Positions 1 to 41,480 of a stretch of DNA of 41,480 nucleotides are shown here, piece after piece. The stretch spans positions 67,493 through 108,972 of the forward strand of contig JAAUYU010000012.1 of assembly GCA_014804965.1 (NCBI GenBank), read 5' to 3'. Under the pieces are notes generated by a model. That model was not told the origin of the DNA and ran no database searches. It was given only the letters and a program-made list of their open reading frames with translations. The position numbers and the translations under genes were made by a program. Numbering within the stretch: the first letter of the stretch is position 1; each line of letters starts with the position of its first letter. The DNA is from Desulfovibrio sp. GTDB taxonomy: Bacteria; Desulfobacterota; Desulfovibrionia; Desulfovibrionales; Desulfovibrionaceae.

Positions 1-83
1 GCGCGCTCGTCCGTCATCACGAAGATGTTTTCGCTCGTGAGCGCCGCGCGGGCGGGAAGGTCTGCCGGGATCTTGATGGGCAT
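1..83 (-). CDS. metA: MetA, homoserine O-acyltransferase, N-terminal fragment
   Basis: The first 27 residues read MPIKIPADLPARAA..SENIFVMTDERA, the characteristic N-terminus of MetA-type homoserine O-succinyl/acetyltransferases, which acylate homoserine as the first committed step of methionine synthesis in the cytoplasm. The gene runs leftward off the window, so the catalytic part cannot be seen and the acyl donor cannot be predicted. The ATG follows a GGAGAGGA ribosome-binding site and sits about 40 bases downstream of a near-consensus promoter. The identification rests on a short but distinctive stretch. Confidence 0.85.
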   Translation of the reverse strand, partial: MPIKIPADLPARAALTSENIFVMTDER

Positions 84-125
84 CGTCCTCTCCAGGGCCT
101 CGGCTTTTGCCGGGCTGCTCCTGAA

Positions 126-153
126 ATCATAGCGCTTTGCTAGGATTTGTCAA
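126..153 (-). promoter_or_regulatory. Sigma-70 promoter of metA
   Basis: On the minus strand a perfect -35 box TTGACA (148-153) is followed after 16 bases by TATGAT (126-131). It is the best promoter match in the window and points at metA. The predicted leader is only about 35-40 nt, too short for a SAM riboswitch, so any methionine control would have to be a protein operator or act elsewhere. Confidence 0.8.
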
Positions 154-202
154 TGCGGCCACCCCCAGTAAGAGGGCGGCTTGAGGCAGGAAAGGGATGC
201 CT

Positions 203-928
203 CTACGGCAGCTCCACAGTATATACCTTGAGCGGGATCTTGCTCCCAATGGTGGAAATGGCCTGTTCGGTGAGGCGCGCGAGCGCCCCGCAGCAGGGCA
301 CGCTCATGCGCAGCACGGTGATGGCGGAAGGCGCGCCCTCCCTGAGAATGTTCTCAAGGCGCTCGCGGATGAGGTCATGGCTCTCCAGCTTGGGGCAGGC
401 GAGCAGGGGAATGTGCCCGATGAGCCAGTGGGCGTGAAGGTCCGGCAGGGAAAGGGCCGCGCAATCGGCCGTGAGCAGAAGGCGCGCCCCGTGCAGGAAG
501 GAGGCCGAGGGCGGCACAAGGGCCAGCTTGACGGGCCATGCGGGGAGATGCGCCATCACCGTGCCCGCTTCCGGGGAATGCGCCGGGGCGGCTTGCGCCT
601 CGGTGCCACCAAGCGGGGCCAGGGGCTTGAGCGTGCGCGCGGCGCTCCCCGGACATGAGCCGCCGGGAGCACAGGCCTTGCCGGCCGCTTCCCGCTTTTC
701 CTTGGCGGCCAGCGCCGCGGCCTCGTCAAAGGGCGCTGCCTCGCGCATGGTCAGGGTCAAGGCTCCCTGCGGGCAGTTGAGACAGGCCCCGAGCCCGTCG
801 CAGTAGACGTCGCTGATGAGGCGCGCCTTGCCGTCCACAATGGAGAGCGCGCCTTCGGCGCAGTCAAGGATGCACTTGCCGCAGCCGTTACACTTTTCCT
901 CATCGATTTCAATGACAGGCCGAAGCAT
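203..928 (-). CDS. 4Fe-4S ferredoxin-type iron-sulfur protein (241 aa)
   Basis: The N-terminus carries a ferredoxin motif CNGCGKC..DC (C13, C16, C19, C23) and a second Cys group CDGLGACLNCP (C43, C49, C52). A C-terminal domain of about 140 residues has further cysteines (ADC, ACPKL, VPCCGAL). Such two-part Fe-S proteins are frequent in Desulfovibrio and clostridia and I recall them near hybrid-cluster proteins, where electron transfer is presumed; the substrate is unknown. The track ORF starts far upstream inside the phosphatase gene. I chose the ATG at 928 because it lies 7 bases after the phosphatase stop behind a GAGGT site and starts the family-like sequence MLRPVIEIDEEKC. It is co-transcribed with the HAD gene. 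The second Cys group looks one residue shorter than usual (see findings). Confidence 0.8.
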   Translation of the reverse strand: MLRPVIEIDEEKCNGCGKCILDCAEGALSIVDGKARLISDVYCDGLGACLNCPQGALTLTMREAAPFDEAAALAAKEKREAAGKACAPGGSCPGSAARTLKPLAPLGGTEAQAAPAHSPEAGTVMAHLPAWPVKLALVPPSASFLHGARLLLTADCAALSLPDLHAHWLIGHIPLLACPKLESHDLIRERLENILREGAPSAITVLRMSVPCCGALARLTEQAISTIGSKIPLKVYTVELP

Positions 929-935
929 GGCTACC

Positions 936-1610
936 TCACTTCTCCGCACAGGGCGGGCACAAAAGTTCAGGGAGTTGCGCCGGGCGCTCCGGCAGGAGGC
1001 GCGCCCCGGCGGCGCGCAGTTCCGGAGCGCCGCGAAAGCCCCAGGCCGCGCCCACGGGCAGCATCCCCGCATTGCGCGCGGTGAGCATATCCACGTCGGA
1101 GTCGCCCACATAGGCACAGCGCTGGGCTTCGAGGCCCAGCTCGGCCAGCATGGCAAGCGGCACATGTGGGTCAGGCTTGAGGGGGAGCCCGATGCGCGCG
1201 CCGTGGATGAGCGCAAAGGGAATATCCGGGAAAAAGTGGCGGATGATGGGTTCTGTCCATGCGTCGGGCTTGTTGGAAAGCACCGCGAGCACCATGCCCC
1301 TGCCTGCAAGCTCCGCCAGCGCTTCCGTCATTCCCGGATAGGGCACGGTCTGGTCGTAGAGGTGCGCGGCATACTGGGCGCGAGCCTCGTCCGTCAGTTC
1401 CTCGCGCTCCTTCGGTGAGAGCGCGGCAAGCACCTGGGGGGGCAGCGCCCGCTCCACAGTGCGCGTAAAGCCGTTGCCCACCATGGTCGCATAGGCCGCT
1501 ATGGCATGTTGCGGAAAGCCGTGGGCCGCGAGCATCCGGTTACAGGCGCCGCCGATGTCGGCCAGCGTGTCCAGCAGCGTTCCGTCCAGGTCGAAAAAAG
1601 CGGCATCCAT
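936..1610 (-). CDS. HAD-family phosphatase, phosphoglycolate-phosphatase-like
   Basis: This 224-residue cytoplasmic protein has all four HAD motifs: DLDGT (nucleophile D7 and acid/base D9), the motif II serine in VLSNKP (S112), the motif III lysine in LPLKPDP (K145), and GDSDVD (D170, D174) for magnesium. The cap domain inserted after motif I fits the Gph/PGP subclass, which dephosphorylates 2-phosphoglycolate or similar small phosphoesters. The exact substrate cannot be told from sequence. The gene is followed within 7 bases by the Fe-S protein gene and is divergent from a glycerate kinase gene, which fits a link to glycolate/glycerate metabolism, though that is inference. The start at 1610 gives MDAAFFDLDGT; the longer track ORF has an unrelated N-terminus. 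Confidence 0.85.
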   Translation of the reverse strand: MDAAFFDLDGTLLDTLADIGGACNRMLAAHGFPQHAIAAYATMVGNGFTRTVERALPPQVLAALSPKEREELTDEARAQYAAHLYDQTVPYPGMTEALAELAGRGMVLAVLSNKPDAWTEPIIRHFFPDIPFALIHGARIGLPLKPDPHVPLAMLAELGLEAQRCAYVGDSDVDMLTARNAGMLPVGAAWGFRGAPELRAAGARLLPERPAQLPELLCPPCAEK

Positions 1611-1652
1611 GTGGGGCCCCTGTAAGAAATGGGAGGGAGGTGTTCCGCGCAA

Positions 1653-1681
1653 AGGATAGTCCAGCCGGGAGGAAATTCCAA
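1653..1681 (-). promoter_or_regulatory. Probable promoter of the HAD/Fe-S operon
   Basis: On the minus strand TTGGAA (1676-1681) and TATCCT (1653-1658) are separated by 17 bases. Each hexamer matches the sigma-70 consensus at four positions. It lies about 45 bases before the phosphatase ATG. Confidence 0.5.
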
Positions 1682-1721
1682 GCCTGCCACGCGCGGTCCG
1701 GGCCCGGTCCGGGAAGATTCC

Positions 1722-1750
1722 ATGACAAGCGGCGCTGTCTCTGGTATGCG
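1722..1750 (+). promoter_or_regulatory. Probable promoter of the glycerate kinase gene
   Basis: ATGACA (1722-1727) and TATGCG (1745-1750) are spaced by 17 bases, and a TGG just before the -10 could act as an extended -10. It would start transcription roughly 25 bases before the ATG at 1784. It is back to back with the leftward phosphatase promoter. Confidence 0.45.
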
Positions 1751-1783
1751 GAAGGGAGCAGGACGCACAAGAGAGGGGCAGCC

Positions 1784-3142
1784 ATGACAGAAGGGCACAA
1801 CAAGAGGCGCGAGGAATTGCGGGAAATTTTTGCGGCCGCATTGGCCGCGGTGGCGCCGGACGCCGCCGTGACGCGCCACGTCCATCTTGCGGCTGGGGGC
1901 AGGCGCCTCGAAGCGGGCGGCCGCAGCTGGGACCTTGACCGGGGGAGCGTGCGCGTGGTGGGCGCGGGCAAGGGCGCGGCCCCCATGGCGCAGGCGCTGG
2001 AAAATCTCCTTGGCGCGCATATCGCCGAGGGTTTTGTGGTTGTCAAGTACGGCCATCACCTGCCGCTTCGGCATATGGATATGGCCCAGGCGGCCCATCC
2101 CGTGCCGGACGCCGCCGGGGTGGCGGCCGCAAGGCGCATTCTGGAAATCGCGCATGACTGCGCCCCCGGGGACCTGCTCATCTGCCTGCTCACCGGCGGG
2201 GCCAGCGCGCTCACGGCGGCTCCTGCTCCCGGCCTCACCCTCGGGGACCTTCAGGCCACCACCAACCTGCTCCTGCAATGCGGCGCGACCATCCACGAGG
2301 TCAATGCCGTGCGCAAACACCTTTCCTCCCTCGGCGGCGGCCAGCTCGCCGCGGCCGCCAACGGCGCGGACGTGCTCGGCATCATCGTTTCCGATGTGGT
2401 GGGTGACGCGCTGGATGTCATTGCCTCCGGGCCCACCTCGCCGGACCCTAGCACCTTCGCCCAGTGCCTTGAGATACTGGATCGCTACCATATTCTTGAG
2501 CAGATCCCCGCGCCTGCGCGGGAGCGCCTCATGGCCGGGGCTGCCGGGCGCATCCCCGAAACGCCCAAGCCCGGTGACCCGCTCTTTGAGCGCGTCTGCA
2601 ACGTGCTCGCCGCCACCAATCGGCAGGCGCTGGAAGCCGCGGCGGCGAAGGCCGGGGCCCTTGGCATGGAGGCGCGCATCCTGACGGACAGCCTCACCGG
2701 AGAAGCGCGTGACGTGGCTGCGGATCTGGTGGCCGGGGCCCGGCAGGTGGCCGCCACCCTCAGGCCCGGCGACCGGAGCGTCTGCCTGCTGGCCGGGGGC
2801 GAGACCACGGTGACACTCAGGGGCAAGGGCCTTGGCGGCCGCAACCAGGAAATGGCGCTGGCTGCGGCGCTTGCGCTGGAAAATGTGCCCGGCATCAGCG
2901 GCATCTTCGCGGGCACGGACGGGACCGACGGCCCCACGGACGCCGCGGGCGGCTTTGTTGATGCCGGAAGCGTCGCCCGCATGGGCGGCAGAAAGGCGGC
3001 ACAAGCCTTTTTGGAGAAGAATGACAGCAACGCGGCCCTTGTGGCGGCGGGCGACCTGCTCATTACCGGGCCCACGCGCACCAATGTGATGGATCTGGCG
3101 GCCCTGCTGGTGGAGGCCCCGTCAGGCCCGGAGCGCGCTTGA
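1784..3142 (+). CDS. Glycerate 2-kinase, MOFRL family
   Basis: The 452-residue protein has the two-domain layout of class II glycerate kinases (GckA/TtuD), which phosphorylate D-glycerate to 2-phosphoglycerate with ATP. Visible landmarks are VVGAGKGAAPMA near residue 65, TGGASAL near 137 (the phosphate-binding glycine-rich turn), and the C-terminal MOFRL domain with GGRNQEMAL near 352 followed by a GTDGTDG..DAAGGFVD stretch. Length is normal for the family. The start at 1784 follows GAGAGGGG and gives a typical N-terminus; the track start at 1640 lies in the promoter region. It is divergent from the HAD phosphatase and would channel glycerate into lower glycolysis. Confidence 0.88.
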   Translation: MTEGHNKRREELREIFAAALAAVAPDAAVTRHVHLAAGGRRLEAGGRSWDLDRGSVRVVGAGKGAAPMAQALENLLGAHIAEGFVVVKYGHHLPLRHMDMAQAAHPVPDAAGVAAARRILEIAHDCAPGDLLICLLTGGASALTAAPAPGLTLGDLQATTNLLLQCGATIHEVNAVRKHLSSLGGGQLAAAANGADVLGIIVSDVVGDALDVIASGPTSPDPSTFAQCLEILDRYHILEQIPAPARERLMAGAAGRIPETPKPGDPLFERVCNVLAATNRQALEAAAAKAGALGMEARILTDSLTGEARDVAADLVAGARQVAATLRPGDRSVCLLAGGETTVTLRGKGLGGRNQEMALAAALALENVPGISGIFAGTDGTDGPTDAAGGFVDAGSVARMGGRKAAQAFLEKNDSNAALVAAGDLLITGPTRTNVMDLAALLVEAPSGPERA

Positions 3143-3199
3143 CGCCGTGAACCGCGCGCGGCACAAACGGAAGCGGAAACCCAAGAGCGGAGGAAAGGC

Positions 3200-3748
3200 A
3201 TGGCCCCTGACCCTGATGAGAAGGCCGGAAACGGCGCCCTGCTCCCCGGCCCGCGGGCCGGGCGCGGCCGCGTCCTCGATGCCGAGGTGCTGGGCCCGGA
3301 AGAAACGGGGGGCGCTGCTTCCGGGCGCGCTTCTGCCGGAACTGGCGGGGCGGGCACGGGTGGCAGCCATTGGGGCAATGCCGGAGGCGCCGGGAACGGC
3401 TGGTCGCAGGGCGGCGCAACGGGCGGCCGTTTCTATCGCGTGGGCGGCGTATTCAGCAATGGCGGCGCGGGCTTCGGCCGCGTCTGGACAGCCACGGGCG
3501 CGGACGGCGCGGGCTGCCTTGCGCCTTGCATCACTTTGGCCCTCTTTCTTGTCTGCCTGTCGCAATTCGGGCTTTTGGCGGCCATCGGCTTTGTGGTTTT
3601 TCATGTCATCGGCAGCATTGCGGGCAGCATCCGCGCCATGCGGCGTCTGGTTGAGGGGCGCCAGCCCAACCCGTGGAACTGGCGGCTCGGCAACTGGTTC
3701 ATTTCCTTCATGCTCACGGCGTGGCTGGCAGGCGGCTTCAACGGATGA
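3200..3748 (+). CDS. Glycine-rich small membrane protein, function unknown
   Basis: I do not recognise a family for this 182-residue protein. The N-terminal half (about residues 35-90) is rich in Gly, Ala and Ser (for example GTGGAGTGGSHWGNAGGAG) and likely disordered or repeat-like. The second half has two hydrophobic segments (about 106-143) and a third weaker one near 165-180, so it should sit in the inner membrane. A GGAGGAAAGG site precedes the ATG directly. Its stop overlaps the start of the GIY-YIG gene (ATGA), implying translational coupling. The clean ribosome-binding site and tight packing argue for a real gene. Confidence 0.65.
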   Translation: MAPDPDEKAGNGALLPGPRAGRGRVLDAEVLGPEETGGAASGRASAGTGGAGTGGSHWGNAGGAGNGWSQGGATGGRFYRVGGVFSNGGAGFGRVWTATGADGAGCLAPCITLALFLVCLSQFGLLAAIGFVVFHVIGSIAGSIRAMRRLVEGRQPNPWNWRLGNWFISFMLTAWLAGGFNG

Positions 3749-4047
3749 ACACTTCTCCCGCCGGGGGCGCCATCTGGCATGTCTATCTCTTGGAGTGCGG
3801 GGACGGCACACTCTATTGCGGCATCACCCGCGACCTTGCGCGCCGCGTGGCCCAGCATAACGGTCTTTTGCCCGGCGGGGCGCGCTATACGCGGGGGCGG
3901 CGTCCGGTGCGTCTCACCGCAAGCCTTGCCTGCCCGGACAAGGGGGCGGCGCTCAGGCTCGAGCGCGCGGTCAAGGCGCGGCCGCGCGCGCAGAAGCTGC
4001 TCATGCTCTGCGGGGGCCTCACGCTGTCGGAGGACGCTCCATGCTGA
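3745..4047 (+). CDS. GIY-YIG nuclease superfamily protein (UPF0213-like)
   Basis: This 100-residue protein is a stand-alone GIY-YIG domain. WHVYLLEC (the GIY part) is followed by LYCGIT (the YIG part), then RDLARRVAQHN and ARYTRGRRPVRL, with a downstream glutamate in LRLERAVK that would be the metal ligand. The order and length match the small UPF0213 group, whose biological role is mostly unknown although the fold cuts DNA. The ATG at 3745 overlaps the previous stop, and the gene end overlaps the LysE start by 7 bases, so the three genes form one unit. The longer track start at 3673 lies inside the upstream gene. Confidence 0.85.
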   Translation: MNTSPAGGAIWHVYLLECGDGTLYCGITRDLARRVAQHNGLLPGGARYTRGRRPVRLTASLACPDKGAALRLERAVKARPRAQKLLMLCGGLTLSEDAPC

Positions 4048-4694
4048 GCCCGGAGATCGCGGGGGCCTTTTTTGCGGCGGCACTGGTGCTTTCCCTTGCG
4101 CCGGGGCCGGACAATATCTTCGTGCTCACCCAGTCGGCCCTGTACGGTGCCCTCGCGGGCATTATAACAACGCTGGGGCTGTGCACAGGTCTCTGCGTCC
4201 ACACCACGGCCGTGGCGCTGGGCGTGGCCGTGATCTTTCAGAGTTCGCCCACGGCCTTCTGGGTGCTCAAGATTTTGGGCGCCTGTTACCTCATCTATCT
4301 CGCGTGGCTGGCCTTCCGCTCCGGCGCGGCGCTCGCGCGCGTGCCCGAAAATGCGGACGAGGGCCCGCACGGCGCGGCGGCTTTTCCCGGCTATGGCGCG
4401 CTCTATCGCCGCGGCATCCTCATGAACGTCACCAACCCGAAGGTGTGCCTCTTCTTTCTGGCTTTTTTGCCCCAATTTTGCGAACCTGAGCGCGGCAGCG
4501 TGCCCTTGCAGGTGGTCGTGCTCGGCTGCCTGTTCATCGTGGCGACGATGCTGGTGTTTTTTTCCGTGGCCGCGCTGGGCGGCAGACTCGCCAGGCGTTT
4601 CAACGCCTCGCGCCGCGGGCAGATTTTCATCAACCGGCTGGCGGGTCTGGTATTTCTGGGCCTGGCTGTTGCCCTGCTCGTCACCGGGCAATGA
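4041..4694 (+). CDS. LysE/RhtB-family amino-acid exporter
   Basis: The 217-residue inner-membrane protein begins MLSPEIAGAFFAAALVLSLAPGPDNIFVL, where the APGPD box is the hallmark of LysE/RhtB translocators, and it has about six hydrophobic segments plus the mid-protein NVTNPKVCLFFLAFLPQF signature. Members export amino acids such as lysine, threonine or homoserine lactone using the proton gradient. The substrate cannot be assigned here. It overlaps the GIY-YIG gene by 7 bases and is the third gene of a coupled trio. Length and topology are normal. Confidence 0.9.
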   Translation: MLSPEIAGAFFAAALVLSLAPGPDNIFVLTQSALYGALAGIITTLGLCTGLCVHTTAVALGVAVIFQSSPTAFWVLKILGACYLIYLAWLAFRSGAALARVPENADEGPHGAAAFPGYGALYRRGILMNVTNPKVCLFFLAFLPQFCEPERGSVPLQVVVLGCLFIVATMLVFFSVAALGGRLARRFNASRRGQIFINRLAGLVFLGLAVALLVTGQ

Positions 4695-4742
4695 CGGTGG
4701 CACTTACAAGCGGGCGCTCAGGGCGCCCGGAATGAGGGACTT

Positions 4743-5288
4743 ATGCGCAAGTATCTTGTTTCCATCAATGACCTGCCTCCGGGCGGCAAGGAATTCACGC
4801 TGGACGACCAGGAAATCTGGCTCGGCCCCCTGAAGGAATTTCATATGGATTGCCGCATCGAGCGCCCCCTTGAGGCGCGCATCAATGTCGTCCCCACCGA
4901 GGACGGCTGCCTTGTGCGCGGTCGCCTCACAGGCGGGGTCGTGGTGCCGTGCAACCGTTGCGCCGAGGACGCGGCGGTGGCCATCGACGCCGCCATCGAG
5001 GAATTTGAGGAAATCCCCGAGGAAGAAAACGCGGCCAATGCCGATGCCGCCCCGGATGGCGCCAGCCATGTGGTGTATGACCGGCACTCGCCCATGCTGG
5101 ACCTCGCCGCGGTGTGCTGGGAGGAATTCATGCTGGCCCTGCCCGTGGCGCCGCTCTGCCGGGAGGACTGCAAGGGCCTCTGCCCCAAATGCGGCACCAA
5201 CCTCAATGAAGGGCAGTGCGGCTGCGCCCCGGACCAGGGTGACCCGCGCATGGCCCCCCTGCGCGACCTTGCGGCCAAACGGCAATAG
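4743..5288 (+). CDS. YceD/DUF177 family protein
   Basis: The 181-residue cytoplasmic protein shows the DUF177 pattern: a mid-protein VPCNRC pair (C70, C73), an acidic stretch EEFEEIPEEE, and a C-terminal Cys cluster LCREDCKGLCPKCGTNLNEGQCGC that probably binds zinc. The family, best known as YceD, is linked to 23S rRNA accumulation and is normally followed by rpmF (L32) and plsX. Here only 24 bases separate it from mtnA, and no rpmF lies between. The Cys-rich tail is intact, so the protein should be functional. Confidence 0.85.
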   Translation: MRKYLVSINDLPPGGKEFTLDDQEIWLGPLKEFHMDCRIERPLEARINVVPTEDGCLVRGRLTGGVVVPCNRCAEDAAVAIDAAIEEFEEIPEEENAANADAAPDGASHVVYDRHSPMLDLAAVCWEEFMLALPVAPLCREDCKGLCPKCGTNLNEGQCGCAPDQGDPRMAPLRDLAAKRQ

Positions 5289-5312
5289 TCCGGGCGGGAT
5301 GGAGGAAAGGCC

Positions 5313-6386
5313 GTGGACAGCCATATCCGTTTTGACGCGCGCGAGGGCGTCCTGCACCTGCTTGACCAGCGCCGTCTCCCGGAAGTGGAGGCGGATGTGG
5401 CCTGCCGCACGCCGGATGAGGTCATCGACGCGCTGAAAACCATGGTCGTGCGCGGCGCGCCCGCCATCGGAGTGACAGCGGCCTTCGGCTGCGCGCTGGC
5501 TGCACGCTGCGCCGCTGCAGATGCGGGTGCGGCAGGCCGCCAGCGCCTGGAGGGGGATCTTGACCGCATCGCGCGGGCAAGGCCCACGGCGGTCAACCTC
5601 GGCTGGGCGGTGGCGCGGATGCGCCATGTCCTTGCAACGGCGGAAGCCGGGGGCGCACTGGCCCCCGAGGAAATCATCGTGCTCTTTGACCGCGAGGCTT
5701 TCACCATCCAGCAGGAGGACGAAGCGCTCTGCCGCCGCCTCGGCCGCTTCGGGGCCGACCTGCTCCATGACGGCGACCAGGTGCTCACCCACTGCAATGC
5801 CGGGGCCCTTGCCACGGCAGGCTACGGCACGGCGCTTGGCGTCATCCGGGCGGCGGTGGAGCAGGGGAAGCGCATCAGCGTCATCGCCGACGAGACGCGG
5901 CCCTTTCTTCAGGGCGCGCGCCTCACGGCCTGGGAGCTCGCCCGGGACGGCATCCCCGTCACCGTGGCCTGCGACAATGCCTGCGCGCACCTCATGAGCC
6001 GGGGCATGGTGCAGGCGGTGGTGGTCGGCGCGGACCGCATTGCCGCCAATGGCGACACCGCCAACAAGATTGGCACCCTCGGCGTGGCCATCTTGGCGCA
6101 GCACTTCCACGTTCCCTTCTATGTGGCGGCGCCGCTTTCCACCATCGATGCCGCCACGCCCGACGGCGCGGCCATCCCCATCGAGGAGCGGCCCGCGGAT
6201 GAAGTCACCCACATGGGCGGCCGCCGCATCACCCCCGCGGGCATGCCCGTGCTGAATTTCGCCTTTGACGTCACCCCGGCGGCGCTCATCGGCGGCATCG
6301 TCACCGAAGCCGGCGTGCTCCGGCCGCCCTACAGTGAATCCATTGCCCGTGCGCTCGCCACGCGGCGCGAGGGGGGAGAGCAGTGA
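5313..6386 (+). CDS. mtnA: S-methyl-5-thioribose-1-phosphate isomerase
   Basis: This 357-residue enzyme interconverts 5-methylthioribose-1-phosphate and 5-methylthioribulose-1-phosphate in methionine salvage or related methylthioadenosine disposal. Diagnostic sequence includes [15 protein letters not shown], the catalytic cysteine in THCNAG (C161) and the catalytic aspartate in [10 protein letters not shown] (D241), matching the spacing in characterised MtnA. The start is GTG at 5313 behind GGAGGAAAGG. The end overlaps the next gene by GTGA. No other mtn gene is near, though metA lies 5 kb away; the isomerase may therefore serve a short salvage or shunt route. Confidence 0.93.
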
Positions 6387-8440
6387 AAGAGCTCCTCCTG
6401 CTGACCGGCAAGGGGGGCGCCCGGAAGGACAAGGGGTTGCCCGCGCCCGGCGCGGACACGCTGGTGGCCCTCTGGGACGACTGGCAGGCGGAGGCCGGGA
6501 GCGTCTCCATCCCCGAACGCCTCCACGCCGACCTGTTCTCCATCCGCGCCGAGCACATGGCCTGGGCCTATGACATGGGGCGGCTTCCCACGGGCGGGGG
6601 CACGCAGCGCGAGGAATTGCAGGTGCGTCTCTGCTGCGGGGAGGAGCCTTCCATGTGGTGGTGCTCCCTGCTCTATGAGCGGCACCCCAAGATGACGCCC
6701 AACCTCTATACCATCTACAAGTTGCGGTGCCTTGAGCGGCTCATGGAGGCCGAAGGCTGTACCGCGCTGCGCCTTATGGGCGGCGATGCGGACCTGCGGG
6801 CCACGCTCGCCGGATTTTGCGCCGCCACCGGGCGGGAATTTTCCGCGATTTCCCCGGGCCAGAAGGCGCGCGGAACGCAGGCCCCCTCGCTTGCCCGGCG
6901 GCTCTATGCCCTGTGCCCGGCGCCGGTGCGCGCGCTGGCGCGCTATGTCCACTGGTGGTGGACGGTGCGCCGGAAGCTCCCTTTTGCCGGAGCTCTGCTG
7001 CCGGTGGGGCCGCCATCCCCTGAAGCAGGCCCGGCCGCCACCATCGTGACCTATTTTCCCAATGTGGATTTGCAGGCTGCGGCGCACGGGTGCTTTCGCT
7101 CCCGCTACTGGGAGTCGCTGCATGACGCGCTCGATGCCTGCGCCAGGCGCGAATACCCGCAGGGCGGCCACTTTGTGCGCTGGCTCTTCATCCGCTTTCC
7201 CTCGCCACAGCTCAGTTTCAGCCAGTGCCTCAAGTTGCGCGACCTCTTTCGCAAGACCAAGAAGGACGGCCTCTCCTTCCACTATCTGGAGGAATTTCTC
7301 GGCGCAGGCGATGTGTGGGGCGCTCTTGCGCGCTGGCTGCGCCTTTGCGTGGCAAGCGCGCGCATCGAGGCGCAGGCGGCGGCCGCCTGCCGATTTGCGG
7401 GCTCCAAGCTCAATTTCTGGCGCTATGCCAAAGCGGATTGGGCGGAATCCTTCCGGGGCTGGCGCGCCCTTGAGCGTTGCCTGCAACAGCGGGCCTTCAA
7501 CCGCTATGCCGGGTGGTGCGGCCCGCAACGCTGGACCCTGTTCCCGCTGGAAAACTGCCCCTGGGAGCGGATGCTGACCACTGCCATGCGAGCACGCGGC
7601 GCCGCGCGGCTCAAGGCCCCGGCGCACGCTGCGGGCGGAACGGAACCGGGGCCGGTCATCGGGGCGCAGCATTCCAGCATCCGGCCCACGGATTTTCGCT
7701 ATTTTGACGACCCGCGCACCTTCAGCGCGCCGGATTGCGCCCTGTTCCAGCCCGAGCACATCGAGGGCAACGGCCGCTCCGCGTGCCGCCAATGGCTCGA
7801 CGCCGGGATGCCCCCGGAGCGCCTGGGCGAGGTAGAGGCCCTGCGCTATCTCTATCTGGCGGAGCACAAGGGGCCCGCCCACACCGTGGAGGACGGCCTC
7901 CCGCCGCAAGCGGGCGAGCCTGTGGACGGCCGCCCCGGCAAGCGGCTGCTTTTGCTCACGAGCTTTTTCCGGGACGAGACCGAGGCCCACCTGCGCCTCT
8001 TTGCCGCGTGCTGGCGCGAGGGCCTGCTGGCGGGCTGGAGCATCACCGTCAAGCCGCATCCCTACCTGCCTGTGCGGGACCTCCTTCAGGAACTGCTCGG
8101 CGCGGATGCGTCCCGCGTGCGCATCAGCGACGCGCCCCTGGCGCTTGAGCTCTCGCCCGGCGTGACGGTGTGGACCTCCAATTCCACCACGACCTCGCTG
8201 GAGGCGGCCCTCAAGGGCCTTGCGCTCATGGTCATGGTCCCCGAGGACGACTTCGACCTCTGCCCCATTCAGGATGTGCCCGGTCTTGCGCGCACGGCAA
8301 CGCCCGAGGATGTGCGCCGCCATCTCGCTGAAGCGGCCGCGCCTGCGCTCCCGGAGGAATATCTGGACCTTGATGCGGGTCTGCCCCGCTGGCGGAAGCT
8401 TCTGGGCCTGGGCGACGCGCAGGGGCACAGGGGCGGATGA
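6383..8440 (+). CDS. Large protein resembling the TIGR04326 surface carbohydrate biosynthesis family
   Basis: The 685-residue protein has no transmembrane segment apart from weak hydrophobic patches. Features such as [31 protein letters not shown] near residues 90-120, the [19 protein letters not shown] region, and a C-terminal half with [26 protein letters not shown] and [16 protein letters not shown] recall the surface-carbohydrate family TIGR04326. The C-terminal part resembles a GT-B or CDP-glycerol-transferase-like nucleotide-sugar fold (HPYLP, then a Ser/Thr-rich [10 protein letters not shown] loop). The start is GTG, overlapping the mtnA stop. I infer a role in capsule or O-antigen assembly; the family call is from memory of the pattern. 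Confidence 0.55.
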
Positions 8441-8469
8441 AGGCGGCCGTGGTCCTAAGTTTTTTCACG

Positions 8470-8488
8470 GCCTGCCGATAAGGCAGGC
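8470..8488 (+). repeat. Short hairpin before cheW
   Basis: GCCTGCC and GGCAGGC form a 7-bp stem with a 5-base loop, preceded by a T6 run (8460-8465). On the rightward strand no T tract follows it, so it is not a standard terminator; it may be part of the cheW leader. Confidence 0.3.
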
Positions 8489-8536
8489 ACAAGGATGCCA
8501 GGGCGGCGCACATGCGCCGTGCAAGGAGGATATGCC

Positions 8537-9019
8537 ATGACTCAGGTTGCGACGTCTCCGGGCCATGATCCGCACGACGACGACCTTATCCAGCTCGTCA
8601 CCTTCCGCATCGGCGAGGAGGAGTTCGGGGTGGATATTCTCGCCGTGCAGGAGATCATCCGCCTGATGCAAATCACCATGGTGCCCCGCGCGCCGGAATT
8701 TATCGAGGGCGTCATCAACCTGCGCGGCAAGGTCATCCCGGTCATCAACATGCGCACCCGCTTCAACAAGGCCGCGCACACGCCCGACAGCAATACGCGC
8801 ATCGTGGTCATGGAGCTGGAGCAAAAGATCGTGGGCTTCCTGGTGGACGGTGTATCCGAGGTGCTGCGCATCCCCGAAAGCACCGTGGAGGACCCGCCGC
8901 CGGTGGTGGCGGGCATCGGCTCCGAATATATCCGCGGCATCGGCAAGCTGGACAACCGCCTGCTGATACTGCTGGACCTGGACCACCTGCTCGGCAGCAT
9001 CGATTTCGTCCCTGCCTGA
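8537..9019 (+). CDS. cheW: Chemotaxis coupling protein CheW
   Basis: The 160-residue cytoplasmic protein has the single CheW domain: LVTFRIGEEEFGVDI, the VQEIIR..ITMVPRAPEFIEGVINLRG core and KVIPVINMRTRF, then IGFLVDGVSEVLRI. CheW links methyl-accepting receptors to the CheA kinase. No cheA or receptor gene is nearby, so it works with components coded elsewhere. The ATG at 8537 follows AAGGAGGA; an earlier ATG at 8532 is out of frame. Upstream is the carbohydrate gene; downstream are GC-rich hairpins, so it is probably monocistronic. Confidence 0.95.
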   Translation: MTQVATSPGHDPHDDDLIQLVTFRIGEEEFGVDILAVQEIIRLMQITMVPRAPEFIEGVINLRGKVIPVINMRTRFNKAAHTPDSNTRIVVMELEQKIVGFLVDGVSEVLRIPESTVEDPPPVVAGIGSEYIRGIGKLDNRLLILLDLDHLLGSIDFVPA

Positions 9020-9065
9020 TTGGGGGGACATGGGGGAGCAAGCCTCCCCAGGGGGAAAGGAAGGG

Positions 9066-9131
9066 GAGGACGCCGCAAAATGGGCGTCCTGCAAGGGGGG
9101 CCGGACACGCGGGGGCGTGGCCTGCCCCCCC
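9066..9131 (+). terminator. GC-rich hairpins after cheW, possible terminator
   Basis: AGGACGCC and GGCGTCCT (9066-9089) make an 8-bp stem. A second, larger GC-rich fold pairs the GGGGGGC at 9094 with GCCCCCC near 9124, enclosing CACGC/GCGTG. TGCGCGTTTTAT follows, a weak T run. The layout fits termination of cheW transcription, but the T tract is short. Confidence 0.35.
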
Positions 9132-9227
9132 TGCGCGTTTTATGGGTGTTGAAGATGCTTGCGGGCGGGCGCGTCCCACAGCCGCACATCACCATCATGC
9201 GCACACTGCAAGACACGAGGAAGCCGG

Positions 9228-9632
9228 ATGCCGGAACACGACATGGGGCCTTTTGCCCGGGGTGAGATCAATCCCTACGGACAGTTTTTTCAGGGCCGGA
9301 GTTATTTGAACATGCTGACGCAAGAAGGGCTTGCCATCGGCAATGTGACCTTTGAGCCAGGCTGTCGCAATCACTGGCACATCCACCACGCCACGGAAAA
9401 GGGCGGCCAGATACTCCTTTGCACCGCTGGCAGGGGCTGGTATCAGGAATGGGGCAAGCCTGCCCGCGAGCTGCGGGCCGGGGATGTGGTCGTGATTCCC
9501 GCCAATATCAAGCACTGGCACGGAGCGGCAAAAGACAGCTGGTTCGTGCACCTTGCCGTGGAAGTGCCGGGCGAGGACGCCTCCACCGAGTGGCTGGAGC
9601 CGGTGGGTGACAAGGACTACGCCCGCTTATAG
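9228..9632 (+). CDS. Small cupin-domain protein
   Basis: The 134-residue protein is a single cupin beta-barrel. Motif 1 is G-x5-H-x-H-x3-E (H51, H53, E57 in NHWHIHHATEKGG) and motif 2 has H96 in IPANIKHWHG, giving the usual three-His/one-Glu metal site. The sequence style, ending DKDYARL, is that of cupins often found with carboxymuconolactone-decarboxylase-type proteins, but the reaction is unknown. The start at 9228 follows GAGGAAG; the track ORF starts earlier without a ribosome-binding site. It stands alone, converging on bamD with a shared terminator. Confidence 0.85.
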   Translation: MPEHDMGPFARGEINPYGQFFQGRSYLNMLTQEGLAIGNVTFEPGCRNHWHIHHATEKGGQILLCTAGRGWYQEWGKPARELRAGDVVVIPANIKHWHGAAKDSWFVHLAVEVPGEDASTEWLEPVGDKDYARL

Positions 9633-9720
9633 CGGCAGGGACTTGCGCGGCGTTGTCGGGCGTTCGGGGAGCGCGCGCCGGAGCGGCTCATCTGGGCCTT
9701 GGTTCCCGCTGATGATAAGG

Positions 9721-9752
9721 AAAGGGCTGCCGGAGTTCGCCGGCAGCCCTTT
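9721..9752. terminator. Bidirectional terminator between the cupin gene and bamD
   Basis: AAAGGGCTGCCGG and CCGGCAGCCCTTT form a perfect 13-bp stem with a 6-base loop. It lies between convergent genes and offers short T runs on both sides, clearer on the leftward strand (TTTCCTT). Confidence 0.75.
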
Positions 9753-9787
9753 GGCATCCATTCGTTCGTGGCTCGCGCGTGGGACCG

Positions 9788-10519
9788 CTAGAGCCAGGTG
9801 AACCAGTTCTTCCAGGAGCCCTGACGCTTTTCGCGCGTTTCCTTGGCCACTTCGGCGCGGAACTTGTGGTAAGCGGCGATGCTCTTTTCCTTGGCGTGCT
9901 CCGCCACTTCGGGCACATCCTTGAAGTTTTCCGCCACAAATTCGTAGCGCCGCCACGCCGGGCCGTACTTGCCCATGTGCCAGAAGACTTCCGCAATATA
10001 GAGCTCATGCTCCGCCATGAGCTTGCGGCAGTTGAGCATATTTTCTTCGGCGTTCTTGGCGTAGGGCGAATCGGGATAGGCGTGCTGAAGCCTGTCGAAG
10101 CAGTCGTAGGCTTCCTGCAGTTCCGTGGTGGCGCGGTCGATGGAGCGGAATTGCTTCATGAGCGACATACCCGTCTGGTAGAGCACATAGGGCATGGCAT
10201 CATGACGCGGATGCAGCGCCTCGAAGTCCTTGTAGGTCTCGGCGGCGAGGTCGTATTCCTCGTCGAGGAAGTAGGCGTCGCCGAGCGAGAGTTCCGCGTC
10301 GATGGTGTAGGGGCTGAAGGGATAGTTGTCGCGCAGCTTGTTGTAGAGTTCCACCGCGCGCACATAGTTCTTTTCGCTCATGGCCTCGTTGGCCGCTTCA
10401 AAAATTTCCTGGGCCGTGTCTTCGGCGGGGGGCAGATAGATCATGTCGATGATGCCGCAGCCGGAGAGCACGCCCAGCGAGAGCGCCAACAGGAAGCAAC
10501 GGAGCAGTTTTTTAGCCAT
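9788..10519 (-). CDS. bamD: Outer-membrane assembly lipoprotein BamD
   Basis: The 243-residue protein opens with a lipoprotein signal peptide, MAKKLLRC..SLGVLSGC, with the lipidated cysteine at C21. The rest is TPR-like helical repeat (for example AVELYNKLRDNYPFSPY and SLGDAYFLDEEYDLAAETYKDF), the ComL/YfiO pattern. BamD is the periplasmic lipoprotein of the BAM complex that inserts beta-barrel proteins in the outer membrane. I chose the ATG at 10519, seven codons into the track ORF, because it gives a proper signal peptide. It overlaps the end of trxB by 8 bases, so it is co-translated with the thioredoxin genes. Confidence 0.85.
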   Translation of the reverse strand: MAKKLLRCFLLALSLGVLSGCGIIDMIYLPPAEDTAQEIFEAANEAMSEKNYVRAVELYNKLRDNYPFSPYTIDAELSLGDAYFLDEEYDLAAETYKDFEALHPRHDAMPYVLYQTGMSLMKQFRSIDRATTELQEAYDCFDRLQHAYPDSPYAKNAEENMLNCRKLMAEHELYIAEVFWHMGKYGPAWRRYEFVAENFKDVPEVAEHAKEKSIAAYHKFRAEVAKETREKRQGSWKNWFTWL

Positions 10520-11438
10520 CGAGCTGTTCCAGAAAGACAAAAGCCGCCTGCGCGGCCGTTGCGCCGTCGCCCGCGGCGGTGATCACCTGGCGGCAGAGCT
10601 TGGAGCGGATATCGCCTGCGGCGAAGATGCCGGGCACATTGGTGCGCATTTCCGTATCCGTCACGATGAAGCCCTGGTGATCACGCTCCACGGCCTCGGG
10701 GAGGAAGCCTGTCTGGGGGATGAAGCCCACATAGATGAAGAGGCCGTGCACCGGCAGGATTTCCTGCGCGCCCGTCGCCACATTTTTCAGGGCAAGGCCG
10801 GTGAGCTCCTTTTCGCCCTCCAAAGCCTCGATGACAGTGCTCAGGTGCACTTCCACCTTGTCATTGGCGGCGATCCTGTCCTGATAGATCTGGTAGCCAC
10901 GGAAGGCGTTGCGGCGGTGGATGAGGTGCACCTTGGACGCGATGTTGGCGAGGTACAGGGTCTCCTCCAGGGCCGAATTGCCGCCGCCCGCCACGGCCAC
11001 CACCTGATTGCGGTAGAAGTTGCCGTCACAGATGGCGCAATAGGAAACACCGCGCCCGATGAGGGCCTCTTCCTTTTCCAGACCGAGCGTACGGTGACGC
11101 GCGCCCGAGCACACGAGGACCACACGGGCGTGGTACTCGTCCGCGCCCGCTTCGGCCTTGATGGTGAAGTCCCCGGCGTGGCCCGTGATGGAGCTCACCT
11201 CGCCCTGGGGGCGCTCGATGGAGTTCAGGTCGGTGAGGTGGGCCGCAAACTGATCCGCCAGCTCATAGCCCTTGATGCCCTGAGGAAAGCCGGGATAATT
11301 CTCCAGCTTTTCCGTCAGGAGCACCTGGCCGCCCGGCGTCAGGTTCTCGAAAAGGAGCACCGAACAGCCGGAGCGGGCCAGGTACAGGGCAGCCGTTATG
11401 CCGGCAGGACCAGCACCAACGATAACGGCGTCATACAT
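10512..11438 (-). CDS. trxB: Thioredoxin-disulfide reductase
   Basis: This 308-residue flavoenzyme uses NADPH and FAD to reduce thioredoxin. It shows the N-terminal FAD motif VIVGAGPAG, the redox pair in YCAICDG (C134, C137), the NADPH-binding GGGNSALEE, and the C-terminal FAD motif GIFAAGDIR. Length is normal. It starts one base inside the trxA stop (TAATG), and its own end overlaps bamD, so trxA-trxB-bamD form one leftward operon driven from the promoter before trxA. Confidence 0.96.
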   Translation of the reverse strand: MYDAVIVGAGPAGITAALYLARSGCSVLLFENLTPGGQVLLTEKLENYPGFPQGIKGYELADQFAAHLTDLNSIERPQGEVSSITGHAGDFTIKAEAGADEYHARVVLVCSGARHRTLGLEKEEALIGRGVSYCAICDGNFYRNQVVAVAGGGNSALEETLYLANIASKVHLIHRRNAFRGYQIYQDRIAANDKVEVHLSTVIEALEGEKELTGLALKNVATGAQEILPVHGLFIYVGFIPQTGFLPEAVERDHQGFIVTDTEMRTNVPGIFAAGDIRSKLCRQVITAAGDGATAAQAAFVFLEQLDG

Positions 11439-11773
11439 TAGGCAACGCCTTCATTAGGCAAAGCCTTGGAATCAACCATCTTCTTGAGGGCGTCCTTGGT
11501 GATGGCGCCCGTGACCTGCTCCACCGTGTCGCCGCCCTTGATGAGGACCATGGTGGGAATGGCGCGCACGCCGTACTGGGCCGGCGTGGCCTGGTTTTCA
11601 TCCACGTTCATCTTGTAGAAGTTGACGCGGCCTTCATATTCCTTGGCCACCTCGTCGATGATGGGGGCCATGGCCCGGCAGGGGCCGCACCAGGGGGCCC
11701 AGAAATCGATGAAAACCGGGAGGTCGCTCTTCATGGCTTCGGCAAATGTGGCGTCGGTAAGATCTTTGACCAT
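11438..11773 (-). CDS. trxA: Thioredoxin
   Basis: The 111-residue protein has the canonical active site WAPWCGPCR (C29, C32), the buried Asp in FIDFWAPW, and the cis-proline region RAIPTMVLIKGG. It is the cytoplasmic disulfide reductant recycled by the adjacent TrxB. The ATG at 11773 follows AAGGAGAG. It is the first gene of the trxA-trxB-bamD operon and has a good promoter 107-135 bases upstream. Confidence 0.97.
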   Translation of the reverse strand: MVKDLTDATFAEAMKSDLPVFIDFWAPWCGPCRAMAPIIDEVAKEYEGRVNFYKMNVDENQATPAQYGVRAIPTMVLIKGGDTVEQVTGAITKDALKKMVDSKALPNEGVA

Positions 11774-11851
11774 GGTACTCTCCTTGGGTTATTGGCGGCG
11801 ATTGCGCCGGGACGGGCCGGAGCGGCAGGCTCCGTGCCTGTTCCACCGGAA

Positions 11852-11868
11852 GAACGCCAGGGGCGTTC
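11852..11868 (-). repeat. 17-bp palindrome in the trxA leader
   Basis: GAACGCC and GGCGTTC, spaced by 3 bases, form a perfect inverted repeat. On the leftward strand it begins about 12 bases after the -10 box, so it sits just downstream of the expected transcription start. It could be an operator or a leader hairpin. Confidence 0.45.
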
Positions 11869-11879
11869 CCCCACGGATT

Positions 11880-11908
11880 CTTGTAGTTTCAGCGGCGCGG
11901 GCTGTCAA
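11880..11908 (-). promoter_or_regulatory. Promoter of trxA-trxB-bamD
   Basis: On the minus strand TTGACA (11903-11908) and TACAAG (11880-11885) are separated by 17 bases. The -35 is perfect and the -10 matches at four of six positions. Confidence 0.65.
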
Positions 11909-12019
11909 GGTGTGCGGCCCTTGAGGAGGCGGCTCTTTTTCCTTGAAAAGACAGGTGCGGCGGGGAGGGGCGCGAAAATTTTTCTGCGGCGCGCGGTGCA
12001 GCGTCCCGCGCGCCCGGTC

Positions 12020-12048
12020 TGGACACGGCACGGGGGGCCTGCTAGTCT
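12020..12048 (+). promoter_or_regulatory. Candidate promoter of the OTCase-like gene
   Basis: TGGACA (12020-12025) and TAGTCT (12043-12048) are 17 bases apart, and the -10 is preceded by TGC, which could act as an extended -10. It would start transcription about 50 bases before the ATG. Confidence 0.45.
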
Positions 12049-12103
12049 TGAGGCGCAGGCCGCTGACCTTTTTCAGCCGGCGCAGTACATCCGGGAGGAA
12101 GCC

Positions 12104-12985
12104 ATGCCGCGAAATATCCTGACCATCAGGGAACTGGGTTCGGAAACCAGCTGGACGCTCGTGCAGCAGGCCGTCGGCATTCCGGACGCCAAGCTGCAGT
12201 CGGATTTCATGACCGAAAAGGTGGCGTTGCTCGCCTTTGCCCGGCATTCGCTGCCGGAGCGCCTCTGCGTCACGGCCGCCGTGCGCCAGATGGGCGGCAC
12301 GACCATCTTTGAGGGCAGCCCCACCGGCGACTGGCATCAGGAAGTGAGCACCTTTCAGGCGCACCTTATACCCATTTTCGGCTACTACTTCGACTGCCTC
12401 TATACCTATGCCCTGCCTGTGACCACCTGGAACATCTCCGATGTGGACGCGCATTTTCCGGTCATCAATGCGGGCAGCCCCGATGCCCACCCGGCGCACG
12501 CACTCGCCGACATTGCCTGCATGCTGCGCCTCTCGCGCCATCTCGAGGGCGTGACCGCGGCCTGGGTGGGCTGCGCCAACGGTACCCTGTACTCCCTCAT
12601 CGAGACCACGGCGTGGTTCCCGTTCAGCCTGCGCGTCGCGGTGCCCCCGCAGATGGACATAATCGAGCTGGAAGCGAGGGCCGCGCGCATCGGGAGCGCC
12701 GTGGAGTTTGTGAAGACGCCTGAAGAGGCGGTGAAGGGCGTCAACTATGTGTTTGCCGGCTATCGGGGGACGCTCGATGCCGATGCGCAGGCCCGCTGGG
12801 GCATCACGCCGGAGCTCATGGCAAGGGCACTTCCGGATGTCAGGCTCTTGCTCAGCGCCTCGCCCGTGCGCGCCATCCCGGTCGCCACGGAAGTCCTCTT
12901 CAGCCCGGCATCGCAACTTGTTCGTCAGGCGGAGTACCGCCTCCGCGTCCACAAGCGCTTTTTGCACTGGGTTTTTGACTTCTGA
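12104..12985 (+). CDS. Divergent ornithine-carbamoyltransferase-like protein, probably not a carbamoyltransferase
   Basis: The 293-residue protein aligns by eye along its whole length with deltaproteobacterial OTCases: ILTIRELG near the start, VRQMGGTTIFEG, FPVINA, HPAHALADIACML, VGCANGTLYSLI and a closing helix ending HWVFDF. The catalytic signatures are eroded. The phosphate loop S-T-R-T-R reads SLPER (residues 49-53), the HPxQ carbamoyl motif reads HPAH (129-132), VGDGNN reads VGCANG, and the ornithine-binding HCLP is replaced by LSASP near 251. The reading frame is open and well coded, and the ATG at 12104 follows GGGAGGAA. I infer a recruited or regulatory paralogue, not a decayed gene. 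The fold assignment is firmer than the function. Confidence 0.7.
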   Translation: MPRNILTIRELGSETSWTLVQQAVGIPDAKLQSDFMTEKVALLAFARHSLPERLCVTAAVRQMGGTTIFEGSPTGDWHQEVSTFQAHLIPIFGYYFDCLYTYALPVTTWNISDVDAHFPVINAGSPDAHPAHALADIACMLRLSRHLEGVTAAWVGCANGTLYSLIETTAWFPFSLRVAVPPQMDIIELEARAARIGSAVEFVKTPEEAVKGVNYVFAGYRGTLDADAQARWGITPELMARALPDVRLLLSASPVRAIPVATEVLFSPASQLVRQAEYRLRVHKRFLHWVFDF

Positions 12986-12986
12986 G

Positions 12987-13006
12987 CCGGGGACTTGGGC
13001 CCCCGG
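12987..13006. terminator. Weak convergent hairpin
   Basis: CCGGGG and CCCCGG form a 6-bp stem in the 42-base gap between two converging genes. There is no T tract on either side, so it is only a possible terminator. Confidence 0.3.
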
Positions 13007-13027
13007 ACGCCCATAAGCGCGGTGGCC

Positions 13028-13724
13028 CTATTTAGCGTCCGGCCAGAACAGGCAGACGCGCGCGGGCGCGTACCCGGCGAGGAAGGCGTCCATGAGCGTG
13101 CCGAAGTGGACGCGGTTACGCGGCTTGATGTGCCGCGCCTCCGGGCAGTTCACCGGGAAAAAGCGCAAAGAGCCGCGATTGCCCACATAGGTCTCCTGCG
13201 CGAGCGGCAGCTCCAGCAGGTGCGCCCAGAGGCCGCGCCGCTCATGGATGGCCTCGGCCTGGAGCTCGCGCAGGCGCTCCTGGAATTCCGGCCCCAGGTC
13301 CCGGTGAGGATAGAAGAAGGCCGCGCCGGACGCGACCATGAGGTCATTGAGGGATTGGCCGTCCGCAAGGCGCACGTCGGCCACGAGGCGCCCGTGGCGG
13401 TCCCTGTCGCTCACCCCGGCGGAATAGAGGGAGACCTGCTGCCCGCGGGTGAGCCGCTCCAGCTCCGCCTTGGCCTCGCGGGCATAATATTGCGGTATGG
13501 TCCCGCCGCGGCCGAGCTCCGGCGAGTCTATGCCCGCAAGACGCACCACGCGCCTGTCCCTGAGCTTGAAGGTATCCCCGTCAAAACAGTGGGCCACCAT
13601 GCCGTCCGGCTGCGCCATGGGCTGCTCTTCCGCGCGCAGGGCCGAATAGGCGCAGAGCAAAAGCCCCAGAAGGGCCGCCGCGGCGCAGAGGCTGCGCCAC
13701 GGCTTCGCGGCCCGGGATTTCACG

Positions 13725-13735
<11 letters not shown>
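13028..13735 (-). CDS. Membrane-anchored thermonuclease (SNase) family nuclease
   Basis: The 235-residue protein has an N-terminal hydrophobic segment (about 16-34) that should act as a signal or anchor, then a staphylococcal-nuclease domain. The calcium and catalytic residues are all present: FDGDTFKL (D52, D54), RLAGIDSPE (R65, E73) and DRHGR (R116). SNase enzymes cleave DNA and RNA outside the cytoplasm. About 75 residues after the core have no clear match. The ATG lies 11 bases inside the end of rpoD, so it is coupled to the housekeeping operon, an unusual place for a nuclease. Compare the second SNase-fold gene at 27.1 kb, which lacks these residues. Confidence 0.82.
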
Positions 13736-15477
<1,742 letters not shown>

Positions 15478-15491
<14 letters not shown>

Positions 15492-17220
15492 GCCCGTTCT
15501 CCAGAGTTTCCTTAAGAGCTCGAAGATATTCCAAATCGGCCGCAAAGTCACTATTTCCGGTATTCTCGCGCAACGCCGCGGAAATAGAGGATTTTTTTGT
15601 CCTGGCGTAATAGGTTTCCAGGTCCCGGCGCAGGCATTCCAGCTCCCAGTCGCCGGTTTCCAGGGGGGGCTTGTCGGGCCCGCGCTGCGCGAACCAGAAT
15701 TTTTTTTGCCTCTCGTCGAGGTGGTAGGGGGTCTCCTCGGCGCCCCATTCCTCAATTATATCCCAGAAGCGCCGCGCCCCGGCCGAGCGCAGGGCCAGGT
15801 CCGCGCCGAGCTCGCGCAGGTCGGCGAGGCGCTCCGGGTAGCGCACGGCGTAAATCATGATCTGCACGTCGCGCATGTTCTGGCGCGCCTTCAGGGCCTG
15901 CGTCGCCGCCGGGGCCGGGCCTGCGTGGCCGCCGCGCGCGTCCAGACGCACAGCGGCGCCGCGGCGCAGCTCCTCCTCCGAGATCTGGAGCTGCCGCGAG
16001 AGCGACGACGCATAGGGGCTCACCAGTTCCGGCACCTCCACATGGCCGAGAAAATCCCGCGCCCATTCCACGCTCTCGCGCGGGGCCAGCGCGCGCAGGG
16101 CGTCCACGCAGAAGCGCAGGCCCTCCTGCGCTTTGGCCTGAAGCGCCTCGAAGGCCTCCTTGCCCTGGCCGCGCAAGAGGCTGTCGATGTCCTCGCCTTC
16201 GGGCATGAGCACCACCCGGCACGAGAGCCCGCGCGTGAGCAGCATCTCGCAGGAGCGCAAGGCCGCCTTGCGGCCCGCGCGGTCGCCGTCAAAGAGCAGG
16301 AGCAGCCGCGAGGCGAAGCCGGAGAGCCGCTTCACCTGCTCGGGCGTAAGCGCCGTGCCGAGCACCCCAACGGCGTTGGCATAGCCGAACTGGTGCAGGG
16401 TGAGTACATCCATGTAGCCCTCGGTGAGCATGGCCTCGCCGCTCGCCGCGATGGCGCGCCGGGCCTGGGCGAGGCCGTAAAGATGCTCGCCCTTTTTATA
16501 GATGGGCGTGTCCGCGCTGTTGATGTATTTGGCTTCGTCCTCCCCGCCGATGATGCGGCCGCCGAAAGCGATGATCTGGTTGGACAGGCTGCGGATGGGA
16601 AAGATGAGCCTGCCCCGGAAGCGGTCATAGGCCCTGCCGGTGCCCGATGTGCCGAGAAGGCCCGCCTGCGCCGCCTGGCCGAGGTTGTAGCCCGCGCGGC
16701 GCAGGCTGTCGGTGAGCGACTGCCACCCGCGCCCGGCCCAGCCGAGGCCGAAGCGCTCCACGATTTCGTCGCTCAGGCCGCGCTTTTCGATATAGGCGCG
16801 GCATTCCGCGCCGTCTGGCCCGCGCAGGGCCTCGGCAAAATGGGCCGCCGCGAGCTCGTGCATCCGCAGCATGGCCTGGCGCTCGGACTGGCGCTCCCGC
16901 TGGCGCGACTCGCCGCCGGAGGAACGCCCCCCGCGCTCAATCTCGATGCCGAGCTCCGCCGCCAGTTGCTCCAGCGTGTCGCGAAAGTCGAGGCCGTTGA
17001 TGCGGCCGTAAAAGTCGAACAGGTCCCCGGAAGCCTGGCAGCCGAAGCAGTAAAAGAGCCCCTTTTCCTCATTGACGGAGAAGGAGGGCTTGGTCTCCTG
17101 ATGGAAGGGGCAGGGGGCCACCCAGCGCGGGCCGTTGCGCTTCAGCTCCACATAGCGGCGCACCACGTCCACGATATTCAGTCGTTCCTTGATGACCCGG
17201 ATGGCATCCCTGGACTGCAT
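15478..17220 (-). CDS. dnaG: DNA primase DnaG
   Basis: The 580-residue protein makes RNA primers for replication. The N-terminal zinc domain is [11 protein letters not shown]...YCFGC (C37, H40, C58, C61). The RNA-polymerase core follows, then the TOPRIM domain with [13 protein letters not shown] and [14 protein letters not shown]. The C-terminal 150 residues should bind the DnaB helicase and are divergent, as usual. It overlaps rpoD by 14 bases. Upstream, mutS2 ends at a terminator only 25-50 bases from the dnaG ATG, so dnaG must be transcribed from inside mutS2 or by read-through; no clear promoter fits in the 45-base gap. Confidence 0.96.
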
Positions 17221-17244
17221 GGCGGCCTCGACGCGCGTTGCAAC

Positions 17245-17272
17245 AAAAAACGCGGCAGCCCACGGCTACCGC
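17245..17272 (-). terminator. Rho-independent terminator of mutS2
   Basis: Read leftward, GCGGTAGCC and GGCTGCCGC form a 9-bp stem (one G-U pair) with a 3-base loop, followed by GTTTTTTG. The mutS2 stop codon (17266-17268) lies inside the stem. It is the classic form of an intrinsic terminator. Confidence 0.8.
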
Positions 17273-19701
17273 AACACCACGATGGTCATGCCGTCGCCGC
17301 CGCGGTCCTCGGGGGCGAGGTTTGCACTGGCGACAGCGGGATGGGCGCGCAGAAAAGCCTGCAACTCACGGCGCAGGGCTCCTGTGCCGCGACCGTGAAC
17401 GATCTCCAGCTCGGAAAAGCCCGCGCGCAGGGCTTTGTCCAGAAAGCGCTCCGTGGCGGCAATGGCGTCCGGCGCTCGCTGGCCGCGCACATCGAGGCGC
17501 ATGGCAGCGGCCTCCGCCTGCGCGGGGGCGCCCGGGCGGCCTGAAACCGGCGTGGCGCGCCCGCTGCGGGGGGCCTTCGGCGTTCCGGCAGCGGCGGCTT
17601 CGCGCAGGTCGCGCCGTTCCGCCCAGAGGCTCACGCCGTCCATGTCCAGCCGGACGCGGCCGCGGCGCTCGTCCACATCCGTCACCACGCCGCGCTTGTT
17701 GAAGGTGGTGTGGAACACTTCCTGGCCAATGGCGAGCTCCCGCGCCTCGGGAAGCACGGAATCGGCGGCATCATCCGCCGCAGGGGCCAGCGAGGCGCGC
17801 AGGCGCGACATTTCCTTGAGGGATTGCTTGGCCGTGGCGCGGCCTTCCTTCCAGGCGCGCATGAGCTCGGCGGCATGGCGGCGCGTCTCCTCGTGGAGGC
17901 GCCCCCGTTCCTTCTCCAGCCGGTCCTTGGCCTGTGCCGCGGCGGCGCGGGCGCTTTCGCGCTCCTTCCTGAGCGTGGCGAGCTCCTCTTCGCGCTCCGC
18001 GGCCAACGCATTGAGGCGCCCGAGCAGGGCGGTGGTGTCCTCACCGTCCTGAAGCAGATAGTGCTCGGCCCGGCGCAGGATCTCTTCCGGCAGGCCATGC
18101 TCGCGCGCGGCGTCGAGCGCCTGGCTTGCGCCCACCTGGTCATAGGCGAGGGCATAGAGCGGCTTGCGCGTGGCCGGGTCAAAAAGCATGGAGGCGGCCC
18201 GTACTCCCTCGCGCGTGAGCGCGTAGGACTTGAGCGCGGGAAAATGCGTGGCCGAAAGCGCGAAACATCGCTTGTCCAAGAGGCCGTCGAGCACCGCCTG
18301 GGCCAGCGCCGCGCCCTGGGCCGGGTCCGTGCCCGCGCCGAATTCGTCGAGCAGCACGAGCCCTTGGGCGTCCAGATGCTTCCAGGCCTTGGCGAGGTGG
18401 TCGATCTGGGCCGTGAAGGTGGAGACATTGCCGTCAAGGCTCTGTTCGTCGCCGATGAAGGCGTCGAGGCGCCCGAACCACGGCAGGTGCGAGCCGCTCG
18501 CCACCGGGGCCGGGAGGCCGCTCATGGTCATGGCCGCCACGAGGCCGAGGGTCTTGAGGCAGACGGTCTTGCCGCCCGCATTGGCCCCGGTGATGACGAG
18601 CACACGCTCGCCGGGCCGCAGGATGATGTCCAGCGGGCGCACGGGCTGGGCCGCGGGGAGCGGCTTCGCGGACGGTGAGGGGTCCCCGGCGTTATCCTTC
18701 CCGCTGCGCGCAAGCACGAGCAGCGGATGGCGGGCGCCCGTGAGCGCAATGCCCTCCTCGGCAGGCGTGAGCGGCACCGGGCGGGCGTCCAGCGTCTCGG
18801 CGAGGCGGCGCTTGGCCTGGAGCAGGTCCAGCTCCGCGAGCAGCCTGAGCGCCCCGCGCGCGCCGTCAAGCTCGGTCGAGAGCAGGTCGCCGAGGTACGC
18901 GAGCACCCGGCGTTCCTCCTCACGCTCCTCGTGCTTGAGCTCCTGGAGGCGGTTGTTGATTTCCACAAGGAAGAGCGGCTCAAAATAGCAGGTTTCACCC
19001 GTTTGCGACCAGTCGTGGATGATGCCCTGCACCCGGCCCTTGAAATTGGCCTTGAGCGGCAGCACATACCTGTCAGACGAGAGGGTCATGAAGTCGTCCT
19101 GGAGATAGGGGACGAGATTGTACTGGCGCGCGAAATCCTTGACCCGCTTGAGGCAGCTCTGGTGCAGGCGGCGCACTTCGTTGCGCAGGCGGTAAAGTTC
19201 GGGCGAGCTTTCGTCCTTGAGGAGGGCGTCGTCCGAAATGCAGCGGTTGAGCGCCGCCGTAAGCTGCGCGGGGAGCGGCGTGGCCTCGGCCAGCTCCAGC
19301 AGGAGCGGCCACTGGCGGCTGGCCTCGGGCGTGGTGATGGAGGCGTGCGCCCTGGCGGCCAGGCGGAGAAGTTCCCGCAGGGCCCAGAAAGCCTCGGTGT
19401 CCGGCGCGGCCCGGCGCTGCCCCATGGCGGAATCCCCTTCCGGGGAAGCGAGGAGTCCGGAAACATCCGGGAAGCTCCCGAGCGCGAAAGGCCTGCTGCT
19501 TCCCGGCTCGGGCGTGGCGGCCCATAGTGCGGCCTGCTCGTACAACTGGAGCGCCCTGTGCGCCGCTTCGGCATCGGGGAGGGGCTTCAGGGCCACGGCG
19601 AGCGCACGGCCCGGCGCGGAGATGCAGCGCTGCGCCAGCGCGGCGACGATTTTGTCAAATTCCAGTGCCTGGAGCGTGCGGGGATGGATCATGTCCTGCA
19701 T
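17266..19701 (-). CDS. mutS2: MutS2 ATPase/Smr-domain protein
   Basis: The protein of about 811 residues has the MutS core and clamp, a Walker A motif GANAGGKTVCLKTLGL, a Walker B motif VLLDEFGAGTDPAQGAA, a long coiled-coil stretch (EERELATLRKERESARAAAAQ-like), and a C-terminal Smr domain (LDVRGQRAPDA, IVHGRGTGALR). MutS2 suppresses recombination and in several bacteria also rescues collided ribosomes; the Smr domain is a nuclease. The ATG at 19701 gives MQDMIHPRTLQALEF; the next ATG at 19692 is equally possible, and neither has a strong ribosome-binding site. The first 18 residues of the track ORF look spurious. Confidence 0.93.
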   Translation of the reverse strand: MQDMIHPRTLQALEFDKIVAALAQRCISAPGRALAVALKPLPDAEAAHRALQLYEQAALWAATPEPGSSRPFALGSFPDVSGLLASPEGDSAMGQRRAAPDTEAFWALRELLRLAARAHASITTPEASRQWPLLLELAEATPLPAQLTAALNRCISDDALLKDESSPELYRLRNEVRRLHQSCLKRVKDFARQYNLVPYLQDDFMTLSSDRYVLPLKANFKGRVQGIIHDWSQTGETCYFEPLFLVEINNRLQELKHEEREEERRVLAYLGDLLSTELDGARGALRLLAELDLLQAKRRLAETLDARPVPLTPAEEGIALTGARHPLLVLARSGKDNAGDPSPSAKPLPAAQPVRPLDIILRPGERVLVITGANAGGKTVCLKTLGLVAAMTMSGLPAPVASGSHLPWFGRLDAFIGDEQSLDGNVSTFTAQIDHLAKAWKHLDAQGLVLLDEFGAGTDPAQGAALAQAVLDGLLDKRCFALSATHFPALKSYALTREGVRAASMLFDPATRKPLYALAYDQVGASQALDAAREHGLPEEILRRAEHYLLQDGEDTTALLGRLNALAAEREEELATLRKERESARAAAAQAKDRLEKERGRLHEETRRHAAELMRAWKEGRATAKQSLKEMSRLRASLAPAADDAADSVLPEARELAIGQEVFHTTFNKRGVVTDVDERRGRVRLDMDGVSLWAERRDLREAAAAGTPKAPRSGRATPVSGRPGAPAQAEAAAMRLDVRGQRAPDAIAATERFLDKALRAGFSELEIVHGRGTGALRRELQAFLRAHPAVASANLAPEDRGGDGMTIVVLR

Positions 19702-19727
19702 CACGGGCTGAGGTGCTGATGCCGCAC

Positions 19728-19755
19728 AAGATAAGGCCGACCACTGCGGTGGCAA
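19728..19755 (-). promoter_or_regulatory. Candidate promoter of mutS2
   Basis: On the minus strand TTGCCA (19750-19755) and TATCTT (19728-19733) are separated by 16 bases. It lies in the 128-base gap between yqeY and mutS2, about 27 bases before the mutS2 start. Confidence 0.4.
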
Positions 19756-19829
19756 TGGCCGCGCGTGAGAAAATCGCGGAGACGCCCGCTGGGCCCGGCC
19801 TTGCGCGGAGCCTGGCGGACGGGATGTGC

Positions 19830-20282
19830 TCAGGAAAGGCGCTTCTTGACGGCGGCGGCCACTTCCTTGCCGTCGGCGCGGCCCTTGAAGGCGGCCATGA
19901 TGGCGGAAATGACGCGGCCCATGTCGCGCGGGCCGGTGGCGCCCAGATCGTCCACGGCGGCATTGACGGCGGCGTCCAGTTCTTCCGGGGAGAGCTTTTT
20001 CGGCAGATAGTGCGTGAGGATGGACAGTTCCTGCGCCTCTTTTTCGGCGAGGTCCGGGCGTCCGGCAGTGGTATACTGTTCGATGGAGTCCTGCCTTTGC
20101 TTGGCTTCCTTGATGAACACGTCCAGCATTTCGGCATCGTCCAGGGTGCCCCCGGGGCGGCGCAGTTCCACAAGGCGGTTTTTCGCGGCGGTCTTGACCA
20201 TGCGCAGCACGCTTACGCGGAGCGCGTCCTTGGCCTTGTAGGCCTCAACATAGTCCTTGTCGATCTGTTCCGTCAGACTCAT
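19830..20282 (-). CDS. yqeY: YqeY/GatB-like domain protein
   Basis: The 150-residue cytoplasmic protein matches the YqeY family: MSLTEQIDKDYVEAYKAKDALRVSVLRMV, KEAKQRQDSIEQY, LTHYLPKKLSPEEL and DMGRVISAIMAAFKGRADGKEVAAAVKKRL. The family shares the tail domain of GatB amidotransferases and may be tRNA related, but no reaction is proven. The start at 20282 follows GAGGAT; the track ORF extends upstream without support. It lies between rpsU and mutS2, as is common in this lineage. Confidence 0.92.
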   Translation of the reverse strand: MSLTEQIDKDYVEAYKAKDALRVSVLRMVKTAAKNRLVELRRPGGTLDDAEMLDVFIKEAKQRQDSIEQYTTAGRPDLAEKEAQELSILTHYLPKKLSPEELDAAVNAAVDDLGATGPRDMGRVISAIMAAFKGRADGKEVAAAVKKRLS

Positions 20283-20393
20283 GACGATCCTCGTGCTTGC
20301 TGGAGGGGGAGGTGGGAGGTTTTGCTGGACCTTTGCTGTAGTGGTGCGCTTTGACTGCACGGGGAATGCCGAAATTATCCGTCAAAAACAGCC

Positions 20394-20489
20394 TTTTTGC
20401 TGCTTGCTGCGTCAGAGAAAAATTTTCTTGGTCGAGTACGTGAGTACACTCCCTGCGGAAATTTTTATCTTCCTTGCAAGCAGCAAAAA
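20394..20489. repeat. 96-base imperfect hairpin in AT-rich DNA
   Basis: TTTTTGCTGCTTGC (20394-20407) is perfectly complementary to GCAAGCAGCAAAAA (20476-20489). Inside this 14-bp stem, AAAAATTTTC near 20420 pairs with GAAATTTTT near 20459, and GAGT/ACTC can close the tip. A further small AT hairpin, AAAAAAT..ATTTTTT, lies directly to the right. It could be a structured RNA, a mobile-type palindrome or a strong terminator. Confidence 0.6.
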
Positions 20490-20532
20490 ATCTTATTTTT
20501 TAGGATTCTTCCGGCACCATCGCTGCTGTCGA

Positions 20533-20581
20533 TGCCCGTAGGGCTCGCTTTGCTCGCCAACGGGCACGGCGCTTCGCGCCG
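20533..20581. repeat. Two adjacent GC-rich stem-loops
   Basis: TGCCCGT (20533-20539) pairs with ACGGGCA (20560-20566), and immediately after it CGGCGC (20567-20572) pairs with GCGCCG (20576-20581) around a TTC loop. Together they form a compact two-hairpin unit of the REP-like kind. Confidence 0.45.
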
Positions 20582-20680
20582 CCATCCGGTCGCAGCACTC
20601 GTCTTCCGGTACGCTCCAGACGGATTTAAGGAATGTTTGTCTCCTGCACTGTCAACATAACCATTTCTAAGAGACGCAAA

Positions 20681-20712
20681 CGCTGCGGGAAATCCGAAAA
20701 TTTCCCGCAGCG
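20681..20712 (-). terminator. Terminator of rpsU
   Basis: CGCTGCGGGAAAT and ATTTCCCGCAGCG make a perfect 13-bp stem with a 6-base loop. It lies 25 bases beyond the rpsU stop. On the leftward strand the following sequence is TTTGCGTCTC, a weak T run. Confidence 0.65.
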
Positions 20713-20737
20713 CCGCTTGAGCAGAGATGCGATGGTG

Positions 20738-20941
20738 CTAGGCCATGTTCATCTTGCGCATCTTCTTCATCAGCCGCTTGCGGGCGGCGGCCTTTTTCTT
20801 TTTGCGCATGACGCTGGGCTTTTCGTAGTGCTGGCGCTTCTTCATTTCAGAAAGAATGCCGGCCTTCTCCACCTGCTTCTTGAAACGGCGCAGGGCAATG
20901 TCGAAATTATACTCGTCATCATTAAGAAAAACACCGGGCAA
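20738..20941 (-). CDS. rpsU: Ribosomal protein bS21, TTG start
   Basis: The short basic protein (67 residues) has the S21 pattern [28 protein letters not shown] followed by an Arg/Lys-rich tail [17 protein letters not shown]. It belongs to the small ribosomal subunit near the anti-Shine-Dalgarno end of 16S rRNA. The track starts at a GTG at 20950, but that GTG lies inside AAGGGGGTGA, a near-perfect Shine-Dalgarno. TTG at 20941 gives the family N-terminus [10 protein letters not shown] with ideal spacing of 5, so I use it. Just upstream, the leader can form GCGCC/GGCGC around a T6 loop. Confidence 0.9.
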
Positions 20942-20992
20942 CTGCCTCACCCCCTTTAGGGCGCCAAAAAAGGCGCGAAAATGCGAGAGGTC

Positions 20993-21021
20993 TCCCTACA
21001 CCATATGGCGCGGAAGTTCAA
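20993..21021 (-). promoter_or_regulatory. Candidate promoter of rpsU
   Basis: On the minus strand TTGAAC (21016-21021) and TAGGGA (20993-20998) are 17 bases apart. The -35 is good but the -10 is poor. The leader to the TTG start would be about 45 bases. Confidence 0.35.
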
Positions 21022-21101
21022 GCGAAAATATGGGCGGACCAGAGAAAAATCGCTAACGCGGACGCAGGAACGGCCGCGCCGGGAGTGGCAGGCACGACGC
21101 C

Positions 21102-21135
21102 GCGGCAGCCGCACCACCCGGGTCCCGGCTGCCGC
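21102..21135 (-). terminator. GC-rich hairpin downstream of the HU gene
   Basis: GCGGCAGCCG and CGGCTGCCGC form a perfect 10-bp stem with a 14-base loop 16 bases after the HU stop. No T run follows, so termination may be weak or may need a factor. Confidence 0.4.
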
Positions 21136-21150
21136 AGCGCGGAAATGCGG

Positions 21151-21423
21151 TCAGTTGAGGGAATCCTTGAGGGTCTTCCCTGCGCGGAAGCGCACCATCT
21201 TGCAGGCGGGGATGGTCAGGGTCTCGTTGGTGCGGGGGTTGCGCCCCTGGCGCGCCTTGCGGTTTTCAACCACAAAGGTGCCGAAGCCGGTGAGCGTCAC
21301 CTTGGCGTCCTTGCACAGGGCCTCTTCCACAGCGGCGAGAAAGGCATTGAGCGCGCGCTCGGCCCCAGCCTTGGTGAGATTGCCCTTGGCGGCGATTTTT
21401 TCGACGAGTTCGGCCTTGGTCAT
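21151..21423 (-). CDS. HU-family DNA-binding protein
   Basis: The 90-residue protein has the full HU/IHF fold: MTKAELVEKIAAKGNLTK, LTGFGTFVVENRKARQGRNPRTNE (the DNA-wrapping beta arm) and FRAGKTLKDSLN. HU bends and compacts DNA. The sequence is closer to HU than to IHF, but which HU paralogue it is cannot be decided. The ATG follows AGGAGGA. A perfect -35 box lies about 120 bases upstream, so it is probably transcribed alone. Confidence 0.95.
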   Translation of the reverse strand: MTKAELVEKIAAKGNLTKAGAERALNAFLAAVEEALCKDAKVTLTGFGTFVVENRKARQGRNPRTNETLTIPACKMVRFRAGKTLKDSLN

Positions 21424-21516
21424 CAGCGTTTCCTCCTGGTTGATGGCATGACTGCAACCGCGAATCGATTCCCCAATCGACGGTCAGCGCCGTGGCGGCA
21501 GCGTCGGACACATGAA

Positions 21517-21545
21517 ACTCAAACGCTTTTGGGCTTCATTGTCAA
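21517..21545 (-). promoter_or_regulatory. Candidate promoter of the HU gene
   Basis: On the minus strand a perfect TTGACA (21540-21545) is followed after 17 bases by TTGAGT (21517-21522), a weak -10. It leaves a leader of about 85-90 bases. Confidence 0.45.
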
Positions 21546-21608
21546 GCGGGGAAGGCGGGTGCGGCGGTCGCGCCCGCCTGCGCCCTTGCGCCGGTGGTAC
21601 GCGCAGGC

Positions 21609-21614
21609 TACAAA
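21609..21614 (+). promoter_or_regulatory. Candidate -10 box of cinA
   Basis: TACAAA lies 17 bases after TTGCGC (21586-21591). It would give a leader of about 43 bases for cinA. The -35 is poor. Confidence 0.35.
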
Positions 21615-21663
21615 TGGGGCGGCAAGGCGGCAGCCCGTCCGGCCCTGCCTGCAAGGAGCCAGC

Positions 21664-22968
21664 GTGAAAGCGGAAATCATCTCAGTGGGAACGGAACTCT
21701 TGCTCGGTCACACGGTCAATACCGACGCGGCCCATGTGGCGCGGGAGCTTGCGGCTTTCGGCATCGACCTTGAGCATGTGCAGACAGTGGGCGACAATGC
21801 CGCACGCCTGGAGGCGGCCTTGCGCGAGGCCCTTGCGCGCAGTTCGCTCGTCATCTGCACGGGCGGCCTAGGCCCCACCGAGGACGACCTCACCAAGGAG
21901 ACCGTGGCCCGCGTGGCCGGGCGGCCACTCATGGAAGATGCGGAAAGCCTCGCCCGGCTGCGGGAATATTTCGGCACGCGCCCCATGGGTGAGAACCAGT
22001 TCAAGCAGGCGCTGCTGCCACGCGGGGCCGAGGCTTTTCCCAACAGCGTGGGCACCGCGCCAGGCTGCGCCGTGCCTGTGGCCGAGGACAAGTTTGTCCT
22101 CCTCCTGCCGGGGCCGCCGTCCGAGCTTCTGCCCATGCTGGAGCAGAGCGTGCGGCCCTTCCTCGGGCGGCGCACGGGCGCGGTCATCGTGTCGGCCATG
22201 ATCCGCACCTTCGGCATCGGCGAGGGTGCGGCCGCCGAGCGCATCCGGGACCTCATGCAGGGCGGCAATCCCACCGCGGCCACCTATGCCACGGAAGGCG
22301 AAATGTTCGTGCGCGTCACGGCCAAGGCCGCGGATGAAGCTGCCGCGCAAGCCCTCGCCGCACCCCTGGTGCGCGCGGTGTGCGAGCGCCTTGGCGATGT
22401 GGTTTACGGCGTGGATGTGCCGAGCCTCGAGGCGGTGGTGGTGCGGGGCCTTGCGGCCGTGGGGCTGCATCTTGTCACCGCCGAATCCTGCACCGGGGGC
22501 CTGCTCGCCAAGCGCATCACGGACCAGCCCGGTTCTTCCGCGGTTTTCGAGACCGGGCTTGTGACCTATGCCAATGCAAGCAAGGTGCGCCTGCTCGGCG
22601 TGCCGGAGGACATGCTCGCCGCCCACGGCGCGGTGAGCCCGCAAACAGCCGCCTTCATGGCTGAGGGCGCCCGCCTGCGCCAGGGCGGGGACCTCGGCCT
22701 CGGCATCACCGGCATCGCCGGGCCCGACGGCGGCACGCCGGAAAAACCCGTGGGCCTCGTCTATATCGCCCTCAGTGCGCCCGACGGTGTGTGGCTGCGC
22801 GTCATGCGCCCGCAGGGCCGCTATCTGGGGCGGAGCTGGACGCGCCGGCGCGCGGCAAGCCATGCGTTGGACCTTGTACGGCGCAGACTGGCCGGGCTCC
22901 CCCTGGAAGCCGCATACGCCAAAGATGCGGCTTCCGTTGACGATGAGCCCATTCCCCCGGCATTCTGA
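21664..22968 (+). CDS. cinA: CinA-family protein with nicotinamide-nucleotide amidase domain
   Basis: The 434-residue protein has the N-terminal MoaB-like COG1058 domain (AEIISVGTELLLGHTVNTDA, CTGGLGPTEDDLT) and the C-terminal PncC domain (VTAESCTGGLLAKRITDQPGS, YANASKVRLLGV, GITGIAGPDGGTPEKPVG). The pair hydrolyses NMN-related nucleotides; the N-terminal domain also acts as ADP-ribose pyrophosphatase in studied members. The start is GTG at 21664 after AAGGAGCC. The longer track ORF from 21085 runs through the HU gene in antisense and is not supported. Recombination or competence roles are known for some members only. Confidence 0.92.
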   Translation: MKAEIISVGTELLLGHTVNTDAAHVARELAAFGIDLEHVQTVGDNAARLEAALREALARSSLVICTGGLGPTEDDLTKETVARVAGRPLMEDAESLARLREYFGTRPMGENQFKQALLPRGAEAFPNSVGTAPGCAVPVAEDKFVLLLPGPPSELLPMLEQSVRPFLGRRTGAVIVSAMIRTFGIGEGAAAERIRDLMQGGNPTAATYATEGEMFVRVTAKAADEAAAQALAAPLVRAVCERLGDVVYGVDVPSLEAVVVRGLAAVGLHLVTAESCTGGLLAKRITDQPGSSAVFETGLVTYANASKVRLLGVPEDMLAAHGAVSPQTAAFMAEGARLRQGGDLGLGITGIAGPDGGTPEKPVGLVYIALSAPDGVWLRVMRPQGRYLGRSWTRRRAASHALDLVRRRLAGLPLEAAYAKDAASVDDEPIPPAF

Positions 22969-23007
22969 TGCTGGTACGCTATCTGCATGGGCAAACGCAA
23001 AAGCCGT

Positions 23008-23028
23008 GAGGGGAAAATTGCTCCCCTC
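23008..23028 (+). repeat. Hairpin between cinA and the HlyD gene
   Basis: GAGGGGA and TCCCCTC form a 7-bp stem with a 7-base loop, 40 bases beyond cinA. There is no T tract, so a terminator role is doubtful. Confidence 0.3.
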
Positions 23029-23051
23029 TGTCCCCCTGGCCGGAGTATATC

Positions 23052-24236
23052 ATGCCCGAAGCCTTTTCCCTTGAACTGCCTTCCCCCGGATACAACAGCA
23101 AGCGGCCTTTGCGCCGCATCGTGGTCATCCTTGTCGCCCTCGTGCTCGTGGCCGCGGCGGCGCTCGGCTGGTGGGTCTATTCCGGCCGCGTGGCCAGCGT
23201 CGCCGGGCGCCTTGACGGCATGGTGCACATCGTCGCCCCTCGTTTTTCGGGCAATCTCGCCAGCCTGGATGTGAAGGAAGGGGACAGCGTGACGGCGGGC
23301 CAGCATGTGGGCAGCATGGAAGCGGGGACCTATGACAGGCATCTGGCCCAGGCGGCCGCCGAAGCCGCGGCCTTGCGCCCGGCGCAGGGCCCGGACATGG
23401 TGGAAAGTGCCGCGCGCCTGCGTCAGGCGCAGGAGGCGGAACGGGATTTTGCCGTGCGCATGGCCCAGGCCCGCAACGAAGAGGACCGCCTGCGCCTCTT
23501 GCGCGAGGAGCGCGTGACGGAGCATGTGCGCGCCCAGCTTGCCCTGCGCGGGCTCGACAGCCAGGGCGGCGAGCGTACCGCGGGCGCGGAGAAGTATGCC
23601 GCCGCGCGCGCCGCCGAGGCCACGGCCCGCGGCCGCAAGGAGGCCGCGACCGCCGACTTTGAGCGCGCAAGCCTCATGCGCGCGGCCCTGGAGCAGGAGC
23701 TGGAGCGCATCCGCCAGGAGGTCATGGCGGCGCGCAACCATGCTTCCCAGCAACGGCAGCGGGGTGCGCAGGTTGCCGCGCCGGAGCGGCTCTCGGCCGA
23801 CGGCGCGCTGTTTGCGCCGGTGGCGGGCACGGTATTGCACCGCATGGCCGAGCCGGGCCAACTGCTCCAGGCCGGGGAGCCGGCGCTGCTCATTGCGCCT
23901 TCCGGGCAGGCCGCGGACGCCGCCTTCTGGGTGGACGCCTGGTTTCCCGCGGGGGATGCCGACAGCATCCGCACAGGACAGCGTTGCAGCGTCAGCGTCG
24001 GCGACGAGAGCCTTTCCGGCACTGTGGCCGAGGTGCTGCCGCCGCAGCCCCTGCCCGAAGGCGTTACGGGCGCGTCCGGGGAAGGCGGCACGAGCGATGG
24101 GGATGGCGCGGCCGCTCTGCGCCGTCCCGTGGCCTATGTGCCCGTGCGCGTGGCCCTCAAGGGCAAGCTTCCGCGCGGCCTCACGCCGGGGGCGGCTGCC
24201 CGCTGCGTCATCCTGACCCACGGCCTCTCCTTCTGA
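23052..24236 (+). CDS. HlyD/EmrA-like membrane fusion protein
   Basis: The 394-residue protein has one N-terminal membrane anchor (about residues 22-45), a lipoyl-type half-motif (VHIVAPRFSGNLASLDVKEGDSVTAGQHVG), a long Ala/Glu/Arg-rich coiled-coil arm (about 100-240), and the second half-motif with FAPVAGTVLHRMAEPGQLLQAG. Such adaptors join an inner-membrane pump to an outer-membrane channel. No ABC, MFS or RND pump gene and no TolC gene adjoins it, so the partner is elsewhere or the adaptor has moved. The ATG at 23052 follows GGAG. The C-terminal 50 residues are rich in Gly and Ala. Confidence 0.82.
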   Translation: MPEAFSLELPSPGYNSKRPLRRIVVILVALVLVAAAALGWWVYSGRVASVAGRLDGMVHIVAPRFSGNLASLDVKEGDSVTAGQHVGSMEAGTYDRHLAQAAAEAAALRPAQGPDMVESAARLRQAQEAERDFAVRMAQARNEEDRLRLLREERVTEHVRAQLALRGLDSQGGERTAGAEKYAAARAAEATARGRKEAATADFERASLMRAALEQELERIRQEVMAARNHASQQRQRGAQVAAPERLSADGALFAPVAGTVLHRMAEPGQLLQAGEPALLIAPSGQAADAAFWVDAWFPAGDADSIRTGQRCSVSVGDESLSGTVAEVLPPQPLPEGVTGASGEGGTSDGDGAAALRRPVAYVPVRVALKGKLPRGLTPGAAARCVILTHGLSF

Positions 24237-24277
24237 CGCGCCTCCGGCGCCGGGTATTGACAAGCATCTTGCATTTT

Positions 24278-24296
24278 TTGGCGTTTTTATCGCCAA
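24278..24296 (+). terminator. Possible terminator of the HlyD gene
   Basis: TTGGCG and CGCCAA make a 6-bp stem around TTTTTAT. A T6 run precedes the stem and AGAAAATT follows it. The geometry would suit either strand weakly. Confidence 0.35.
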
Positions 24297-24315
24297 GAAA
24301 ATTCGTTACCTTCCC

Positions 24316-24345
24316 TTGACAATGAAATTCATTTTCAATTAGTCT
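24316..24345 (+). promoter_or_regulatory. Iron-regulated promoter of the DUF2325 gene with Fur box
   Basis: A perfect -35 TTGACA (24316-24321) is followed by a -10-like TAGTCT (24340-24345, 18-base spacer). Between them lies TGAAATTCATTTTCA (24323-24337), a 14/15 match to the Fur 7-1-7 core TGAAAATnATTTTCA. Fur bound here would block polymerase when iron is plentiful. Confidence 0.75.
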
Positions 24346-24403
24346 CCCTTCGTACAGAGAAGCGCGGCAAAATTTGCTGCCTACCCAGGAGGAGGGAGAG
24401 AAA

Positions 24404-24679
24404 ATGAGTGTGACCCTTATCGGCGGCATGGACCGCCTGAAGCCCGAGTATGTGTCCACGGCCGAGGCCCTTGGTCATGAACTCAAGTGCATCAGCCGCA
24501 ACGAGCGCAACTTCCTTGCCAAGATCGGCAATCCTGACGCGCTCATCGTCTTTACCAACAAGATTTCGCACGAGGCCAAGCGCAAGGCGCAGCAGCTCGC
24601 GCGCTCGCGCAATATCCCCATCCGCTTCGTCCATTCCTGCGGTGTCTCCACCCTGCGCGAATGCCTGCAGCTTGCCTGA
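24404..24679 (+). CDS. DUF2325 domain protein, iron-regulated
   Basis: The 91-residue protein is one DUF2325 domain: SVTLIGGMDRLKPEYVSTAEALGHEL, then DALIVFTNKISHEAKRKAQQLARSRNIPIRFVHSCGVSTLREC. Cysteines are at C29, C79 and near the end. The family is uncharacterised; a Rossmann-like or metal-binding fold has been proposed for some members, which I cannot check. The ATG at 24404 follows GGAGGAGGGAGAG. A Fur-box promoter precedes it and feoB with its own Fur box follows, so it probably helps iron uptake, in the position where feoA would normally stand. Confidence 0.8.
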   Translation: MSVTLIGGMDRLKPEYVSTAEALGHELKCISRNERNFLAKIGNPDALIVFTNKISHEAKRKAQQLARSRNIPIRFVHSCGVSTLRECLQLA

Positions 24680-24684
24680 GCCGC

Positions 24685-24727
24685 TTGACAAGGCCGGGAA
24701 GTGCCGTTATTTCGGAAATGAATTTCA
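24685..24727 (+). promoter_or_regulatory. Second Fur-box promoter, in front of feoB
   Basis: TTGACA (24685-24690) and TATTTC (24708-24713) are 17 bases apart. Immediately downstream GAAATGAATTTC (24715-24726) is an inverted repeat of the Fur type, less close to consensus than the box before the DUF2325 gene. It would give feoB an independent iron-repressed start. Confidence 0.65.
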
Positions 24728-24776
24728 ATTTTGCCTTTCGACAACCTAACGCCGGTCCGGGGGCATGGAGGAATTG

Positions 24777-26999
24777 ATGAGCGACGGGATGGAGAAAAAT
24801 ACGGCCCAGGCAGAGGGGTGCGCGTCCTTGCGCATAGCGCTGGCTGGCAACCCCAACTGCGGCAAGACGACGGTCTTCAACGCCTATACCGGGGCGCGCC
24901 AGCATGTGGGCAATTACCCGGGCGTGACCGTGGACCGGAAAGAGGGCAGCCTTGAAGTGGACGGCCGCCACATCACCCTTGTGGACCTCCCCGGCGCCTA
25001 CAGCCTCACCGCCTTTACGCAGGAGGAGCTGGTGGCCCGGGGTGAACTCTCCGCGTGCCATGTCCAGGCGGTCATCGACGTGGCGGACGCCTCGGCCCTT
25101 GAGCGCAACCTCCTGCTCACGGTGCAGATGCTGGAAATGGGGATGCCTGTTGTCCTCGCCTGCAACATGATGGACGAGGCCCGCGAGGCGGGCATCCATA
25201 TTGACATGGACCGCCTGGGGAAGCTGCTCCGCATACCTGTGGTTCCCATGATCGCCCGCGAGGGCGAGGGCCTGAACGAGGCCATGCAGGCCGCCATCAA
25301 GATGGCGGACGAGGGGCCGCGCGATCCCTTGCGCCTTTCCTACGGGCCGGACCTCGACACGGCCCTTTTGGAGATGGAGCGCATCATCGAGTCCACGGGG
25401 CTGCTGAAGGGCGTGTACGCCCCGCGCTGGGTGGCCCTCAAGCTGCTGGAAAATGACGAGGTCATCCTGCGCGAGGCCCGCGCCGCGGACGCCGCCGCCA
25501 CGGAGCGCCTGGAGACCCTCTGCCGCAAGACGGCGGCCCATATCCGCGACACCTTCAACGCCGACACCGAGTCCATCATCACGGACCACCGTTACGGCTT
25601 CATCCACAGCATCCTGCGCGACGGCGTGCTGGACAAGGACCCGGGCCGGGACCGCCTCGCCCTTTCCGACAAGATCGACAGGGTGCTCACCAACGCCTTT
25701 TTCGGGCCGCTCATCATGCTGGGCGTGCTCTACCTCATGTACCAGATCACCTTTGAGGTGGGCGCCTATCCGCAGGAATGGGTGGAGGACGGCTTCGACC
25801 TTCTGGGCGACTTCATCACCGACATCCTTCCCGAGGGGCTCGTGCAGTCGCTCCTCGTGGACGGCATCATCGCCGGCGTCGGCGGGGTGCTGAGCTTCGT
25901 GCCGCTCATCATGATCATGTTCGCGCTCATCTCCTTTTTGGAGGACAGCGGCTACATGGCGCGCATGGCCTACATGATGGACCGCCTCTTCCGCTTCTTC
26001 GGGCTGCACGGGGCCTCGGTGATGCCCTATGTCCTTTCCGGCGGCATCGCGGGCGGCTGCGCCATCCCCGGGGCCATGGCGACGCGCACCCTGCGCAGCC
26101 CCAAGGAAAAGCTGGCGACCCTGCTCACGCTTCCCTACATGACCTGCGGCGCCAAACTGCCCATCTTCCTGCTGCTGGCCGGGGCCTTTTTCCCGGAAAA
26201 CGCGGCCACGGTCATGTTCTGCATCATGCTGGCCGGCTGGTTTTTCGCCCTGCTGGTGGCTCGGCTTTTGCGCTCCTCCCTCGTCAAGGGCGAGGCCACG
26301 CCCTTTGTCATGGAGCTCCCCCCCTACCGGATGCCCACGCTTTTGAGCGTGCTTCTGCACTGCTGGGAGCGGGCCTGGATGTACATCAAGAAGGCGGGCA
26401 CCGTGCTTCTGGCCATTTCCGTGGTCATCTGGGCGGCCATGACCTTCCCCTCGTTGCCGGATGACGCCGCGGCCCCGCACGAGGCCCGCATCGCGGCCCT
26501 TGAAGAACGCCTCGAGGCGCTTCCCGAGGGCGCGCCCGAGCGGGAAGCCCTGGACGAGGAGCTTTCTGAGGCGAACAACATCCTTGACGAAGAGAAGCTG
26601 GCCTATTCCGTGGCCGGACGCCTCGGCAAGTGGGTGGAGCCCTTCACTCGGCCCGCGGGCTTTGACTGGCGCACGGACATCGCCCTTATCGCGGGCGTGG
26701 CAGCCAAGGAGGCCGTCGTCTCCACTCTGGGCACGGCCTGGGCTCTGGGCGAGCAGGACCCGGACGAGCCGGAGTCCCTGGCGGAACGCCTTGCCAGCGC
26801 CCCCGGCTGGTCCAAGGCCACGGCGCTCGCGCTCATGTTGTTTGTGCTGCTCTACTCGCCTTGCTTCGTGGCCCTCGTGGTCATCCGCCAGGAGGCCGGA
26901 AGCTGGGGCTGGATGGTGTTCAGCATCGTGTTCAATACTGCGCTCGCCTATGCGGTGGCGGTCATTGTCTACCAGTCCGGCCGCGCCCTCTGGGGCTGA
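24777..26999 (+). CDS. feoB: Ferrous iron transport protein B
   Basis: This 740-residue inner-membrane protein imports ferrous iron. The N-terminal G domain has GNPNCGKTT (G1, 24-32), NYPGVTVDRKEG, DLPGAYSL (G3) and NMMDEA (G4). A membrane region of about eight to ten segments follows, with the FeoB gate signatures (GLHGASVMPYVLSGGIAGGCAIPG, LPYMTCGAKLP). I start at the ATG at 24777 because GGAGG lies 5 bases before it; the track ATG at 24765 has no such site. It has its own Fur-box promoter. No feoA gene is adjacent. A charged 60-residue loop near residues 560-620 (EERLEALPEGAPEREALDEEL) is longer than I expect. Confidence 0.95.
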   Translation: MSDGMEKNTAQAEGCASLRIALAGNPNCGKTTVFNAYTGARQHVGNYPGVTVDRKEGSLEVDGRHITLVDLPGAYSLTAFTQEELVARGELSACHVQAVIDVADASALERNLLLTVQMLEMGMPVVLACNMMDEAREAGIHIDMDRLGKLLRIPVVPMIAREGEGLNEAMQAAIKMADEGPRDPLRLSYGPDLDTALLEMERIIESTGLLKGVYAPRWVALKLLENDEVILREARAADAAATERLETLCRKTAAHIRDTFNADTESIITDHRYGFIHSILRDGVLDKDPGRDRLALSDKIDRVLTNAFFGPLIMLGVLYLMYQITFEVGAYPQEWVEDGFDLLGDFITDILPEGLVQSLLVDGIIAGVGGVLSFVPLIMIMFALISFLEDSGYMARMAYMMDRLFRFFGLHGASVMPYVLSGGIAGGCAIPGAMATRTLRSPKEKLATLLTLPYMTCGAKLPIFLLLAGAFFPENAATVMFCIMLAGWFFALLVARLLRSSLVKGEATPFVMELPPYRMPTLLSVLLHCWERAWMYIKKAGTVLLAISVVIWAAMTFPSLPDDAAAPHEARIAALEERLEALPEGAPEREALDEELSEANNILDEEKLAYSVAGRLGKWVEPFTRPAGFDWRTDIALIAGVAAKEAVVSTLGTAWALGEQDPDEPESLAERLASAPGWSKATALALMLFVLLYSPCFVALVVIRQEAGSWGWMVFSIVFNTALAYAVAVIVYQSGRALWG

Positions 27000-27111
27000 C
27001 GAGCGCATCCCCGCATTTCCCTCTGCCCGTCTTTCCCCGGCTTGACAAGGCCGGGGGAGGGCGGGCATCTTCGTATCCTGCGGCAGGCATTTTTTACGGC
27101 GGGGGGGTCAC

Positions 27112-27654
27112 ATGCGCCCGGTCTTGCTTCTGGCCTTTCTGGCCGCGCTTTTCTGGGCGCAGACGGCCCATGCGTGGGAGGCCTTCACGCCGCGCAAGGC
27201 CACGGGCTATGTGGTGGCGGTGGAGGACGGCAATCTCATCTCCGTGGCCAGCCGCTGGGGCAAGAAAAGCGCGGACTATGTCGTGAGCCTCTACGGCATC
27301 GGCATACCCACCGGGGACCAGCCCTTCGGCAAGGAGGCGCGGGCGACGCTCCTGCGGCTGCTCAGGCCCGGCGCGCGGGTCATCGTCAGCATCGTCGGCG
27401 AGGGTGAGGGCGGGGTGGTGTATGCGCTCGTGCAGGCGGACGGCCGCTCGGTGAACAATCTTCTGGTGGATGAGGGCCTCGCCTGGGTGGACAGGTCCAC
27501 CTGCAAGGCCATGCTCTGCCGCCGCTGGCATATCGAGGAGCACAGCGCCATCAAGGAAAGGCGCGGCATCTGGAGCCTCAACATGTCTAGCCCGCCCTGG
27601 CAGTGGGGCGGCAACACGGGCGCAGGCGCAAAGACGCGGCCCGACGGGAAATAA
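27112..27654 (+). CDS. Secreted SNase-fold protein with degenerate catalytic site
   Basis: The 180-residue protein has a signal peptide (MRPVLLLAFLAALFWAQTAHA, cleavage near 21-22) and an SNase-like core: DGNLISV, SLYGIGIPTGD and LLRPGARVIVSIV..RSVNNLLVDEGLAWVD, ending KERRGIWS. The catalytic residues of active SNase are missing: the DGDT equivalent is DGNL (39-42), the R-L-x-G-I-D-x-P-E equivalent is SLYGIGIPT, and no DRxGR is present (EGGVV). It is likely a binding or scaffold protein of the periplasm. A ggcggggggg region precedes the ATG. It is four bases from the next gene, so it is co-transcribed. Compare the intact SNase at 13.0-13.7 kb. Confidence 0.7.
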   Translation: MRPVLLLAFLAALFWAQTAHAWEAFTPRKATGYVVAVEDGNLISVASRWGKKSADYVVSLYGIGIPTGDQPFGKEARATLLRLLRPGARVIVSIVGEGEGGVVYALVQADGRSVNNLLVDEGLAWVDRSTCKAMLCRRWHIEEHSAIKERRGIWSLNMSSPPWQWGGNTGAGAKTRPDGK

Positions 27655-27657
27655 GCC

Positions 27658-28077
27658 ATGAAGGGACCTGTCATGCAGGAAGTGGAGCAGTTTACGGCGG
27701 ACTGGAAGCAGGACCCGCTCCACGTCAAGCCGGCCTTTGAAGCCTGGGGAGAGTTTCTTGCGGGCCTTGACGACGTGAACCTCGATTTCAAGGCGCGCCC
27801 CGGCATCAGCTATTCCCTGCGGGCGCGCCACGCCGCGCAGAAGGCGCGCGAGCTCTTCGTGCTCGTGGATGTTGTGGATGACGAGCCGGAAAGCCGCTGG
27901 CTCTCTGTGTGTTTTTATGCCGACATGGTGAACGACCCGGAGGAGCGGGGCGATTTTGTGCCTCAGGGACTCATGGGCGAGGACGCCATGTGCTTCAACC
28001 TCGACGAGGATTCGCCCGAAATGCGGGAGTATATCGCGGCGCGCCTGGCCGAGGCCGCCCGCAATGCCGCAAGCTGA
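27658..28077 (+). CDS. Conserved hypothetical protein, 139 aa
   Basis: I recognise the pattern as a conserved small soluble protein of Desulfovibrio-type genomes but know no function. Landmarks are HVKPAFEAWGEFLAGL, KARPGISYSLRARHAAQKARELFVLVDVVDDEP, and the acidic C-terminal region with SVCFYADMVNDPEERGD and LDEDSPEMREYIAARL. There is no signal peptide and no membrane segment. Another start, the ATG five codons later (27673) behind AAGGGA, is equally possible. It overlaps the following exonuclease gene by 14 bases and follows the SNase-like gene by 3 bases. Confidence 0.6.
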   Translation: MKGPVMQEVEQFTADWKQDPLHVKPAFEAWGEFLAGLDDVNLDFKARPGISYSLRARHAAQKARELFVLVDVVDDEPESRWLSVCFYADMVNDPEERGDFVPQGLMGEDAMCFNLDEDSPEMREYIAARLAEAARNAAS

Positions 28078-28600
28078 ACTGCCTTTCCCCTGCGTAGCCA
28101 TCGACTTTGAGACGTCGGGCCGGGCGGCGCATTTCGCCTGCGCCGTCGGCCTCGTGCGTATCGAGGACGGCCGGGTGACGGCGCGCTTCGAGAGCCTCAT
28201 CAGGCCGCCTTCGTCGCAGGTGTGGTTCACCCATATCCACGGCCTTCGCTGGCGCGACCTGAAAGACCAGCCAACCTTTGCGGAGGTCTGGCCGCTGGCT
28301 GCGGGCATCCTTGAGGGGACGCGCTACCTCTTGGCCCACAACGCGCAGTTCGACAGGCGCGTGCTCCAAGCCTGCTGCTGCGTGGCGGGCCTTGAGCCGC
28401 CGCTACAGCCCTTTCTCTGCACGCTCCGGGGGGCGCGCGCCGCGCCGCTGGGGCTGCGCTCCCGCAGCCTCAACCATGTGTGCGCGTATTTCGGCATTCC
28501 ACTCAACCACCACAATGCCGCCTCCGATGCCGAGGGCTGCGCCCGCATCTACGCCCGCCTGCGCGAACTCGGAGTGAGCGACGCCATCATGCGCATCTGA
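28064..28600 (+). CDS. DEDDh 3'-5' exonuclease, DNA polymerase III epsilon-like
   Basis: The 178-residue protein is a single DnaQ-type exonuclease domain. Exo I is DFETSG (D14, E16), Exo II is HNAQFDRRV (D97), and Exo III is HHNAASDAEG (H150, D155), completing the DEDDh set that holds two metal ions. It would remove nucleotides from DNA 3' ends. The stand-alone, short form is common as a repair or editing exonuclease and differs from the epsilon subunit by lacking the polymerase-binding tail. The ATG at 28064 lies inside the end of the previous gene. Confidence 0.85.
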   Translation: MPQAELPFPCVAIDFETSGRAAHFACAVGLVRIEDGRVTARFESLIRPPSSQVWFTHIHGLRWRDLKDQPTFAEVWPLAAGILEGTRYLLAHNAQFDRRVLQACCCVAGLEPPLQPFLCTLRGARAAPLGLRSRSLNHVCAYFGIPLNHHNAASDAEGCARIYARLRELGVSDAIMRI

Positions 28601-28627
28601 GCCCGTTTTGCGGGAGAAACAGGGGTT

Positions 28628-28656
28628 TTGCATGACAGCGGCATATGCAGTATGCT
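28628..28656 (+). promoter_or_regulatory. Candidate promoter of rmlB-rmlA-rmlC
   Basis: TTGCAT (28628-28633) and TATGCT (28651-28656) are 17 bases apart. The -10 is good and the -35 weak. GCATA and TATGC around the -10 form a small inverted repeat that might bind a regulator. Confidence 0.4.
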
Positions 28657-28678
28657 CCGGCCGGAAGGAGGTCGCACC

Positions 28679-29779
28679 ATGGCGCATACGCTTCTGATCA
28701 CCGGCGGCGCGGGCTTTATCGGCTCAATGGCCGTGCGCGCGGCGCTTGCCCGTGATGACTGGCGCGTCGTCAATATCGACAAGCTCACCTATTCCGGCAA
28801 CCTCGCTTCCCTCACCGAGGTGGAGGACCACCCCCGCTACAGCTTCATCCAGGCGGATATTGCCGATGCGGCGGCCATGCGCGCTGCCTTTGAGGTGTTC
28901 GAGCCCGACGCGGTCATGCACCTCGCCGCCGAAAGCCATGTGGACCGCTCCATCGACAGCCCGGCGCCCTTTCTGGACACCAATATCCGCGGCACCTTTG
29001 TCCTGCTGGAGGAGGCGCGCCGCTACTGGCAGGGGCTGAAGACCAGCGAGCCGCAAAAAGCAGGGGACTTCCGCTTGCTCCATATCTCGACCGACGAGGT
29101 GTTCGGCGACCTTTCCGACGGAGCAAAGGACGCGCGCTTCAGCGAATCCACACCCTACGCGCCGAGCTCCCCCTATTCGGCGAGCAAGGCCGCGAGCGAC
29201 CACCTCGTGCGCGCATGGCAGCGCACCTACGGGCTGCCCACGCTCATCACCAACTGTTCCAACAATTACGGGCCGCGCCAGTTCCCGGAAAAGCTCATTC
29301 CGCTCACCATCATCAATGCCCTGGCCGGACGGCAGCTGCCGGTTTACGGCACGGGCGCGCAGGTCCGCGACTGGCTTCATGTGGAGGACCATGTCCGCGC
29401 CCTGCTCACGGTGCTGGCGCGCGGGCGGGTGGGCGAGACCTACACCGTGGGCGGCAACAACGAGCAGAAGAATATCGACGTGGTCCGCGCCATCTGCGGC
29501 CACCTTGAAAAGCTCGCCCCGGACAAGCCCGCAGGGGTGGCCCGCTATGAAGACCTCATCACCTTCGTGACCGACAGGCCGGGCCACGACGGCCGCTATG
29601 CCATCGACGCGGGCAAGATTCGCCGGGAGCTCGGCTGGCGGCCGCGCGTGACCTTTGAGGCTGGGCTTTCCGACACAGTGCGGTGGTATCTCGACAATGA
29701 GGACTGGTGGCGGCCTATCCTGGACGGCACCTACCGTTGCGAGCGCCTCGGGCTCGCCACCGGCATGGAGGGCAAATGA
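28679..29779 (+). CDS. rmlB: dTDP-glucose 4,6-dehydratase
   Basis: The 366-residue SDR enzyme converts dTDP-glucose to dTDP-4-keto-6-deoxyglucose, the second step toward dTDP-L-rhamnose. It shows the NAD-binding GGAGFIG (9-15), STDEVFGDL, and the YxxxK catalytic pair in YSASK, then [17 protein letters not shown]. The ATG at 28679 follows GGAAGGAGG; the track ORF extends 17 codons upstream. Its stop overlaps the rmlA start (ATGA). Product sugars go to O-antigen or other surface glycans. Confidence 0.95.
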
Positions 29780-30675
29780 GCGCATACAAGGGCATTGTTC
29801 TCGCCGGGGGCAGCGGCACGCGCCTTTACCCCATCACCCTGGGCGTTTCCAAGCAGCTTCTGCCCGTCTATGACAAGCCCATGATCTATTATCCGCTCTC
29901 GGTGCTCATGCTCGGGGGAATCCGGGAGATCCTCGTCATTTCCACGCCCGCGGACCTGCCGCAATACCAGCGCCTTCTGGGTGACGGCTCACACTTCGGG
30001 GTTCGCTTCAGCTATGCCGTGCAGCCGGAGCCCAAGGGCATCGCCCAGGCCTTCCTCATCGGTGAGGAGTTCCTCAGCGGTTCGCCCGTCTGCCTCATTC
30101 TGGGCGACAATGTCTTTCACGGCGAGCATTTTACGGAAAAGCTGAACCGGGCCGTGGCGCGCACGAAGGGGGCGACCATTTTCGGCTATCAGGTGCGTGA
30201 CCCGGAGCGCTTCGGCGTGGTGGAATTCGACGCCGCCGGCAACGCCGTCCGTATCGTGGAAAAGCCCGCGCGGCCGCGCTCCCGCTTTGCGGTGACGGGC
30301 CTCTATTTCTATGATTCCTCGGTGGTGGACATCGCGCGTGGGCTCAAGCCCTCGGCCCGCGGTGAGCTTGAGATCACGGCCATCAACCAGACCTATCTCG
30401 AGCGCGGCGAACTCCATGTGGTGCGCCTCGGGCGCGGCTTTGCGTGGCTCGATACGGGCACGCACTCAAGCCTGCTCGAGGCCTCCCTATATGTGGAGAC
30501 CATCGAGGCGCGCCAGGGCCTCAAGGTGGCCTGCCTTGAGGAGATCGCCTGGCAGAACGGCTGGATCAGCGATGCCGAGATGCGCCGGGCGGGCGAGTTT
30601 TTCGGCAAGACGGAATACGGGCAATACCTGCTGCGCCTCTTGGATTCGGCGCAACGCCCGGAAGAGGACGCGTAG
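29776..30675 (+). CDS. rmlA: Glucose-1-phosphate thymidylyltransferase
   Basis: The 299-residue cytoplasmic enzyme joins dTTP and glucose-1-phosphate to form dTDP-glucose, the first step of the rhamnose route. It has [13 protein letters not shown] near residue 9, [25 protein letters not shown], and EKPARPRS. The ATG overlaps the rmlB stop, so translation is coupled. Downstream is a 54-base gap to rmlC with AAGGGAGATC as its ribosome-binding site. Confidence 0.96.
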
Positions 30676-30729
30676 GCGGGCCCGCACCGGGCGCAGGCCT
30701 TACTGTGGAAAAAGGGAGATCCTGGGCAG

Positions 30730-31275
30730 ATGGAATTTCAGATACTTGCCGCCGTAGGGCCGGTGGTGATGACGCCGCTTGTGCATGGCGATGCGCGCGG
30801 CTACTTCATGGAGACCTTCCGGCAGAACGACTTTGCGCGCCATTGCGGCGAGCATGTCTTTGTGCAGGATAACCAGAGCCGCTCGCGCGGGGGCGTTTTG
30901 CGCGGGCTGCACTACCAGTTGCGCCAGCCCCAGGGCAAGCTCCTGCGGGTCATCAGCGGCAGGGTGTTCGACGTGGCCGTGGATTTGCGCCGCTCCTCCC
31001 CCCACTTCGGCAAGAGCTATTCCATGGTGCTCGATACGGTGGAGCACCGCATGTTCTGGGTTCCGCCGGGGTTTGCCCACGGCTTCCTCGTGCTCGGCGA
31101 CGGCGCGGAATTTGTCTACAAATGCACCACCTACTATGATCCCGGCGACGAATATTGCCTGAAGTGGGATGACCCGGCGCTGTGCATCGACTGGCCGCTG
31201 CCCGTGGGTGGACCCATCCTTTCGGAAAAGGACACGCGCGGGCTGCCGCTGGCCGAGTGTCCCACCTTTGCCTGA
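30730..31275 (+). CDS. rmlC: dTDP-4-dehydrorhamnose 3,5-epimerase
   Basis: The 181-residue cupin-fold enzyme epimerises dTDP-4-keto-6-deoxyglucose, the third step of dTDP-L-rhamnose synthesis. RGLHYQ (catalytic H61), DVAVDLRRSSP, and PPGFAHGFLVL identify the family. The last step, rmlD, is absent from the window; it may lie elsewhere, or the sugar may be another deoxyhexose. The end lies in a hairpin shared with the converging gene. Confidence 0.95.
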   Translation: MEFQILAAVGPVVMTPLVHGDARGYFMETFRQNDFARHCGEHVFVQDNQSRSRGGVLRGLHYQLRQPQGKLLRVISGRVFDVAVDLRRSSPHFGKSYSMVLDTVEHRMFWVPPGFAHGFLVLGDGAEFVYKCTTYYDPGDEYCLKWDDPALCIDWPLPVGGPILSEKDTRGLPLAECPTFA

Positions 31276-31297
31276 GGCGCGGGCTTGCGCGCCTCAG
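31272..31297. terminator. Hairpin holding both converging stop codons
   Basis: A 10-bp stem (CTGAGGCGCG and CGCGCCTCAG) with a 6-base loop spans the 18-base gap between rmlC and the leftward gene. The rmlC TGA is in the left arm, and the TGA of the leftward gene is in the right arm. It should act as a shared, T-poor terminator. Confidence 0.55.
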
Positions 31298-32358
31298 CCG
31301 GCACTGCCACTGATGCCCCGAAGCCAGGCCATATACTCGGGAAACTCCTTCTCCAGCAGCTTGCGCGCGTTGTCCTCCGCCACGGTGTAGCGGCTGGCCG
31401 ACATTTTTCCGGTGCCCACCCAGTGGCGCAGATAGCGCGTGTAGTCAAAGTGCCGGGCATGGAAGCCCAGGGCATGCATGGCGCGAAACCAGGGCACCTC
31501 GATGTCCAGATTGTACGAACCGCAGGCGCCGTAGGCCCCTGGCGGCAGCGCCGGCCCGAAGGGCATACTGTGGGGTCGCGTCCTTTCCAGGTCAAGCAGG
31601 CAAAACCATTCGTTGACGCGGCATTCCGGCAGGGGCCAGGGCTGCTGGTCAAAATATTCGGGAAAGCATACCTCATAGGGACGCACGAATATGCCCAGTT
31701 CGCGCGCGCGGGAGTAGAGGCGGCGCAGCTTGGCGGCATCCGGCCGGAATTCTTCGTAGCGCTCCGGCGTGCAGGCGGGACGCCCCATGACATCCTGCAC
31801 CACCTTGGCCGAATGCGCCGGACAGTTCCAGCATTGCCCAAGCTGGCCGATGGCGAAGGCGTCCCCCATGGCCGCCAGCATCTCCCCCAGCGCATCTCCG
31901 AACACATAAATGTCGTTGTGCATGAGCAGCAGCTTGCGGCTCTCGCTGTGCTCGAAGGCGTTCTGGTAGCGGATGGAGAGGCGGTAGGCCGCATCGTCAA
32001 GGCGCGCCGGATCCGGGGCCTCGAGCGCGAGCCAATGTTCCGGCTGGGAGACGCGGCAGGGCCAGTCCAGCACCTCTTGCAGATAACGGGCGACCACATA
32101 GGGGCTCACGCTGTCGTAGCGCGAGCCCATGGGCTCGTACTGGAGCCAGATCGTCCCCACATGTGCGCTGCTCTGCCTGAGCAGCGACAGTACGGAGAGC
32201 GCCGTCTGGTAAGGCTTGGCGAAGATGTTGACGGCCACGTCCACGCGCTCGGCCGCTATCCCGGCGACGTGTTCGTCCGGCACGGCGTCGGCCGACAGCG
32301 TGGCCGGGGGCGCTGGTTCTTGCTCCGGCGCCGATGTGGCCGGTCCGGCTGTGCTCAT
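31294..32358 (-). CDS. Glycosyltransferase-like protein, function unknown
   Basis: I do not recognise a family with certainty. The 354-residue protein has no signal peptide; an acidic, Ala/Pro-rich N-terminus precedes a likely GT-A type core: VAVNIFAKPYQTALSVLSLLRQ, and a possible DxD-type metal site in LLMHNDIYVFGD (D149, D155), then YLRHWVGTGKMSASRY near the end. The layout suggests transfer of sugars to a surface or glycogen-like polymer; this is inference. The track start at 32361 is TTG, and the ATG at 32358 behind GGGAGGA is better; it overlaps the glgB stop by one base. It is the last gene of a leftward operon. Confidence 0.55.
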   Translation of the reverse strand: MSTAGPATSAPEQEPAPPATLSADAVPDEHVAGIAAERVDVAVNIFAKPYQTALSVLSLLRQSSAHVGTIWLQYEPMGSRYDSVSPYVVARYLQEVLDWPCRVSQPEHWLALEAPDPARLDDAAYRLSIRYQNAFEHSESRKLLLMHNDIYVFGDALGEMLAAMGDAFAIGQLGQCWNCPAHSAKVVQDVMGRPACTPERYEEFRPDAAKLRRLYSRARELGIFVRPYEVCFPEYFDQQPWPLPECRVNEWFCLLDLERTRPHSMPFGPALPPGAYGACGSYNLDIEVPWFRAMHALGFHARHFDYTRYLRHWVGTGKMSASRYTVAEDNARKLLEKEFPEYMAWLRGISGSAG

Positions 32359-34397
32359 CAATCCTCCCGGTGAAGCACCAGCGCCACCATGGGCGGCAGG
32401 TAGAGCTCGATATCCTGCTCGGGCCTGTCCGCCAGCGGCTTCGTGAAATGCTCCAGCGGCGGCTTCGTCACCACGAGGTTGCCGTGGCCGCCGAAGCGCG
32501 GATCGTCCGAAGACAGCAATTCCACATACTTGCCGGGTGTCACGGCGAAGAGCAGGCCCTCCTTGGCCTCGGTCTCATTGAAATTGAAGGCGAAGAGCAG
32601 CCTGCCGCGCTCGAAGGCCAGAAGGCGGTCCTCCTCATGGATGTAGCGAAACACCGGCTGCTTGCAGAAATCCTTGATGTGGTCGGCCACAAGGCCCACA
32701 AGCTCGGCCTTGTCCCAGGCGGCGAGGCCGGAATACTTGAGGTCCGGCCGGTCGGCGAGATACCACTGGCGGTGGGCGTGTTCCTCGGCGTCCAGCCATT
32801 CGGGGTGCCCGAACTCGTTGCCCATGAAGTTGAGATAACCCGCGTCGGCCGTGGCCAGGGTGATGAGCCGCATGAGGCGGTAAAAGGCCAGCCCGCGCGA
32901 GATGTTCCAGCTTTCCGTGCCCTTGCCCATGCCGGTGTACATGGCGTCGCCGAGCAGCCGCCAGATCATGGCGTCGTCGCCGTTGATGCACTGGTCGTGG
33001 CATTCCACATAGCTGATGGTGCGGTCATAGGGGCGGTGATTGGTCATCTCATACCAGAGGCTGCCCATGTCGCGTGGGTTTTCCACGGCCTTGGCCCAAT
33101 AATCCGGGATACCCATGGCGAAGCGGTAGTCAAAGCCGAGGCCGCCCTCGGACGGCGGGCAGGTGAGGCCCGGCATCCCGGAAAACTCCTCGGCGATGGT
33201 CACGCCGTGCGGCACTTCCTCATGCACGAGGGCATTGGCGAGGCAGAGATAGAGCTCGCCCGCCGCGTCCTCGCGCGGGCTCCCGTCCTTGCCGAAGAAA
33301 CAGCGCCCCACATGGGAGAAGTCGTCGTCGCGGCCGTGGTCGATATAGAGCATGTTGCCCACGGCGTCGAAGCGGAAGCCGTCCACACGGTACTCCTCCA
33401 GCCAGTAGCGGCAGTTGGAGAGCAGGAAGCGCCGCGTCATTTCCTGGCTGTAGTCGAAGGATGGCGTGCCCCACTGGTTCACCTTGCTGCTGAAGAAGTA
33501 GTGGCTGCCGTCATAGGCGGCGAGGCCCTGCTCGGTGTTGGATGCCGCGTGGCTGTGGGTGATGTCGAGGATGACCGCGAGCCCGAGGCCGTGCGCCGCG
33601 TCCACGAGGGCCTTGAAGCCGTCGGGCGTGCCGTAGCGGGAGCTGGGCGCGAAATAACTGCTCACCTGGTAGCCGAAGGAGCGGTAGAGCGGATGCTCGA
33701 GAATGCCCATGAGCTGTACGGCCGTATAGCCGTCGGCCTTGATGCGCGGCAGGACCGAGCTCACGAAGTAGTCATAGGTGCCCACGCTGTCCCCCTTGTG
33801 GTCCAGCGAGGACTGCGCCATGCCCACATGGGCCTCGTAAATGCGGGGAAAGACCAGCGGCCCGGGACGGCGGTGCTTGAACTGGTAGGGTTCGGCCGGG
33901 TGCCACACGCGGGCGCACCACTGTTCGGGCACGGCCTTGTCCTGCTCCACCCAGTCGGCGAAGGCGGGCACGCGGCGCAGGGGCGGCGGGGTCTTGCCGA
34001 GGCCCGCGGCGAGGCTTCCCTGCGGCTGGACGCGCAATTCCACATATTCCCCATGCTCAAGGGCGTCGGCGGGGAGCGTCAGCTCAAAGACTCCGCCCTC
34101 CTTGCGCTCGAAGCGGTGGCTGGCGCGCCGCTGGAAGTTGAGGCGGTCCGTGGTGAGCCACACCTCTTCGGCATGGGGCATATATTCCCGCCAGCGCCAG
34201 TGGCCTGTGCCGTTGGCGTCATGGACGAGGTGCAGCCCGAAGGTCTTGTAAAGGTCGGCATAGGCGCGCAATGAGCCATAGGCGGCGGTGATGCGCTCCA
34301 TTTCGGCGGCAAAATCGCGGCTGCGCCGGAGCAGAAATTCGTGATAGGGCGCAAGTGCCGGGTCTTCCAGCGGGTTTTGGGGCGGCGTGTACGACAT
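32358..34397 (-). CDS. glgB: 1,4-alpha-glucan branching enzyme, eukaryote-like GH13
   Basis: The 679-residue enzyme makes alpha-1,6 branches in glycogen. A carbohydrate-binding N-domain (about 50-125) is followed by the GH13 barrel: YEAHVGMAQ, ILEHPLYRSFGYQVSSYFAPSSRYG, nucleophile in DGFRFDAV (D344), acid/base in IAEEFSG (E403), and ECHDQ (D468). The wording of these blocks is that of the plant/animal type (GH13_8) and not E. coli GlgB. It is co-transcribed with a dehydrogenase and a glycosyltransferase-like gene. The ATG at 34397 follows GAGGTC. Confidence 0.92.
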   Translation of the reverse strand: MSYTPPQNPLEDPALAPYHEFLLRRSRDFAAEMERITAAYGSLRAYADLYKTFGLHLVHDANGTGHWRWREYMPHAEEVWLTTDRLNFQRRASHRFERKEGGVFELTLPADALEHGEYVELRVQPQGSLAAGLGKTPPPLRRVPAFADWVEQDKAVPEQWCARVWHPAEPYQFKHRRPGPLVFPRIYEAHVGMAQSSLDHKGDSVGTYDYFVSSVLPRIKADGYTAVQLMGILEHPLYRSFGYQVSSYFAPSSRYGTPDGFKALVDAAHGLGLAVILDITHSHAASNTEQGLAAYDGSHYFFSSKVNQWGTPSFDYSQEMTRRFLLSNCRYWLEEYRVDGFRFDAVGNMLYIDHGRDDDFSHVGRCFFGKDGSPREDAAGELYLCLANALVHEEVPHGVTIAEEFSGMPGLTCPPSEGGLGFDYRFAMGIPDYWAKAVENPRDMGSLWYEMTNHRPYDRTISYVECHDQCINGDDAMIWRLLGDAMYTGMGKGTESWNISRGLAFYRLMRLITLATADAGYLNFMGNEFGHPEWLDAEEHAHRQWYLADRPDLKYSGLAAWDKAELVGLVADHIKDFCKQPVFRYIHEEDRLLAFERGRLLFAFNFNETEAKEGLLFAVTPGKYVELLSSDDPRFGGHGNLVVTKPPLEHFTKPLADRPEQDIELYLPPMVALVLHRED

Positions 34398-34471
34398 GGC
34401 GAGACCTCCCGCACACGGCGGTCATGCCGCGCGTCGGCTGCCACGCAGGGTGCGCGTGCGAAACGCGGCGT

Positions 34472-35395
34472 TTACGGCTGCCCGCGCCACTCCTTGCCGG
34501 AGAGGGCGGCGAGGCAGAGGATGAGCGCCTGGGTGCCGTCCTTGCCGTGGCCCCTGGCCTGCATCATCCGGTAAAATTCCTCGGCGAGGGTCGTTCCCGG
34601 AAGCACCAGGCGCATCCGGCGGCACTCCTCAAGGCAGAGGCCGAGATCCTTGATGAAATGGTCGATGAAGAAGCCGGGCGCATAGTCGCGCCGAAGCAGG
34701 CGGCGCCCCAGGGTGTTCATGGCCGTGCTGCCCCCGGCGCCGGGCACGACCAGCTCGAGCCACTGGGCCACGTCCAGCCCGGCCTCCTGCGCGAAAAGCA
34801 GGGATTCGCACACGCTGAACATGACGCCCGCCACAGCGATCTGGTTGGCGAGCTTGGCCTGCTGCCCGGAGCCGGGGCCCCCGCAATGCATGAGGCGCTT
34901 GCCCATGGCCTCGAAGCAGGGGCGCAAGGTGTCAAGGGCCGCGGCGTCGCCGCCCACGAAGATGGAAAGCGTGGCTTCACGCGCGCCCACATCCCCGCCC
35001 GTCACCGGCGCGTCGAGGCTGGCGCAGCCCTTGGACTCGGCTTCGGCGGCGATGCGCCGGGCGAGCTCGGGGCTCGAGGTGGTCATGTCGCAGAGGATGC
35101 CGCCCGCCGCAAGGCCGCCCAGGGCGCCGTCCGGGCCGAGCATGACGGCCTCCACATCGGCGGGATAGCCCACGATGGAAAAAACTGCGTCCGACGCCGC
35201 GGCCACGGCAGCCGGGCTTTCCGCCCAGGCCGCACCGCGGGCGAGCAGGGGCCCGGCCTTGGACTTCGTCCGCGTATAGACAGTGAGCGGCCAGCCCGCA
35301 TCCAGCAGGTGCCCGGCCATGGAGAGGCCCATGACGCCGGTGCCGATCCAGCCAATGCGCAGCCTTTTGCCCTCATGCCTGCCGTCTGCCGTCAT
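34472..35395 (-). CDS. NAD(P)-dependent beta-hydroxyacid dehydrogenase
   Basis: The 307-residue protein belongs to the 3-hydroxyisobutyrate dehydrogenase / tartronate semialdehyde reductase family. It has the Rossmann motif IGWIGTGVMGLSMAGHLL (18-23 GTGVMG), the substrate signature DAPVTGGDVGA (128-138), and the catalytic lysine in GQQAKLANQ (K181). The substrate (hydroxyisobutyrate, tartronate semialdehyde or succinic semialdehyde) cannot be fixed. The ATG at 35395 follows GAGGGGAC. It is 74 bases upstream of glgB, with its own likely promoter at 35458-35486. Confidence 0.88.
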   Translation of the reverse strand: MTADGRHEGKRLRIGWIGTGVMGLSMAGHLLDAGWPLTVYTRTKSKAGPLLARGAAWAESPAAVAAASDAVFSIVGYPADVEAVMLGPDGALGGLAAGGILCDMTTSSPELARRIAAEAESKGCASLDAPVTGGDVGAREATLSIFVGGDAAALDTLRPCFEAMGKRLMHCGGPGSGQQAKLANQIAVAGVMFSVCESLLFAQEAGLDVAQWLELVVPGAGGSTAMNTLGRRLLRRDYAPGFFIDHFIKDLGLCLEECRRMRLVLPGTTLAEEFYRMMQARGHGKDGTQALILCLAALSGKEWRGQP

Positions 35396-35457
35396 GACCG
35401 TCCCCTCGCTCGTGCTGTCCTTCCGTTGTGGCGAGCCTCAACCGGCCGCCTGTCAGA

Positions 35458-35486
35458 AGTATTTCCCAGTTGCGGTTTTTTTTCAA
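35458..35486 (-). promoter_or_regulatory. Promoter of the dehydrogenase-glgB operon
   Basis: On the minus strand TTGAAA (35481-35486) and AATACT (35458-35463) are 17 bases apart. The -35 overlaps the stop codon of the upstream membrane protein gene. Confidence 0.5.
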
Positions 35487-36238
35487 GACTTGGGCTTTTC
35501 CTCATCCTCATAGGTGGGTTCGCCGTCCGGGTCGGTGCGTGGGAAGAACGAGAAGGACGATTCCTCGGCGGCCTCGTCGCTTTCCGCGGCCACGGCAGGC
35601 GCGGCGGGTGTGCGCATGGCCCCGTGCCAGAGGGCGATCCCGGCCCCGAGCCAGCCCACGAAGATGACCACCCCCATGAGCGCGCAGCCGAGGCGTTTTT
35701 TGCGCGGGGGCTCGGCCTCGTCTGCCGGGGCGGCCACAACGCCCGAGGGAAGGCCTGCATCGTCGCCGCCCATGACTTCGGGTGTGGGCTCCACGCCTTC
35801 GTTGATGGCGCTTTCCGCCGATGTCTGCGGCATTTCGGGCCCTTCAGGGGTGAAACCGGGCACGGGCGGCGGCGTCACGCCCACGGGCTCGCCCCCGATG
35901 ATGTGCGACTGGTCCACGCCCGCAAGCATGAGCGCGCAGGAGCCCGCGCCGGGGAGGGTGAGCGTATAGGCGTCGTCCGGGTCGAGGTTGTCCACCACGC
36001 CGGGGCCGAGCATGAGCCGCTGGCAGCCGTCGCCCTTTTCAATGTCGTCCCGGCCGCTGTCCCAGCCGTCCGGGGTGAGCGAGGTCTCCTCCTGCCCCCA
36101 GCCGGAGCCGGAAAGCCACGCGCCGTCGGAAGCGCGCCTGAGCAGGAGGACAGGGGACGCAAGCGGGGGCGCTCCGTAAATTTCAATGACGGAGTAGCCG
36201 GGGCCTCGGTGCGGATCGGGGAGCAGTGTGGCGCGCAT
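35483..36238 (-). CDS. Hypothetical protein with one membrane segment
   Basis: No family is recognised. The 251-residue protein has a folded-looking N-terminal part (about 1-115, with MRATLLPDPHRGPGYSVIEIYG and the IGGEPVGVTPPP end), a Pro/Glu-rich linker, a basic stretch PPRKKRL, and one membrane helix at about 184-206 (CALMGVVIFVGWLGAGIALW), leaving a short acidic tail. It looks like a single-pass inner-membrane protein with the larger soluble part on the N-terminal side. The ATG at 36238 is chosen over the track start at 36307, which has no coding-like N-terminus; its ribosome-binding site is weak. Confidence 0.55.
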   Translation of the reverse strand: MRATLLPDPHRGPGYSVIEIYGAPPLASPVLLLRRASDGAWLSGSGWGQEETSLTPDGWDSGRDDIEKGDGCQRLMLGPGVVDNLDPDDAYTLTLPGAGSCALMLAGVDQSHIIGGEPVGVTPPPVPGFTPEGPEMPQTSAESAINEGVEPTPEVMGGDDAGLPSGVVAAPADEAEPPRKKRLGCALMGVVIFVGWLGAGIALWHGAMRTPAAPAVAAESDEAAEESSFSFFPRTDPDGEPTYEDEEKPKS

Positions 36239-36338
36239 GGCAGTTCCAGGGAAATGGTCAGGGAGAAAGTGCCAGCAAGCATAGCAGGAGGCGCGCCCGC
36301 TCTTCAAGCCTTTTGCGCGCGGGGTGGTCGGAGCTCAT

Positions 36339-36367
36339 TTGCCATCTCTGGAATTTTGGTTTATGGA
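36339..36367 (+). promoter_or_regulatory. Promoter of the TAXI-TRAP operon
   Basis: TTGCCA (36339-36344) and TATGGA (36362-36367) are 17 bases apart. The leader to the ATG at 36455 is about 80 bases. Confidence 0.5.
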
Positions 36368-36454
36368 AAGCGCTTCTCACCACACACCCATCGGTGCGCG
36401 GCACAGCTTGCGGGCATCTGCCGGGCAAACATCTTTTCTCAAGGAGAACCACTG

Positions 36455-37408
36455 ATGAAAAAACTCCTGGGCCTTCTTCTCGCTGGCGCCCTCATCCTTG
36501 CCTCCGGCACGGCCTTCGCCGCCGACGGCAAGCGCCTCACCCTCGCCACGGGTGGCACCTCCGGCGTCTATTATCCCCTGGGCGGGGCCATCGGCCAGGT
36601 GCTGAGCAACAAGAGCGACGGCACGCTTTCCGTCACGGCCCAGGCCACGGGTGCTTCCGGCGAGAACATGCGCCTTGTGGAAGCGGGCGACGTGGATTTC
36701 GCCATCGTCCAGAATGACGTGGCCGACGCGGCCTTCAACGGCAACGCCCCCTTCAAGGGCAAGCTCGGCGACGTGCGCGCCATCGCCCGCCTGTATCCCG
36801 AATACATCCACGTCGTCGCCAGCAAGGACAGCGGCGTGAAGAACCTCGAGGATTTTAAGGGCAAGAAGGTCTCCGTGGGCGCGCGCGGCAGCGGCAATGA
36901 GGTGAACTGCCGCCAGATTTTTGATTTCTACGGGCTCGACTACAAGAACCTGGAGCCCATCTTCCTCCCCTACGGCGAGACGGCCGACCAGTTCAAGGAC
37001 CGCCAGGTGGACGGCTTCGTGTTCTCCATCGGTACCCCGGCCCCGGCCATCCAGGACATCACCACCACGCAGGACGTGGTCTTTGTGCCGCTTGAAGGCG
37101 CCAAGGCGGACGAGGTCATTGCCAAGTTCCCCTATCTCGTGAAGGACGCCATCCCGGCCAAGACCTACAAGGGTCAGGAAAACGCCGTGCCCACCCTTTC
37201 CGTGCAGGCCATCCTCGTGGCCAACAAGGACATGCCCGACGATGTGGCCTACAACCTCACCAAGACGCTCTTTGAGAATCTTGGCGACGTGGCCAAGGGG
37301 CACAACAAGGGCTCGGAGATCCTGCTGGAGAAGGCCGCCGACGGCGTGACCATCCCCTTCCATCCGGGTGCCGAAAAGTACCTCAAGGAAAAGGGCATCC
37401 TGAAGTAG
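36455..37408 (+). CDS. TAXI-family TRAP transporter solute-binding protein
   Basis: The 317-residue periplasmic protein has a clear signal peptide (MKKLLGLLLAGALILASGTAFA) and the TAXI fold: LTLATGGTSGVYYPLGGAIGQVLS, VDFAIVQNDVA, GARGSGNEV and PAKTYKGQ. It captures a solute, often glutamate or another carboxylate, and hands it to the fused permease. The solute cannot be read from sequence. The ATG at 36455 follows AAGGAGAA. It is followed by DUF1850 and the permease. Confidence 0.9.
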   Translation: MKKLLGLLLAGALILASGTAFAADGKRLTLATGGTSGVYYPLGGAIGQVLSNKSDGTLSVTAQATGASGENMRLVEAGDVDFAIVQNDVADAAFNGNAPFKGKLGDVRAIARLYPEYIHVVASKDSGVKNLEDFKGKKVSVGARGSGNEVNCRQIFDFYGLDYKNLEPIFLPYGETADQFKDRQVDGFVFSIGTPAPAIQDITTTQDVVFVPLEGAKADEVIAKFPYLVKDAIPAKTYKGQENAVPTLSVQAILVANKDMPDDVAYNLTKTLFENLGDVAKGHNKGSEILLEKAADGVTIPFHPGAEKYLKEKGILK

Positions 37409-37411
37409 GCC

Positions 37412-38026
37412 TTGAACACGTCTCCTGAACACAGGCTTTGCAGCGGCGACCGGGCGGGACAGGCTCCCGCCCGGCGCGGTTTTTCGCCCCGGCCCGACTG
37501 TAGGGCGGGGCAGCGCCTTGTCCGGCTGCTGGGCGCGCTCCTGCTGGGCGCTACGCTGCTCCTGCCGCCCCCGGCGAGTGCTGCCGAGGGAGCGGCGGGC
37601 GAGCTCTGCGTCCTCGACGCCGCGGGGGCTGTCGCGGGCGCGTGGCCCCTTGCGGAGGGGCAGGGCTTTGCCATCCGCTATACCCATTCCGTGGCGCTCA
37701 CGCCGGTGGAAGACCATTTTGTCATCAGGGGCGGCGTCATCCACCTGGACAAGACCGTCTATCAGGATTTCGGCGCGGGGCTCCCCACCGCCCCGGACCC
37801 GGGCCAGCGCATGAGCGTGGTCGACGGGCGACTCGTCATCAGCGGCTTTGCGCGCCCGCTTGAGAGGTTCGATGTGCGCGTGGGGCGCGTGGCCGGGCAC
37901 ACCCTGTTGCTGCCCACGGGCGCGGGACCGGCGGAGACCCCGCTCGCGGATCTCGCCCCCGCGGGCAGTGCCCTCACCTTTACCTATGCCCCGCACGGAT
38001 GCGGAAGCCGGGCACTGCGCCCATGA
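37412..38026 (+). CDS. DUF1850 protein of the TRAP operon, start uncertain
   Basis: The protein contains the DUF1850 core: FAIRYTHSVALTPVEDHFVIRGG...IHLDKTVYQDFGAGLP. These small proteins regularly lie between TAXI binding proteins and fused TRAP permeases and are probably accessory subunits. A hydrophobic segment LLGALLLGATLLLPPPASA near residues 39-57 looks like a signal peptide, so about 36 residues precede it, which is odd. The track start is TTG at 37412, three bases past the TAXI stop, with AAGTAGG nearby. No ATG lies closer, so I keep TTG with low certainty about the start. Confidence 0.7.
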   Translation: MNTSPEHRLCSGDRAGQAPARRGFSPRPDCRAGQRLVRLLGALLLGATLLLPPPASAAEGAAGELCVLDAAGAVAGAWPLAEGQGFAIRYTHSVALTPVEDHFVIRGGVIHLDKTVYQDFGAGLPTAPDPGQRMSVVDGRLVISGFARPLERFDVRVGRVAGHTLLLPTGAGPAETPLADLAPAGSALTFTYAPHGCGSRALRP

Positions 38027-38044
38027 GTCATTCCAGAGGCAGCC

Positions 38045-40165
38045 ATGAGTCATAAAGAGCGGATGCAGGTCATCGGGCAGGAAGGTTCCGGCGGTTTCGC
38101 CCTCGAGGAGGGGAGCCGCCTGGATTCTGACGCCGCCGAAAAGATCCAGGACACGCTGGACGTTTCGGAAATCGTCGCCAAGTACGACAAGGAAGCCACC
38201 TTCCGCACCTTCCGGGGCTGGCTCAAGATTTTTATCAGCTGCGTCTGCATTGTCTTTTCCGGCTTCCAGCTCTTCACGGCGGCCACGGGCCTTTATCCGC
38301 CCCAGATACAGCGCTCCATCCACCTCGGTTTCGTGCTCGTGCTCATCTACCTGCTCTATCCGGCGCGCGCCGACGGCAACAAGCACCGCCTCAACTGGTA
38401 CGACGTGGTGCTGGCCGCGGCCGGGGCGGCGGTGTGCGGCTATATCATCTGGAATTACGATACCATCGTGCTGGACGCCGGGCCGCCCACCGAGATGGAC
38501 TTCATCTTCGGCTGCGCGTCCATCCTGCTGGTGCTGGAGGCCACACGGCGCATCGTGGGCCTGCCCATCACCCTTGTGGCCATCGTGTTCCTGCTCTACG
38601 CCAAGTTCGGGAACCTGCTGCCGGGCATGATGGGCCATCCGGGCTTCTCGCTCAAGCGCATCGTGGGCCACATGTACCTCACCACCGAAGGGCTTTTCGG
38701 GATGCCGCTCGGCGTGGCCGCGTCCTTTGTGTTTCTCTTTATCCTGTTCGGGGCCTTCCTGCACAGCACGGGCCTCGGCAAGTTCTTCATCGACCTCGCG
38801 CTCGGCGCGGCCGGCAGGTTCGTGGGCGGCCCGGCCAAGGTAGCCGTGCTCGCCAGCGGCTTTTTCGGCACCATTTCGGGCTCGTCCGTGGCCAATACCG
38901 TATCCACGGGCACCTTCACCATCCCGCTGATGAAGAGCGTGGGCTATCGCGGCGCCTTTGCCGGTGCGGTGGAGGCCGCCTCCTCCACGGGCGGCCAGAT
39001 CATGCCGCCCATCATGGGGGCCGCGGCCTTCATCATGGCCCAGTTCCTGGGCGTGGGCTATGTGGAGATCGCCAAGGCGGCTCTCATCCCGGCGCTTCTC
39101 TACTATCTCGCCGTGGGCTTCATGGTGCACATGGAGGCCAAGCGCCTCGGCCTCAAGGGCATCCCCAAGGACAGGCTGCCCAAGCCCTGGCATGTGCTCA
39201 GGCAGGGCGGCTATTTGCTCGTGCCCATCATCGTGCTCGTCTATCTGCTCATGCAGGGCTATACGCCGCTCAAGTCGGCCTATTACTGCATCGTGACCAC
39301 CGTGGTCATCTCCCTCGTGGCCAACAACTGGAAGGCCTGGGCCGGCGCTGGCCCCAGCGGCATGACCGTGAGAAGCAGCCTCGCGCAGTGCAACAAGCTG
39401 GCCCTGAAGGACGTGCTCATGGCCATGGAGAACGGCGGGCGCCTCGCGCTGGGCGTTTCCGCCGCCTGCGCCTGCACGGGCTTTGTCATCGGCGTGGTCA
39501 CGCTCACCGGCGTGGGCCTCAAGCTCGCCAACGCCATCCTGGCGCTCTCGGCGGGGAGCTTCGCGCTCACCCTCGTGCTCACCATGTTCTCGTCCATCAT
39601 CCTCGGCATGGGGCTTCCCACCACGGCGAAATATATCGTGCTCGCCACCATCGCCGCGCCCGCCATCCAGAGCTTCGGCGTGCCCCAGCTTGCCGCGCAC
39701 CTCTTCATCATGTATTTCGGCATCCTCGCGGACCTGACGCCCCCGGTGGCGCTGGCCGCCTATGCCGCCGCGGGCATCGCCAGGGCGGAGCCCAACGCCA
39801 CGGGCTTCATGGCCGTGAAGCTGGCCTTCGCGGGATTTCTCATTCCCTATATCTTCTGCTACAATCCGGCCCTGCTCATGATTGGCGCGGATACCTGGGA
39901 GATCGTCTTTATCGTCTGCACCGCGGCCGTGGGCATTGCGGCGCTCTCCTTTGCGAGCGTGGGCTACTGGCTGCGCAATCTCTACTTCTGGGAGCGGCTC
40001 ATCCTCGTGGGCGCGGCCATCACGCTCATCACGCCCGGCCTCAAGACCGACATCATCGGCCTCAGCCTCATGGCCGGGGTCTATGTGCTCCAGCGCGTGT
40101 TCAAGGCGGGGCCGGGACAGCCACTCGTGGAGGGCGGAAAGGGCGGAACGGCCCCCGCCGCCTAA
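38045..40165 (+). CDS. Fused TRAP transporter permease (4TM/12TM)
   Basis: The 706-residue inner-membrane protein combines the small and large TRAP membrane subunits: an N-terminal DctQ-like part to about residue 190 and a DctM-like part thereafter. The signatures SGSSVANTVSTGTFTIPLMKSVGYRG, GGQIMPPIMGAAAFIMAQFL and GMGLPTTAKYIVLATIAAPAIQSFG are those of TAXI-linked permeases. It uses an ion gradient, usually sodium. It closes the operon of binding protein, DUF1850 and permease, and a strong terminator follows at 40190. The ATG follows AGAGGCAGCC. Confidence 0.92.
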   Translation: MSHKERMQVIGQEGSGGFALEEGSRLDSDAAEKIQDTLDVSEIVAKYDKEATFRTFRGWLKIFISCVCIVFSGFQLFTAATGLYPPQIQRSIHLGFVLVLIYLLYPARADGNKHRLNWYDVVLAAAGAAVCGYIIWNYDTIVLDAGPPTEMDFIFGCASILLVLEATRRIVGLPITLVAIVFLLYAKFGNLLPGMMGHPGFSLKRIVGHMYLTTEGLFGMPLGVAASFVFLFILFGAFLHSTGLGKFFIDLALGAAGRFVGGPAKVAVLASGFFGTISGSSVANTVSTGTFTIPLMKSVGYRGAFAGAVEAASSTGGQIMPPIMGAAAFIMAQFLGVGYVEIAKAALIPALLYYLAVGFMVHMEAKRLGLKGIPKDRLPKPWHVLRQGGYLLVPIIVLVYLLMQGYTPLKSAYYCIVTTVVISLVANNWKAWAGAGPSGMTVRSSLAQCNKLALKDVLMAMENGGRLALGVSAACACTGFVIGVVTLTGVGLKLANAILALSAGSFALTLVLTMFSSIILGMGLPTTAKYIVLATIAAPAIQSFGVPQLAAHLFIMYFGILADLTPPVALAAYAAAGIARAEPNATGFMAVKLAFAGFLIPYIFCYNPALLMIGADTWEIVFIVCTAAVGIAALSFASVGYWLRNLYFWERLILVGAAITLITPGLKTDIIGLSLMAGVYVLQRVFKAGPGQPLVEGGKGGTAPAA

Positions 40166-40189
40166 GGTGGCGCGCTTTTGCAGGTCAGG

Positions 40190-40219
40190 AAAAGGGCTTC
40201 CCGCGAGGGAAGCCCTTTT
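40190..40219 (+). terminator. Terminator of the TRAP operon
   Basis: AAAAGGGCTTCCC and GGGAAGCCCTTTT form a perfect 13-bp stem with a 4-base loop, ending in T4. It is the strongest rightward terminator in the window. Confidence 0.85.
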
Positions 40220-40269
40220 CAACATGGGGCCGGAATAATGGGGAACGACATCAGGAAGAAGCGAAAAAA

Positions 40270-40304
40270 ATCAGCTACAGGCGAAAAAACAACTTGTAGC
40301 TGAT
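40270..40304 (+). repeat. Perfect 10-bp inverted repeat before the S24 repressor gene
   Basis: ATCAGCTACA (40270-40279) and TGTAGCTGAT (40295-40304) are exact inverses spaced by 15 bases. The right arm overlaps the -35 box of the likely promoter, so the pair could be an operator for autoregulation. Confidence 0.6.
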
Positions 40305-40322
40305 GAAGTTTCCTGTTAGGTT
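40294..40322 (+). promoter_or_regulatory. Candidate promoter of the S24 repressor gene
   Basis: TTGTAG (40294-40299) and TAGGTT (40317-40322) are 17 bases apart, and TGT before the -10 could serve as an extended -10. The inverted repeat overlaps the -35. Confidence 0.45.
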
Positions 40323-40420
40323 GTTTCCGGCTTCCAGGTTGCACTGCCTGTCCGCACAAGGCCCGGGCACCCGCGCCCGGGCCGCCAAACTCGTGAGGCT
40401 GTCCCCACCGGGAGGTTTCC

Positions 40421-41134
40421 ATGGTCCCGCTGCCCACTTCTCCCCGTATGTCCGGCGAGGATGCCGCAGAGTGTCTCAGCCGCCTCATGCGCGCGCTTGA
40501 GGTCACCACGGATGCCGAACTCGCCCGGGCCCTCGGCATCACCCCGCAATCCGTCAATGGCGCGCGCAAACGGCGCGAGGTGCCCCCGGCCTGGGTGCAG
40601 GCCTGCGCCGCGCAGACGGGCGTCAATGCGCACTGGCTCTTTTTCGGGCGCGGGCCCGCGCGCCTGCCTGAAGCCGGGGACGACGAGCTCCCGAGCTCCC
40701 CTGCGGACTGCGAGAGCGAGCTTGTCACCATCCCCCTCGCCGAGGCGCGGCTCTCCGCCGGTACAGGCAGCCTTGAGGTCAGCGACGCCCGGGAGGGCGG
40801 CTACGCCTTTCGCAGCGATTTTCTGCGCCGCAAGGGCAATCCCCGGCGCATGGTGCTCATGCGCGTATCCGGCGACAGCATGGTGCCGGAAATCTATGAT
40901 AATGACGTGGTCCTGCTGGACCAGGGCCAGAAGGAGATCTCGCCGGGGCGGCTCTATGCCGTGGGCTTCGAGGATGCCATCTATATCAAGCGGGTGGACA
41001 AGCTCCCCGGCAAGATCATCCTCCACAGCGCCAATCCGGCATACCCGCCCCTGAGCCTCGATTTGCGCGGCGACGGCGCGGACCAGTTCCGCGTCATCGG
41101 GCGCGTGCTCTGGTCCGGGCGCGAATACCGCTGA
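40421..41134 (+). CDS. LexA/CI-like repressor with S24 peptidase domain
   Basis: The 237-residue protein has a phage-CI-type helix-turn-helix (about 18-62: ELARALGITPQSVNGARKRREVP, then WVQACAAQTGVNAHWLFFGRGP) and a C-terminal S24 peptidase domain. The catalytic pair is S153 in SGDSMVPEIYDND and K190 in AIYIKRV, 37 residues apart as in LexA. LSAGTGS (A113-G114) is a likely self-cleavage site. Such proteins are cleaved with RecA help after DNA damage. No phage gene is nearby, so it may be a leftover or a domesticated regulator. GGGAGG precedes the ATG. Confidence 0.85.
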   Translation: MVPLPTSPRMSGEDAAECLSRLMRALEVTTDAELARALGITPQSVNGARKRREVPPAWVQACAAQTGVNAHWLFFGRGPARLPEAGDDELPSSPADCESELVTIPLAEARLSAGTGSLEVSDAREGGYAFRSDFLRRKGNPRRMVLMRVSGDSMVPEIYDNDVVLLDQGQKEISPGRLYAVGFEDAIYIKRVDKLPGKIILHSANPAYPPLSLDLRGDGADQFRVIGRVLWSGREYR

Positions 41135-41222
41135 GGCGGGGGCTCCGCTTTCGCCGGGCTTCAAGCCATAGAGGGCTCTGGCGGAGAGGGCTTTTCCCGC
41201 CGGACGCAGGCACGTTCCCGGC

Positions 41223-41480
41223 CTAGGCCGGGCGCAGGCGCACGGTATATTTGCGCAGGAAATCCGCGGGCAAATAGGTCATCTTGGCCTGGCGCAGGCC
41301 TTCCTCGTCCAGGTCCTGCGCGCGGTTGATCCAGCGCAGTCCCGCGCCCGCGTGGCGTGCAAATTCGCAGTTCATGACCTGATAGACGCCCTTGTAGCCG
41401 TTGAGCCCCTTCTCGAAGTGGACGCCCAGGGTCTCGTCATCCAGCTTCTCGCCCACGCTGAAGGCGATCATGCGCCCGTC
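41223..41480 (-). CDS. DUF2156-type protein, C-terminal fragment
   Basis: The visible 85 residues (the gene continues beyond the window end) read DGRMIAFSVGEKLDDETLGVHFEKGLNGYKGVYQVMN, then NRAQDLDEEGLRQAKMTYLPADFLRKYTVRL. The pattern AFSVGE..T..VHFEK...Y.G.Y, and NR..DL..EGLR.AK..Y.P, is that of DUF2156 proteins, related to the acyltransferase part of MprF/phosphatidylglycerol lysyltransferases. The N-terminal part and the start cannot be seen, so whether it is soluble or membrane-linked is unknown. Confidence 0.75.
   Translation of the reverse strand, partial: DGRMIAFSVGEKLDDETLGVHFEKGLNGYKGVYQVMNCEFARHAGAGLRWINRAQDLDEEGLRQAKMTYLPADFLRKYTVRLRPA

Follow-up and report, generated by a model that had tools for sequence, protein, structure and literature searches.

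Organization of the locus

The window, that is the whole 41,480-nt stretch of Desulfovibrio sp. DNA analysed here, carries at 12104..12985 a gene for a 293-residue protein (P0001) with the fold of ornithine carbamoyltransferase (OTCase) in which the signature motifs of that enzyme are missing. All window coordinates given here are on the plus strand, and the protein and its orthologues are referred to as type A. The gene begins with an ATG and its assignment rests on Pfam matches, orthologues and an AlphaFold2 model. A ribosome-binding site, GGGAGGA (12093..12099), lies in the sequence 4 nt 5' of the ATG, and 30 orthologues with the same beginning back this start, so that the open frame and the good ribosome-binding site of the preliminary description are confirmed. 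A scan for promoters and terminators at the gene found none.

The gene is solitary; it diverges from trxA-trxB and is convergent with a nuclease gene. The preliminary description was right on this isolation, whereas the thioredoxin adjacency that it reported is incidental. A thioredoxin link was considered and rejected, since trxA adjoins type A only in the closest relatives of the window (the subclade of L094-L096); this neighbourhood is local and without functional signal. The commonest neighbours of type A are, on one side, a divergent gph (phosphoglycolate-phosphatase-like HAD) and genes for a 4Fe-4S protein, metA, rrf2, nifU and nifS, and on the opposite side the nuclease gene, rpoD and dnaG. 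The genes downstream vary by clade (DUF4851, ThrE-like and others). Across the compared loci, no co-directional gene recurs constantly as an operon partner, and the gene context thus does not name a pathway.

Fold and family membership

The protein exceeds the Pfam cut-offs of OTCace_N (PF02729, 53.8 bits, E=2.9e-14) and OTCace (PF00185, 47.2 bits, E=3.3e-12). It scores 80.8 bits with TIGR00658 against a cut-off of 280.85 bits, which places type A outside the OTCase equivalog, and 99.3 with PRK00779 against a cut-off of 306; it falls far short of the cut-off of every NCBIfam OTCase model. The AlphaFold2 monomer model, computed with 30 orthologues as input, has a pLDDT of 90.7 and a pTM of 0.90, and its best PDB matches, with E down to 7e-23 and TM about 0.8, are all ornithine carbamoyltransferases. 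Type A is thus a two-domain ATCase/OTCase homologue in its domains and in its predicted fold. An OTCase fold over the whole length had been claimed from the sequence, with structure prediction proposed as the check, and both the two domain matches and the model agree with that claim.

In OTCase, a Gln of the 80s loop extends into the neighbouring subunit, and a Trp takes this position in AOTCase and SOTCase (Shi et al. 2015, PMC4581275). Trp77 of the window protein (12332..12334) aligns with this Gln, in a gapped part of the alignment where the model confidence is low. Family membership and the conserved Trp77 at the 80s-loop position make a trimer the expected assembly.

Replacement of the active-site residues

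The carbamoyl-phosphate site common to transcarbamylases comprises SxRT, HPxQ, HxLP and an Arg of β4, and the ornithine site of OTCase comprises DxxxSMG with N167 and K53 (Shi et al. 2015, PMC4581275). In Table 1 of that paper, T58, R106, H133 and Q136 each contact carbamoyl phosphate in OTCase, and R57 and R106 are found in all nine transcarbamylases. The preliminary description had read the loss of signature motifs in the window protein correctly: SLPER (residues 49-53, 12248..12262) stands for STRTR, HPAH (residues 129-132, 12488..12499) for HPxQ, and VGCANG (residues 155-160) for VGDGNN, the GCANG of residues 156-160 (12569..12583) being aligned with GDGNN. Its reading of HCLP as LSASP holds as a motif loss, with an adjusted register: the motif aligns as SASP (residues 251-254, 12854..12865), or as LSAS if a one-residue gap is shifted. 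HxLP is absent in either register and Pro254 (97%) is retained. Two losses go beyond that description, namely GYRGTLD (residues 219-225, 12758..12778) for the ornithine loop DxxxSMG and Tyr102 (12407..12409) for the carbamoyl-phosphate Arg of β4 (E. coli R106).

The replacements were counted in 45 non-redundant type A sequences (<90% identity, with pairs down to 35%). Glu52 occupies the T58 position in 43 of the 45, which never have Thr there, and the following Arg53 is present in 60/60. Arg is found at the R57 position in 0/45, and the SxRT motif is accordingly absent. The R106 position is Tyr, His, Phe or Met in all 45 (Tyr 36/45, His 4/45), none of which has the β4 Arg. His129 is conserved in 39/45 and His132 in 40/45, and the Q136 position is never Gln. 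Gly160 at the N167 position and Gly219 at the D231 position are invariant (45/45 each). The K53 position (residue 47) is Gln, Arg, Lys or Glu in type A and Arg47 in the window protein.

The window protein has kept several residues that the preliminary description did not mention: Ser49, His129, Arg279 (E. coli R319) and Asn159, which corresponds to the first of the two Asn in GDGNN. Among the main carbamoyl-phosphate contacts, the window protein keeps only Ser49, His129 and Arg279. The last of these opens the C-terminal helix RLRVHKRFLH (residues 279-288, 12938..12967) and is conserved in 44/45; Arg281, His283, Arg285 and His288 are additions of type A to this helix, invariant or nearly so. 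The loss of R57 and R106 together with a Glu in the phosphate loop argues against carbamoyl-phosphate binding by type A.

Orthologues, conservation and selection

Type A orthologues were found in 33 of 37 same-genus genomes with 44-83% identity, and those extracted are uninterrupted and 292-302 residues long. When 84,980 species genomes were scanned with two peptides conserved in type A, 51 loci were recovered. All carry the name Desulfovibrio, Desulfovibrionaceae or deltaproteobacterial MAG, and D. piger ATCC 29098 is among them. Type A is also present in two further Desulfovibrionaceae genera, g16 and g39. Matches of 23-31% in other families of the order were rejected as type A orthologues; those examined are canonical ArgF.

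Conservation in the 45 sequences is higher at the former active-site columns than elsewhere in the protein (mean entropy of 1.13 vs. 1.61 bits, one-sided Mann-Whitney p=0.008). Comparison with native ArgF showed 22 columns that are ≥90% conserved in both families yet hold differing residues, about half of them at the catalytic motifs or in the C-terminal helix. The dN/dS of type A is 0.03-0.19 in eight species pairs, in which ArgF has 0.05-0.09, type A mostly evolving faster than ArgF. The gene is kept in reduced genomes of 1.4-1.6 Mb. The pattern fits neither drift nor OTCase constraint. The earlier view of a gene retained and not decaying is consistent with this distribution and selection. 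The two comparisons proposed along with it point the same way: purifying selection acts on orthologues whose frames are intact, and the replaced residues are conserved.

Type A is absent from G030 (96% complete), where a clean loss is seen beside gph-metA, and no match was found in G018, G019 or G036 (92% complete). Strict universality within the genus is refuted by the G030 loss, which shows that one species at least can do without type A, and G036 has no copy either. Nor is the pocket uniform, as the histidines differ in the outgroup genera g16 and g39 and in one symbiont with a reduced genome. In a 1.6-Mb genome (G035, locus L030; compare Candidatus Desulfovibrio kirbyi, L128), Glu52, His129 and His132 are lost together while the remainder is intact. 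This variant is natural material for asking whether the three residues form one site.

Origin from the native argF

In an IQ-TREE tree of 77 rows (LG+C20), type A forms one clade (100/100), and type B, another degenerate family, is its sister group (A+B, 100/99). The two are nested within the vertically inherited ArgF clade of the Desulfovibrionaceae (99/97), whereas the resident ArgF, of E. coli type, falls in another part of the tree. The sister position of g51 to A+B has support of 81/76; because the A+B branch is long (0.99), support for where exactly it branches within native ArgF is only moderate.

The genome of the window has an intact E. coli-type argF on another contig (G000:C6:40676-41671, L001), whose product shows STRTR, HPTQ, HCLP and DVWVSMG, as well as pyrB. 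A second, intact argF, for which the preliminary description proposed a search, is thus present with all motifs. All same-genus genomes examined carry E. coli-type ArgF, apart from one that is 63% complete. It also occurs in the type A carriers g16 and g39, and in g48, g52 and g54 without type A. In the presumed sister genus, argF, argG and argH lie together (L191, L192). In the window's genome, argG-argH is followed by a gene of unknown function and fusA, and argF is missing there (L190). Native ArgF and type A were found together in none of the sampled genomes. The tree nesting, the argG-argH pair without argF and this lack of co-occurrence indicate that type A stems from the displaced ancestral argF and not from the present argF.

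The E. coli-type gene replaces native argF in six sampled Desulfovibrionaceae genera, most of the family having native ArgF; in the window's genome it adjoins a GNAT gene.

Type B is a more degenerate OTCase-derived family of few Desulfovibrionaceae, with loci at L145:1463-2452, L146:15611-16600, L147:2653-3534 and L149:3698-4741 and further loci at L216:1240-2283 and L217:994-2133. Its motif loss is unlike that of type A, and HPCQ is still present in the G063 copy. The type A sequence of one genome with type B is nearly the D. piger one. Type B immediately precedes the unknown argH-linked gene at three of the four main loci, and in G086 (L147) it is close to argH, ahead of that gene. The argH-linked gene, of ~290 codons, lies downstream of argH in most Desulfovibrio examined (L190:4717-6027, C10; L170-L189; alignment A2). 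Its product has no Pfam match, and its AlphaFold2 model (pLDDT 90) has histidinol dehydrogenase as the best PDB match, a partial one (E 3e-8, TM about 0.5). By this model, the arginine genes may have a further degenerate biosynthetic enzyme encoded next to them.

Proposed function and alternatives

We consider it probable that type A is what became of the displaced native ArgF, kept with its pocket re-specified, most likely for binding a different small ligand as a sensor, regulator or scaffold. The simplest history would be a replacement of argF by the E. coli-type gene, after which the displaced gene was retained and re-specified. The vertically inherited Desulfovibrionaceae argF is the ancestor; the takeover of citrulline synthesis by the E. 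coli-type gene would have freed it, and the freed gene would have moved out of the arginine operon before its re-specification. Type A would retain the OTCase fold and probably the trimer. With R57, R106 and DxxxSMG lost and T58 changed to Glu, carbamoyl phosphate or ornithine could presumably no longer be held in the known mode, and the cleft would present a new conserved set of Ser49, Glu52, Arg53, Tyr102, His129, His132, Asn159, Gly160, Gly219, Arg279 and the HKR...H helix. The narrower proposal that another small ligand occupies the old cleft in one of the three roles has, in our estimate, slightly under an even chance. On sequence grounds, type A combines enzyme descent, loss of catalytic residues and purifying selection, as expected of a retained pseudoenzyme. 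The retained pseudoenzyme of the preliminary description is thus supported by the intact argF, the orthologues, the selection, the residue conservation and the fold, its lack of transcarbamylase activity being a prediction.

A new enzyme that works without carbamoyl phosphate, in which a His-His-Glu(-Tyr) cluster (Glu52, His129, His132 and Tyr102) would bind a metal or activate water, is a less likely reading. The four ancestral positions, T58, R106, H133 and Q136, are all carbamoyl-phosphate contacts of OTCase (Table 1, PMC4581275), and their successors Glu, Tyr/His/Phe, His and His co-occur in 38 of the 45 sequences; several of the 7 exceptions change both His at once, one of them with the Glu too. 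However, the histidines are not retained in g16 and g39, and an operon partner pointing to a pathway was not found. It is less likely again that the pocket became such a metal or new-ligand site for a new Desulfovibrio-specific reaction or sensing, with type B diverging in parallel near argH. If true, the His-His-Glu(-Tyr) reading would mean a transcarbamylase fold without transcarbamylase chemistry. That type A has remained a transcarbamylase whose carbamoyl-phosphate site is unusual and whose second substrate is new seems quite improbable when R57 and R106 are missing throughout, T58 is nearly always Glu and Q136 is never Gln, although Ser49, His129 and Arg279 are retained, Leu50 recalls the S-L-R-T of SOTCase and a Trp like Trp77 is found in AOTCase and SOTCase (PMC4581275).

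Intact ArgF and PyrB in the same cells would offer partners for a regulatory or structural pseudo-subunit that joins their trimers and tunes activity, and the inactive dihydroorotase of some ATCase complexes is a precedent (PMC4581275). However, type A comes from native ArgF and lies apart from argF in the genome; because the resident ArgF belongs to a different lineage and is only weakly and partially similar, mixed trimers are unlikely, which makes such a role improbable. Least credible is a functionless, decaying leftover of the replaced argF. The mostly faster evolution relative to ArgF, the absence from G030 and the lack of hits in G018, G019 and G036 would fit decay, as would the more degenerate look of type B. 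This reading is already contradicted by selection and conservation: dN/dS is well below 1, the sampled frames are open, the new residue set is conserved over pairs down to 35% identity, and the gene is retained in the reduced 1.4-1.6 Mb genomes.

Under the favoured reading of a displaced and re-specified ArgF, a homologue from a different lineage would have taken the place of a core biosynthetic enzyme, which would then have been retained and rebuilt instead of being lost. Type A, which the gut species D. piger also carries, is a defined protein family for asking what the transcarbamylase fold can do without carbamoyl phosphate. Type A genes exceed the Pfam OTCase cut-offs and may be labelled ornithine carbamoyltransferase in annotations.

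Comparison with known systems

Type A resembles OTCase (ArgF; TIGR00658/PRK00779) in fold, length, both Pfam domains and vertical descent from Desulfovibrionaceae ArgF, but differs in the replacement of SxRT, HPxQ, HxLP, DxxxSMG, K53, R106 and N167. The knotted transcarbamylases (AOTCase, SOTCase and YgeW/YTCase) are likewise superfamily members with altered second-substrate sites, and type A shares the Leu after Ser with SOTCase and the 80s-loop Trp with AOTCase and SOTCase. However, they retain the carbamoyl-phosphate site (SxRT, β4 Arg and HPxQ), which type A does not. The inactive dihydroorotase partners of bacterial ATCase are, as type A is predicted to be, catalytically dead biosynthetic homologues that have been retained, but they have another fold and a known structural partner, whereas type A has no known partner.

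Many transcarbamylase homologues without essential motifs are mentioned in general terms by Shi et al. (2015, PMC4581275) and belong to the same broad category as type A; the parts of that paper used here give no family, conservation, origin or Desulfovibrio member. A search of the open-licence literature yielded no relevant paper on OTCase pseudoenzymes or on OTCase paralogues in Desulfovibrio, and neither the type A family, its displaced-argF origin nor the parallel type B was found reported there. Thus, the retained pseudoenzyme is a known category that is, as far as searched, new for the OTCase fold, and its origin is well sampled, with ancestor-like genera and a second relic, type B, represented alongside type A.
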